Virus record (IMG/VR): IMGVR_UViG_3300030202_001155
Span: 1-45,899 of that record
Length of the DNA: 45,899 nt
Strand: one strand, 5' to 3'
Source: a virus
The stretch's first letter is position 1, and every line of letters begins with the position of its first letter. Under the pieces are notes generated by a model. It had not been told where the DNA came from. It saw nothing but the letters and a program-made list of their open reading frames with translations, and did not search any database. Position numbers and translations under genes: made by a program. Shown piece after piece: positions 1-45,899 of the stretch.

Positions 1-1
1 C

Positions 2-133
2 GATGTATATAATATGGAATATGGTAATCCAGACTCGCATGATAGACTTATGCAAACATTGCAAATATTAGAAACTCCTGATCAATATTTTGAATGGGAA
101 AATAATTCTAACACTAGTATCATTTATCAATAA
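2..133 (+). CDS. C-terminal fragment of an unknown protein (cut by window start)
   Basis: An open frame runs from the first bases to a TAA at 131-133 and encodes the last 43 residues of a protein whose start lies outside the window. The visible part is acidic and polar (ends SNTSIIYQ) and has no motif I recognise. The next gene's leader begins immediately at the stop codon, because TAA is part of the repeated leader motif TAACTTATAACAGGG, so stop and leader are fused just as they are at position 855. It could be a chance frame, but the codon choice matches the neighbouring genes. Confidence 0.55.
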   Translation, partial: DVYNMEYGNPDSHDRLMQTLQILETPDQYFEWENNSNTSIIYQ

Positions 134-173
134 CTTATAACAGGGAGAGGGGACGAAAGTCCCCTAATATAAA
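131..173 (+). promoter_or_regulatory. Structured translation leader: SD, GAAA-tetraloop hairpin, then start codon
   Basis: The leader reads ATAACAGGGAG, then a 7-bp stem (148-154 with 159-165) closed by the GNRA tetraloop GAAA (155-158), then an A-rich spacer and ATG at 174. The SD-like GGGAG (143-147) is 26 bases from the ATG, too far to act in linear RNA, but folding the hairpin brings it to about 8 bases. No T-tract follows, so it is not a typical terminator. A second copy with a different but still paired stem lies at 861-898. Confidence 0.6.
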
Positions 174-857
174 ATGACAATAAGAATGCATAAAACCGTA
201 TTATCTCGAGAAGAGCGTAAAGCTAAAAGAGATCGTAAATTCAAACTCAGAGCAAAAGGCAAGGTGTGGATAACTGATAACTTAATTGAAATCAGAAAAA
301 GCATTAAACCTTTAATTAAAGAGTTATCAACATTAAAACCACGCAGAGAAGAATTTAGCATTAAATTAAAAGGGTATGACGACTTTGATGTCAACCGCAT
401 TGTTGAATTAAATGCTATAAAATATTCTGATGGTTACCAAAATGTTAAAGGCGATCAAGATCCTGATAATTATTATCCTCCCCAGAGGATAGATAGAGAC
501 TTTTTTGAAAAGAAAGCAAAAGATGGTATCACATATCATAAAAGAAGATTCATGGGAAGATCTTATCAGTTAGAATTTGTGAAGTTAATAAACAGATTCT
601 TGGAAGATTTTGAATTTACCATTGATGACATTGAGTATATAAAAATGGCAGTTGTTGATGGCCACATGGAAATAGCCAGTGGTATGGGAGCTACATTTGT
701 CTCTTTTGTTTATTGGAGTTCATGGGTAGATTTTATATCTACGAAACCACCAATGAATGAAAAAGATAAAGATAAATTTTGGGATATTCGTAAGCAGGCT
801 CGTAAAGATGGAGCCTACCAAGATGAAAAAGATTGGTACGAAATATTTGATAACTAA
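174..857 (+). CDS. Hypothetical protein, basic N-terminus
   Basis: This 227-residue protein is of unknown function. The first 70 residues are strongly basic (LSREERKAKRDRKFKLRAK), suggesting nucleic-acid contact. The middle has a charged, low-hydrophobicity stretch (PDNYYPPQRIDRDFFEKKAK), and the C-terminal half contains helical segments ending in an acidic tail (DEKDWYEIFDN). I see no signal peptide, membrane segment or catalytic motif. The start is the only ATG near the leader and lies just after the GNRA hairpin. It stands in a group of small unknown genes ahead of the hypermodification cassette, so an early host-takeover or regulatory role is possible but is only inference. Confidence 0.8.
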   Translation: MTIRMHKTVLSREERKAKRDRKFKLRAKGKVWITDNLIEIRKSIKPLIKELSTLKPRREEFSIKLKGYDDFDVNRIVELNAIKYSDGYQNVKGDQDPDNYYPPQRIDRDFFEKKAKDGITYHKRRFMGRSYQLEFVKLINRFLEDFEFTIDDIEYIKMAVVDGHMEIASGMGATFVSFVYWSSWVDFISTKPPMNEKDKDKFWDIRKQARKDGAYQDEKDWYEIFDN

Positions 858-860
858 TAA

Positions 861-898
861 CAGGGATAGGGGAGGAGCAATCCTCCCCTAATAAAAAT
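861..898 (+). promoter_or_regulatory. Structured translation leader: SD-like element, GCAA-tetraloop hairpin, then start codon
   Basis: This is a second copy of the leader at 131-173. The motif TAACTAATAACAGGGAT (its first bases overlap the stop of the upstream gene) is followed by a perfect 9-bp stem (868-876 with 881-889) closed by the GNRA loop GCAA, an A-rich spacer and ATG at 899. The outer stem AGGGG/CCCCT is shared with the first copy. The inner pairs differ but stay complementary, which argues for selection on the structure. GGAGG inside the 5' arm is 23 bases from the ATG, too far for a linear SD. Confidence 0.6.
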
Positions 899-1330
899 AT
901 GAAACTATATTATAACAGTAAAGGTCAATGGGCAGGTAATCAAGATGACGCTAAAGCATTTGGTTTACCATTTGAGCAATGTGATGTTCCTTATGATAAA
1001 AAAGGTCTATTAAAATTCTTAAATGAAAATGCCGTAAAATCTACTAATGCTTCTGCAGGAAATATTGATCCTGTAATAATCAAGAGTGGTAATACAATTA
1101 GCACTCCTCTTTCTTATGTTAAAGATGAAGTAGGTGTTACTGAAATACAAAACATTTATGACAATTTGAGAAGCTTGTATGTCACAAGTACTATGGCATT
1201 CAAAGCAGCAAGTCATATCATGAATAAGTTAGGTCATATCACTGATCAAACAGAACTATTAAAAGATGAATGTTTTGAAGAAATTAATACTTACTTAAAT
1301 CTTAATGTGAAGGAAGAATCAAATGAGTAA
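899..1330 (+). CDS. Hypothetical protein
   Basis: This 143-residue protein has no family I recognise. It starts MKLYYNSKGQWAGNQDDAK, a form seen in small phage proteins that begin with a short beta hairpin. The last 70 residues look helical and include TSTMAFKAASHIMNKLGHI. The tail is acidic (KEESNE). There are no membrane segments or metal-binding clusters. The gene follows the 227-residue protein after 41 bases, and its start is set by the hairpin leader. A promoter lies just past its stop, so it closes a transcription unit. Confidence 0.8.
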   Translation: MKLYYNSKGQWAGNQDDAKAFGLPFEQCDVPYDKKGLLKFLNENAVKSTNASAGNIDPVIIKSGNTISTPLSYVKDEVGVTEIQNIYDNLRSLYVTSTMAFKAASHIMNKLGHITDQTELLKDECFEEINTYLNLNVKEESNE

Positions 1331-1338
1331 AATAATCC

Positions 1339-1367
1339 TTTACTTTTTAGAAAGTATCAACTATATT
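1339..1367 (+). promoter_or_regulatory. Sigma70-like promoter (set member 1)
   Basis: The -35 TTTACT (1339-1344), a 17-base spacer and the -10 TATATT (1362-1367) lie between the 143-residue gene and the DUF6011 gene. This is the first of six promoters in the window that share nearly the same boxes and exactly the same spacing. The transcript would begin near 1374 and enter the leader motif ATAACTAATAACTGGAG before the ATG at 1397. Confidence 0.7.
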
Positions 1368-1396
1368 AAAAATATAACTAATAACTGGAGAATAAA

Positions 1397-2002
1397 ATGA
1401 AAACATTTACAACAATTTCTTATGAAGATACACAAGAAGATTTATCGCCTGATAGCTGGGCTGTAGATAATCCTGAGGATTATAAATGGCTCACTGATAA
1501 TGCTTCGCAGAATGATTTTGCTGCTAGCTTACTTTCTTTTTTAAACACTCATGGTCACTTGACTGAGAAACAACATCAGTGTGTTAAAAGAAATGTTTGC
1601 AAGGACCAACCTTTAGATGTCAACTCACTAGAATTAGAAGAGAAATTTAAGACAGCTAGGTCTAATGGAGTAAAATGGCCAAGAATGACCTTTGATAACA
1701 TAAAGGTTAAGCTGGCTGGAGACAACAGTCGTAATCCAGGAGCTCTCTACGTCACTGAGTACGGTAATTATCTGGGTAAAGTTTACCACGGAAAGTTTTA
1801 CAAAGTCCCTGAGTGCTCCCCTGAGGCATCCGAAAAAATCAAAAAGTTAATTTCAGACCCTGAAATGACTGTAAAACGGTATGGCATAGAAACAGGGCAG
1901 TGTTGCATATGCAGTCGTACTTTAACAAATCCTGAATCAATAAAACTAGGTATGGGTCCAATCTGTCGCACTAGTTTTGGTTTTTCAGGCACATTCATAT
2001 AA
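1397..2002 (+). CDS. DUF6011-type zinc-binding protein
   Basis: The 201-residue protein ends with a cysteine cluster around residues 167-190: GQCCICSRTLTNPES followed by LGMGPIC. This is the signature of DUF6011, a short probable zinc-binding module common in phage proteins of unknown role. The N-terminal 80 residues are acidic and contain a helical stretch. The central part (about 92-140) looks like a small beta domain (GALYVTEYGNYLGKVYHGKFYKV). The gene is the first of the operon led by the promoter at 1339, with SD GGAG eight bases before the ATG. A DNA- or RNA-binding role is plausible, but the function is unknown. Confidence 0.8.
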   Translation: MKTFTTISYEDTQEDLSPDSWAVDNPEDYKWLTDNASQNDFAASLLSFLNTHGHLTEKQHQCVKRNVCKDQPLDVNSLELEEKFKTARSNGVKWPRMTFDNIKVKLAGDNSRNPGALYVTEYGNYLGKVYHGKFYKVPECSPEASEKIKKLISDPEMTVKRYGIETGQCCICSRTLTNPESIKLGMGPICRTSFGFSGTFI

Positions 2003-2012
2003 GGAGGAAAAA

Positions 2013-2456
2013 ATGTTAAATTTTGAAAATATGAAAATGAAAGAATTGGTTGATTATTATAATAGTTACGAAGGTAATAAACCTATTAAGAAGTTTCGTG
2101 ACAAATCTACAGCTATAGCAAGATGTAAAGATTTATTAAAAGTTGTTAAAGAAGTAGAAGATGCTGGTTACCCTGCTGTAAAGAAAGAGTTTACTGGTCA
2201 AGCACTCAGAAATAGAAATATGAGTGCGTCTTTACAACTGGACAGAACTCTTATTGTTGTTAATCCTATTGACGACGGTGAACCAGATGTTGCTGAATTT
2301 GATAATGTTCATCAAATGTGGCAAGTCTGTCCTAAGTGGGTTACTGGTGCTCAAGTAGATAGATTAACTCGCACTCTTTACGGTAATGCCAAGCAAGGTA
2401 AAAGAGTAGAAGTTGTTATCAACGAAAGAACATATATGTTAAAATCAGTAAGATAA
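2013..2456 (+). CDS. Conserved phage hypothetical protein
   Basis: I take the start at 2013 because a perfect AAGGAGG sits six bases upstream. The frame opens earlier, at 1977, but that ATG lies inside the previous gene without an SD. The protein has 147 residues. Its first 45 residues contain ELVDYYNSYEGNKPIKKF then RDKSTAIARC, a pattern (YN, KPIKKF, aromatic, basic) found near the N-terminus of many small phage and bacterial proteins of unknown role. The rest is mixed alpha/beta, ends MLKSVR and has no catalytic motif. Its stop overlaps the start of the PLP-enzyme gene by one base, so the two are translationally coupled. Confidence 0.75.
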   Translation: MLNFENMKMKELVDYYNSYEGNKPIKKFRDKSTAIARCKDLLKVVKEVEDAGYPAVKKEFTGQALRNRNMSASLQLDRTLIVVNPIDDGEPDVAEFDNVHQMWQVCPKWVTGAQVDRLTRTLYGNAKQGKRVEVVINERTYMLKSVR

Positions 2457-3406
2457 TGCAATCTGTATTTGAAACATATTCCCTCAATAGAGAAGACATA
2501 AAATGGGAACACCATTTGTCTTCTCTAACTCCATGGGAGTTAAAGTCAGGAGTCTGGTTTAAAAGAGACGACTATTTTGCTCCCTTGGGGTACAATGGTC
2601 CTAACGGATCAAAAATGAGACAGCTTATTTGGTATATCAATAGATTTAGAGAAGGTAAAAATCATATTGTTACTGGAGCATCTATTCAATCACCTCAGTT
2701 AAGTATGAGTGCTATAGTAGGTGCTCATTACGGTCTTAAAAATAGGCAAGTAGTTTACAGTAGACCGCACACAGTTAAGACTCATGTTAATCCTAAAATT
2801 GCTGCTGGCTTTGGCGCAGTGTTTGAATATGCGTCTGGTCCTTATAATCCTATTATTCAAAAAAGAGTAGCAGATTTAACTCAAGAGAATTCATTGGTAG
2901 TAGAATATGGTATAACAGTTCCTCATACTCGTTATCCTGCAGAAGATGTAAGAAAATTTCATGAGGTTGGTGCCTATCAAACTTCTAATATGCCAGAAGA
3001 AATAGAAAGATTAATTGTCCCTGCTGGTTCTTGTAATTCTTTGACCAGCGTTCTATTAGGATTAAGCCGAGACTCTAAAAATTTAAAAGAGTTATTTACT
3101 ATTGGTATAGGTCCAGATAAAAGAGAATGGGTTAATGAAAGATTAAAAATAATGGGAGTAGATCCTGAGTATTTTAATTTTGAATGGAATCATTATTCTT
3201 TACATGATAATAAATATGCTTCTTATAGCGATAAATTTAATAATGAAACATTTGAAGATATAACATTTCATCCTACGTATGAAGCTAAGATGTGGAGATG
3301 GTTAAGAGAAAGAAATCCTTTAGACTATGATGATAAAACTGGATTTTGGATAGTAGGTAGTGCTGCTGATAGTAAAGTAGTAGAACCATTTTATACGCAT
3401 ATATAG
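2456..3406 (+). CDS. PLP-dependent fold-type II enzyme, ACC deaminase / D-cysteine desulfhydrase-like
   Basis: The 316-residue sequence follows the tryptophan synthase beta superfamily throughout. VWFKRDD (33-39) matches the KREDL-type strand. GSKMRQL (51-57) carries the probable Schiff-base lysine K53. GASIQSPQ (74-81) corresponds to the GGIQSN substrate-binding loop of ACC deaminase, with the usual N replaced. VPAGSCNSLTS is the phosphate-binding loop, and HPTYEAK matches the DPVYxxK segment. The family performs beta-elimination, deamination or replacement on amino-acid-like substrates. Here the gene opens a cassette of thymine-hypermodification enzymes, so its substrate may be an amino acid already attached to DNA. 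That is inference; a free amino acid is the alternative. Confidence 0.75.
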   Translation: MQSVFETYSLNREDIKWEHHLSSLTPWELKSGVWFKRDDYFAPLGYNGPNGSKMRQLIWYINRFREGKNHIVTGASIQSPQLSMSAIVGAHYGLKNRQVVYSRPHTVKTHVNPKIAAGFGAVFEYASGPYNPIIQKRVADLTQENSLVVEYGITVPHTRYPAEDVRKFHEVGAYQTSNMPEEIERLIVPAGSCNSLTSVLLGLSRDSKNLKELFTIGIGPDKREWVNERLKIMGVDPEYFNFEWNHYSLHDNKYASYSDKFNNETFEDITFHPTYEAKMWRWLRERNPLDYDDKTGFWIVGSAADSKVVEPFYTHI

Positions 3407-3423
3407 AAAGGAGTCAAGATTCA

Positions 3424-3726
3424 ATGATAACACATTTAATTATGAGAATGATTATTCAATGGCATCATGATAGAAATTTAATTAAAGGAAGTTCTGATAA
3501 AGATCAAGTTCTTAAATTAATGCAAGAATTAGGTGAACTAAGTGATAGTGTCTGTAAAGGAAATGATCTTAAAGATGATCTGGGAGATATGATGGTAGTT
3601 ATGTTAAACATTATGGAAAGAAATAATATAACGATGGAAGAGTGTTTAACGGTAGCTTATGATGATATTAAAGATCGTAAAGGGAAGATGATAGATGGTA
3701 TCTTTGTTAAAGAAGGAGATAAATAA
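3424..3726 (+). CDS. MazG-like nucleotide pyrophosphohydrolase
   Basis: This 100-residue all-helical protein has the MazG-type metal-binding pattern: QELGEL (E35, E38) on one helix and DDLGDMMVVM (D52, D55) on the next. It is followed by the conserved C-terminal form AYDDIKDRKGKMIDGIFVKE. Small single-domain MazG proteins cleave (d)NTPs to monophosphates and pyrophosphate. In a cassette that replaces thymine, the natural targets are dTTP or dUTP, which would favour the modified nucleotide; that is inference from context. The last codons (GGA GAT AAA TAA) also form the SD of the next gene, whose ATG overlaps the stop by one base. Confidence 0.75.
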   Translation: MITHLIMRMIIQWHHDRNLIKGSSDKDQVLKLMQELGELSDSVCKGNDLKDDLGDMMVVMLNIMERNNITMEECLTVAYDDIKDRKGKMIDGIFVKEGDK

Positions 3727-4493
3727 TGGTTATAACTACAACTAAATGGAAGATATTAAATAAATATGATTTTGAACTATTACCAGGAGAACCTCAAAAG
3801 ATGCCTGATGGTGATTACAGTTATTATCAATATTTAAATAAGAGATGGCAAGAAACTGGCAAGAATGTTTTATGTCAAGAATTTTTATTGGCTCCTCATA
3901 AAAGAAGCGAGAATGCTAATGATTTAATTGTAGCTGAACCATTCGGAGGATGCGGTGTATTTTCTATAGCTATTCAACATTTATTGAAACCTATGCATCA
4001 TTTTATAGGAGAGTTAGATGAAGATTGTGTAAGACAGTTATATTTCTGCACTGCTTCTTACCCAGGAGTAACAGTTCATCAAGAAGATGCTCATGAAAGA
4101 TTAGGAGTTTTACCTGCAGATATTTACGTATGTGATTTTCCTTTCTTCACTTTAATAAAACATAGTGAGCAAAACATGTGGGTTAAAGAGATGGAAAGAA
4201 TGATTTCTCATAAACCTGAAGCTATCATTATAACCGATGGTTCAAGTTGTCGCTGGCATTTCACTGCAAAGAATTTAAAGAAGAGAGGGTATGATGTTAA
4301 TAATCATAGAGAAAGTTATGCGCCAGTCTTTGATAAATACTTTAACGAAAAATATAATTACAGAGTAACTGCTGTAGCTTACCATGGAACCTGTTTTTAT
4401 ATTAAAATACAACCAGCAGAATTATATAGTGATAAAATAGCATTTAAACATATACCTGCAGGAGAAGGTAGCAACGGATTAAAACCACGATGA
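3726..4493 (+). CDS. Rossmann-fold methyltransferase-like protein
   Basis: The 255-residue protein shows an AdoMet-dependent methyltransferase layout. AEPFGGCGVFSIAI (about 70-83) is motif I with the GxGxxS/T-type loop, followed by an acidic residue after strand 2 (FIGELDEDC). ADIYVCDFPFFTL sits where amino-methyltransferases carry D/N-PP-Y/F, here DFPFF. The N-terminal 60 residues are variable, and the C-terminus ends in a proline/glycine tail. Its place between the PLP enzyme and the amino acid:DNA transferase suggests that it methylates the modified base or acts as a tailoring enzyme. Motif IV is not canonical, so catalytic activity is uncertain; it could be an inactive or divergent relative. 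Confidence 0.6.
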   Translation: MVITTTKWKILNKYDFELLPGEPQKMPDGDYSYYQYLNKRWQETGKNVLCQEFLLAPHKRSENANDLIVAEPFGGCGVFSIAIQHLLKPMHHFIGELDEDCVRQLYFCTASYPGVTVHQEDAHERLGVLPADIYVCDFPFFTLIKHSEQNMWVKEMERMISHKPEAIIITDGSSCRWHFTAKNLKKRGYDVNNHRESYAPVFDKYFNEKYNYRVTAVAYHGTCFYIKIQPAELYSDKIAFKHIPAGEGSNGLKPR

Positions 4494-5491
4494 AAAATTA
4501 TAAATTAAAAGAAAATAGAAGAGAGTATTTTGATGCTCTTTATAAATTAAATTTAGAATATGGTATTATGCCTGGTCTAGTTTATTTATACATGCCTGCT
4601 TTAGCTAAACATTATTCTTGGAACAATGAAGATAAATTATGGTTTTCTTTTTTAAATGGTATGACTCAGAACCCAATAACCTCAATTCAATTATTAGAAC
4701 AGTTACCGAATGTTCCTCCTGCTGGAGCGACTCTTTCTAAATTTGATAATTGGTTTAATGATAATTGGGATATGTTAAAATATGACACAGACAGAAGATA
4801 TCAAAAGAAAGATACTGTTGATGCTATTAAATCTTATGCTCAAATTTTATCTAATTATTCTTCTCAAGAAGAAATGCTTACCAATAATTATAAAGAGCTC
4901 TGGAATTTAGTAAGTAATAATTATAATTCATTTGGTAGATTATCTTCATTCAGTTATTTAGAATATGTTTACTTAAATGGTTTTGGTGCTGATTGTGACA
5001 ATTTATTATTTGAAGATAAATCTGGAAGTAAATCGCATCGTAATGGTATGATGATTTTACATGGAGCAGATAATTTTGTCTGGGATAAAAGAGCTAAAAA
5101 TGAATTTAGCGGAGACTATCCTGATTTCAAAAAAGTGTGCACCTGGCTAAATGAAACTGCTACTCAACATTTAACTGAATTTAAAAGTAAATATCCTGAC
5201 ATTTCTCATGTGGGTAATTTTACTTTTGAAAGTAATTTGTGCACATTTAAAAATCATTTTTTCGGAAGAAGATATCCTGGCGTTTATGCAGATATGGGAT
5301 GGCAAAGAATTGAGTGGGCAGAAGAAAGAGGAATTAACACTTCTATTTTTAAAGATATAAGAGAAGAATATTTACCTGATTGGTTAAGAATTGAATGTTC
5401 TGATTTAAAAGTAGATATTAATAAATTTGGTTCATTGTTCCAAGAAACAGGAACACCATTTAGAGGAGATAAATTTTTATGTCAAATATAA
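4490..5491 (+). CDS. Amino acid:DNA transferase-like protein (thymine hypermodification)
   Basis: The 333-residue protein resembles the amino acid:DNA transferase (AADT) proteins of phages with hypermodified thymine. Recognisable segments are the N-terminal LYMPALAKHYSWN and WFSFLNGMTQNP, YNSFGRLSSFSYLE (145-158), SHRNGM (182-187), and FGRRYPGVYADMGWQRIEW near 270. In phages such as ViI and M6 this class transfers an amino acid (glycine has been shown) to the activated 5-hydroxymethyl-dU in DNA. The assignment rests on these motif shapes and on the adjacent DNA-kinase gene, which starts before this gene ends (13-base overlap). The amino acid used here cannot be read from the sequence. Confidence 0.7.
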   Translation: MKNYKLKENRREYFDALYKLNLEYGIMPGLVYLYMPALAKHYSWNNEDKLWFSFLNGMTQNPITSIQLLEQLPNVPPAGATLSKFDNWFNDNWDMLKYDTDRRYQKKDTVDAIKSYAQILSNYSSQEEMLTNNYKELWNLVSNNYNSFGRLSSFSYLEYVYLNGFGADCDNLLFEDKSGSKSHRNGMMILHGADNFVWDKRAKNEFSGDYPDFKKVCTWLNETATQHLTEFKSKYPDISHVGNFTFESNLCTFKNHFFGRRYPGVYADMGWQRIEWAEERGINTSIFKDIREEYLPDWLRIECSDLKVDINKFGSLFQETGTPFRGDKFLCQI

Positions 5492-6066
5492 TACTTAGAA
5501 TATGTGGAACTTTCGGCTCTGGTAAAACTACCGCAGTTAGAAAATTTTTAGAAGATTATCCTAATGAAACTTTGCATGTAGAAAAGAAAATAGCTGGTTA
5601 TAAATTAGATTTAAAATCTGAAGATATAACTAGACCTGTTTTTGTTATAGGTAAATACGATAATGTTTGTGGAGGAACAGACTCTATGTCTACTCAACAA
5701 TTGATTGCTGATAGAATAATGCAAGCACATCCTCATGGACATGTTATGTATGAAGGTGCTTTAGTTTCTGCTTCCGGGTTAGGAGGTAAAGTCACTCAAG
5801 CAACTGAAGAAACAGGATGCACTGTTTATGCATTTTTAGATACTCCAGAAGATTTATGTATTGAAAGAGTTAAACAAAGAAGATTAAATGCTGGAAATGA
5901 AAAAGAATTTAATCCTAAAAATTTAATAGATAAATTTAAGAGTGTTGCTAATTGTAAAAAGAATCTTTTAGCAGCAAAATGCGCAGTGACTGATTTAGAT
6001 CATACTAATACTCATCCTACTTTATTAAATTTAATTAGAAATTTTGATCAAGGGAGATTTGAATGA
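5479..6066 (+). CDS. 5-hydroxymethyl-dU DNA kinase (P-loop kinase)
   Basis: This 195-residue P-loop kinase has Walker A GTFGSGKT (10-17) and GKYDNVCGGTDSM (58-70). The CGGxD form in the latter is typical of the 5-HMUDK kinases found in hypermodifying phages. YEGALVS (91-97) and a lid-like VKQRRLNAGN (131-140) are also visible. The family phosphorylates the hydroxymethyl group of 5-hydroxymethyl-dU in DNA, creating the leaving group that the amino-acid transferase displaces. The start overlaps the transferase gene by 13 bases and has SD GAGGAG about ten bases upstream. Its ATGA overlap with the next gene implies that the pair is made together. Confidence 0.85.
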   Translation: MSNIILRICGTFGSGKTTAVRKFLEDYPNETLHVEKKIAGYKLDLKSEDITRPVFVIGKYDNVCGGTDSMSTQQLIADRIMQAHPHGHVMYEGALVSASGLGGKVTQATEETGCTVYAFLDTPEDLCIERVKQRRLNAGNEKEFNPKNLIDKFKSVANCKKNLLAAKCAVTDLDHTNTHPTLLNLIRNFDQGRFE

Positions 6067-6986
6067 TATTAGATAGACCGTATAACCCACCTTCACCTGA
6101 CAATGTGACTTCAATAAATGCTTTATTATATTTTATTTGGGAAAGAGAAGCTATTCGTATAGCTAAAGTAAACAGGTATAATGGAGAGTTAACTCAAGAT
6201 CCTATTTTAAAGAAATATAAATTTACTAACATTAGAAGAAAAGATGATCGTGTTAGTAAATGGATTATAAATAATATTATTCTTAATGCGGAAATAAACG
6301 AAAATAGTTTATGGTTTACTTTATTAATTGCTCGTTTAATTAATTGGCCACCAACTCTTCAACATCTTATTGATTGTAAAGAAAATATATTATTGCAGAA
6401 TCCTCATGATTTTGATCCTAAAAGTTTTTCTTTAGCAATAGAAAAATTTAGAGAAACAAATTCTAAAGCATATTCTGGTGCTTATATGGTTTACCCTACT
6501 AAAAAAGATATCGGCTCTGTTAAATCTTTATCTTTAGGTAAACATATTATTAAACCTGTTTTAAATATAGCAGAAGAAGTAGATTACATTTTATACACGG
6601 AAAACAGTATTGAAAAATTTGTTAATGTTTTATCTAACTGTTTCGGTATAAGCACTTTCATTGCTGGGCAAGTGGCAGCAGATTTAACTTATTGTGAAGC
6701 ACCATTAAACAATGCGTTAGATTTATATACTTATGCTCCAATAGGACCAGGAAGTTCTAAAGGGTTAAATTATCTTTTAGGCAGGAAACCTTATGCTGAA
6801 TGGAAACAAGAAGATTTTAATGATGAACTGAAAGATATAAATGAACAAATTAAATCTAATTTAGAAATAACTGACTTGACTTTACATGATGTTCAAAATA
6901 TTATGTGTGAATATAGTAAGTATGCCAGAACATTATTAGGACAAGGTAAACCTAAAACTATGTATAAACCAGAGGAGAATTTTTAA
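6063..6986 (+). CDS. Helical partner of hmdU DNA kinase (HMUDK_hel / thymine pyrophosphorylase type)
   Basis: The 307-residue protein carries the features of the family found beside 5-hmdU DNA kinases and described as alpha-glutamyl/putrescinyl-thymine pyrophosphorylase-like. These are LLYFIWEREAIRI (21-33), DPILKKYKFTNIRRKDDR (46-63), a segment FIAGQVAADLTY, and GPGSSKGLNYLLGR resembling GPGSRRGLNRL. Such proteins are predicted to recognise or turn over the phosphorylated base during hypermodification. It is not clear whether this one assists the kinase or performs its own displacement step. The ATG overlaps the kinase stop (ATGA) and the stop overlaps the hydroxymethylase start by one base. 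Confidence 0.75.
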   Translation: MILDRPYNPPSPDNVTSINALLYFIWEREAIRIAKVNRYNGELTQDPILKKYKFTNIRRKDDRVSKWIINNIILNAEINENSLWFTLLIARLINWPPTLQHLIDCKENILLQNPHDFDPKSFSLAIEKFRETNSKAYSGAYMVYPTKKDIGSVKSLSLGKHIIKPVLNIAEEVDYILYTENSIEKFVNVLSNCFGISTFIAGQVAADLTYCEAPLNNALDLYTYAPIGPGSSKGLNYLLGRKPYAEWKQEDFNDELKDINEQIKSNLEITDLTLHDVQNIMCEYSKYARTLLGQGKPKTMYKPEENF

Positions 6987-7999
6987 TGGAACTCAGAGTA
7001 GAAAATGTAAATGAAGCATTTCAAGAAATATTATGGAAATTTAAAGTGCTTAACCTTCAAACTGAAGAAACTAGAAACGGACCTGCTTTAGTTTATCCTG
7101 AAATGGTAACTACTATTTATAGGTTTCCTGATGAAAGAGTTTTATTTCATCCTAAAAGAGATGCTAACCCTATCTTTCATTTAATGGAAGCTATATGGAT
7201 GATAGCAGGTAGAAATGATGTTCAGTTTGTAAATCAATTTAACAGTAATATGAAAAATTTCAGTGACGATGGGAAAGTTTTTAATGCTGCTTATGGCCAT
7301 AGATGGAGAAAACATTTCGGCACTGATCAATTATTAGATGTTATAAGTTTATTAAAACAAGACATAAGCACTCGCCAAGCTGTTATTCAAATGTGGGATG
7401 CTGAAGATTTGGTAAAAGAAACATGTGACAAAGCATGTAACACTCAATTAATATTTGACACTAGGAATAATAAATTAAATATGACAGTGTTCAATCGTTC
7501 TAATGATGTTTGGTGGGGTGCATATGGTGCTAATGCTGTTCATTTTAGTTTCTTGCAGGAAGTTATAGCTAGAGCTATTAATTATCCGTTAGGAGAATAT
7601 AGACAAGTTTCTAATAATTTTCATTTTTATACTGAGTTGTATGATGCTATGAGTTTATTAGATAATCCTCCTAACGAACATTCAGAAAATCCTTACCATT
7701 ATGGAGAAGTATCAGCATTACCTTTAATGGATAATGATGATTATGCAGGATTCATTTTAGATTGTGAACAATTCTGTAAAGATCCTTTTGGCTTTGACAC
7801 AGCTTTAAGAACTCCTAATTATAAATTTAACCACAGCTTCTTTATGTCAGTGGCTCGTCCTATGGCTCTTATTTCATGGATAAGGAAACATAACAATGGA
7901 GATGGTATGCTGCAAGCTAAAAGTATAAAAGCACCTGATTGGAAAAGAGCATGTGAAGAATGGATCATTAGAAGAGACTCAAAAAATAATGAAAAATAA
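6986..7999 (+). CDS. dUMP hydroxymethylase (thymidylate synthase family)
   Basis: This 337-residue member of the thymidylate synthase/dCMP hydroxymethylase family shows AAYGHRWR (101-108), the catalytic cysteine in KACNTQ (C151), NRSNDVWWGAYGAN (170-183) and the phosphate-side HFYTELYD. The residue after the catalytic Cys is Asn rather than the His of ThyA, and N183 occupies the place of the uracil-reading Asn, which is Asp in dCMP hydroxymethylases. This favours dUMP as substrate. Together with the DNA kinase and transferase, the likely product is 5-hydroxymethyl-dUMP. Plain thymidylate synthase activity remains possible. The gene ends the cassette; a promoter follows. Confidence 0.8.
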   Translation: MELRVENVNEAFQEILWKFKVLNLQTEETRNGPALVYPEMVTTIYRFPDERVLFHPKRDANPIFHLMEAIWMIAGRNDVQFVNQFNSNMKNFSDDGKVFNAAYGHRWRKHFGTDQLLDVISLLKQDISTRQAVIQMWDAEDLVKETCDKACNTQLIFDTRNNKLNMTVFNRSNDVWWGAYGANAVHFSFLQEVIARAINYPLGEYRQVSNNFHFYTELYDAMSLLDNPPNEHSENPYHYGEVSALPLMDNDDYAGFILDCEQFCKDPFGFDTALRTPNYKFNHSFFMSVARPMALISWIRKHNNGDGMLQAKSIKAPDWKRACEEWIIRRDSKNNEK

Positions 8000-8002
8000 A
8001 AC

Positions 8003-8031
8003 TTGCTTTTTAACAAAAAATAAACGATACT
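8003..8031 (+). promoter_or_regulatory. Sigma70-like promoter (set member 2)
   Basis: TTGCTT (8003-8008), a 17-base spacer and GATACT (8026-8031) lie in the 64-base gap after the hydroxymethylase gene. The -10 is a weaker match than in the other members, but the -35 is stronger. Transcription would begin near 8038 and run through a leader containing ATAACTTATAAAGGAG to the ATG at 8064. Confidence 0.6.
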
Positions 8032-8063
8032 TACAATTATAACTTATAAAGGAGAACTAACCA

Positions 8064-8414
8064 ATGAAAAAGAAATGTAAATTATGTGAAGTAGAATTAG
8101 AAGATATGGGAAATAATCCGTATCCGTTAATTAAAGATGAAGGAGCCAGAGTTTGTCATACTTGTGATAACTTTGTCGTTACAGCTAGGATATTTGATAT
8201 GCAAGGAATGCCAGAATTTATACAGTATAATAAACTAGTAAACTGGGTATTAAAAGAAATGCCTAGTGGAGATTACCAAAGAATAGTAAAAGGGGATACA
8301 CCTCGTAGTCTTAACAGTAGAGAAGGAAGAATATTAACTAACCTTTATGTGTATTGTGATTTTCCTCAAAGTAAAAAACAACAAGAACTCAGAGACAAAA
8401 GGAATGCCAAATGA
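8064..8414 (+). CDS. Small zinc-finger-like hypothetical protein
   Basis: The 116-residue protein begins with a likely zinc site, CKLC (5-8) paired with CHTC (31-34), and is followed by a helical region without known motifs. CHTCDNFV resembles treble-clef-type phage proteins. The SD AAGGAG lies 10 bases before the ATG. The gene is the first under the promoter at 8003 and overlaps the HD-hydrolase gene by four bases (ATGA), which ties it to nucleotide metabolism only by position. Function unknown. Confidence 0.75.
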   Translation: MKKKCKLCEVELEDMGNNPYPLIKDEGARVCHTCDNFVVTARIFDMQGMPEFIQYNKLVNWVLKEMPSGDYQRIVKGDTPRSLNSREGRILTNLYVYCDFPQSKKQQELRDKRNAK

Positions 8415-8908
8415 AGGAGACACTTGAATTTATATTAGATGGAGCAGCAGTTAAAAGATTTCATACTGTTACTGTGCTTCATGAAGAAACAGTGGGACAT
8501 CATTCTCATACTGTAGCTATGATGTGTCTTTTACTTAACCCTAATGCTAGTAGAAATTTATTAATGGCAGCAATGTTTCATGATTTATCTGAACATAAAA
8601 CAGGTGATATACCTTCTCCTGCTAAACGAGAATATAAAATAACTGAACAAGTAACTAATTTAGAAAATGATTTAATGGTGGAAGCAGGTATAGAATTTCC
8701 TACATTAACTAAAGAAGAAAAAAGAACTTTAAAGTTAGCAGATATAGCATCAGGTATGATATATTGTATTCAAGAAGCACAAATGGGTAATAATAAAATG
8801 TTAAAAATATTAAAGACTTATTTAAGCTATACTAAATTATTTTTCTTACAAGGAAGAGAAGAAGATTTATTTTATCACATTCAAGAATTACAAATGGAGG
8901 AATTATAA
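8411..8908 (+). CDS. HD-domain deoxynucleotidase (YfbR-like)
   Basis: This 165-residue HD hydrolase shows FHTVTVLHEETVGHHS (17-32), the metal-binding HD pair in AAMFHDLSEHKTGDIPSP (H57, D58, E61) and a later DIASG (D111). This matches YfbR-type 5'-nucleotidases, which dephosphorylate deoxynucleoside monophosphates. In a phage that replaces thymine, such an enzyme could remove dTMP or recycle host dNMPs; this is inference from the neighbouring hypermodification genes. The start overlaps the previous stop. Confidence 0.8.
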   Translation: MKETLEFILDGAAVKRFHTVTVLHEETVGHHSHTVAMMCLLLNPNASRNLLMAAMFHDLSEHKTGDIPSPAKREYKITEQVTNLENDLMVEAGIEFPTLTKEEKRTLKLADIASGMIYCIQEAQMGNNKMLKILKTYLSYTKLFFLQGREEDLFYHIQELQMEEL

Positions 8909-8909
8909 A

Positions 8910-9257
8910 ATGTCAGCTAACAATAAACAAATAGGTGGTAACCATTATAAACACGATTCCGGAGAAGAGCATTGGGATCGTGTCAACAGATTAGGATTAA
9001 GTTATTTCCAAGCATGTGCTACTAAATATATTGAAAGAGCATATTTAAAAGGTAAACCTGTAGAAGATCTACAGAAAGCATCTCATTTTATTCAAAAGTT
9101 AATTGAGATTGAACAAGAAAAATTGGGTGAACCAACATCTGCTTATGTCAATCAAGATCCTGATCTTAAACCTGGTGACGCTCAATTAAATTTATTTGCA
9201 GAAGAAAGAAGACTTATAAAACAAGCAGAAGAAAAAATGGAAGCGAAATATAAATAA
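8910..9257 (+). CDS. DUF3310 protein
   Basis: The 115-residue protein contains QIGGNHYK (7-14), YFQACATKYIERAYLKG (34-50) and a helix with DLQKASHFIQKLIEIE. This is the pattern of DUF3310, a small phage domain of unknown activity often placed among nucleotide-metabolism and replication genes. The C-terminal 40 residues are charged and probably extended. It starts two bases after the HD gene with SD GGAGG, and its TAATG stop overlaps the DNA polymerase start by one base. Confidence 0.85.
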   Translation: MSANNKQIGGNHYKHDSGEEHWDRVNRLGLSYFQACATKYIERAYLKGKPVEDLQKASHFIQKLIEIEQEKLGEPTSAYVNQDPDLKPGDAQLNLFAEERRLIKQAEEKMEAKYK

Positions 9258-11083
9258 TGTATACTTGGGTCTTTGATACAGAAACATTACCTAATAGAAC
9301 TTTACTTAGTGCTAAATGTATAGAGACTGGAGAATGGTTTGATGTATGGAGACATGAAGAAAATGCAGTAGATAAACTTTTACAATTTGTCAAGCAAGAA
9401 AATACTTTTGTAGGTTTTAATTCTTTATCATTTGACAATATTGTAGTATCTGCATTTTGTGCTGGAAGAAAAGAACAAGAAATAAAAAGAATGGCAGACG
9501 ATTTAATTCAAAATAGATTACCTTATTGGAAAGCATTTCCTAAATATCAATTAAGAAAGTATTTAAAAGATCATATTGACTTAATTGAAGTGGCTCCTTC
9601 ATTTGTAGGTTTAAAAGCATACGGTGCTAGAATGCATATGCCTACTCTACAAGACATGCCTTTAGCTCATGACACTTACATAACTCCTGATCAAGAAAAA
9701 CAGATATTAGAATATTGTCATAATGATGTGTTAACTACTCAACAGCTTCTAACTAATTTAGAAAAAGAAATAATGTTAAGAGTAACTATGAGTAAAAAAT
9801 ATGGGATAGATTTAAGAAGCAAATCAGATTCTCAAATGGCAGAACAAGCATACATAAAAACTATGGGATTAAAAAGACAAAATAATAAAATACCTGAAAC
9901 TATAATTTATAATCCTCCATCTTTTTTACAATCATTTAAAGATCCTATTTTAAAAAATTTATTATTAAGAATTCAAAATCATACATTTCTAATGAATCAG
10001 AAATCAGGTCATGTTGTACTACCTGAGTTTTTAGGTAAAGCTACTATAAAATTTGGTAACGGAGAATATCAATTAGGTGTAGGAGGAATACATTCAGTTC
10101 ATGATAAAAAAGTTTGTTATATTGCTGGTGATAAAATTATGGGTGAATTAGATGCTGCTTCATTTTATCCTTCTATTATTTTAGAATGCGGTTTTGTTCC
10201 TAAAAGTTTAGGAGAATCTTTTGTTGAAGAGTATCGTAATATTTATAATCAAAGATTAGAAGCCAAAGCATCTGGAGATAAAGCTACTAACGAAACATTA
10301 AAGATTAGTTTAAATGGCACTTTTGGTAAACTGGCTAGTAAGTATAGTGTTCTTTATTCACCAGATTTAATGTTAGCTGTTACTCTTACAGGACAATTAA
10401 CATTATTATTGTTGATAGAAAAATTAGAAAATATAGGAGTAGAAACTTTAAGTGCTAATACCGACGGCATAGCTATAAGGTATGATAAAATTATACATGA
10501 TCAAGTGCAGAAAGAAATAGATAAATTTAGTAAGTTATCTAAGTTTATATTTGAATTTACTCCTTATAGAGTTTTAGCAATGAAAGATGTTAACAATTAT
10601 ATAGCAGTTAAACCAGATAAAACATTAAAAGTTAAGGGAATATACTCTCCACTTTCCCTTAGAAAGAATCCTACCGCTCAAGTGTGTTCAGACGCTGTAG
10701 GAGAGTGGTTAGCTAAAGGTGTACCTTTCACAGACACAATTTACAAAAGTCCCTTCTCGGGCTTTATATCAGCTCGTAATGTTACTGGAGGTGGACAACA
10801 AGATGGTGAGTATTTAGGTAAAGTGGTTAGATGGTATCAATCTACTGCTAGTGTAGAGCCAATAAGATATTATACTAATAATAACAAAGTAGCTAAAACA
10901 GACGGAGCTAAAGCATGCATGACTGTTGAAGATTTTGTTACTCATCCTACCGATCTGGATTATGATTGGTATTTAAAAGAATCAATTAAAATAGCAGTAG
11001 CTGTAGGTGGTTCTAATTTTTTAACAGACCATGAGCTAGAACTTATCACTCCTGCTCCTAAACAAAGGAAGAAAAAGAAATGA
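9257..11083 (+). CDS. Family B DNA polymerase with 3'-5' exonuclease domain
   Basis: This 608-residue replicative polymerase has an N-terminal proofreading exonuclease with FDTE (D7, E9), GFNSLSFD (D60) and EYCHND (Y153, D157). The polymerase domain has motif A DAASFYPS (299-306), motif B KISLNGTFG (349-357) and motif C SANTDG (399-404). Motif C has Asn where cellular enzymes have the first Asp of DTDS, a variant common in phage family B enzymes, with D299 and D403 as the metal ligands. The C-terminus ends in a basic run (QRKKKK). It must accept the hydroxymethylated nucleotide if the upstream cassette works as proposed. Translation is coupled to DUF3310 and to the next gene by overlaps. Confidence 0.92.
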   Translation: MYTWVFDTETLPNRTLLSAKCIETGEWFDVWRHEENAVDKLLQFVKQENTFVGFNSLSFDNIVVSAFCAGRKEQEIKRMADDLIQNRLPYWKAFPKYQLRKYLKDHIDLIEVAPSFVGLKAYGARMHMPTLQDMPLAHDTYITPDQEKQILEYCHNDVLTTQQLLTNLEKEIMLRVTMSKKYGIDLRSKSDSQMAEQAYIKTMGLKRQNNKIPETIIYNPPSFLQSFKDPILKNLLLRIQNHTFLMNQKSGHVVLPEFLGKATIKFGNGEYQLGVGGIHSVHDKKVCYIAGDKIMGELDAASFYPSIILECGFVPKSLGESFVEEYRNIYNQRLEAKASGDKATNETLKISLNGTFGKLASKYSVLYSPDLMLAVTLTGQLTLLLLIEKLENIGVETLSANTDGIAIRYDKIIHDQVQKEIDKFSKLSKFIFEFTPYRVLAMKDVNNYIAVKPDKTLKVKGIYSPLSLRKNPTAQVCSDAVGEWLAKGVPFTDTIYKSPFSGFISARNVTGGGQQDGEYLGKVVRWYQSTASVEPIRYYTNNNKVAKTDGAKACMTVEDFVTHPTDLDYDWYLKESIKIAVAVGGSNFLTDHELELITPAPKQRKKKK

Positions 11084-11433
11084 ATAATCAAGATGGAAAT
11101 AGTAGAACTGTATTTGTAGTTCAGGTAGATAACAATAAAGATTTATCAGATGCTAAACAGTATGGTAAACTCCAAGCTGTTTTTGGTAATCCTCGTAAAC
11201 CTTATGTCACTGACATGATGATTAATAAAGCTAGAAATGTTTTAGAAAATTGGCAACCCGGAGATTATTTATTAATGCTTGGTGACCCTACTTTATGTGG
11301 AGTGTGCATGGCTATTGCTTCTGAATATACAGACAGTGTAGATATTTTAAGTTGGGACCGTAACACTTTTAGTTATATACCGCAAGAGTGGGACTTCGGT
11401 CAACTTAGTATGGATTTCGTAACGGCAGAGTGA
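11080..11433 (+). CDS. Conserved phage hypothetical protein
   Basis: The 117-residue protein has the strand/loop pattern TVFVVQVDN, then QAVFGNPRKPYV, and ENWQPGDYLLMLGDPTLCGV near the middle. I recognise this as a conserved phage protein without known function that often sits near replication genes. Its compact alpha/beta fold is suggested by alternating hydrophobic strands. No catalytic residues stand out. The ATG overlaps the polymerase stop, so it is co-translated with it. Confidence 0.75.
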   Translation: MNNQDGNSRTVFVVQVDNNKDLSDAKQYGKLQAVFGNPRKPYVTDMMINKARNVLENWQPGDYLLMLGDPTLCGVCMAIASEYTDSVDILSWDRNTFSYIPQEWDFGQLSMDFVTAE

Positions 11434-11464
11434 CATCTGCCTCAACCAATGGAGGAAAACAAAA

Positions 11465-12226
11465 ATGTCAAATAAGAAAGAACCCAGTGGTGACTGGCAA
11501 AAAACACTAAGAAAGGGGAAGCAGAAAGTACCGCCAAGAATATGTATATATGGTAGTCATGGTATTGGTAAATCTACAATTGCTTCTGAATTTCCTAATC
11601 CTATTTTTATAAGTACTGAAGATGGGTTAGACAGTTTAGATGTAGTTAGTTTCCCTAAAGCAACTGAGATTTTAGATGTAGTAGATAATATCAAAACTCT
11701 CATAAAAGAAGATCATGATTACAGGACTGTGGTAGTAGATACTGTTGATTGGTTAATTGAACCTTTAATTCAAAAAAGTGTTGATGATTCTCATGATGCT
11801 AAAGAACTGGCTTATGGTAAAGGTCAGATGTTAGTAGCTGAAGAGTTTAGAGAAATACTTCAAGGTTTAGATCATTTACGGCTTAAGAAAAATATGAATG
11901 TGGTTTTAGTAGCACACTCTTCAGTAACTAAATTTGAAGATCCTCGTACTGAACCTTACGATCGTTATGAACCTAAGCTACCTAAAAGATGTAATGCTCT
12001 TTTGCAAGAGTGGACTGATGTGATTGCTTTTTGTGCTTTTAAAATATTAATTAGAAAGAGCGACTCTGGTTTTAATAATACTAAAAACAGAGGTGTCACC
12101 ACTGGGGAAAGATTATTACATTTCATTGAAAACCCAGCATATGTTGCTAAGAATCGTTATCAATGTCCTGACGAAATTGAGATGACTATTGATAACCTTA
12201 AGAAAATAATGCCTATAACTGAATAA
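11465..12226 (+). CDS. Sak4-like RecA-fold ATPase (AAA_24), recombination
   Basis: The 253-residue P-loop ATPase shows Walker A GSHGIGKST (30-38), the sensor-like FISTEDGLDSLDV and Walker B TVVVDTVDWL. This is the AAA_24/Sak4 layout: a minimal RecA-core single-strand annealing protein of phages that works with a dedicated SSB-like protein. The DUF669 gene 11 bases downstream fits that pairing, and an exonuclease and a RuvC-like resolvase follow. The SD GGAGG lies about eight bases before the ATG. Confidence 0.85.
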   Translation: MSNKKEPSGDWQKTLRKGKQKVPPRICIYGSHGIGKSTIASEFPNPIFISTEDGLDSLDVVSFPKATEILDVVDNIKTLIKEDHDYRTVVVDTVDWLIEPLIQKSVDDSHDAKELAYGKGQMLVAEEFREILQGLDHLRLKKNMNVVLVAHSSVTKFEDPRTEPYDRYEPKLPKRCNALLQEWTDVIAFCAFKILIRKSDSGFNNTKNRGVTTGERLLHFIENPAYVAKNRYQCPDEIEMTIDNLKKIMPITE

Positions 12227-12237
12227 GGAGATATAAA

Positions 12238-12699
12238 ATGGCTAAATTTGGATTTGATACTGCGGAAATAGAAGTTAATGCACCTGAGGATTACTCACCT
12301 ATACCAGAAGGAGAGTACACTCTTCAAGCATTAGAAGCAGAAGAAAAAGAAACTAACAATAAAAAAGGGACTTTAATAAAAGCAAAATTTGAAGTTATGA
12401 AAGGACCTCATACTGGTAGATGGATCTGGGAAAATTTTAATATTAATAATCCTAGTGAAGTCGCTCAAAGAATAGGTAGATCACAATTAGTGGCTTGGGC
12501 TACTGCTTGTGGTAAACCTGATGCAGATGATACTGATAAATTGATTGGTAAAACATTTCAAGCTACAGTAAAGGTAACTCCTGCAGAAAATGGATATGCA
12601 GAAAGTAATGCTATCAAATCGTTCTTATTTGAGAAAAAGGAAGAGTCTTCTACAGTCTCCCCAAAGAAAGATGAAGAAAAAAGTAATCCTTGGGATTAA
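12238..12699 (+). CDS. DUF669 single-strand DNA-binding-like protein
   Basis: The 153-residue protein matches DUF669: DYSPIPEGEYTLQALEAE near residue 20, FEVMKGPHTGRWIWENFNI in the core and GKTFQATVKV near residue 100. The C-terminus is a charged linker ending NPWD, the acidic tail form that SSB proteins use to recruit partners. DUF669 proteins often accompany Sak4-like recombinases and probably coat single-stranded DNA for them. The SD AAGGAG is 8 bases before the ATG. A hairpin terminator follows ten bases after the stop. Confidence 0.85.
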   Translation: MAKFGFDTAEIEVNAPEDYSPIPEGEYTLQALEAEEKETNNKKGTLIKAKFEVMKGPHTGRWIWENFNINNPSEVAQRIGRSQLVAWATACGKPDADDTDKLIGKTFQATVKVTPAENGYAESNAIKSFLFEKKEESSTVSPKKDEEKSNPWD

Positions 12700-12708
12700 A
12701 TAAGAACC

Positions 12709-12752
12709 GAAGAGATGGTAGATCGCCAACTACCATCTCTTCAAGTATTTTA
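12709..12752 (+). terminator. Hairpin terminator after the recombinase/SSB genes
   Basis: A perfect 13-bp stem (12709-12721 with 12730-12742) with an 8-base loop is followed by AAGTATTTTA. The T-run is short, so termination may be partial. It separates the Sak4/SSB pair from the exonuclease gene, which begins at 12764. Confidence 0.65.
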
Positions 12753-12763
12753 GAGGGAATAAT

Positions 12764-13600
12764 ATGGTTAGCATTCCATCGACTATTGGAGATCAAATAG
12801 TTACTCGTATCTATGAAGGATATGAGAAAGCTAATAAATCTCCTCATATTTATTTAGGAAGATTAGGTTCTTCATCTATTGGAGATGAATGTCTAAGAAG
12901 AATTTGGTTTGATTGGAGAGCATTTGAAAGAGAAGAGTTTGAAGGTAGAATGCTCAGATTATTTGGTACAGGTCATTGGCAAGAAGAAAGAGTAGTAGAA
13001 GATTTAAGAAGAGCAGGTTACAGTGTTTGGGATTTAGATGAAAATGGTAAACAACATCAAGCTGTAGATAAGAGCGGTCATTTTATAACTAAATTAGATG
13101 GAGTTATAAAAGGAGTTCCTGGCCATAAAGAACCTCATATATTAGAAATTAAAACTCATAATAAATTAAGTTATAATGCTACAGTTAAACATGGAGTAGC
13201 TAAAAATAAACCTCAACATTATGCACAAATGCAAATAACAATGTATCTTAAAAAGATGAAAGCTGGTGTTTATGTGTCAGTGTGTAAAGATGATGAAAGA
13301 ATATATATTGAAAGAATAGAAGCAGACACTAAAACACAAAAGACTTTAGTTAAAAGAATAAAATCTTTAATTGATGCTACTCTAATTCCAGCAGGTATAA
13401 GTGATGATGCTGGAAGTTTTGGTTGTAAATTTTGTGCATTTAAAAAAGTGTGCGTTAAAGAACAACCGCCATTAAAAAATTGTCGCACTTGCACTATGTG
13501 CCAACCCATTAAGGAAGGAAGATGGATGTGTAATTTAAACAAACAAGTATTAACATTTAAACAGCAAAGAAAAGCATGTTCGGAGTATGAAGCGATATGA
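12764..13600 (+). CDS. PD-(D/E)XK exonuclease with C-terminal cysteine cluster (RecB/Cas4-like)
   Basis: The 278-residue nuclease has KLDGVI (D112), ILEIKTH (E128, K130) and a QHYAQMQ helix (151-157), the core of the PD-(D/E)XK RecB-like family. C43 lies in an upstream CLRRIWFDW segment. C221, C224 and C230 could hold an Fe-S cluster together with C43, as in Cas4/AddB-type nucleases. A further set (C240, C243, C246, C256, C272) may bind zinc. Its probable role is 5'-3' resection that feeds the Sak4-like annealing protein. It overlaps the RuvC-like gene by four bases. Confidence 0.85.
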   Translation: MVSIPSTIGDQIVTRIYEGYEKANKSPHIYLGRLGSSSIGDECLRRIWFDWRAFEREEFEGRMLRLFGTGHWQEERVVEDLRRAGYSVWDLDENGKQHQAVDKSGHFITKLDGVIKGVPGHKEPHILEIKTHNKLSYNATVKHGVAKNKPQHYAQMQITMYLKKMKAGVYVSVCKDDERIYIERIEADTKTQKTLVKRIKSLIDATLIPAGISDDAGSFGCKFCAFKKVCVKEQPPLKNCRTCTMCQPIKEGRWMCNLNKQVLTFKQQRKACSEYEAI

Positions 13601-14091
13601 TAACTATAGGAATTGATCCAGGATTATACGGTGCTGTCGGTTTTTTAAAAGATGGCGAATATTATAAAGTAAAAGATATGCCTATTGTAGCTAAAGGTCA
13701 AGGGACTGTTAAAAATGAAGTTAACCCTTCTGCTCTTATTTCTTTTCTGCAAGATGTAGATCATTATCATGTGTTAGAGAAAAATGAACTTAAAGAAATT
13801 ATGGTAGGATTAGAAAGAGTTAATGCAATGCCAGGACAAGGAGTTTCAGGTGTATTTAGTTTAGGAGATAGTTTCGGCACAGCCAGGTCTTGTGTAGCAG
13901 CATGTGGTTATAGTTTAACTTATGTTGCTCCCCAGTCATGGAAGAAACATTTTAAGTTAACTTCTGATAAAGAGATGTGTAGAGCGTTTGCTACTAGAAT
14001 GTTTCCGCAAGCAGAACTTCATTTAAAGAAACATGTTGATAGAGCAGAAGCGTTATTAATTGCAAGATATTTATATGAAAGTAAAGTTTAA
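13597..14091 (+). CDS. RuvC-like Holliday-junction resolvase
   Basis: The 164-residue RNase H-fold nuclease has IGIDPGLYGAVGF (D7), GLERVNAMPGQG (E73) and HVDRAEALLIA (D148, E151), the four acidic residues of RuvC. Length and motif order match phage RuvC-like resolvases, which cut branched DNA before packaging or during recombination. The ATGA overlap with the exonuclease gene supports a shared recombination role. Nothing unusual is visible. Confidence 0.88.
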   Translation: MITIGIDPGLYGAVGFLKDGEYYKVKDMPIVAKGQGTVKNEVNPSALISFLQDVDHYHVLEKNELKEIMVGLERVNAMPGQGVSGVFSLGDSFGTARSCVAACGYSLTYVAPQSWKKHFKLTSDKEMCRAFATRMFPQAELHLKKHVDRAEALLIARYLYESKV

Positions 14092-14110
14092 CAACAAGAG
14101 GAGGACAGTA

Positions 14111-14287
14111 ATGTCAAAAGATAAGAAAGAGCCATTGTTTAAATGGTATGAAAAACTATCGATGTATTTTGTTGGATTTGTAGTAGTCGCTGGTTTAGTT
14201 ATCATAGGAGATATAAAAGACCAACGGGAAGTAAATGAGAAAAGAGAGGAGTGCATAGTATTCTTAGAAAATAATCCAAAGTCATAA
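14111..14287 (+). CDS. Small single-pass membrane protein
   Basis: I place the start at ATG 14111, preceded by AGAGGAGGA. The longer frame from 14060 lies inside the RuvC-like gene without an SD. The 58-residue product has a charged N-terminus (MSKDKKEPLFKWYEK), one hydrophobic segment (YFVGFVVVAGLVIIGDI, about 19-35) and a charged C-terminus. It resembles many unnamed phage inner-membrane miniproteins. A lysis-related or superinfection-related role is possible, but nothing specific shows it. Confidence 0.65.
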   Translation: MSKDKKEPLFKWYEKLSMYFVGFVVVAGLVIIGDIKDQREVNEKREECIVFLENNPKS

Positions 14288-14419
14288 ACTAAAGTAATTT
14301 TAAGGTCAAAGTGATACCAACTTGGGAGGGTTGTTACCATGAGTAAACATTGAAAGAACATAGCTGTGAATGGATCGTTTCTAATAGCGATAACGATCAT
14401 TAATTTCTTCGGAGGAGAG
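14288..14419 (+). other. 132-base gap with a small CGTT hairpin
   Basis: I see no convincing gene here. An ATG at 14339 opens only four codons. An inverted repeat GATCGTT (14373-14379) / AACGATC (14392-14398) could form a 7-bp hairpin, and its core ATCGTT/AACGAT recalls the stems at 20962 and 25890. A GTG at 14366 is in frame with the next gene and would add a hydrophobic stretch, but it lacks an SD, while ATG 14420 has a strong one. Confidence 0.4.
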
Positions 14420-14524
14420 ATGCCTATAGAGATCGTTCATGGTAAACAAAAAAGAAGAGGAAGAATAGTGCATGTGACAGCTGAATACGATTTAAAATCA
14501 ACAGGAGAAGAAAACGATGGCTAA
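14420..14524 (+). CDS. Miniprotein of 34 residues, basic centre
   Basis: ATG 14420 follows CGGAGGAGAG and opens 34 codons to TAA 14522-14524. The product starts MPIEIVHGKQKRRGRIV and ends in an acidic tail. The strong SD and the overlap of eight bases with the next small gene, whose SD lies in the last codons of this one, support translation. Function unknown. Confidence 0.5.
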   Translation: MPIEIVHGKQKRRGRIVHVTAEYDLKSTGEENDG

Positions 14525-14642
14525 AGAGAAAAATCACAAAGGTAAACTATCTCATCAAGGAGGAAATAGTAGACCGCTAAAAGATAAAGTATATTATGAC
14601 AAGAAAGCTAAGGAATGGTACCTTATTAGAGATGAAAAATAA
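14517..14642 (+). CDS. Miniprotein of 41 residues
   Basis: ATG 14517 with SD GGAG ten bases upstream opens 41 codons to TAA 14640-14642. The product is basic and ends with DKKAKEWYLIRDEK, a short beta-hairpin-like motif. Its start overlaps the preceding miniprotein in another frame. The promoter at 14666 follows 24 bases after the stop, so this gene closes the recombination transcription unit. Function unknown. Confidence 0.5.
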   Translation: MAKEKNHKGKLSHQGGNSRPLKDKVYYDKKAKEWYLIRDEK

Positions 14643-14665
14643 TTTAATTATTTTTAAAAAAGGGC

Positions 14666-14694
14666 TTTACTTTTTCAATGAAGTATGCTATAGT
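14666..14694 (+). promoter_or_regulatory. Sigma70-like promoter (set member 3)
   Basis: TTTACT (14666-14671), a 17-base spacer and TATAGT (14689-14694) lie in the gap before a block of small genes. The upstream sequence is A/T-rich, like an UP element. Transcription would begin at about 14701, the first base of the next hairpin. Confidence 0.75.
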
Positions 14695-14700
14695 ATAATC

Positions 14701-14718
14701 ATTGCTTCATTGAGCAAT
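14701..14718 (+). promoter_or_regulatory. Hairpin at the expected 5' end of the transcript
   Basis: ATTGCT (14701-14706) and AGCAAT (14713-14718) form a 6-bp stem with a 6-base loop exactly where the transcript from the promoter at 14666 should start. A 5'-terminal stem-loop usually protects mRNA from RNase E-type decay. It is followed by the repeated leader motif AATAACTTATAACAGGAG and the ATG at 14755. Confidence 0.45.
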
Positions 14719-14754
14719 ATTTTAATAACTAATAACTTATAACAGGAGACTAAA

Positions 14755-15027
14755 ATGAATAAAGAAATTAGCTTAACAGAGTTACAACAAGATAGCTTAG
14801 AGTTATCTATTAGAACTGATATAGAAACATCACAAAATATATTAGAAGACTCTCTTAATGAGTTAGAAGATATAAAGCTAGGTTACTCATCATCTAATTA
14901 TGATGGTATGAATACATTAGAACAATGTGAAAATCAGATAAAAAGATACAGACAACACCTTAGATCATTATATGCTGTTTATGAGAAGTTGGGTCATGAC
15001 TCAAGCTATCTTAAAGGAGACAGATAA
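14755..15027 (+). CDS. Small helical hypothetical protein
   Basis: The 90-residue acidic protein is predicted to be mostly helical (LQQDSLELSIRTDIETSQNILEDS is spread over the first third). It ends YLKGDR; the codons GGA GAC AGA before TAA are also the SD of the next gene. It is first in the operon behind the promoter at 14666, with the full leader motif. It is weakly similar in layout to the 90-residue product at 15245 (T..Q near the start, DS in the second helix, GDR/K end), perhaps an old duplication. Function unknown. Confidence 0.7.
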   Translation: MNKEISLTELQQDSLELSIRTDIETSQNILEDSLNELEDIKLGYSSSNYDGMNTLEQCENQIKRYRQHLRSLYAVYEKLGHDSSYLKGDR

Positions 15028-15245
15028 TGAGAACTTACAAAAGAAAATTTAGAGAAGGTGGCATGAGAGTAAACCATAATCCTAATGGTTTATATGGTAA
15101 AGAAGGTATTGATTTTGATATTGCCTTTATTGAAATGCTTTTAAATCGCAGAAGTTTTTATACACAAAAAGAAATTACAAGAAGAGATGATTTAGTTAAA
15201 AAATTAAAAGAATTAAAAACAATAAAAAGAAATGGAGACAGATAA
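15027..15245 (+). CDS. Small basic hypothetical protein
   Basis: The 72-residue basic protein begins MRTYKRKFREGGMRVNHNPN and has a lysine-rich second half. The start overlaps the previous stop (TAATG), with the SD GGAGA provided by the previous gene's last codons. Its own last codons repeat the arrangement (NGDR then TAATG). A nucleic-acid-binding role is suggested only by charge. Confidence 0.65.
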   Translation: MRTYKRKFREGGMRVNHNPNGLYGKEGIDFDIAFIEMLLNRRSFYTQKEITRRDDLVKKLKELKTIKRNGDR

Positions 15246-15517
15246 TGAGAACGATTAAAGTAACTAAAGACCAAGAAAGCACAATATTAGATCTTATACT
15301 TATGAAGCATGAAACATTAGAGTCAGAACTTAGAGATTCAATATCACATAATGAACATGACCTTTATTTGTTGTCAGAACAAGGGAAGGATTGGAACATC
15401 CAATATAAAGAACTTCAAGAAGTAGCTAGAGCTTATTCTGCTTTTAAGCCAGGTTATGTGTTATCGAATGACATTGAAGAAGAATTTGATAAGTTAAATA
15501 AGAAGGGAGACAAATAA
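15245..15517 (+). CDS. Small helical hypothetical protein
   Basis: The 90-residue acidic, helical protein begins MRTIKVTKDQESTILDLI. The first bases of the gene (GATAATGAGAAC) repeat those of the preceding gene, a short duplicated translation-start region. Its C-terminus, KKGDK, again encodes the next SD. It has no known motif and shares a loose pattern with the 90-residue protein at 14755. Confidence 0.65.
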   Translation: MRTIKVTKDQESTILDLILMKHETLESELRDSISHNEHDLYLLSEQGKDWNIQYKELQEVARAYSAFKPGYVLSNDIEEEFDKLNKKGDK

Positions 15518-15518
15518 T

Positions 15519-15872
15519 ATGTCTATTACAACTACAAGTAAAGAAGATGCTGTCCTCAATATTATATATGATTACACATTGGAAGATAGCAGTTATAAAA
15601 GAGAAGAGCTAACACAAGATGACATTGATAGTTTTGAAGACGATCCAATATTTGCTATGATTAATGTTGACGACATTGTTAACATACTTAACAAAAATAT
15701 AACTGTTATGTCTAGGCAAAGTATTGGTGGTGTTTTAACTTCTTTAGCAGATAAAGGTTTAATATTTGCTAATGATGATGGCTTCACTGATCATCTTATG
15801 AATTTTATGTTAGAGCCTTCTGGATATCAACATATGTTTAACAAAGATAAATTTATTGGAGTAACAAAATGA
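15519..15872 (+). CDS. Hypothetical protein, possible winged-helix-like C-terminus
   Basis: The 117-residue acidic protein has a middle part, VMSRQSIGGVLTSLADKGLI (about 64-83), that reads like the recognition-helix/wing region of small phage winged-helix proteins, where a helix is followed by a beta wing (IFANDDG). The similarity is weak. It begins one base after the previous stop region, with SD GGGAGA, and its stop overlaps the next small gene (ATGA). A regulatory role is possible but unproven. Confidence 0.6.
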   Translation: MSITTTSKEDAVLNIIYDYTLEDSSYKREELTQDDIDSFEDDPIFAMINVDDIVNILNKNITVMSRQSIGGVLTSLADKGLIFANDDGFTDHLMNFMLEPSGYQHMFNKDKFIGVTK

Positions 15873-15958
15873 AAATGTTAAAAAGAATTGCAGAATTTAT
15901 TTGTGTCTTGATGCTGATTTTTTCAGCTATATTTTTCTACATAGGTTTTTACGGCTAA
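15869..15958 (+). CDS. 29-residue membrane miniprotein
   Basis: ATG 15869 overlaps the previous stop as ATGA and opens 29 codons to TAA 15956-15958, which in turn overlaps the next ATG. The product is a short basic head (MKMLKRIAEF) followed by one hydrophobic helix (ICVLMLIFSAIFFYIGFYG). Overlaps on both sides and the ideal membrane pattern argue that it is real. Its role is unknown; small phage membrane proteins of this size often act as regulators or in lysis. Confidence 0.55.
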   Translation: MKMLKRIAEFICVLMLIFSAIFFYIGFYG

Positions 15959-16206
15959 TGGAAAAGACTGAGTTAGAAGAGAGAATTATGTTTGGATGCA
16001 CTATAGAAGAGTTAGACACTTTAATTGATGAATCTATTTCAATTGAAGTGTTACTTCTTTCTATTTTAACTCAAGCACAAGATGCAATGTTAGAAGGGAA
16101 ATTAGAACATGCATCTCAATATATAAATAGAAGTAAATATATGCTACATGAGTTGGCTTCTACTAAGATTATAGAAATGTTTGCTTCTAGCAAAATAAAA
16201 AATTAA
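15958..16206 (+). CDS. Small helical hypothetical protein
   Basis: I choose ATG 15958 (TAATG overlap with the membrane miniprotein). The upstream in-frame ATG at 15901 lies within that miniprotein's hydrophobic segment and has no SD. The 82-residue product is helical and acidic at first (MEKTELEERIMFGCTIEELD) and then amphipathic, ending KIKN. No motif is recognised. Confidence 0.6.
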   Translation: MEKTELEERIMFGCTIEELDTLIDESISIEVLLLSILTQAQDAMLEGKLEHASQYINRSKYMLHELASTKIIEMFASSKIKN

Positions 16207-16219
16207 TAAGGAGAATAGA

Positions 16220-16372
16220 ATGGCAGATAAAGAATATGAAATGACTGAGCAGGATTATCTTGCTGAACAACATGAGTCTGCAGAAGCAATGAACCATTTT
16301 GATGAAGATGGTTTTTGTCATTTCTGTGGTCGTCATCAAGATGAAGGGATACATTACAAATGTTGGATTTAG
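16220..16372 (+). CDS. 50-residue putative zinc-knuckle protein
   Basis: ATG 16220, preceded by AAGGAGAATAGA, opens 50 codons to TAG 16370-16372. The C-terminal half carries FCHFCGRHQDEG followed by HYKCWI, giving CxxC plus His and Cys, a plausible zinc site. The N-terminal half is acidic. It overlaps the start of the oxygenase gene at 16360 by 13 bases in another frame. Function unknown. Confidence 0.6.
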   Translation: MADKEYEMTEQDYLAEQHESAEAMNHFDEDGFCHFCGRHQDEGIHYKCWI

Positions 16373-17004
16373 ATAAAGATGATTATGTAGCTAGATTATT
16401 TCCTACTCCAGTTTATAAATTTGGAAAGTATGGTACTAAGAGCAGTAATGTGTTTGATTGTTCTAAAGAATTAGAAATGCTTTATGATAATCAAGGTAAT
16501 TATACTACAGAAAATAGTTACATATTAGACTTACCTCATTATAAACTTATTAAAGATAGAATTATGGAAGGTTTAAAAATTTATACTCAAAAAGTTTTGG
16601 GATTAAAACCACATGAATTTTATATTACTCAATCTTGGATTAATGTTACAATTCCTAATGGATATCATCATGAACATAAACATGCTAATTCAATCGTTAG
16701 TGGAGTATATTATATGGATTGTGGTGAAGGTTTAACAGAAAGTGAAACTGTATTTGCTAATCCTAACCCTGCTACCTTAGGTGGATCTGATATTTGGGCA
16801 CTTCTTATTGATCAGTTAACTACTTCTAATTCTAGAGAATGGGTACTGCCTGCAAGAAATAATGATATAATTTATTTTCTTTCAGCATTAGGACATTCAG
16901 TTAATCGTAATCAAGCTAAAACAAATAGAATAAGTTTATCTTTTAATACTTTTGTAAAAGGAAATATAGGAAATAAATTAAGATTAAGTGAATTGAAACT
17001 TTAG
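16360..17004 (+). CDS. 2OG-Fe(II) oxygenase (2OG-FeII_Oxy_5 type)
   Basis: The 214-residue protein begins LFPTPVYKF (13-21), a typical start for this family, and has SWINVTIPNGYHHEHKH (92-108) with the HxH-type iron ligands, SGVYYMD, and a C-terminal GHSVNRNQ followed by NRISLSFNTF with the His and Arg for iron and 2-oxoglutarate. Relatives are frequent in marine phages; their substrates are mostly unknown (proteins or nucleic-acid bases). It ends the small-gene operon just before the promoter at 17007. Confidence 0.8.
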   Translation: MLDLDKDDYVARLFPTPVYKFGKYGTKSSNVFDCSKELEMLYDNQGNYTTENSYILDLPHYKLIKDRIMEGLKIYTQKVLGLKPHEFYITQSWINVTIPNGYHHEHKHANSIVSGVYYMDCGEGLTESETVFANPNPATLGGSDIWALLIDQLTTSNSREWVLPARNNDIIYFLSALGHSVNRNQAKTNRISLSFNTFVKGNIGNKLRLSELKL

Positions 17005-17006
17005 GG

Positions 17007-17035
17007 TTGCCTTTTAATTTTTTATGAACTATAGT
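17007..17035 (+). promoter_or_regulatory. Sigma70-like promoter (set member 4)
   Basis: TTGCCT (17007-17012), a 17-base spacer and TATAGT (17030-17035) start immediately after the oxygenase stop. The transcript would contain the leader motif GATAACTAATAACATGGAG before the helicase start. The presence of the promoter up to 17035 also argues against helicase starts upstream of about 17050. Confidence 0.75.
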
Positions 17036-17066
17036 AATTTTGATAACTAATAACATGGAGAGGATG

Positions 17067-18605
17067 ATGCAATTAAGACCGTACCAAATAGAAGCAGTGG
17101 GGAGTTGCATAGCTGCCTTAGATGAAGGTCATAACCCTGTGCTTCAATTAGCTACAGGTACTGGTAAATCTTTAATAATTGCTGCTTTGTGTCAGTATTA
17201 CAGATCAATGAATAAAAAAGTATGGATGCTTACTCATGTTCAACAGTTAGTAAAACAGAATGCAGAAGCATACAATAAATATACTGGGCAAGTTGCTGGT
17301 ATAGTTTGTGCTGGATTAAATCGTAAAGATCTTACTAGAAAAGTTACTTTTGGAACTATCCAAAGTATGACAAATATCTTATCAGAAATAGAAGAACCTT
17401 CAATAATTATTATAGATGAGGCACATAGAGTTCCTCACAATTTTGGAGAGCCGACTCTATATGAAAGTATATTAAGAAGATATCCCAATGCTCAGAGGGT
17501 AGCTATGACTGCTACACCATGGAGAATGGACAATGGTATTATTTATGGCGATGGGGAAGAGTTCTTCTTTGATAAATTAGCTTATAATTATCCTGTAACT
17601 CGTGCCGTAAGAGACGGATACTTATGTCCTTTAGTAGGAGTAGAAAGTTCTATTCAATTAAATATGGAAAATGTTTCAGTAGGTAATGATTTTGTTCAAA
17701 CAGAAGCAGGAGAACTTATTACTGAAGAATGGTTAGAGTCTGTAGCTATGACTATTGATGATTTAGCATCAGAAAGAAACCATTTAGCTGTTTATTGTCC
17801 TACTGTTAAGTCTGCTAATTTAGCATCGGAAATTATTGAACAAGTAACAGGTCGTAAATCATCTGTCTTAACTGGAGACATGTCTCAAGATAAAAGAGAC
17901 AAAGTTCTTTCTGATTTAGAAGATGGCACTACATCTGTGTTATGCTCAGTAGATATGATCACTACTGGGTTCGATTTCCCTCCCTTAGATTGTATAATCT
18001 GTCTGCGTCCCACATTGTCATCCTCTCTGTGGGTTCAGATGCAAGGGAGGGGAACTAGATTACATGAAACTAAAAAGAATTGTTTAGTGTTAGATTTTGC
18101 TGGTAATCTTATACGATTAGGTGGAGTAGATATGTATGAGACATTCTTTAAAGAAGATGGAGAAGAAGTAGAAGCAGTCGCCAGTGCTCCTTATGTTCGT
18201 AAAGAGAGAAAGATCTATCCTGGTCTTACTACTCTTAATCCTATTGATCCGATGACAGGGAGAGATGCAGAAGATAATGCAATATTAGAATTAGATGCAA
18301 TACATAAGATTAATGCTGTCTCTATAAAGACTCGTAATAGTGAGTTCCCTATGATGATGGTAACTTATACTTGCAGTACTCCGGAAAATGCTCGTATAGA
18401 CGCTACTCTATTTATTAATACTGTTAACCCTAAAGAAAAAGATTTTAACTTCTTCAAGGTTCGTAGATTAGCCACTCCCTTACCTTCCGCAGCTAAGAGA
18501 GTGTCTTATCAAATTAAGGATGCTCTTTACCCAGCTAAGATTAAAGTAAAAAAGAATGGTAAATACTGGAATGTAGTAAGCGAAATGTTTAGAGCAGGTA
18601 CATGA
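17067..18605 (+). CDS. Superfamily 2 DEAH-type helicase
   Basis: I place the start at ATG 17067, six bases after GGAGAGG. A TTG at 17040 and ATGs at 17055 and 17064 are in frame but have poorer spacing. The 512-residue helicase begins QLRPYQIEAV and has Walker A ATGTGKS (about 29-35), DEAH (117-120) and AMTATP (146-151). The second RecA domain has TTGFDFPPLD and QMQGRGTRLH. The layout resembles UvsW/RadD-type phage helicases that remodel branched DNA or help replication restart. It overlaps a miniprotein by four bases downstream. Confidence 0.85.
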   Translation: MQLRPYQIEAVGSCIAALDEGHNPVLQLATGTGKSLIIAALCQYYRSMNKKVWMLTHVQQLVKQNAEAYNKYTGQVAGIVCAGLNRKDLTRKVTFGTIQSMTNILSEIEEPSIIIIDEAHRVPHNFGEPTLYESILRRYPNAQRVAMTATPWRMDNGIIYGDGEEFFFDKLAYNYPVTRAVRDGYLCPLVGVESSIQLNMENVSVGNDFVQTEAGELITEEWLESVAMTIDDLASERNHLAVYCPTVKSANLASEIIEQVTGRKSSVLTGDMSQDKRDKVLSDLEDGTTSVLCSVDMITTGFDFPPLDCIICLRPTLSSSLWVQMQGRGTRLHETKKNCLVLDFAGNLIRLGGVDMYETFFKEDGEEVEAVASAPYVRKERKIYPGLTTLNPIDPMTGRDAEDNAILELDAIHKINAVSIKTRNSEFPMMMVTYTCSTPENARIDATLFINTVNPKEKDFNFFKVRRLATPLPSAAKRVSYQIKDALYPAKIKVKKNGKYWNVVSEMFRAGT

Positions 18606-18727
18606 TAAATAAGAAGAATATGTGTAAGGTTTGTAAAAAATTAAATACTAAAAAATGTGCCAGGTGCAATCCGGAAACTATTCTATCTTGGAAGATTGCT
18701 TGCTCAGTAGGAGGGAATAATGGCTAA
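18602..18727 (+). CDS. 41-residue zinc-ribbon miniprotein
   Basis: ATG 18602 overlaps the helicase stop (ATGA) and opens 41 codons to TAA 18725-18727, overlapping the primase start by eight bases. The product carries CKVCKKLNTKKCARC, two CxxC pairs as in a compact zinc ribbon. Its last codons encode the SD of the primase (GTAGGAGGGAATA). Small zinc ribbons of this type sit beside primases in phages. The role is unknown, but the overlaps on both sides support translation. Confidence 0.6.
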   Translation: MINKKNMCKVCKKLNTKKCARCNPETILSWKIACSVGGNNG

Positions 18728-20849
18728 AACTCCTAAACATATTTGGGCAGTAGATACTCAAGGTCCTAGCACTTTAGATTATGCATTAGCATATGCTAAA
18801 TTGGGATGGTATGTCGTTCCTGTGTGGTCTGTTGATGAGAATGGAGACTGCCGATGTGGAAGACCTAACAACGAGCAAGGACATAAACCAGGTAAGCATC
18901 CCCAAGCAAACTTAGCACCGCATGGTCATCAAGATTCTACTATCAATGAAGACATTATAAAAGAATGGTGGTCTACTGATCCTGGTGCTGGGATTGGTAT
19001 TAGTTTAGCTGACTCTGGTCTCATTGCATTAGACATTGATCCGCAGAATGGAGGTCAAGAGTCATTAGATAAATTAGAAGCAGAGCATGGCGTCTTACAT
19101 TCAGATTGTGTAGCCAAAACTCAAGGAGGAGGTGAGCACAGGCTATTCAAAGCAGAGCCAGGAAAGAGTTATCCAGGAACTCTTGCCAAAGGGTTAGATT
19201 TAAAACATCATGGATATATTTGTGTTGCTCCTACTCTTGGCCAGAGTGGAGAGTATAAATGGGAACCAGGAAGTTCTCCTTTAAGTAAATCTAACCCAGC
19301 GCAACCTTCTAGTTTACCATCTTTAATTAGTGATAGAGCTCGTACTCCTACTGAGTATTCTTTGATAGAACAAGGAGGAACTCCTATTGCTACTGCTCAA
19401 ACATTTGATGATCTGCGTTCAGCATTAAAGCATGTAGACGCTGATGATTATACTACTTGGGTAAATGTAGGAACTGCTCTAAAACCTTACGGAGAAAATG
19501 GTTACAAGGTCTGGACTGAATGGTCTACTCGTAGTGATAAGTTTGATGCATCTGCTCAAAGAAAAAAGTGGGAAAGAGATTTAGATCAGCCACACTCAAT
19601 TACTTATCGTTCTATATTTAGGTTAGCTATTGATAACGGCTGGGTAGGAAGTAAGACGAAAGACTTTACTAGAGTAGAAGAATATGCAGACGGAGATCAT
19701 CCGCTCTCTTTAAAAGAAGCGCAACCTTCCGGTGCTGATGAAGTAACGATGTTTGAATACATCTTTGATAACTTCATGTCTACTGGAGTTAATGTTGTAG
19801 CTGGTGCTCCTGGTGTCGGTAAGACAACTCTCATAATCCCGTTGGCTTTAGCTACCGCTCATCTTTGTCCCGCAGACTTTGATTTAAAACCTAAAGTCCG
19901 GAGGAATGTTATCATAATTACTGAGTCTGTGGTCCAGGTGCAGAGAGTTATTTACTCTATGTTTAACTGGGGTTCTACTGGAATGAGAGCAGAAGACTTT
20001 AATGAGAGAGTGAGAGTTATACAGAGTCACAGACTAGACCCAAAGATAGTAGCACAGACTGCTGAAGAATATAAAGAGTGGACTGTAGATAATATAACTG
20101 CGGAAGGAGAAAACTATAAAGCATTACCTCTTGTTGTATTTGACACGGCTAATGCTGTCTTTGATTTAGAGAACGAAAATGATAATGCTCAGGTCGGTAG
20201 AGCTATGGCATATATTAAAGAAGCATTCCTCTTCTTTCCTGTCATTATTGTTAGCCATACTGCCAAGATGCTCGGCACTGGGGAGTCTGATTATCTTTCA
20301 CCCAGAGGTGCATCAGCATGGACTGGAGATGCTCATGGAGTTTACACAGTATTTAAAGATGGCGAAGATGTTTCTAGTCCTCGTGTTCTTAAAGCTACCA
20401 AAGTTCGTTTCCCTACCGAGTATCCTGAGTTAACATTTGATGTCGTTACTAATAAAGAATCTCACAAAGATGTCCTAGGATTTGACAGCGAGGTCTGGTT
20501 TATGCATTCTATCGCTAGAGTATTACAGGTCGGTGAACGAGCGCAACTTAAAGATGATATGAAAGAACAGAAAGAAAATGAACAGTGGGACAGAATATGT
20601 AACGACTTAGTGACACTCATCCGTAACGATCCTGGTAAGAGTCGTAGTTATTATGAGAGGATGCCTATCGCTGAGGGAGGAGTTAAAGCGAGTCAAGAAA
20701 GAAAAGAGAGAGCTATCGACTCTCTGATAAAAGACGGTAGGATTGAGAGAGTTATGTTGGATAAACCTAAAGGAAGAGCTAATCATTTCCTTAGAGTTAA
20801 CGAAGATGTAGAAGATAATAAAGAGGGAGGTAAGTATAGTGTTAGTTAA
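18720..20849 (+). CDS. Primase-polymerase fused to RecA-like helicase
   Basis: The 709-residue replication protein has a PrimPol-type domain in residues 15-200: the Cys-containing CRCGRP (44-49), ALDIDPQNGG with D105 and D107, and TQGGGEHRLF with H140. A PriCT-like helical linker follows (about 229-300: HVDADDYTTWVNVGTAL). The C-terminal ATPase has GAPGVGKTT (362-370) and LVVFDTAN (471-478), as in RepA/AAA_25 hexameric helicases. It would prime and unwind for the family B polymerase. The base composition rises visibly in GC toward its 3' end, continuing into the terminase genes. Confidence 0.88.
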   Translation: MAKTPKHIWAVDTQGPSTLDYALAYAKLGWYVVPVWSVDENGDCRCGRPNNEQGHKPGKHPQANLAPHGHQDSTINEDIIKEWWSTDPGAGIGISLADSGLIALDIDPQNGGQESLDKLEAEHGVLHSDCVAKTQGGGEHRLFKAEPGKSYPGTLAKGLDLKHHGYICVAPTLGQSGEYKWEPGSSPLSKSNPAQPSSLPSLISDRARTPTEYSLIEQGGTPIATAQTFDDLRSALKHVDADDYTTWVNVGTALKPYGENGYKVWTEWSTRSDKFDASAQRKKWERDLDQPHSITYRSIFRLAIDNGWVGSKTKDFTRVEEYADGDHPLSLKEAQPSGADEVTMFEYIFDNFMSTGVNVVAGAPGVGKTTLIIPLALATAHLCPADFDLKPKVRRNVIIITESVVQVQRVIYSMFNWGSTGMRAEDFNERVRVIQSHRLDPKIVAQTAEEYKEWTVDNITAEGENYKALPLVVFDTANAVFDLENENDNAQVGRAMAYIKEAFLFFPVIIVSHTAKMLGTGESDYLSPRGASAWTGDAHGVYTVFKDGEDVSSPRVLKATKVRFPTEYPELTFDVVTNKESHKDVLGFDSEVWFMHSIARVLQVGERAQLKDDMKEQKENEQWDRICNDLVTLIRNDPGKSRSYYERMPIAEGGVKASQERKERAIDSLIKDGRIERVMLDKPKGRANHFLRVNEDVEDNKEGGKYSVS

Positions 20850-20860
20850 TGGTTCGGGTA

Positions 20861-20936
20861 ATCGTTCAAACGATCAGACCAAACGAACGATCACTCATCG
20901 AAGGACGGAGGAGAGGGTATTTCTACCTCTCTCCGT
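20861..20936 (+). repeat. Inverted-repeat cluster after the primase gene
   Basis: This 220-base gap (20850-21070) begins with a near palindrome ATCGTTCAAACGAT (20861-20874), then AACGAACGATC (20882-20892), and a bulged hairpin ACGGAG...CTCCGT with inner AGAGG/CCTCT (20905-20936). The ATCGTT/AACGAT units are repeated in the terminators at 20962 and 25890, so several alternative pairings are possible. I see no convincing gene. It may be a terminator array, an operator region or part of a packaging signal. Confidence 0.5.
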
Positions 20937-20961
20937 AGTCGTTCAGATGGGTTCGTCAGCT

Positions 20962-21009
20962 ATCGTTCGTTCGCTCATGTCTCTAATAGAACGAACGATT
21001 ACTTTTTCC
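20962..21009 (+). terminator. Terminator upstream of the terminase operon
   Basis: An 11-bp perfect stem, ATCGTTCGTTC (20962-20972) with GAACGAACGAT (20989-20999), with a 16-base loop, is followed by TACTTTTTCCC. It would end the helicase-primase transcript just before the next promoter. The same stem arms recur in the terminator after the portal gene. Confidence 0.7.
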
Positions 21010-21010
21010 C

Positions 21011-21039
21011 TTTACTTTTCTGATGAAGCGAACTATAGT
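21011..21039 (+). promoter_or_regulatory. Sigma70-like promoter (set member 5), terminase operon
   Basis: TTTACT (21011-21016), a 17-base spacer and TATAGT (21034-21039) start directly after the T-tract of the terminator. Transcription would begin near 21046, so the ATG at 21023 inside the promoter cannot be the start of the terminase gene. Confidence 0.8.
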
Positions 21040-21046
21040 AGATCGG

Positions 21047-21062
21047 CAACTAGAAGGAGTTG
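21047..21062 (+). promoter_or_regulatory. 5'-end hairpin with the SD in its loop
   Basis: CAACT (21047-21051) pairs with AGTTG (21058-21062), leaving AGAAGG in the loop, so the SD AGAAGGAG is partly presented and partly paired. The start ATG 21071 is 11 bases after the SD. The transcript from the promoter at 21011 would begin only a few bases before this hairpin. Confidence 0.4.
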
Positions 21063-21070
21063 GCTGTATT

Positions 21071-21667
21071 ATGAGTGAAGATGATACAAAAGATGACGAT
21101 AAGAAGATCGTTAAGATTCGTCCTGGAGCTAGGAAACATAATAGGCAAGCTATCATGAATGCTCTCTGCCCTCTACTAGAATCTGGTATGTCATTAAATG
21201 CTGCTTGTTATAAGGTTCCGGACTGTCCTCCTTCTAGCCAGATACTAGACTGGATAAGTACAGAGCCAGCGTTAGCCGAGCAATACGCGCATGCGCGAGA
21301 ACTTGGATACAAGCTGATAGCTGATGAGATACTAGCTATATCAGATGAGAACTATACTCTCATAGAAGAAGACATACTAGACGAGGACGGACAGCCTATG
21401 CTGGACGAGAGAGGTAATCGTTTACAGCGAACAGTGAAAGCACCGATAAGCAATGAAGCTCTGGCTCGTAATAGATTAAGAGTAGACAGCAGGAAGTGGA
21501 TGCTGAGTAAGATGCTGCCGAAGATTTATGGCGACAAGATTCAGACAGAGCATGTCGGTAAGGACGGAGGACCAGTGCAACTTGCTGCGGTAGATCTGAA
21601 GAACCTGAGCGACGAGGAACTCAATCAATTGAATGAGACAATGAAGAAGATAGAGACAGAGAAATGA
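21071..21667 (+). CDS. terS: Terminase small subunit
   Basis: I use ATG 21071 because the earlier in-frame ATG (21023) lies inside the promoter. The 198-residue protein has an acidic N-terminus, then a helical DNA-binding region with a helix-turn-helix look (MSLNAACYKVPDCPPSSQIL, about 41-60) and LAEQYAHARELGYKLIADEI. The C-terminal half includes RNRLRVDSRKWMLSKMLPK. This is the usual small-terminase layout: DNA recognition first, oligomerisation helices, then a TerL contact. It overlaps the large-subunit gene by four bases (ATGA). Composition is richer in G and C than most of the window. Confidence 0.85.
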   Translation: MSEDDTKDDDKKIVKIRPGARKHNRQAIMNALCPLLESGMSLNAACYKVPDCPPSSQILDWISTEPALAEQYAHARELGYKLIADEILAISDENYTLIEEDILDEDGQPMLDERGNRLQRTVKAPISNEALARNRLRVDSRKWMLSKMLPKIYGDKIQTEHVGKDGGPVQLAAVDLKNLSDEELNQLNETMKKIETEK

Positions 21668-23241
21668 AGAAAGTTCTACCAGCATCTCCAGCAGTCATGT
21701 CCGATCTGATCAAGAAGGAAACAGACAGACGATCAGCATCATCATCTCTGTATGAGTTCGTAAAGCAGGCATGGCATGTCGTAGAGCCAGGGATACCCTT
21801 CATCGGTGGCTGGCATATAGAAGAAATTTGTGAGCATTTAGAAGCGTGCTCTGGCGGTGATCTGAAGAAGCTACTAATAAATATACCACCACGCCATTCT
21901 AAATCTACGATTGTAAGTGTAATGTGGCCAATGTGGGAATGGCTAACAGATCCTGCTCAAAAGTTTTTGTGTGCTTCATACTCAGGTAACTTAAGTATTC
22001 GAGACAATCTTAAGGCAAGGAGATTAATTCAGTCTCCATGGTACCAAGAGAGATGGGGACATATGTTTACTCTTGCAGGAGACCAGAATGCTAAACAGAG
22101 GTATGAAAATGACAAGACTGGATACAGGCTAGCTACATCTGTAGGTGGTACAGCCACTGGTGAAGGTGGATCCAGACTTCTGCTAGATGATCCACATTCC
22201 GCACAAGAAGCACAATCAGACGCAATTAGAGAAGCAGCAGTAGAATGGTTCGACATGGTTTGGTCCACACGATTAAATAATCCTAAAGAAGATGTAATGG
22301 TTACGATCATGCAGAGATTGCATGAGCGCGATATATCTGGACATATAATTGATGATATAGGAGGATGGGAACACCTTATGATTCCTGCAGAATGGGATGG
22401 TAAATCTCGTTCTACGAGTTTAGGGGTGTATGATCCACGAAAAACAGAAGGTGAACTAATATGTCCAGATAGATTCGGTGAGAAAGAAATACAAGACCTA
22501 AAACAACTTTTAGGCACATATGGCGTAGCAGGTCAGCTACAACAAGAACCTAGTCCATCAGAAGGAGGAATCCTGAAGACAAAATTTTTTGAACTCTGGC
22601 CACATAATGCAGGGTTACCGCCATTTGAATATATTTTACAAAGTTATGATTGTGCTTTTACAGAAAAATCTACAGGAGATCCTACAGCATGCACAGTGTA
22701 TGCTATATTCACACACGAAGGAGCAAGACACTGTATGTTAATTGATGCGTGGGATGAATATTTAGGTTATCCTGAATTAAGAGAAAAAGCGATAAGAGGT
22801 TGGCAAACTGAATACGGAGGGATGAGCAAAGATTCTCCCTTCAGTAAAAGAAAAAGACCAGATAGAATTCTGGTAGAAGCTAAAGCTAGTGGTCAATCTC
22901 TTTTACAAGATTTGCGCCTGGCTAAAGTTCCCGCAATAGGATACAATCCTGGTAATGCTGACAAGATAAGTAGAGCACATCAGGCAGCACCTACTTTAGA
23001 ATTAGGTCATTGTTGGATACCAGAATCTAAAAAGAATCCTGGACACGCTGTTTCATGGGCTCAAAATTTTTTAAAACAGCTGGCTAAGTTTCCAGTAGCA
23101 GCACATGATGATTATGTAGATACATTCACCCAAGCTATGATATATTTTAAAAATGATGGCTGGTTTGAATTACCACAGGCTCGTGATTATGACGAACCTA
23201 AATTAAGATTAGTAGAGAAAGTTAATCCATATGCGATATAA
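21664..23241 (+). CDS. terL: Terminase large subunit (packaging ATPase-nuclease)
   Basis: The 525-residue packaging motor has Walker A PPRHSKST (75-82) and Walker B RLLLDDPHS (171-179) in the ATPase. The RNase H-fold nuclease domain has SYDCAF (D329), VEAKASG (E405) and HDDYVD (D482, D483, D486). Length and motifs are typical of headful or P22-like terminases. The gene overlaps terS by four bases. The first 150 bases keep the GC-rich style of terS, after which the AT-rich style returns, a shift visible inside one gene. Confidence 0.93.
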   Translation: MKKVLPASPAVMSDLIKKETDRRSASSSLYEFVKQAWHVVEPGIPFIGGWHIEEICEHLEACSGGDLKKLLINIPPRHSKSTIVSVMWPMWEWLTDPAQKFLCASYSGNLSIRDNLKARRLIQSPWYQERWGHMFTLAGDQNAKQRYENDKTGYRLATSVGGTATGEGGSRLLLDDPHSAQEAQSDAIREAAVEWFDMVWSTRLNNPKEDVMVTIMQRLHERDISGHIIDDIGGWEHLMIPAEWDGKSRSTSLGVYDPRKTEGELICPDRFGEKEIQDLKQLLGTYGVAGQLQQEPSPSEGGILKTKFFELWPHNAGLPPFEYILQSYDCAFTEKSTGDPTACTVYAIFTHEGARHCMLIDAWDEYLGYPELREKAIRGWQTEYGGMSKDSPFSKRKRPDRILVEAKASGQSLLQDLRLAKVPAIGYNPGNADKISRAHQAAPTLELGHCWIPESKKNPGHAVSWAQNFLKQLAKFPVAAHDDYVDTFTQAMIYFKNDGWFELPQARDYDEPKLRLVEKVNPYAI

Positions 23242-23278
23242 CAGATTTAGCACAAAAACTCATGGAGGGTAAATAATA

Positions 23279-25891
23279 ATGGCTGAAGAAGAAAACGAAG
23301 AAATAGAAATTACTAAAGAAGAGATGACTGTAGTAGAAATACCTGAAGAAGAATCTCTTTTAGAAGATACTCCGGACGGAGGAGCTATTTTAAAAATGGA
23401 AAAAATAACAGTAAGCGGATCTTCACCGCATTTTGAAAACATTGTAGAAAAAGTAGATCAGAAGAAATTAAAAATAGCTATCACAGACCTATTAACTAAA
23501 ATAAATAGAGACAAAGAAGCTAGACAAAAACGAGATCAACAGTATGAAGAAGGTTTGCGCCGAACAGGACTAGGCGATGACGCTCCGGGTGGAGCACAAT
23601 TTAGCGGAGCTAATAAAGTTGTTCACCCAATGTTAGTAGAAGCGTGCGTAGATTTTTCTGCACGATTTGTTAAAGAAGTGTTTCCCCCAACTGGACCAGT
23701 AAAAAGTAAAATTATAGGTGAAGCTGATAAAGTTAAAGTAGAAAAAGCTCAGCGTAAAACAGAGTTTATGAATTGGCAAGTTACCGAGCAGATGATAGAG
23801 TTCAGATCTGAGTTAGAACAATTAAGCACTCAACTTCCGTTAGGCGGTGGTCAATATATGAAGTATATGTGGAATGCTCAGTATAACAGACCGACATCTG
23901 AATTTGTTCCTATTGACGACATCTACTTACCGTTTTCTGCTACTAACTTTTATACGGCAGAAAGAAAAACTCATGTTCAATACATCACTCACATGGAGTA
24001 TGAAAAAAGAGTAGAAGCAGGAATGTATTGTGATATTGATTTACCTACTCCTAATGATCCTGAGTTTAGTAAAGCAGAACAAGCTAACGAAAAAATTGAA
24101 GGTAAACAAAACACATCTTATAACGAAGATGGTTTAAGAACTATATTTGAAGTTTATACTTCTTTAGAGATAGAAGATGAATGCGGATTAGCTCCTTATA
24201 TTTTAAGTATTGATAAATCTTCTGATAAACCTTTATCTCTTTACCGTAACTGGGAAGAAGATGACGATATGAAAAACGAATTACAATGGATTGTAGAATT
24301 TCCTTTTGTTCCTTGGCGTGGTGCTTATCCTATCGGACTTACACATATGATTGGTGGTTTGAGTGGAGCAGCAACTGGAGCACTTAGAGCATTACTAGAT
24401 TCAGCTTACATTCAAAATGTTCCTACTCTTCTTAAATTAAAAGGAGGACCTAACGGACAAACCATTAATGTTCAACCAACAGAAATTGTAGAAATGGAAG
24501 GAGGTGCACTAATTGATGATGTTCGTAAATTAGCTATGCCTTTACCTTTTGCCGGACCGAGTAATACTTTATTTCAATTATTAGGTTTTTTAGTTAATGC
24601 TGGTAAAGGAGTGGTGCAAACTTCTTTTGAAAAATTTAATGAGCAAAATCCTAATGCGCCAGTAGGAACTACCATGGCAATAATTGAACAAGGTATGGTT
24701 GTATTTAGCTCTATTCATTCTCGTTTACATGCAGCAATGGCAAGAAGTTTCGATATTTTACACAGAATTAATTCTATGTATTATACTCAAGAAGATCTTG
24801 ACGCATTAGATGCTGGGTTAGATATAACAGCAGAAGACTTTGACGGACCTGCAGATGTTGTTCCCATCAGTAATCCTGCTATATTTAGTGAAGCACAAAG
24901 ATTTGCTCAAATACAAGCTATTATGCAAAGAGCTCAAGCAATGCCACAAATGTATGATCAAAGATCTATTGAAGAAATGTTCTTGAGAACATTAAAAGTT
25001 CCTAGCGGAGAAGTCTTAAATCCTCTTCCTGGTAGTGAAGATAGAGATCCTGTAAGTGAAAATGTGGCAGCAAGTATGGGTCAACCTATTTATGTTTTAC
25101 CTCAACAAGATCATATAGCTCATTTAGAAGTTCATTTACCTTTTTTAAAATCGCCAGTATTTGGGCAAAATCCGAGCATTGCTCCTAATTTACTTTACCC
25201 TATGGCTATTCATTTAAGAGATCATTTACTTAATTATTATTTAGTAGAAGCACATAATGCTGTAGATCAGGCACAACAAAAAGAATTAATGCCTGAAGAA
25301 GCGCAACAACAAGTAGAAGTTATTATAAAAGTTCAAGAATTTATTCAACAGCAATTAGGAGGATTCTCTCAAGAACTTGCTCAACTAACTGAAGTAGCTC
25401 AACAATTTAAACCTGAAGATCCAGCCAGAGCAGGAAATGATTCTATGAAAATAGCAGAACTTAGTGCTCAAATCAAACAAAGTGAAATACAACAAAGAGC
25501 GGAAAGAGATAATGCTCAATTACAGTTTGATAATTTAAAACTTGATACAAATAGTCAGTTACAACAGATGAAAATGCAACAGACAGCAGAAATTGAGAGA
25601 GCTAAACTTATGGACAAAGAAGAAGACAGAAAAGAGAAAGCTGAATTACAAGGTCTTAGAGAACTTTCTGAAACTGAGAGAAATAATATTAGAGAAATGT
25701 CTGAAACTGATAGGCAGAATACTAGAGAAGAAAATGAGAATAAGAGAAAAGCTGAAGATCTTAAAGCTAGAGAAAGGATGAATGACGCAGATAACAGGAC
25801 CGCTAAAGAATTAGCTGAAATGGAAATGTTAGCTGACGAAAAAACTTCTTTTACTACAGGATCAGGAATTGATTATGATCCTCAACCATAA
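23279..25891 (+). CDS. Portal protein with long coiled-coil C-terminus
   Basis: The 870-residue protein follows the terminase, as expected for a portal. The acidic N-terminus (60 residues) is followed by the core with DKEARQKRDQQYEEGLRR, FSGANKVVHPMLVE and PFVPWRGAYPIGLTHM, as in the large portals of P22-like marine podoviruses. The last 190 residues are a charged helix rich in Gln, Glu and Arg. Within it lie three 11-residue repeats (RELSETERNNI, REMSETDRQNT, REENENKRKAE), consistent with the barrel helix that extends into the capsid in P22. The stop codon overlaps the following terminator hairpin. Confidence 0.85.
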   Translation: MAEEENEEIEITKEEMTVVEIPEEESLLEDTPDGGAILKMEKITVSGSSPHFENIVEKVDQKKLKIAITDLLTKINRDKEARQKRDQQYEEGLRRTGLGDDAPGGAQFSGANKVVHPMLVEACVDFSARFVKEVFPPTGPVKSKIIGEADKVKVEKAQRKTEFMNWQVTEQMIEFRSELEQLSTQLPLGGGQYMKYMWNAQYNRPTSEFVPIDDIYLPFSATNFYTAERKTHVQYITHMEYEKRVEAGMYCDIDLPTPNDPEFSKAEQANEKIEGKQNTSYNEDGLRTIFEVYTSLEIEDECGLAPYILSIDKSSDKPLSLYRNWEEDDDMKNELQWIVEFPFVPWRGAYPIGLTHMIGGLSGAATGALRALLDSAYIQNVPTLLKLKGGPNGQTINVQPTEIVEMEGGALIDDVRKLAMPLPFAGPSNTLFQLLGFLVNAGKGVVQTSFEKFNEQNPNAPVGTTMAIIEQGMVVFSSIHSRLHAAMARSFDILHRINSMYYTQEDLDALDAGLDITAEDFDGPADVVPISNPAIFSEAQRFAQIQAIMQRAQAMPQMYDQRSIEEMFLRTLKVPSGEVLNPLPGSEDRDPVSENVAASMGQPIYVLPQQDHIAHLEVHLPFLKSPVFGQNPSIAPNLLYPMAIHLRDHLLNYYLVEAHNAVDQAQQKELMPEEAQQQVEVIIKVQEFIQQQLGGFSQELAQLTEVAQQFKPEDPARAGNDSMKIAELSAQIKQSEIQQRAERDNAQLQFDNLKLDTNSQLQQMKMQQTAEIERAKLMDKEEDRKEKAELQGLRELSETERNNIREMSETDRQNTREENENKRKAEDLKARERMNDADNRTAKELAEMEMLADEKTSFTTGSGIDYDPQP

Positions 25892-25936
25892 TCGTTCGTT
25901 CTATTAAGAAATAGACCGAACGAACGATTAATTTTT
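25890..25936 (+). terminator. Terminator after the portal gene
   Basis: A 12-bp stem (25890-25901 with 25918-25929) sharing the arms ATCGTTCGTTC/GAACGAACGAT with the terminator at 20962 is followed by AATTTTT. A nested CTATT/AATAG pairing lengthens it, with ACC bulged. The hairpin begins within the portal stop codon. Confidence 0.75.
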
Positions 25937-25968
25937 GATGGAATTTTAGTTAACCAATGGAGGAAAAA

Positions 25969-26187
25969 ATGGCAAAAACAACTAAAAAGAAAGCAGGAAG
26001 ACCGCCTAAAAAAGAACTTAAAAGAGCTAGAAATGATAAAGGACATTATATAGCTGATGACCCAACAACTTCTCACAACGAAGCTTATGGGGAAAGTCCA
26101 TGGTCTTTAGACAACATTAAGAAGAATTGGAAAATGGTTCTTTTAGGAATTGTAATTGTTTTAGTACTTATAGTAGGAAATATGTAA
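25969..26187 (+). CDS. Small AT-hook-like, membrane-anchored protein
   Basis: ATG 25969 is used because GGAGG lies five bases upstream; another ATG at 25957 overlaps that SD. The 72-residue protein begins MAKTTKKKAGRPPKKELKRA, with GRPPKK as in an AT-hook DNA-binding motif. It ends in one hydrophobic helix (MVLLGIVIVLVLIVGNM). The combination of basic head and tail anchor suggests a protein that links DNA, perhaps packaged DNA or the nucleoid, to the membrane. The AT-hook resemblance may be accidental, as lysine-rich termini are common. Confidence 0.65.
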   Translation: MAKTTKKKAGRPPKKELKRARNDKGHYIADDPTTSHNEAYGESPWSLDNIKKNWKMVLLGIVIVLVLIVGNM

Positions 26188-26191
26188 TTAT

Positions 26192-26878
26192 ATGTCATAT
26201 TTGCAAAGTAACATACCGTATTTCAAATGTTGGGTGCGTAAAGAATACACCCATAATCATGAGAAATTTCATGGAGAATTTTTACATGCCATGGCGATAG
26301 CAGTTACAACTATACCAAACAGGTCTTTAAGTTTCCAACTTATTTTTACAGGAGCGGAAACTTACGATACCGACGAAGAAAATATACATGGGGGAGCAAT
26401 GTGGGCAAGAATGCCTATAACTGCTTTAGTGGGAGATACTCCACTTGAAGAATGGCCAAAACCCATGGCAACTCATGACGCTCAACCTTGGGATTGCTCT
26501 TCCCGAACTCACAGCGTTTATGTTTTGGACAGATGTTCTCCTTGTCCTTGGCTAGCAAAAATAGATGGAGAACTTTATCCCGCTAAATATTATTTTACTG
26601 TAGACTATACGGATTCAGAAATCGCAGATGACCCTGCTCAACATAAACAGAGTCATGTTTTAGAACTTTTGGATGCTGGAGAATACACTGGTAATATGGT
26701 AGCATTACCGAACAACCGAGTAAGAGTGACTCATCCTGCTTGGTTTAATTTAGGGGAAGGAGCACCTGAGTTTAGACCTTCACAACATGTGCATTACAGT
26801 AAATCAGATCTGGACTACACATTAGATGTGAATCGTATTTTTGATAATTTATATAATGGAGAAGAAAATGAAAAGTAA
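26192..26878 (+). CDS. Conserved phage protein of unknown function
   Basis: The 228-residue protein starts four bases after the membrane protein. Features include PYFKCWVRKEYTHNHEKFHG, a beta-rich middle (AMAIAVTTIPNRSLSFQLIF), WDCSSRTHSVYVLDRCSPC (near residues 100-119) and a C-terminal VNRIFDNLYNGEENEK. The regularly spaced His and Cys residues may bind metal. Placement between portal and capsid genes and a well-structured sequence suggest a virion or assembly factor, as in other marine podoviruses, but I do not recognise a named family. Its end overlaps the next small gene by 11 bases. Confidence 0.75.
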   Translation: MSYLQSNIPYFKCWVRKEYTHNHEKFHGEFLHAMAIAVTTIPNRSLSFQLIFTGAETYDTDEENIHGGAMWARMPITALVGDTPLEEWPKPMATHDAQPWDCSSRTHSVYVLDRCSPCPWLAKIDGELYPAKYYFTVDYTDSEIADDPAQHKQSHVLELLDAGEYTGNMVALPNNRVRVTHPAWFNLGEGAPEFRPSQHVHYSKSDLDYTLDVNRIFDNLYNGEENEK

Positions 26879-27038
26879 ATCAAAAGGTTACGCCAAAGGT
26901 GGTAAATCGAAAGGTTATGCCAAAGGTGGAAAAAAGAAAACTAAAGGTTATGCCAAAGGAGGTCCGGTGAATATGGATGGACCTGATATACCTCAAAGAA
27001 AAAGAATGGCAGCAGGTTTTAAAGTTACAGGACAATAA
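26868..27038 (+). CDS. Small Lys/Gly-rich repeat protein
   Basis: ATG 26868 is preceded by GGAG at 7 bases; earlier in-frame ATGs lie in the previous gene. The 56-residue product contains three copies of KGYAKGG spaced by lysine-rich linkers, then a short tail (PVNMDGPDIPQRKRMAAGF). Such KGYAKGG proteins recur in marine phage virion modules and have no known activity; charge and repetition suggest contact with DNA or with an acidic partner such as the scaffold-like protein nearby. Confidence 0.7.
   Translation: MKSKSKGYAKGGKSKGYAKGGKKKTKGYAKGGPVNMDGPDIPQRKRMAAGFKVTGQ
26883..26959 (+). repeat. Three 17-base tandem-type repeats inside the Lys/Gly-rich gene
   Basis: AAAGGTTAYGCCAAAGG occurs at 26883-26899, 26910-26926 and 26943-26959. 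The copies are nearly identical at the DNA level, including the rare GCC codon, which suggests recent expansion by slippage or recombination rather than only protein-level selection. Confidence 0.85.
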
Positions 27039-27047
27039 GGAGGAATT

Positions 27048-27194
27048 ATGAAAAACTTAACAATTATTTTTATATTAACTATTTTTCTAGCAGGATGTGG
27101 TAGTTCAAGAATTATGTTGAATGCTGATATACCAGAATCTACATCAATTGATATACAAATATCAACTCAAGATAAAGAAGAATCTGAATCTTAA
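27048..27194 (+). CDS. 48-residue lipoprotein
   Basis: ATG 27048 follows AAGGAGGAATT and opens 48 codons to TAA 27192-27194. The product has a lipoprotein signal peptide: MKNLTIIFILTI then the lipobox FLAGC, with Cys at residue 17 as the predicted lipidation site, leaving a mature peptide of about 32 acidic and polar residues. Phage lipoproteins of this size are outer-membrane spanins or superinfection-exclusion proteins. No matching inner spanin is seen beside it, so exclusion is at least as likely as lysis. Confidence 0.7.
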   Translation: MKNLTIIFILTIFLAGCGSSRIMLNADIPESTSIDIQISTQDKEESES

Positions 27195-27205
27195 GAAGAT
27201 AGTTT

Positions 27206-27403
27206 ATGAATATTGAACAAAAACTTTTGAATCTTTTAAAAGAAGAGCAAGCTACCTTTGCTCTAGATGCTTTAAAAAGACCTCAAGACCGCGATAATTT
27301 TGAGTACGGTTATCGTGTTGGAGTAGTAGCTGGATACGAAGAAGCTATTAATGTACTTTTAAAACTAACCGAAGAGGAGAAGTATGGTGACGACAACTTA
27401 TGA
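27206..27403 (+). CDS. Small hypothetical protein
   Basis: The 65-residue protein begins MNIEQKLLNLLKEEQATFAL and contains DNFEYGYRVGVVAGYEEAINVLL. It looks like a compact helical bundle of a kind often found next to small structural genes in marine phages. The SD is weak (AGAAG). The C-terminus overlaps the GroES-like gene by 20 bases, and its final codons include that gene's SD. Function unknown. Confidence 0.65.
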   Translation: MNIEQKLLNLLKEEQATFALDALKRPQDRDNFEYGYRVGVVAGYEEAINVLLKLTEEEKYGDDNL

Positions 27404-27800
27404 GGATACGCTAGAAGAGGCATTCCCTGCAGTAGATGCAGGAATAGTACCTTTTGGTTCCCGTGTTCTGATTCAGATACGAACCGCTAAAAAGACAACA
27501 GCTGGTGGTATTATTCTGACGACAGATACTAAAGATACCGAAAAGTGGAATACACAAATCGGTAAAGTAATTGCGCTAGGACCTCTGGCATTTAAAAATC
27601 GTAATACGATGGAAAATTGGCCAGAAGGAGACTGGTGTAAGGTAGGCGAATATATTAGAGTAGCAAAATATGGAGGAGACCGATGGGAAGTTCCCATAGG
27701 AGATTCTAAAGATGATACTGCAATGTTCGTTATTTTTAATGATCTAGATGTGATTGGTCAAGTTACAGGAGACCCACTAAAGATTAAAGCATTTATCTGA
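27384..27800 (+). CDS. GroES-like co-chaperonin
   Basis: The 138-residue protein has the GroES (Cpn10) beta-barrel pattern: GIVPFGSRVLIQIRTAKKTT near the N-terminus, then AGGIILTTDTKDTEKWNTQ as the mobile-loop region with the GGI(I/V)L triad that contacts GroEL. GKVIALGPLAF, GEYIRVAKYGGDRWEV and a terminal DLDVIGQV complete the barrel. Like T4 gp31, a phage GroES may adapt host GroEL to fold the capsid protein, whose gene lies 2.3 kb downstream. It is about 40 residues longer than bacterial GroES, mostly through a loop insertion and a C-terminal extension. Confidence 0.85.
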   Translation: MVTTTYEDTLEEAFPAVDAGIVPFGSRVLIQIRTAKKTTAGGIILTTDTKDTEKWNTQIGKVIALGPLAFKNRNTMENWPEGDWCKVGEYIRVAKYGGDRWEVPIGDSKDDTAMFVIFNDLDVIGQVTGDPLKIKAFI

Positions 27801-27815
27801 TAAGGAGGTAAAATT

Positions 27816-28841
27816 ATGGCAAAAACCAAAAAACAAGAAGACGATACAGTTATGGTCGAAGTAGACGATAACGAAGAAACTAAAGAAGAGGTGGTGGAAG
27901 ATATCGTTATAGTAGAAGAACAACCACCTGAACAAGAAGTAGTAGAAGAATCTGAACAAGAAGTAGTAGAAGAACCTCAAGAAGATGAACCTACTCCTCA
28001 AGAAGAAGATGAACCTATTACGGCTGAGCAAGAAGTAGATGCTGAAAGAGAAGCTATTCGGGAAAGAAGACGAAAAGAAAAACAAGAACGAAAAGTTCGT
28101 AGAGAAACAGCTATCAAAAGAGATAAAACAGAGTTAGATTTTTTAAGAAGTCGTAACGATGATTTAGAAAGAAGATTAACTGCTCAAGAAAGAAAACAAC
28201 AGCAAGTAGAAATAAGCAGTTATGACACAGCTATTGCTCAAGCTAATAAAGAAGTTCAAATGGCAGATAGAGTTATAGCTAAAGCTGTAGAAACTAATAA
28301 TGGTGAAGATGTAGCTAAAGCTATGAAGTATAGAGATCAAGCTCTGCAAAAATCACAACAACTATCTATGGCTAAACAGCAAGCGTCTCAACCACAACCA
28401 CAAGCACCTGCTGTAGACGATAGAACCATGTATCATGCACAAAAATTTATGGAAGAAAATCCGTGGTATGATTCTCAAGGTAGAGACGAAGATTCTGCTA
28501 TTGTTATGGCTATTGATCAAGCATTAAGTAAAGATGGTTATAATCCTCAAACTGAAGAATATTGGGATGAACTTACTTTACGAGCAGCAAGAAGACTTCC
28601 GGAAAGATTTGATGAGGACGATGTGCCTGCTAAAAAATCTAATAGGAAAACTACTCGTAAAGCAAGAGGAGGACCAGCAGTTGGTTCAGGTAAAGAACAT
28701 GCACCTACTTCTACTAGGAAAGAAATTTATATAAGTCCTGAAAGAAAACAAGCATTAATGGATGCTGGGGTATGGGAAGATCCTGTTCTTAGAACTAAAT
28801 ATGTTAAAAGATATGCCCAATATGACAAGGAGAACCAATGA
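27816..28841 (+). CDS. Probable capsid scaffolding protein
   Basis: The 341-residue protein lies between the GroES-like gene and the capsid genes. The first 75 residues are very acidic, with EQEVVEE repeated twice. A basic coiled coil follows (about 80-190, rich in RRRKEKQERK and AQERKQQQVE). The C-terminal third is globular and basic (SNRKTTRKARGG) and ends in a helix. Acidic head, long helix and basic tail are typical of phage scaffolding proteins, where the basic end docks on the capsid protein. The assignment rests on composition and position, not on a family motif. Confidence 0.65.
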   Translation: MAKTKKQEDDTVMVEVDDNEETKEEVVEDIVIVEEQPPEQEVVEESEQEVVEEPQEDEPTPQEEDEPITAEQEVDAEREAIRERRRKEKQERKVRRETAIKRDKTELDFLRSRNDDLERRLTAQERKQQQVEISSYDTAIAQANKEVQMADRVIAKAVETNNGEDVAKAMKYRDQALQKSQQLSMAKQQASQPQPQAPAVDDRTMYHAQKFMEENPWYDSQGRDEDSAIVMAIDQALSKDGYNPQTEEYWDELTLRAARRLPERFDEDDVPAKKSNRKTTRKARGGPAVGSGKEHAPTSTRKEIYISPERKQALMDAGVWEDPVLRTKYVKRYAQYDKENQ

Positions 28842-28865
28842 AAATGAAAAAATTTTATTTTTACC

Positions 28866-28894
28866 TTTACTTTCATTTTAAATTAAACTATAGT
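28866..28894 (+). promoter_or_regulatory. Sigma70-like promoter (set member 6), capsid operon
   Basis: TTTACT (28866-28871), a 17-base spacer and TATAGT (28889-28894) lie just after the scaffold-like gene. This internal promoter would raise expression of the capsid genes independently of the terminase operon. Confidence 0.8.
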
Positions 28895-28903
28895 GATTTT
28901 CAA

Positions 28904-28922
28904 TCGCTGAAAAAAGGAGCGA
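28904..28922 (+). promoter_or_regulatory. 5'-end hairpin enclosing the SD
   Basis: TCGCT (28904-28908) can pair with AGCGA (28918-28922), placing GAAAAAAGG in the loop, so the SD AAAGGAG is half in the loop and half in the stem. The start ATG is at 28927. The layout matches that at 21047-21062: promoter, a few bases, short hairpin with the SD in the loop, start codon. Confidence 0.4.
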
Positions 28923-28926
28923 GTAT

Positions 28927-29457
28927 ATGACCGACGAAAGATTAAAGAAACAAGCTGATGAAGGACGTAAGAGCCGTGCGATGGATGATCGTGCTGTAAC
29001 AGAAGACAGAGAACTTACGGAAGAAGAGCGAGTAGATATGTTCCGTCAACAACTATTTCAGTCTAGCTTACCAGACTTACCAGAATTACCTGGCTGGCAC
29101 ATGTGCTGGCTAACAACTACGAATCCACGAGATTCTATTCAACAGCGTATTCGATTAGGATACGAACCTGTGAAGCCAGAAGATGTTCCTGGCTGGGATT
29201 ATGCAACATTAAAAACAGGAGAATGGACAGGGTTTATTGGTGTAAATGAAATGTTAGCATTTAAATTACCAATGTCTTTATATGAGAAATACATGATGGA
29301 AGCACATCATGATGCTCCAAATAGAGAAGAAGGTAAACTTGCTGACACTGCTAAATTCTTAGAAGAACAAGCAAATGCATCAGGCAGTAGATTAGAACAA
29401 GGTGATGGTACGAAGGAGTTAGGTGAACAAAGGGAGGGATCATTTGAACTTTCCTGA
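28927..29457 (+). CDS. Hypothetical virion-region protein
   Basis: The 176-residue protein has a charged, flexible first 45 residues (KKQADEGRKSRAMDDRAV), a conserved-looking core LPGWHMCWLTTTNPRDSIQQ (59-78) and GYEPVKPEDVPGW, and an acidic C-terminus. I recognise the core as a protein often found just upstream of capsid genes in marine podoviruses, perhaps a minor head protein, but no function is known. It is the first gene of the capsid operon, and its SD is held in the hairpin described above. Confidence 0.75.
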   Translation: MTDERLKKQADEGRKSRAMDDRAVTEDRELTEEERVDMFRQQLFQSSLPDLPELPGWHMCWLTTTNPRDSIQQRIRLGYEPVKPEDVPGWDYATLKTGEWTGFIGVNEMLAFKLPMSLYEKYMMEAHHDAPNREEGKLADTAKFLEEQANASGSRLEQGDGTKELGEQREGSFELS

Positions 29458-29490
29458 CGAACAAACTATTAACCAACAAAGGAGCAAAAC

Positions 29491-30084
29491 ATGTCATCGA
29501 CAAGTGCACCGTTTGGCTTCCGTCCTTCCTATCACAACAGTGGTAGAATTACGGCGAAAGCCTACGTAATAGCCACGGGATATGCACAAAACATATTCCA
29601 AGGCGATCCAGTCAAATTGACTGATGACGGAGTAATTCAGCTTGCTACCTCAGATGGTACCAGATCAGGTACTACTGACGGTATTAGTATGCTGGGTATT
29701 TTTGCTGGTGTTCAGTACAACGATTCTACTGGAAAACCATCATTATCTCCGTTTTGGCCAGCAAGTACCGCAGGTACAGATATAGTTGCATGGGTATACG
29801 ACGACCCAGAAACTATTTACGATGTTCAATACGATAACCCATCTTCAGGCACAACAATACAAACTGCCGTAGGTGAGCAATGTGATTGGACTGTGGCTTC
29901 ACCAGGTGGTTCTACGCAAGTAGGACTTTCAGAAACTAAGTTAACTGCGATCCAAGCAACCTCTGGACAATTCCAGATTACAGGTATTGCTGGGGGACCA
30001 GATAACGGAATAACTGATGCTTATGTTACAGTGACCGTTCGTATAAACGAATCACAGTATAAAGCTCCAGTTAATTCTGTATAA
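29491..30084 (+). CDS. Probable capsid decoration / head protein
   Basis: The 197-residue protein sits directly before the major capsid gene with a strong SD (AAGGAG). The N-terminus (SSTSAPFGFRPSYHNSGRIT) matches a head-protein start seen in marine phages. The rest is beta-rich with Gly, Thr and Asp and no catalytic site (GDPVKLTDDGVIQLATSDG). Decoration proteins of this size bind the outside of HK97-type heads. The assignment is by position and composition. Confidence 0.65.
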   Translation: MSSTSAPFGFRPSYHNSGRITAKAYVIATGYAQNIFQGDPVKLTDDGVIQLATSDGTRSGTTDGISMLGIFAGVQYNDSTGKPSLSPFWPASTAGTDIVAWVYDDPETIYDVQYDNPSSGTTIQTAVGEQCDWTVASPGGSTQVGLSETKLTAIQATSGQFQITGIAGGPDNGITDAYVTVTVRINESQYKAPVNSV

Positions 30085-30102
30085 TTAAAGGAGGACTAAA
30101 CT

Positions 30103-31017
30103 ATGGCTACTCCAATGCGTAGTACAGACTTCCGATCCGTCGTTGAGCCTATTCTCAACGAGGTATTTGATGGAGTCTATGAACAAAGAGCCGACGAATG
30201 GAAAGCAGTTTTCCGTGAGCAACAAGGTATACCGAGAAATTATCATGAAGAACCAGTTCTTTATGGTTTCGGTGCAGCACCTGAATTGCCTGACGGTATG
30301 GCTGTTACTTACCAATCTGGTGGTATCTTATTTGTGCAGCGGTATCTCTACAATGTTTATGGTTTAGCGTTCGCGCTAACTAAAGTATTAGTAGAAGATG
30401 GGGATCACATTAGAATAGGTCAAACTTATGCTAAACACTTAGCACAATCTTTGATTGAAACTAAAGAAACCTTAACTGCTAACATTATGAACAGAGCATT
30501 CAATGCTTCCTATACAGGTGGCGATGGAGTTGCTTTAAGTGCTAACAATCATCCGATTGTAAATGGTACTTTCAGTAATATTCTAACTAATGCTGCTGCA
30601 TTGTCTCAAACTTCCCTTGAGCAGATGCTTATTCAAATTCGAAATGCTGTTGACAACAACGGTAAGAGAATTAGATTAACACCTACTCAAATTATTACAG
30701 GACCAAGTAATGTGTTCCAAGCAGAAACACTACTTAAATCTGTATTGAAAACTGGGACTGCTGATAACGACATTAACCCTGTTAAATCTATGGGGTTACT
30801 GAGTGATGGGCAAGCAAACCTTTCAAGAATTACTTCAACCACAGCATGGTGGATTCAAACGGATGCACCAGAAGGATTAAAACTTCTAATGCGTCGTGGT
30901 TTAGAAAAATCTATGGAAGGGGACTTTGCAACTGACTCAATGCGTTACAAAGCAACCGAAAGATATACTGTAGGATGGACAGACCCAAGAGCTGTCTTCG
31001 GAACTCCTGGAGTATAA
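30103..31017 (+). CDS. Major capsid protein
   Basis: The 304-residue protein is preceded by AAAGGAGG and has the composition and layout of a compact HK97-fold capsid protein. An N-terminal helix region contains FRSVVEPILNEVFDGVYEQR. The middle has KHLAQSLIETKETLTANIMN, typical of the spine helix, and AFNASYTGGDGVALSANNHP, the loop before the P-domain. The C-terminus ends YTVGWTDPRAVFGTPGV. No N-terminal protease domain is present, so a separate scaffold is expected, and a candidate lies at 27816. A strong hairpin follows the stop. Confidence 0.85.
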   Translation: MATPMRSTDFRSVVEPILNEVFDGVYEQRADEWKAVFREQQGIPRNYHEEPVLYGFGAAPELPDGMAVTYQSGGILFVQRYLYNVYGLAFALTKVLVEDGDHIRIGQTYAKHLAQSLIETKETLTANIMNRAFNASYTGGDGVALSANNHPIVNGTFSNILTNAAALSQTSLEQMLIQIRNAVDNNGKRIRLTPTQIITGPSNVFQAETLLKSVLKTGTADNDINPVKSMGLLSDGQANLSRITSTTAWWIQTDAPEGLKLLMRRGLEKSMEGDFATDSMRYKATERYTVGWTDPRAVFGTPGV

Positions 31018-31025
31018 CACTTAAA

Positions 31026-31058
31026 AGATTCCTCTCATCTTAAGGGTGGGAGGAATCT
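31026..31058 (+). terminator. Long hairpin after the capsid gene
   Basis: A 14-bp stem (31026-31039 with 31045-31058, including two G-U pairs) with the 5-base loop TTAAG lies nine bases after the capsid stop. The following sequence is AAATTAGGGATTTT, so the T-run is delayed. It may be a weak terminator or a 3' stabiliser of the abundant capsid mRNA. Confidence 0.55.
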
Positions 31059-31075
31059 AAATTAGGGATTTTAAA

Positions 31076-31126
31076 ATATATATCTGACAGTGACCCTAGA
31101 CTGACGACATGCAGACAGATATATAT
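31076..31126 (+). other. Structured intergenic element, possible small RNA or processing site
   Basis: A perfect 11-bp outer stem (31076-31086 with 31116-31126) encloses 29 bases with an inner CAGT/ACTG pairing (31088-31091 with 31100-31103). It is neither a typical terminator nor part of a protein-coding frame, and sits between the capsid hairpin and the next gene's SD (31145). It could be an RNase III/E processing site or the 3' end of a small RNA. Confidence 0.4.
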
Positions 31127-31157
31127 GTTTATTAACTCGCATGTGAGGAGAAATAAA

Positions 31158-31613
31158 ATGGGAACAACAACTTTTTCAGGACCAGTTAAGGCTGGTACAA
31201 TTGACTCAACAACAGGTACTACTGTTGGTACTGATGTATCTAATGTAGGATTTGTCGTAATGGGGCAATCTGCTAAACCTAATATAACTGGTGCAAGTCA
31301 ACTTAATCAAAGAATGGCGGTCGTACCTGCTAATTCACAAATCGTAGATGTTATTTTAAATGTAACAACTGCAGGTGATGATAGTGGTGCAGCTACTATT
31401 GATGTAGGAACTGCAGCAGATCCAGATGCTTTTTTAAATGGCGTAAATACTAAAGCCGTAGGAACAACACACGGAACTTTAGATACAGAAGCTACTGATG
31501 TAGGTGCAACAGATTTAGAAGTTCTTGCTGATTTTACAGGTGCTACTGGTGACGGAACAACAGGAGTTGCCACAGTTACAGTAACTTATTTACAGAATAA
31601 TAACTTATCTTAG
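31158..31613 (+). CDS. Beta-rich virion-region protein
   Basis: ATG 31158 follows GAGGAG; a longer frame from 31125 begins inside the structured element without an SD. The 151-residue protein is rich in Thr, Gly, Ala and Val (VKAGTIDSTTGTTVGTD, ILNVTTAGDDSGAATIDVG) with few charged residues, as in virion decoration or fibre-associated proteins of marine phages. It probably forms a beta sandwich. Function unknown. Confidence 0.7.
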   Translation: MGTTTFSGPVKAGTIDSTTGTTVGTDVSNVGFVVMGQSAKPNITGASQLNQRMAVVPANSQIVDVILNVTTAGDDSGAATIDVGTAADPDAFLNGVNTKAVGTTHGTLDTEATDVGATDLEVLADFTGATGDGTTGVATVTVTYLQNNNLS

Positions 31614-31622
31614 GAGTTATAA

Positions 31623-31748
31623 ATGGCAAAAACTAAAGCTAAAACCAAAACTAAAACTGATGCAGAAGCACCTAAAACTAAAGTTAAAAAAGTTATAGAT
31701 AAATATGCCAGAGCAGGTTTGGTGAGAGCTGTTAAAAAGGAGAAATAG
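31623..31748 (+). CDS. 41-residue lysine-rich protein
   Basis: ATG 31623 follows TAGGAGTTATAA and opens 41 codons to TAG 31746-31748. The product begins MAKTKAKTKTKTDAEA and is about a third lysine, with a short helix (DKYARAGLVRAVKK). Small lysine-rich phage proteins in the virion region may be packaged and bind DNA, but nothing proves it here. Spacing to the neighbours is 9 and 2 bases, fitting a real gene. Confidence 0.6.
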   Translation: MAKTKAKTKTKTDAEAPKTKVKKVIDKYARAGLVRAVKKEK

Positions 31749-31750
31749 TT

Positions 31751-32182
31751 ATGGCAGACGCAGTGACTACTCAAGTTCTTATGGATGGAGAAAGACTATT
31801 CATAGGTAAATATACTAATCTCTCTGACGGCACTGGTGAAAGTAAGGTTACAAAAATTGATGTATCAGGATTAGCAAGGAGTGATGACAACTTTCCTTGT
31901 AATGGTATTAAAATTAATAAAATTTGGTGTCAAACTTCAGGAATGGCTGTAGATCTTTATTGGATAGGAGACCCTACTCCAGCAAATGATGCTTTAATAG
32001 TTACTTTAGCTGAAGATCAACTTTATGATGTACCTTACGACACTTTTGGTGGTATACCTTCTAATGCTACAGGAACAGCAAATGCTGCTGGAGATGTAGC
32101 TGTTAGCACTAGAGGAGCAGCATCAGGAGACGGTTACACTTTAATAATTGAAGGTATAAAAACTTACGGAGCAATAGCATAA
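31751..32182 (+). CDS. Virion-region hypothetical protein
   Basis: The 143-residue beta-rich protein begins MADAVTTQVLMDGERLFIG and contains KINKIWCQTSGMAVDLYWIG and a terminal SGDGYTLIIEGIKTYGA. Its form (strands of alternating residues, no catalytic cluster) is common in small tail or head proteins of marine phages, often annotated as structural. The stop overlaps the next start by one base (TAATG). Confidence 0.7.
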   Translation: MADAVTTQVLMDGERLFIGKYTNLSDGTGESKVTKIDVSGLARSDDNFPCNGIKINKIWCQTSGMAVDLYWIGDPTPANDALIVTLAEDQLYDVPYDTFGGIPSNATGTANAAGDVAVSTRGAASGDGYTLIIEGIKTYGAIA

Positions 32183-33006
32183 TGACAATAAAATATGTAA
32201 AAGATTTTGAATTTCCTAGCGACGCAGGATATACAAAATCAGCAACTTCTCCTCGTAAAATGAACAGAGGTGGAAGAACCCGAGCTCTTAAAAATATAAG
32301 AGACGAAGAAGCACGAGTAATTGGTGTACAAGATGACGCAGCAGATGAGTTAAGAAGAGTAAGAGCTAGAAGACCTAAAGATGCTCAAGAAAGAACAGAT
32401 AAAAGGCAGCAGTTAGCGAGAGTAGGTTCTCGTAGAAGAAATGCTACCGATGAACTCGGAAGACTTCGTGATGAAGCTGAATATGAAATCAAAAGAGGTG
32501 CTATGGGTGCGAAAAAAGGTGGTGGAAAAGATGACTGGATTAAAGGAGCAGTTAAAAAGCCAGGAGCACTTAGAGAATATATGGATGTTAAAGAAGGAGA
32601 AAACATCCCTAAAGGTAAAATTAAAAGAGTTGCGGATGGTAAATCAGCTACTCCTGGAGGACCTAAACCTTCAGCTAAAACACAAAAAAGAGCACGACTT
32701 GCAGAAACTTTTGCAGGTATGAAAAAATCTAAAGGAGGATCAGCTACTATGAAAAAAGCTAAAGGCATGAAAAAAGGTGGATCTCAAGGTTATGATGATA
32801 AACTTGATGAATCATTAGGAATGACAGACGGCAAAGAGTCTGGTAAAAAACAATCTTATAAAGATAGAAGAGATGAAAGCAAAGGTGAAGAAGCAGCATT
32901 AGGTCGTAGAGCATATGCGTCTGTAGATACTATGGACAAAGGCAATAGAGATGATGCTTTAGCTGGTTTCAAAAAGATGGGAACCATGAAAAATTCTTGG
33001 GGTTAA
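32182..33006 (+). CDS. Highly basic phage protein with DESLG motif
   Basis: The 274-residue protein is rich in Lys, Arg and Gly. It has a coiled-coil-like region (DEEARVIGVQDDAADELRRV), a lysine/glycine stretch (MKKAKGMKKGGS) and a C-terminal motif YDDKLDESLGMTDG followed by KQSYKDRRDES. I know the last motif from many marine phage small proteins of unknown role. Basic composition and position among virion genes suggest a DNA-associated packaged protein. It shares the lysine/glycine repeat style with the 56-residue protein at 26868. Confidence 0.7.
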   Translation: MTIKYVKDFEFPSDAGYTKSATSPRKMNRGGRTRALKNIRDEEARVIGVQDDAADELRRVRARRPKDAQERTDKRQQLARVGSRRRNATDELGRLRDEAEYEIKRGAMGAKKGGGKDDWIKGAVKKPGALREYMDVKEGENIPKGKIKRVADGKSATPGGPKPSAKTQKRARLAETFAGMKKSKGGSATMKKAKGMKKGGSQGYDDKLDESLGMTDGKESGKKQSYKDRRDESKGEEAALGRRAYASVDTMDKGNRDDALAGFKKMGTMKNSWG

Positions 33007-33025
33007 GATAACTAATTAATTTTAA

Positions 33026-33057
33026 GGGGTCTGCTGTATCAGTCTGACCATTAGCAG
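33026..33057 (+). promoter_or_regulatory. Possible hairpin or small pseudoknot before the connector gene
   Basis: CTGCT (33031-33035) can pair with AGCAG (33053-33057). GGTC (33028-33031) can pair with GACC (33046-33049), allowing an H-type pseudoknot with 4-bp stems. An SD-like AAGGGG (33024-33029) lies at its 5' edge, while the ATG at 33078 has no SD of its own. Short stems make this weak evidence. Confidence 0.25.
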
Positions 33058-33077
33058 TATAAAATGGATAAAATGAT

Positions 33078-34088
33078 ATGGCGTATTCTAATAATATAAG
33101 TATTAAAACTTTTAATGCTTTAAAAGTTGTGGATCATGCTTTTCGTAGATGTAAGTTACCTGCTCAAGCAATAACTGCTGAAATGCAAGATTATGCTTTA
33201 GACACTTTAGCTTTCTTTTTAGATGAATTAGCTAATATTAAAACTCCTAGTTGGTGCGTGCAGAAACAAATACTTCCTCTTTATGAAAATAATCAAATTG
33301 TAACTCTACCTGTTGGGACAGTAGATGTATTAAATCTTAATCTTAATATTTTACAAGAATTAAGTGGTGCAGTAACTTCTACTGCAACATTATATCAAGT
33401 TAATTTTACTTCTGCTACCGTAGTAAATGAGGTAGGAATAAAATGGTCTAACACAGCCATCCCTGTTACTATTCAAACTAGTTCTGATAATGTAACTTGG
33501 ACTACAGTAGCTACTTTTGATGGTAAAAATATAGCTACTAATAGTACAGCAGTAGCAGGTGATATAACTTGGATTGAAATAACAGGAGCTCTAGCTAAAC
33601 AATATTTTAAAATTATTCCTACTGATGGTGTTTCTACAATATCTTATACTTCTATAACTTTAGGTAATATGCCTCAAGCTATACCGATGGGTATATTAAG
33701 TAGAGATAATTATGTTAACCAAAGTAATTTAGTTTTTACTGGAAGACCTACTAGTTTTTATTATCAAAGAAATCTTCCTCAACCTGTCGTTAATTTGTGG
33801 CCAGCACCTAATTCTGCTTCAGAAAAATATCAGTTAGTTTTATGGAGACATAGACAAATAATGGATACAGATAATTTACAACAAGAAATAGAAATACCTA
33901 ATAGATGGTTAGAAGCTATTATAAATGGTTTAGCTGCTAGAGTATGCGCAGAAACTCCTACTGCTCCCGGAGAATTAATTCCTCAATTAGAATTAAAAGC
34001 TAATCAAAGTATTCAAAGAGCATGGGATGGTGACAATGACGGATCACCTATAGAAATTAATCCAGGAATAGGAGTTTATACAAGATGA
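33078..34088 (+). CDS. Head-tail connector protein (P22 gp4-like) with inserted beta domain
   Basis: The 336-residue protein has an N-terminal helical part (ALKVVDHAFRRCKLPAQAI, MQDYALDTLAFFLDEL) and a C-terminal part SRDNYVNQSNLVFTGRPTSF then PVVNLWPAPN and a helix ending near AARVCAETP, matching phage connector/adaptor proteins that bind below the portal. Between about 95 and 205 an extra beta-rich segment (VGIKWSNTAIPVTIQTSSDN, then WTTVATF) resembles a discoidin-like jelly roll. The start has no clear SD, which may reflect coupling or the hairpin upstream. Confidence 0.7.
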   Translation: MAYSNNISIKTFNALKVVDHAFRRCKLPAQAITAEMQDYALDTLAFFLDELANIKTPSWCVQKQILPLYENNQIVTLPVGTVDVLNLNLNILQELSGAVTSTATLYQVNFTSATVVNEVGIKWSNTAIPVTIQTSSDNVTWTTVATFDGKNIATNSTAVAGDITWIEITGALAKQYFKIIPTDGVSTISYTSITLGNMPQAIPMGILSRDNYVNQSNLVFTGRPTSFYYQRNLPQPVVNLWPAPNSASEKYQLVLWRHRQIMDTDNLQQEIEIPNRWLEAIINGLAARVCAETPTAPGELIPQLELKANQSIQRAWDGDNDGSPIEINPGIGVYTR

Positions 34089-34390
34089 CAATTTATTTAA
34101 ATCCTGAAGGTCAACCAACATTTGGAATAGGAATATGTGGAAGATGCTCTAAAAAATTCTTTTTAGCAGATCTTGAACCTGATCCTAATTTTCCAGGATT
34201 AATGGTATGTAAAAAAGATAGAGACGAATTAGATCCTTACTTATTACCTCCGCGAAGACCTGATCAAATTGTTTTACCATTTAATCGACCTGATACTGAT
34301 ATTGATACTCATCCTGCTGGCGTTATACAAGAAGATGGCGAGGGTTTCATTATTCAAGAAGATGGTGATAAATATCTGGAGATGGAATAA
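34085..34390 (+). CDS. Small protein with zinc-ribbon-like N-terminus
   Basis: The 101-residue protein has CGRCSKKF (18-25) and VCKKDRDELDPYLLPPRR (41-58), a possible three-Cys metal site. It continues with a proline-rich linker LPFNRPD and ends in an acidic strand repeat (IQEDGEGFIIQEDGDKYLEME; the IQEDG unit appears twice). This small protein recurs between connector and fibre genes in marine podoviruses. Overlaps on both sides (ATGA and TAATG) support co-translation. Function unknown. Confidence 0.7.
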   Translation: MTIYLNPEGQPTFGIGICGRCSKKFFLADLEPDPNFPGLMVCKKDRDELDPYLLPPRRPDQIVLPFNRPDTDIDTHPAGVIQEDGEGFIIQEDGDKYLEME

Positions 34391-35961
34391 TGTCTGATGT
34401 ACCAAGTAATTTAATACCTAGTAGAGTTACGCAGTTACCTACTGCACCTGTAGCATCTGCAGATGGTTTACTTTTATTTACTTACGAAGGAGTAAGTTAT
34501 CAAATTAGAGCAGGAGATCTACTACAAGTTTCAGGAGTACCTGTTACTAGACAAGTTATAGCAGGAACAGGAATGACTGGAGGAGGACCTCTAAGTACTG
34601 ATGTTACCTTAAGTATAGCTAATGGAGGAGTAGGAACGACTCAACTTGCAAGTTCAGGAGCTACACCAGGAACATATGGTAATGCTACAACAATACCTGT
34701 TGTTACTGTAGATTCAACAGGGAGAGTAACAGCAGTAACAGAAATATCTGCTAGTTACAGTGGTACTGTTCCTAATACAAGACAAGTAATAGCAGGATCA
34801 GGTTTAGAAGGAGGAGGAAGTTTAAGTTCTGATGTAACTTTAACTGCTGATTTTGAAGATACTGCACCTTTAACAACTACCTCCGGAGGTTCGGCAGGAA
34901 CAGCTACTGAACTTTCTAGAGGAGATCATAGACATCCTCCTGTAGATCTTAGTAATGCTGATCAAATAGATGGTATATTACCTATTGACCAAGGAGGTAC
35001 AGGTAAAAGTAATACCTCAACTCCTGGCGGTATAGCTTATGGTGGAGGTTCCGATATAGGTTTAGGTCCAGCAGGTTTAGCAGGTCAAGTTCTTATATCA
35101 GGAGGTGCTGGTGCTCCGACTTGGGGATCAGCTTTAATCCAATCAGATCAGGCTGCTAATTTAATATATGGTGGTCCTGCTTCTGGTGCTGCTGCACCAA
35201 CAGCATTTAGAAATTTAGTCAATGCTGATTTACCTGCTTCCGGAGCATCTGCAGGATCTTATGGTTCATCATCAGCTATACCTGTTATAACTATTAATGC
35301 TAAAGGCGTTGTAACAGCTATTTCTACTACTTCTTTTCAAACTGGTTTAGATTATCAAGGAACTTGGAATGCTTCTACTAATACACCTACATTAACTTCT
35401 TCAACTGGTACATCTGGGTATTATTATATTGTAAATGTAGCAGGTACTACTAATTTAGATGGGATTACTGATTGGGAAGTAGGCGACTGGGCAGTTTTCA
35501 GTAGCACAGGCGTTTGGCAGAAAATTGATCAAAGTAATACGGTAACTTCAGTTAATGGTCAAGTAGGAGCAGTAGTTTTAACTACTATTGCTAATTTAGC
35601 AGGAGGAGATGCTAATAAAATACCTTACCAAACTGCAGCAGACACTACAGCATTTACACCAGCTCCAAGTTCTGCTAACAGTTATTTAAAATGGGATGGC
35701 TCAGCATTTGTTTGGGTGACAGCAGCTTCGGCAAGTGTGACAGCAATTAGTGGTGGTACCACAGGTTTAACACCTAGCACTTTAACTGCAGGTGATGTAA
35801 CTTTAGCAGGCACATTAGCAGTAGCAAACGGAGGAACAGGATTAACGACTCCTGGCACTTCTGGTAATGTATTAACAAGTAATGGTTCAGCATGGGTGTC
35901 TCAAGCGAGTCCTGCTGTCACAACTGATGAAGTTGTTGCTTTAGCAATAGCTTTAGGATAA
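34390..35961 (+). CDS. Tail fibre protein with internal repeats
   Basis: The 523-residue Gly/Ser/Thr-rich protein starts with a probable attachment domain (FTYEGVSYQIRAGDLLQVSG, 29-48). It has two copies of a fibre unit, TRQVIAGTGMTGGG then LSTDVTL, and TRQVIAGSGLEGGG then LSSDVTL, followed by SRGDHRHPPVDLSNADQIDG, a typical fibre motif. Further on are IDQGGTGKSN, FQTGLDYQGTWNASTN and ANGGTGLTT near the end. It probably trimerises as a collagen-like or beta-helix shaft. It overlaps the preceding gene by one base. Confidence 0.8.
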   Translation: MSDVPSNLIPSRVTQLPTAPVASADGLLLFTYEGVSYQIRAGDLLQVSGVPVTRQVIAGTGMTGGGPLSTDVTLSIANGGVGTTQLASSGATPGTYGNATTIPVVTVDSTGRVTAVTEISASYSGTVPNTRQVIAGSGLEGGGSLSSDVTLTADFEDTAPLTTTSGGSAGTATELSRGDHRHPPVDLSNADQIDGILPIDQGGTGKSNTSTPGGIAYGGGSDIGLGPAGLAGQVLISGGAGAPTWGSALIQSDQAANLIYGGPASGAAAPTAFRNLVNADLPASGASAGSYGSSSAIPVITINAKGVVTAISTTSFQTGLDYQGTWNASTNTPTLTSSTGTSGYYYIVNVAGTTNLDGITDWEVGDWAVFSSTGVWQKIDQSNTVTSVNGQVGAVVLTTIANLAGGDANKIPYQTAADTTAFTPAPSSANSYLKWDGSAFVWVTAASASVTAISGGTTGLTPSTLTAGDVTLAGTLAVANGGTGLTTPGTSGNVLTSNGSAWVSQASPAVTTDEVVALAIALG

Positions 35962-35970
35962 GGAGATAAA

Positions 35971-36303
35971 ATGGCAAATGCTTTTTTAAATAAAATGTCA
36001 AGAGACATAGGAACAGCTCTGACTGCCGTAGGCGGTTATACAGTAGGTGCTTCTACAGAAACTACAGTTATAGGTTTAACAGTAGCTAACACCACTGCAT
36101 CTACTGTAAATATAGATGTAACATTAAATGATGGAGCAAATGACACATATGTTGTTAAAGACGCACCTATTCCAACAGGAGGAGCATTAGTTCCTATTGG
36201 AGGAAATCAAAAAATTGTTTTAAACACAGGGGATTCAATAAAAGTTAATTCAGATACCGCAAGTTCAGTAGATGCGATCCTCTCAATATTGGAGATAACA
36301 TAA
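35971..36303 (+). CDS. Virion-region beta-rich protein
   Basis: The 110-residue protein begins MANAFLNKMSRDIGTALTAV and continues as alternating strands (TETTVIGLTVANTTASTVNI, GGNQKIVLNTGDSIKVNS, SVDAILSILEI). It matches a family of small marine phage virion proteins found beside tail fibres. No catalytic site. Coupled to the next fibre gene by a TAATG overlap. Confidence 0.75.
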   Translation: MANAFLNKMSRDIGTALTAVGGYTVGASTETTVIGLTVANTTASTVNIDVTLNDGANDTYVVKDAPIPTGGALVPIGGNQKIVLNTGDSIKVNSDTASSVDAILSILEIT

Positions 36304-36584
36304 TGGCAAATCCGTATATAGGTAATGCACCTACAGCAAGACCACTAACTTCAGCAGATATAGAAGATGGTTCAATTACGACACCAAAACTAGCAACTGA
36401 TGCTGTAACAACTGTTAAAATAAATAACGGAGCAGTTACTACCGCTAAATTAGATTCAACAATCGCTCCTGCTATAGTTGGTGGTACAGTAGATAATGCA
36501 CCCATTGGAGCAACAACAGCTAATACAGGTACATTTACTACTGTAACAGCTACAACAGGAATATCAGGAGGAACATTTTCATGA
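36303..36584 (+). CDS. Short tail fibre segment protein
   Basis: The 93-residue protein has ADIEDGSITTPKLATDAVT and NNGAVTTAKLDSTIAPAIVG, the heptad-like ITTPKL/VTTAKL units of phage fibres, then NTGTFTTVTATTGISGGTFS at the end. It is probably a short fibre or the remnant N-terminal part of a longer one; the GGTFS end recalls the GGTFT end of the protein at 42202. Confidence 0.7.
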   Translation: MANPYIGNAPTARPLTSADIEDGSITTPKLATDAVTTVKINNGAVTTAKLDSTIAPAIVGGTVDNAPIGATTANTGTFTTVTATTGISGGTFS

Positions 36585-36617
36585 TTACTTATTACTTTTT
36601 TATAAACGGAGAACAAC

Positions 36618-37490
36618 ATGGCTGAAACAGGGTATACCCCAATACAACTTTATAGAAGTTCTACCGCAGCAGCTACGCCAAGCGCATCCGACTTAGCTGA
36701 TGGGGAACTCGCTATTAATACTAATGATGGTAAATTATTTTTTAAAAATTCAAGTGGTGCAGTAACTGAAATTGCTTCTACTGGAGGTAACACAGGAACA
36801 GTAAGTTCAGTAGATATATCTACAGGAAGCACGGGATTAACTGCTACTGGAGGTCCTATCACTACCAGTGGGACTATCACAATAGCAGGAACTTTAGCTA
36901 TAGCAAATGGTGGAACAGGTTCTACAAGCACTACTTATTGTAATCTTACAAGTAATGTTACAGGAACTTTACCTGCTGCTAATGGCGGTACAGGTTTAAC
37001 TTCTTTTACTGCAGGAACTGATTATGTAGCACCAGGAACAGCTACAACTTTTACAGCTAAACAAACTTTATCTGGTTCTACTAGTTCTCTTTCTGCTGTA
37101 GTTAAAAACATGGCTGAAGTGACAACAGTATCAGCAACTGCTGCTACAGGAACAATTGATTTTGATACTTCTACTCAATCAGTACTTTATTACACTAGTG
37201 ATGCTGCTGCTAACTTTACAGTCAATTTTAGATGCTCTAGCGGAACCTCTTTAGATACTGCTATGGCTACAGGTGAAACTTTAACTTGCGCATTTATGGT
37301 TACTAATGGGGGAACAGCTTATTACAATAATGCTATTACAGTAGATGGAGTATCTGTAACTCCTAAATATCAATTTGGTACAGCTTGGAGTTCAGGTAAT
37401 GTTAATTCTGTTGATATTTATTCTTACACTATAGTTAAAACTGGCTCAGCAGCATTTACTATATTTACAAGTCAATCTAAATTCGCATAA
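36618..37490 (+). CDS. Tail fibre protein
   Basis: The 290-residue protein begins TGYTPIQLYRSSTAAATPSA and SDLADGELAINTNDGKLFFK, a common start for marine phage fibres, where the second part carries the GELA-N-DGKLF form. IANGGTGSTST and ANGGTGLTS repeats follow. The C-terminal 150 residues form a beta domain (FTVNFRCSSGTSLD, VTNGGTAYYNNAITVDG) related to carbohydrate-binding-like fibre ends. SD GGAG is present. It likely forms part of the receptor-binding assembly with its neighbours. Confidence 0.78.
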   Translation: MAETGYTPIQLYRSSTAAATPSASDLADGELAINTNDGKLFFKNSSGAVTEIASTGGNTGTVSSVDISTGSTGLTATGGPITTSGTITIAGTLAIANGGTGSTSTTYCNLTSNVTGTLPAANGGTGLTSFTAGTDYVAPGTATTFTAKQTLSGSTSSLSAVVKNMAEVTTVSATAATGTIDFDTSTQSVLYYTSDAAANFTVNFRCSSGTSLDTAMATGETLTCAFMVTNGGTAYYNNAITVDGVSVTPKYQFGTAWSSGNVNSVDIYSYTIVKTGSAAFTIFTSQSKFA

Positions 37491-37500
37491 GGAGGAAAAC

Positions 37501-38235
37501 ATGCCTATATTAGAAGCAAGAGGAAATGCGTGTGCAATGGCTTTTGGTTTTTTAACGGGAGAACCACCAGAACCAGCAGGAGACTATACTTTCCCTAATG
37601 GTTTTCAAGGTGCTAGTTATCAACCTACTGGTTGGGCAAATGTCACCGTAACATTAAATGCTCCAGGAGGAAAAGCAGGTAGTAATCCTTACGCACATCC
37701 TAGCGGTAGTACCGTAGAAAGAACTGGAACTCCTGTAGCTGATCTGTATATTTCTATGCCTGATCCTAAAAATCAACCTAATAGTAATGGTGGTACTGGA
37801 GGATCAGGGGGAAGCATTAGCGGTGGACCAGCAATTTATAGAGGTTATGAGGGTGGCGGTGCTGCTGTTGCATATTGGAATAGTGCAGCTGATGTTTTAG
37901 TTGGTGCAGGTGGAGGAGGAAGTTCTTTCCAAACTAGTCAAGAACGAAGAAGAGGTAAATATGAAGGAGACCCTTCAACTCAGGGGACTGCTCCTAATTC
38001 AGGTAGTGGCAATAATGGCGGTAATGGTAGTAGCGGATCATGTTATTATGGCGGTGGCGGTGGAGGTGGAGGTTACTCTACAGGCGGTAATGGTGGTACA
38101 ATAAATGCTGGAGGAAAAGCTGGTGGTAATGGTGCTGTTGCTTCACCTACAGGAACTGGTAGTTACAATTATACGAGCGTAACAGTAGGCAATAATACTG
38201 GTTTTGTTTATGATGCTAAAATAAGCTGGGGATAA
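37501..38235 (+). CDS. Glycine-rich tail fibre tip / adhesin
   Basis: The 244-residue protein begins MPILEARGNACAMAFGF, has a beta region (YTFPNGFQGASYQPTGWANV) and then long glycine-rich runs: GGTGGSGGSISGG, AGGGGSS, GSGNNGGNGSSG and YGGGGGGGGYSTGGNGG. Such Gly-rich blocks form polyglycine-II sandwiches in tail adhesins such as gp38 of S16-like phages, with variable loops between blocks setting host range. It is last of the fibre genes and precedes a DUF4376 protein. The adhesin role is inferred from composition and position. Confidence 0.65.
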   Translation: MPILEARGNACAMAFGFLTGEPPEPAGDYTFPNGFQGASYQPTGWANVTVTLNAPGGKAGSNPYAHPSGSTVERTGTPVADLYISMPDPKNQPNSNGGTGGSGGSISGGPAIYRGYEGGGAAVAYWNSAADVLVGAGGGGSSFQTSQERRRGKYEGDPSTQGTAPNSGSGNNGGNGSSGSCYYGGGGGGGGYSTGGNGGTINAGGKAGGNGAVASPTGTGSYNYTSVTVGNNTGFVYDAKISWG

Positions 38236-38240
38236 TTTTT

Positions 38241-38918
38241 ATGAGAAAGTGGATTAAATATAAAAATGGTCAATTTGGAGGAGTATACTCAGGTGATTCT
38301 ATTGAATATGGTTTTGAAGATAATAAAATAACTATAGACGAAAATACTTCTGATCAAGATTTATTCAGTATGGGTATTTTAAGACTTAACCCATGGAAAA
38401 ATCCATTTCCTGGAAGACCTCATAGAACTAACAGAGGTCCTAAATATGAATTTGTAAATGATGGTTCAGCTGAAGTTAATGAAGTTTATGATGTTATTTT
38501 TGATACTTTTGAAGAAATAAGAGATATGAAAATAGACATTTGGTACCAAAATAAAGATGGTATACACAAGCAAGGAGTATATTATAATGGTAGACATTTT
38601 GATTGCAGATTTAGAAATATGTCTCATTTATCTATTATGTCTTCTTTGATACCTTTGGGTAAATACCCTAAAGATTTTCATTGGTTTGATTCAAAAGGAG
38701 AAAAGTTTCCACTTTCTGAAGAAGACTGTATAGGTGTATTAGAAGCATTTGCTCAGGCAGTTGTTGAGATAGAAACCAAAAGTTATAAAATTTATAATGA
38801 AATCATGGCTATAAATGATATAGATGAATTAATAGCTTATTCCCCTATGATAGAATTCGAGATGTATGATAATGATGGAAATTTAATTGGAGAAGGAGCA
38901 CCAGACGATGTACTTTGA
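38241..38918 (+). CDS. DUF4376-like fibre-associated protein
   Basis: The 225-residue protein has a C-terminal part FHWFDSKGEKFPLSEEDC then GVLEAFAQAVVEIETKSYK and IYNEIMAINDIDELIAYSP, resembling the helical DUF4376 domain found in phage tail-fibre and fibre-assembly proteins. The N-terminal 130 residues (KYKNGQFGGVYSGDSIEYGF) are not recognised. It directly follows the adhesin gene and overlaps the methyltransferase frame at its end. A chaperone or fibre-attachment role is plausible. Confidence 0.7.
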   Translation: MRKWIKYKNGQFGGVYSGDSIEYGFEDNKITIDENTSDQDLFSMGILRLNPWKNPFPGRPHRTNRGPKYEFVNDGSAEVNEVYDVIFDTFEEIRDMKIDIWYQNKDGIHKQGVYYNGRHFDCRFRNMSHLSIMSSLIPLGKYPKDFHWFDSKGEKFPLSEEDCIGVLEAFAQAVVEIETKSYKIYNEIMAINDIDELIAYSPMIEFEMYDNDGNLIGEGAPDDVL

Positions 38919-39453
38919 TAGTAAACCTTTATTTGTAGATTTACCTATAACAGAAGCTATGGTAAGTGCGGAAGATATTTTAAATGCTAGAGCTGAATCT
39001 ATGTCAGTTTTTTCTGCTGAATTAAACGGTAAAACAGTATTTGATGTAGGATGTTGTAATGGAAGATTTTCTGCTTGGTGTTTAGATCAAGGAGCTACTC
39101 ATGTTCATGGTTTAGACATAGAAAACAGTTATATAACTAGTGCTGAAAATATTATGCCTAATTATTTTACAGCAGATAAATATACTTTTGAAGTAGGAGA
39201 TATAAACACTTATACTCCAACATCAACCTATGATATTGTTACTTTATTTAGTATATTATATTTTGGTGATTGGGAAACTCAAATAGAAAAAGCATGTTCT
39301 ATGGCAGATACAATATTAGTAGAAACATCTTGGAGTGAATATGCTCCGCAAGAAGGTATAACTAATAAATTCAACTCTTTAAACTACACTTTAGAAGATC
39401 TGGGAACAGATCCAGAAGAAAGAGTAATGTTTATAGCGAGGAAAGGAACTTAA
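38908..39453 (+). CDS. SAM-dependent methyltransferase
   Basis: I take ATG 38908 (SD AGAAGGAG, spacing 9) over a TTG at 38887. The 181-residue class I methyltransferase has motif I FDVGCCNGRFSAW (about 44-56), an acidic residue after strand 2 (HGLDIENSY), motif II-like GDINTYTPTSTYD and the DIVTLFSILYFGDWE motif IV/V region. Its substrate is unknown. It lies at the head of a group with a sulfotransferase and a hydroxylase-like enzyme, so protein, glycan or small-molecule targets are all possible. Confidence 0.8.
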   Translation: MYFDSKPLFVDLPITEAMVSAEDILNARAESMSVFSAELNGKTVFDVGCCNGRFSAWCLDQGATHVHGLDIENSYITSAENIMPNYFTADKYTFEVGDINTYTPTSTYDIVTLFSILYFGDWETQIEKACSMADTILVETSWSEYAPQEGITNKFNSLNYTLEDLGTDPEERVMFIARKGT

Positions 39454-39454
39454 T

Positions 39455-40249
39455 ATGGAACAAGTTTTACTTTCCGGGTTACCTAGATCAGGATCTACTG
39501 TATTATGCGGTTTACTAGCTCAAAATCCTGAAATAAGTGTGACAGAAGCATCAACATTATTACCTCTTTTAATGAATGTTAGAGAATGGTGGTCAAATGC
39601 TCCTAAAAACAAAGTCACATCAAAACAAGAAAAACTTATACCAATCTTAAAATCTATTTTTGAAGCGTATAATGATGGAAATCATACTGTAAATATAGAT
39701 AAAGATAGAAACTGGCCATTTTATTTAGATTTGTTAGACAATTTAACTGATAAACCTATTAAAATAATATGCACAGTAAGACCTCCGTTAGAATGTGCTG
39801 CTTCTTTTGGTAGATTATATGAAAAAGAGCCAGAAACTTATACTCAATTAGAAGAAATAGTTAATTCTACAGGATTTACTACATTAGATAGAGCTAAATC
39901 AATGTTAAGTCCAGAAGGATCAATAGGAAAAGCATATTCTGCTCTTTTTGAAGCATCTGTAGTTCAAAATAGGCATGAAAATATGTTATTTTTAGATTAT
40001 CATAAATTATGTTCTAATCCTAAAGAGCAATTAAGCAGAATTTATGAATATTTAGATATAAATGTATTTGAAAATCATAACTTTGACAAAATAACTAATG
40101 CCGAAGAACAAAATGATTTAAATTATAGAACTTTTAGTAAAACCCATAAAATTGAACCTAAATTAAGAGAAGGTAAAAGAGATTTAGGTAGATTAAATAT
40201 GTTTAGTAATGAATTTAACTGTGAGGAGTTCTGGTCATCATGGATATAA
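39455..40249 (+). CDS. Sulfotransferase family protein
   Basis: The 264-residue protein begins MEQVLLSGLPRSGSTVLCG. The GLPRSGST loop (8-15) is the PAPS 5'-phosphosulfate-binding motif of sulfotransferases rather than a kinase Walker A, since it lacks the Lys of GKS/T. KIICTVRPPLECAASFGR (about 103-120) matches the strand with the 3'-phosphate-binding Arg, and NMLFLDYHKLCSNPKEQL matches the family's C-terminal half. It would transfer sulfate from PAPS to a hydroxyl or amine. A PAPS-making-type enzyme is encoded 0.5 kb downstream. It overlaps the next gene by ten bases. Confidence 0.8.
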   Translation: MEQVLLSGLPRSGSTVLCGLLAQNPEISVTEASTLLPLLMNVREWWSNAPKNKVTSKQEKLIPILKSIFEAYNDGNHTVNIDKDRNWPFYLDLLDNLTDKPIKIICTVRPPLECAASFGRLYEKEPETYTQLEEIVNSTGFTTLDRAKSMLSPEGSIGKAYSALFEASVVQNRHENMLFLDYHKLCSNPKEQLSRIYEYLDINVFENHNFDKITNAEEQNDLNYRTFSKTHKIEPKLREGKRDLGRLNMFSNEFNCEEFWSSWI

Positions 40250-40785
40250 TAGATTGGAGCAGAAAAATAGGAAATCATGATTCTTCTGAAATTATGAAGT
40301 TTATTTCTTCATTACCTGCAGAAGATTGGAATGAATTTACTGATAGACAAACTCGATTTACTTTTCATAAATATACTGAATGTATACCAGCTTTATTTCC
40401 TGATAGATCAGAGTGGCCAAAAGTAAAATTAGAAACTTTTAAACATTCTGAAAAATTATCTCAACTTTGTGAAAAAGTGTGTTTAGATGTTGCAGGATTT
40501 TACAATAAATCATTTAGAGTTACTACGGCTATGATTGTTAAAATGCAAGGTAATTCTGAAATTGAATCTCATACTGATACTCATCCTTATTTTGGTGAAA
40601 CTCACAGAGTTCATTGGTGCTTAGAAGGTGATTATAAAAATATGCATTTTGTGATAGCTGGTAATAAAATACCGATGATGAAAGGTGATGTTATTGAAAT
40701 AAATAACAGATTACCTCATCATGTGATATACGATGGTGATTCTCCTCGTTATAATATGATAATAGATTTTGGAGAAAAAATATGA
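40240..40785 (+). CDS. Aspartyl/asparaginyl beta-hydroxylase-like 2OG oxygenase
   Basis: The 181-residue double-stranded beta-helix protein has ESHTDTH (H111, D113), RVHWCLEGD (123-131), KGDVIEINNRLPHHVIYDGD (148-167; H160 or H161) and SPRYNMIIDF (R170). These are the iron and 2-oxoglutarate ligands in the order seen in the Asp/Asn beta-hydroxylase family. It is the second 2OG oxygenase in the window; the other, at 16360, is of a different subfamily. Beside a sulfotransferase it could create the hydroxyl group that is then sulfated, an inference. The start lies in the end of the sulfotransferase gene, and its stop overlaps the next ATG. Confidence 0.75.
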   Translation: MDIIDWSRKIGNHDSSEIMKFISSLPAEDWNEFTDRQTRFTFHKYTECIPALFPDRSEWPKVKLETFKHSEKLSQLCEKVCLDVAGFYNKSFRVTTAMIVKMQGNSEIESHTDTHPYFGETHRVHWCLEGDYKNMHFVIAGNKIPMMKGDVIEINNRLPHHVIYDGDSPRYNMIIDFGEKI

Positions 40786-41573
40786 TAAAAATTTTAGTCA
40801 TGGGATTACCAGGATCAGGAAAGACTACTTTTTCTAACTCATTAAGAAACTTTTTTAATGAATCTAGATCTATTAATTGTGTTGAACATCTTAATGCTGA
40901 TAATATAAGAAAAAAGTTTAATGATTGGGATTTCAGTAAAGAAGGAAGAATAAGACAATCTTTAAGAATGAGTGATTTATTAGAAGAATCTACTGCTGAA
41001 TACACTATAGCTGATTTTATAGCTCCTTTGCCAGAAATGAGAAAAAATGTAAAAGCAGATTGGGTGATATGGTTAGATACTATTCAGGATAGTAGATATA
41101 AAGACACTGATGATATGTTTATAGCACCGAAAGTTTATGACTTTAGAATACCTGAACAAAATGCTGCTAAATGGGCATATTATGTAGGAATGAATATTTT
41201 AGAAAATAAAAGAAGACCTAAATTTGATTGGAAAAAAGAAACTGTTCAAATGTTGGGTAGATGGCAACCTTGGCATAAAGGACACAGAGCTCTATTTGAG
41301 AAAGCTATAGTTAAAACAGGACAAGTAGTTATTCAAATAAGAGATTGTAACGGATGGAAAAATTCTAATCCTTTTAGTATAAACCAAATAGAAAACATTA
41401 TAAGAAAAGATCTAGATCCTCTATATCAAGGTCAATATGAAATACAAACTGTTCCTAATATTGTTAATATCACATACGGTAGAGATGTAGGTTATAAAAT
41501 AGAAAAAGAAATTTTAAATAAAGAAATTGAAAATGTATCTGCTACAAAAATTCGTGAGGAGATAAAATTATGA
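40782..41573 (+). CDS. APS kinase-like domain fused to a HxGH nucleotidyltransferase
   Basis: The 263-residue protein has two domains. Residues 1-145 resemble adenylylsulfate kinase: GLPGSGKT (8-15), LNADNIRKKFNDWDFS (37-52, compare DGDNVRxxLNxDLGFS), GRIRQSLRMSDLL and DFIAPLPEMRK. Residues 152-263 form an NMN/PPAT-like adenylyltransferase: MLGRWQPWHKGHRAL with H165 and H168, NPFSINQIENII, and VSATKIR at 252-258. APS kinase makes PAPS, the donor for the sulfotransferase next door. The second domain could be a sulfurylase substitute or act in NAD metabolism; its motif is closer to NMNAT than to ATP sulfurylase. Its stop overlaps the adaptor start. Confidence 0.75.
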   Translation: MIKILVMGLPGSGKTTFSNSLRNFFNESRSINCVEHLNADNIRKKFNDWDFSKEGRIRQSLRMSDLLEESTAEYTIADFIAPLPEMRKNVKADWVIWLDTIQDSRYKDTDDMFIAPKVYDFRIPEQNAAKWAYYVGMNILENKRRPKFDWKKETVQMLGRWQPWHKGHRALFEKAIVKTGQVVIQIRDCNGWKNSNPFSINQIENIIRKDLDPLYQGQYEIQTVPNIVNITYGRDVGYKIEKEILNKEIENVSATKIREEIKL

Positions 41574-42202
41574 GTTACACAATGACTTATGATAGTTTAC
41601 TGGTAGATCTAAGAAGATATTTAGAAAGAGGGTTTACTCAAGATAGTGATCAAATTGTTTTTGATCAATTGCCGAGATTAGTAACTCTAGGGGAAAGAAG
41701 AATAGCTAGAGAACTTAAAATAGAAGGATTTATAAGAGCAGTTAATTTACCATTATCGGTAGGTGTTTCTACTTATCTAAAACCTGACAGATGGAGAGAC
41801 ACTACTTCTATGACTGTTAATGGGACTGCCATACAAGCACGCTCGTACGAGTACTGTAGGAACTATTGGCCAGATGAAGCGGTAACAGGAACCCCACAAT
41901 TCTATGCTGATTATGACTATCAACACTGGCTAATAGCTCCTACGCCTGATACGGCACATACTTTAGAAATTTTATATTATGAACAACCTGCATTATTAGG
42001 GGATGATCTTCAAAGTAACTGGTTAACAGAATATGCTCCCGATGTTTTATTATATGCTGCTTTATTAGAAGCTACGCCATTTTTAAAAGATGACGAAAGA
42101 ATACAAACATGGAGAGAATTATATGATAGAGCAGCACAAGCACTAGCAGGAGAAGATTTATCTAGAATAATGGACAGAACAGCAACAAGGAGTGAAGCAT
42201 AA
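41570..42202 (+). CDS. Phage adaptor protein (SU10/P22 gp4-like)
   Basis: The 210-residue protein has LLVDLRRYLERGFTQDSDQI (10-29), LPRLVTLGERRIARELKIEG (34-53), VGVSTYLKPDRWRDTTSM and a helix near the end (WLTEYAPDVLLYAALLEATP). This is the layout of the podovirus adaptor that attaches the nozzle or tail hub to the portal. It is translationally coupled by ATGA to the modification fusion protein upstream, which puts a metabolic gene in the middle of the virion operon. Confidence 0.75.
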   Translation: MSYTMTYDSLLVDLRRYLERGFTQDSDQIVFDQLPRLVTLGERRIARELKIEGFIRAVNLPLSVGVSTYLKPDRWRDTTSMTVNGTAIQARSYEYCRNYWPDEAVTGTPQFYADYDYQHWLIAPTPDTAHTLEILYYEQPALLGDDLQSNWLTEYAPDVLLYAALLEATPFLKDDERIQTWRELYDRAAQALAGEDLSRIMDRTATRSEA

Positions 42203-43404
42203 TGCCTAGTTATACCGATGTATTTGGTGGAGCCAATATTTATCCAAGTGAAATAAGCTACAGCGCAGTAGCTTTATCTACTAATATTACTTTATCATGG
42301 CCAGAAGAAACTGCTACTAATGTTAATTTAGCTGCTAGAATAATGGATGTTACGCCAGCTAGCGGTAGTTTAGAAATAACTTTACCTGATGCTACTAAAA
42401 GTGGCACTGGTAATACTATCTTGTTTAACAATAAAGGAAGCCATACTTTTACAGTAAATAATGCTGGTGGTACACAAGTAGCTACTATTGCTGCAGGTGA
42501 ATTATGGCAAATATATTTAACAAATAATACCACTACTAATGGTGTTTGGCAGATACTTCAATATGGAGCCACTACCTCAAGTGCTAATGCTTCTGCTTTA
42601 GCAGGTACAGGTTTAATAGCAGTAGGTTCTTTACTTTCTCAATCTGTACCTATAACAGGATTTAATAGTGACTTTACTGCTAATGCAGATTCTAGAGCTA
42701 TATTTTATAATTGGACAGGAGCAGCAGGGACATTAACTTTACCTGATCCTTCTGTAGTAAATGATAACTGGTTTATATATTTAAGAAATTCCGGAACAGG
42801 AGCAATAGTTGCTGACCCACCAGGAGTTACTTTAATTGATGGAGCTTCTACTTTATCTTTCCAACCTGGTGAATCTGCTATTATTGCTTGTGATGGCACT
42901 AACTTTTATACCATAGGTTTTGGTCAATCTGCTACCTTTGCTTTTGATTATACCGTTATTGATATTTCAGGAACTGGTGATTACACTTTAAGCGGGACAG
43001 AATTAAATAGAGTAGCATATAGATTTACAGGAACTTTAACTGGTAATAGAAATGTAATAATACCTGCGACTGTTCAACAATATTGGATAGATAATAGAAC
43101 TACAGGAGCATACACTTTAACAGTAAAAGTGAGTGGTATGACAGGAGTAGTTATTGCTTCAGGAGTAAGAGGAATATATTATTGTGACGGTAGTGATATT
43201 CTTGATGCTGACACTTCTTCAGTATCTTTACCTCTAGCGATAAGTGATGGCGGTACAGGAGCAACAAGTGCTGGTGCTGCTTTAATTAATTTAGGAGGAA
43301 CAGCCACAGGTACTGCTTTATTTACAGCAGCAGATACGGCAGCAGCATGGAGTGTTTTAGGAGCAGCTCCATCAGGAGTAGTTAATGGAGGTACATTTAC
43401 ATAA
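42202..43404 (+). CDS. Tail / fibre-like protein
   Basis: The 400-residue protein is rich in Thr, Gly and Ala and forms repeated beta units. ANVNL-type strands appear early, then ITLPDATKSGTGNTILFNNK, LTLPDPSVVNDNWFIYLRNS and NVIIPATVQQYWIDNRTTGA. These three units share the plan LP/IP, N or Y-W, L or NxG, suggesting duplication. The C-terminus has LAISDGGTGATSAGAA and ends GGTFT. It probably builds part of the tail tip or fibre base next to the gp10-like hub protein. Confidence 0.7.
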   Translation: MPSYTDVFGGANIYPSEISYSAVALSTNITLSWPEETATNVNLAARIMDVTPASGSLEITLPDATKSGTGNTILFNNKGSHTFTVNNAGGTQVATIAAGELWQIYLTNNTTTNGVWQILQYGATTSSANASALAGTGLIAVGSLLSQSVPITGFNSDFTANADSRAIFYNWTGAAGTLTLPDPSVVNDNWFIYLRNSGTGAIVADPPGVTLIDGASTLSFQPGESAIIACDGTNFYTIGFGQSATFAFDYTVIDISGTGDYTLSGTELNRVAYRFTGTLTGNRNVIIPATVQQYWIDNRTTGAYTLTVKVSGMTGVVIASGVRGIYYCDGSDILDADTSSVSLPLAISDGGTGATSAGAALINLGGTATGTALFTAADTAAAWSVLGAAPSGVVNGGTFT

Positions 43405-44927
43405 TGCCTATTCAAACTGCAGTATTAAAATCTAATCCTGGTATAAAAAGGGATGGAACTAAATTTGAAGGAGACTTCTATACTGATGGTCAGTGGGTAC
43501 GCTGGCAAAGAGGTTTACCTCGTAAAATGGGAGGTTATAAAACTACTCAAAAGTCTTTACAAGAAGTAAGCAGAGGATTTTCTACTTTTACCCAAATGAT
43601 GTTTGTTTATTGTCACTCAGGAGGATCATCTACTTTAGAAAGATTTACCTTAGATGGTACAGGAAACAGTTCAATAGTTACTGACAGAACTCCTGCTACT
43701 TTAACTGTAGATGATGACAATTATTGGATGTTTGATGTTATTTATGATTCATCTACTAATCAAAATTATTTAGTAGCTCATGTTTCTCCAAATGGTGATT
43801 GTTTATGTAACGACCAAGGAGGTCAAATTTTTTATGGTGAAATTTTAGGAACAGCAGTGTTAAATCCTATAACTTTACCAGCTAATACTAATGCTACAGG
43901 AGGGATAGTAAGTTTACATCCTTATTTATTTTATTATGGAACTGACGGTAATATAGGATGGTCAGTGGCAGGAGATCCTACAGATCTAACAGGCACAGGT
44001 TCAGGAGTTGCTAGAGTTTGGGGACAAAAAATTATAAAAGGATTACCTATGAGAGCAGGATCCGGAACTGCTCCTGCAGGATTATTTTGGGCATTTGATG
44101 CAGTTATTAGAGCTACTTTTGTAGGAGGAACAACTATATTTCAATTTGATGTTGTAGCTACAGGAACTTCTATTATGTCTCAATTTTGTGTAGTAGATTA
44201 TGATGGAGTATTTTATTGGGCAGGTGTTGATCGTTTTTACATGTTTAATGGTGTAGTTAGAGAAGTTCCTAATAGTATGAACTTAAATTATTTCTTTGAT
44301 GAAATAAATGTAGATGCTCAGACTAAGACTTTTGGTTTTCAAATTCCTAAGTATGGTGAAATATGGTGGTGTTATCCTAAAGGAACTGCTACTGAGTGCA
44401 CTCATGCTGTAGTTTACAATGTAAGAGAAAATACTTGGTACGATACAGAACTTCCAAATGATGGAAGATCAGCAGGACATTTTAATAATTCATTTGCTGC
44501 TCCTGTGTTAACAGGTGTTGTAAATGATAGCGGTTATAAAGTATGGCAACATGAATTTAAAGTAGATGAGTATGATGGAGCTAATGTTAGACCGATAAAA
44601 TCTTATTTTGAAACTTCAGATTTATCTACTTTAGTTACAGGAGAAAATAGATATTTAAGGATAACAACGATTGAACCAGATTTTGTTCAAAATAAAGATA
44701 TGACGGTAACAGTTACAGGAAGAGCTAATGCTAGAGCACCAGAGGTAGTAAGCACTAAATTTACTTTCCCTGATTCTGCTACTGAACCTTATGAACAAAT
44801 AGTTATGTTAAAAGAGCAAAGAAGAGAATTAAGAGTTAAATTTGAGTCTAATTCTCTTTATGGTGATTATCAAATGGGACAAATTATAGGTCACTTTGAT
44901 AGCGGAGACGGAACGGATTTAGGATGA
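43404..44927 (+). CDS. Tail hub protein, P22 gp10-like
   Basis: The 507-residue protein begins LKSNPGIKRDGTKFEGDFY and DGQWVRWQRGLPRKMGGYK, a recognisable start of P22 gp10-like hub proteins that cap the tail and stabilise packaged DNA. The middle looks like a beta-propeller with repeated strands (PYLFYYGTDGNIGWSVAGDP, CVVDYDGVFYWAGVDRFYMF, EIWWCYPKGTATECTHAVVY, VRENTWYD). The C-terminus is a beta domain (RYLRITTIEPDFVQNKDMTV). It overlaps the neighbours by one and four bases. Confidence 0.78.
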   Translation: MPIQTAVLKSNPGIKRDGTKFEGDFYTDGQWVRWQRGLPRKMGGYKTTQKSLQEVSRGFSTFTQMMFVYCHSGGSSTLERFTLDGTGNSSIVTDRTPATLTVDDDNYWMFDVIYDSSTNQNYLVAHVSPNGDCLCNDQGGQIFYGEILGTAVLNPITLPANTNATGGIVSLHPYLFYYGTDGNIGWSVAGDPTDLTGTGSGVARVWGQKIIKGLPMRAGSGTAPAGLFWAFDAVIRATFVGGTTIFQFDVVATGTSIMSQFCVVDYDGVFYWAGVDRFYMFNGVVREVPNSMNLNYFFDEINVDAQTKTFGFQIPKYGEIWWCYPKGTATECTHAVVYNVRENTWYDTELPNDGRSAGHFNNSFAAPVLTGVVNDSGYKVWQHEFKVDEYDGANVRPIKSYFETSDLSTLVTGENRYLRITTIEPDFVQNKDMTVTVTGRANARAPEVVSTKFTFPDSATEPYEQIVMLKEQRRELRVKFESNSLYGDYQMGQIIGHFDSGDGTDLG

Positions 44928-45181
44928 CGGGAGGATTAAATACAGGATTAAGTGTAACTTGGCCAGTAGGTATTACTTTAGAAGAATGGGCAGATGCTTT
45001 AATTACAGACTTTAGCAGTTTTGGCGCATATTCCCCTTTAACTGATCCTGATAAATGGCAAGATTGGGCAAGTCAATATAATAGAGCTACTAATTTAATA
45101 GAAGATTTTCCTGATCCTTACGGATTTGATAAAACAGAATGGAGAGAATGGGCAGAGAGATTTGTTCAAAGCACATTATGA
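44924..45181 (+). CDS. Small hypothetical protein
   Basis: The 85-residue acidic protein is rich in Trp and Asp (TLEEWADALITDFSSFGAYS, DKWQDWASQYNRATNLIEDF, KTEWREWAERF). Three W-centred segments share an EW/DW-A pattern, consistent with a small helical bundle. It lies between the gp10-like protein and the acetyltransferase with overlaps on both sides, and is likely a minor virion or assembly protein. Function unknown. Confidence 0.65.
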   Translation: MTGGLNTGLSVTWPVGITLEEWADALITDFSSFGAYSPLTDPDKWQDWASQYNRATNLIEDFPDPYGFDKTEWREWAERFVQSTL

Positions 45182-45618
45182 AATATATTGGTTATAAGAA
45201 AGAAGATGAAGCTGAAAAATGGGCAAGAAAGCGTATAGGAGTAAAATCTGCTCCTGATGTATTTAGAGCTTTATCTTCTGTAAAAAATAATGGAGAGTTT
45301 GCGTGTGTTATTTTGCTTACTAATTTTACTAAGCGTAATATTGATATAAATATTGCTGCTGAAGGTAAAACATGGGCTACTCCTAAAAATACTATTTTAA
45401 TGTTTAACGGATTATTTAAAATGGTATTTGATGAATTAAAAGCAGTTAGAGCAACTGCATTAATTGCTGAAAGTAATAAGGCATGTATAAATTTAGTTAA
45501 GCATGTAGGGTTTGTCAAAGAAGGAGTAATGAGAAAAGCATATGAAGATGATGAAAATATGCATATCTACAGTTTTTTAGAAAATGAATATCGTCAACAT
45601 GATTGGTGTAGGAGTTAA
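45178..45618 (+). CDS. GNAT-family acetyltransferase
   Basis: I use ATG 45178 (ATGA overlap with the previous stop); an in-frame ATG at 45139 lies in that gene. The 146-residue protein has the GNAT pattern: an N-terminal helix/strand (YKKEDEAEKWARKRIG), FACVILLTNFTKRNIDINIA as beta strands, KMVFDELKAVRATALIAESN and ACINLVKHVGFVKEGVMRKA, the typical RimJ-like acceptor end. The usual RxxGxG/A acetyl-CoA loop is not obvious; GLFKMVFDEL occupies that place. It may acetylate a virion or host protein. Confidence 0.7.
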   Translation: MKYIGYKKEDEAEKWARKRIGVKSAPDVFRALSSVKNNGEFACVILLTNFTKRNIDINIAAEGKTWATPKNTILMFNGLFKMVFDELKAVRATALIAESNKACINLVKHVGFVKEGVMRKAYEDDENMHIYSFLENEYRQHDWCRS

Positions 45619-45620
45619 GG

Positions 45621-45899
45621 ATGATTAAAGAAACTATTTTAGAATTAGCTAGTCAAAGACCAGAAGAGTTTGGTCAAGGTATAGACATAATAGAAAGTGA
45701 ATTAAGTACGACGCCTGTTGTTCCTGAAGATCTTAATGAAGCTATTCAAATGTTAGAAGTAGCATTACAAAATCCAGAGACTTATCCCGAAATGGTTCAA
45801 GCAGCAATAGCTGATGGTTTAATTGAAGAAGGAGACGCTCCCGCTCAATTTGACGCTATATTTATAATATCTCTTCTTTTGTCTCTTTATGGCTTGCAA
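45621..45899 (+). CDS. N-terminal part of an unknown virion-region protein (cut by window end)
   Basis: ATG 45621 follows TAGGAGTTAAGG and stays open for 93 codons to the window end. The start MIKETILELASQRPEEFGQG is helical, followed by an acidic helix-rich stretch (EAIQMLEVALQNPETYPEMV) and then a hydrophobic segment (FIISLLLSLYGLQ) at the cut. This pattern is common at the N-terminus of ejection or tail-lysin proteins encoded after the hub genes, but the fragment is too short to assign. Confidence 0.7.
   Translation, partial: MIKETILELASQRPEEFGQGIDIIESELSTTPVVPEDLNEAIQMLEVALQNPETYPEMVQAAIADGLIEEGDAPAQFDAIFIISLLLSLYGLQ

Follow-up and report, generated by a model that had tools for sequence, protein, structure and literature searches.

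A gene cassette for thymidine hypermodification was found in the window, that is, the whole stretch of viral DNA analysed here, positions 1-45899 of a 56,639-base IMG/VR virus record. Its core gene set, comprising a dUMP hydroxymethylase, a 5-hmdU DNA kinase with a helical partner, an amino acid:DNA transferase (ADDT) and a PLP-dependent enzyme, is already known. The unusual member is a protein confidently modelled as a class I SAM-dependent methyltransferase (MT), the activity being predicted, which is new relative to the databases and literature searched. On balance, and with modest confidence, we favor a reading in which ViI-type thymidine hypermodification is set on an M6-like backbone and extended by a methylation step.

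Organization of the cassette

Positions 2456-7999 hold seven tandem ORFs on one strand, arranged head to tail and mostly overlapping, with junctions from -13 to +17 bp. The first-pass annotation, made from the sequence alone, had placed a six-gene cassette here; the location stands, and the count becomes seven, the number of genes which it listed itself and which are present. The cassette and its flanking genes are as follows.

1977..2456, + strand: upstream gene, which precedes the PLP gene in related cassettes too; weak likeness to M6 gp49 and Pam3_38
2456..3406, + strand: PLP enzyme, fold-type II, ViI gp226 orthologue; predicted to decarboxylate the amino acid attached to DNA
3424..3726, + strand: MazG-like nucleotide pyrophosphohydrolase; just under the Pfam cut-off, PHROG match
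3726..4493, + strand: MT, class I SAM-dependent methyltransferase (structure model) belonging to no named family; predicted side-chain methylation
4490..5491, + strand: ADDT, ViI gp247-like; PF18724
5479..6066, + strand: 5-hmdU DNA kinase, P-loop subunit; AAA_33, HMUDK_HMUD1 and profile matches
6063..6986, + strand: HMUDK helical partner; PF18723
6986..7999, + strand: dUMP hydroxymethylase of thymidylate-synthase fold (TS); family match, Cys151 and Asn183
8411..8908, + strand: HD/YfbR-like 5'-deoxynucleotidase, counterpart of M6 gp59; PF12917 at 1.4e-14
9257..11083, + strand: phage DNA polymerase at the end of the syntenic module, positioned as M6 gp62; phrog_1252 at 3e-154

All five anchor families of the cassette were confirmed by family searches. 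The cassette was found in order in many independent contigs, and this recurrence excludes a chance arrangement. Megablast with the window gave no match among isolated phages. In nearly all cassettes with a dUMP hydroxymethylase, TS is followed by the HD gene, and we infer a role of the HD product in the nucleotide pool.

Genes assigned to 5-hmdU synthesis and phosphorylation

Profiles built from the window clade were searched against the proteins of phages ViI, M6, Pam3, Montesquieu and phiA8-29 (gp67, gp160, gp226 and gp247 are orf numbers from the ViI record). The product of 6986..7999 matched the thymidylate synthase family at 3.8e-20 and is 42% identical to M6 gp58, which the profile matched at 1e-97. 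Cys151 and Asn183, already pointed out in the first-pass annotation, align with Cys146 and Asn177 of E. coli ThyA. The kinase scored above the cut-off for AAA_33, and matched HMUDK_HMUD1 (PF18748) with 25.8 bits (8.9e-6), 1.2 bits below the cut-off of 27. M6 gp54, Pam3_49 and ViI gp67 were all matched by its profile, and it contains the Walker A motif GTFGSGKTT as well as the previously noted CGGTD motif, at residues 64-68. The helical partner contains HMUDK_hel (PF18723, 1.5e-40), and its profile matched M6 gp55 at 3e-31 and ViI gp160 at 6e-15. The genes at 4490, 5479 and 6063, earlier assigned to the transferase and kinase families, did not fall outside these families when tested. The proposal of a hypermodified-thymine cassette is thereby borne out, with hydroxymethylase, kinase plus helical partner and transferase all present.

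The MazG-like protein reached 20.2 bits in Pfam (cut-off 22) and matched the PHROG MazG family at 2e-37, confirming the presence of this gene. Its inclusion in the cassette core is not upheld: among MT-bearing cassettes it occurs only in the window and the identical contig L003, and for this reason we dropped MazG as a part of the base chemistry. It is an optional accessory outside the conserved core.

The PLP enzyme and ADDT are of the ViI type

The PLP gene matched phrog_3650 at 6e-80 and no family in Pfam. Its product is 34-39% identical to the ViI-group enzymes, with values of 34-35% over the full length against Ackermannviridae (tblastn) and 39% against ViI gp226. The profile matched ViI gp226 at 7e-72, whereas M6 gp52 was matched at only 5e-4. 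The structure model, with a pLDDT of 91.6, adopts fold-type II and has D-cysteine desulfhydrase and ACC deaminase as its best PDB matches by Foldseek; the Schiff-base lysine, Lys53, aligns with the lysine of ViI gp226. The enzyme had been regarded as foreign to described pathways, a view contradicted by its orthology to ViI gp226 and by the PLP-dependent enzyme listed in a published M6-like cassette (PMC9476957).

ADDT matched PF18724 at 1.6e-16, exceeding the cut-off of 26.2 bits with a score of 61.2. Its profile matched ViI gp247 at 5e-30, and a search of the M6 proteins did not recover M6 gp51. In one contig (G009) the PLP enzyme and ADDT are fused in a single gene, indicating that both act in one pathway. 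PLP enzymes of such cassettes are said, from work of Lee et al. in 2018 and 2022, to decarboxylate, and ViI reportedly uses serine. With just 26% identity between the window ADDT and ViI gp247, and a long branch joining the two, the assignment of serine is insecure. The PLP-ADDT gaps of five relatives contain a dCTP deaminase and a DHH protein, and no second tailoring family was seen when looked for in these gaps.

Comparison with the two phages places the window between them. Salmonella phage ViI (Vi01), the DNA of which contains 5-NeOmdU (PMC11721090), has TS gp66, kinase gp67, helical protein gp160, PLP enzyme gp226 and ADDT gp247, all with orthologues in the window. The ViI genes are scattered, whereas those of the window form one operon, and no orthologue of MT was matched, either in the reference proteins of ViI or by phage tblastn. 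Pseudomonas phage M6 (YuA-like, 5-NedU) shares with the window the order kinase-helical protein-TS-HD-polymerase, from gp54 to gp62. However, M6 has a radical-SAM enzyme, other PLP and ADDT subtypes and no MT, and the window differs in each respect. No radical-SAM gene (PF04055), such as M6 and Pam3 carry, was found in the 56.6-kb record. The window thus combines the gp226-type PLP enzyme and gp247-type ADDT of ViI with the absence of radical SAM, and holds neither the radical-SAM isomerase nor the M6-type ADDT and PLP enzyme of a 5-NedU pathway. The remainder of the module is syntenic with M6. Given the ViI-type PLP enzyme and ADDT and the missing radical-SAM gene, the backbone product is most likely the ViI-like 5-(2-aminoethoxy)methyl-dU rather than a novel base. 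Use of another amino acid, for example glycine as in M6, leading to another known base such as 5-NedU, would suit the M6-like genome backbone, but the ViI-type PLP enzyme and ADDT and the missing radical-SAM gene make it highly improbable.

MT adopts a class I methyltransferase fold

The AlphaFold2 model of MT (3726-4493, about 250 aa) has a pLDDT of 88.1 and a pTM of 0.88. Its Foldseek matches in the PDB are generic class I methyltransferases with 9-18% identity, including Trm1 (E 1e-8), RlmCD, TrmA, METTL16 and MnmM, with the DNA methyltransferase M.BseCI also among them. Closer matches are two proteins of uncultured phages, at 38% and 28% identity. Across 19 homologues Glu71, Gly75, Gly77, Asp98, Asp137, Pro139 and Asp171 are invariant and Thr170 is nearly so. 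Together, the model and the conservation reveal the class I features, namely a Rossmann-like fold, a glycine-rich motif I and acidic SAM-binding residues. Profile comparison shows that a diverged MT group, about 20-26% identical, is also homologous (probability 99.4, E 8e-22).

MT matched no family in Pfam, PHROG or NCBIfam, the profiles of m6A, m4C and m5C DNA methyltransferases included, and its profile yielded only chance kinase matches among PDB sequences. Among 50,697 phage records MT was found only in Pam3 and the diverged type in none, and a pattern scan of prokaryote genome contigs recovered no MT. The family is named in no curated family or paper found, the literature search covering sources other than the gene maps of Lee 2018, Lee 2022 and Iyer 2013. 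The earlier description of this gene as methyltransferase-like agrees with its modelled fold. The accompanying suggestion that the final base may be new holds in part: the backbone side chain probably represents known chemistry, and MT is genuinely unusual.

MT is paired with ADDT in diverse cassettes

Searches with MT-only protein queries gave 60 viral contigs, in 53 of which MT adjoins ADDT (within 100 bp). Five others end within 207 bp past MT, one is truncated at MT, and in the last, G009, ADDT lies elsewhere, as the PLP-ADDT fusion gene next to a TET/JBP gene, away from MT in the same genome. Some contigs of the diverged group also surfaced with an ADDT query, all of them being recovered again from MT; in several diverged cassettes ADDT was assigned by a profile built for this analysis and not by Pfam.

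Most MT cassettes have the order TET/JBP-MT-ADDT-kinase, with PLP absent from the available records (fragments of at most 27 kb). The window-type order is PLP-MT-ADDT-kinase-helical protein-TS, and a hybrid (L033) has TET-PLP-MT-ADDT followed by a P-loop gene assigned only by a profile built for this analysis. ADDT-MT-kinase and MT-ADDT-TET orders were also seen. The pairing is thus kept with either dUMP hydroxymethylase or TET/JBP as the source of hmdU, and with or without PLP. MT is optional, since most window-like cassettes have PLP and lack MT. In a quick tree of ADDT with 119 rows, the presence of MT changes 7 times, of which supported branches force at least 6, compared with 25.7 changes in shuffled data; the count is approximate, as some rows scored without MT are truncated contigs. 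MT was thus gained and lost several times yet stays with ADDT. These comparisons provide a much stronger link between MT and ADDT than a single neighbourhood would.

This pairing bears on whether MT is an ordinary adenine or cytosine DNA methyltransferase, incidentally linked to a cassette with the known base 5-NeOmdU as its product. In favour of this, the core genes are those of ViI, M.BseCI is among the structural matches, and the D-F-P-F motif within the class I fold is loosely like motif IV of N-methyltransferases. But a protein of this length shows no obvious target-recognition domain and matched no such family, and adjacency to ADDT throughout rearranged cassettes is not expected of an incidental neighbour; we consider this explanation unlikely. 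The adjacency, strict while other partners vary widely, could also suit a non-catalytic, chaperone-like ADDT partner that assists base flipping or DNA delivery and transfers no methyl group. Such a role seems very unlikely, as the glycine-rich loop, the acidic beta-2 residue, the D137-x-P139 motif and D171 are conserved at about 20-25% identity, unlike in a decayed enzyme.

Related arrangements occur in isolated phages. In cyanophage Pam3, a gene cluster coding for a PLP enzyme, ADDT, kinase and helical protein also includes Pam3_39, a distant homologue of MT (E about 5e-12). Unlike the window, Pam3 has an M6-type PLP enzyme and a radical-SAM gene, and its MT lies about 5 kb from ADDT. Mycobacteriophage Zemanar and Rhodococcus phage Tonitrus share with the window an ADDT accompanied by a P-loop kinase, in cassettes of the TET/JBP-ADDT-kinase kind (PMC11955845). 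Their hmdU comes from a TET/JBP oxygenase instead of a dUMP hydroxymethylase, and in Zemanar neither PLP nor MT adjoins ADDT.

Proposed pathway

Based on orthology for the first four steps, we propose the following pathway. The TS homologue would produce 5-hm-dUMP, which is then built into DNA, where the P-loop kinase and its helical partner would phosphorylate 5-hmdU. ADDT would swap the phosphate for an amino acid, probably serine via its hydroxyl as in ViI, and the PLP enzyme would decarboxylate the product to leave a 2-aminoethoxymethyl side chain. In the fifth step MT may move a methyl group from SAM onto the side chain, most likely onto the amine, so that the final base would be of the 5-NeOmdU type and N-methylated; the fold of MT, its conserved motifs and its co-occurrence with ADDT point to this step.

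Among amine, carboxylate, hydroxyl and ring, the acceptor is probably the side-chain amine. As MT is found with and without PLP, its target should outlast decarboxylation, which fits the amine and not the carboxylate. Alternatively, MT could act before decarboxylation, or on the carboxylate or elsewhere on the amino acid, and the final base would then be a different methylated derivative. The TET-MT-ADDT-kinase cassettes, lacking PLP in the available records, would retain the carboxylate; in window-type and hybrid cassettes, however, PLP stands beside MT, and a decarboxylase would remove it, leaving this alternative doubtful. A chemical precedent for amine methylation is MnmC, which methylates 5-aminomethyl-U in tRNA (PMC9626948). 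Like the proposed MT reaction, the MnmC/MnmM step of mnm5U synthesis uses SAM to methylate a primary amine, carried by an amino-acid-derived side chain at the uracil 5-position. The mnm5U enzymes act on tRNA, and the likeness of MnmM to MT is one of fold, with no specific sequence relationship shown.

The resulting base would shield the genome from host nucleases. Restriction resistance is supported for ViI and M6 DNA (PMC6449724), and by analogy may benefit the window phage.

Implications for phage DNA chemistry

We give an even chance to the broader proposal that the MT family is a widespread, dedicated ADDT partner making methylated amino-acid-derived thymines, in what would be the counterpart in DNA of the tRNA mnm5U pathway. 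The product would then be N-methylated aminoethoxymethyl-dU in the window and methylated aminoacyl-dU in TET-type cassettes. If true, phage DNA chemistry would gain both an enzymatic step and a class of bases that are new to it, and one tailoring enzyme would move with ADDT between two routes to hmdU. The already isolated phage Pam3 would offer a concrete test. Bases of this kind determine to which restriction enzymes and modification-dependent defences a phage is vulnerable.

Organization of related cassettes

The pyridoxal-phosphate (PLP) enzyme and the amino acid:DNA transferase (ADDT) are found as a single protein in another viral contig:

L022:829-2988 (G009, IMGVR_UViG_3300024520_002273), PLP-ADDT fusion protein of 720 aa, with relatives at loci L037-L044

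The fusion of both enzymes in one chain is direct evidence that they work in the same pathway. Genes for ParB, a TET/JBP oxygenase and a P-loop kinase adjoin the fusion gene in L022 and its relatives. Three further loci show other arrangements:

L033:975-5672, hybrid cassette (TET/JBP, PF12851, 1.3e-11)
L152:9119-9661, dCTP deaminase-like gene between PLP and ADDT (PF22769, 2e-35)
L036:517-2318, tandem pair of methyltransferase (MT) genes upstream of ADDT

In the hybrid cassette, the TET/JBP oxygenase takes the place of the dUMP hydroxymethylase and is joined to a window-type PLP-MT-ADDT set. The deaminase-like protein of L152 probably feeds the dUMP pool. The first MT copy of L036 has diverged, with LEFPFF replacing the CDFPFF motif. 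In L110 and L112, PLP and the homologue of the upstream gene (1977-2456 in the window) lie about 7 kb from ADDT on the opposite strand.

Visual inspection of contigs L011 and L025 showed curli-like, FecR-like and adenylate-cyclase-like reading frames near the MT homologue, a set that recalls the T8SS cluster of pelagiphages (PMC9599517).

Annotation of the 5-hmdU DNA kinase

Public records, like PHROG 800, label the kinases of the reference phages ViI (Vi01_061c) and M6 (gp054) as 'terminase small subunit'. This label is a misannotation, and it is spreading.
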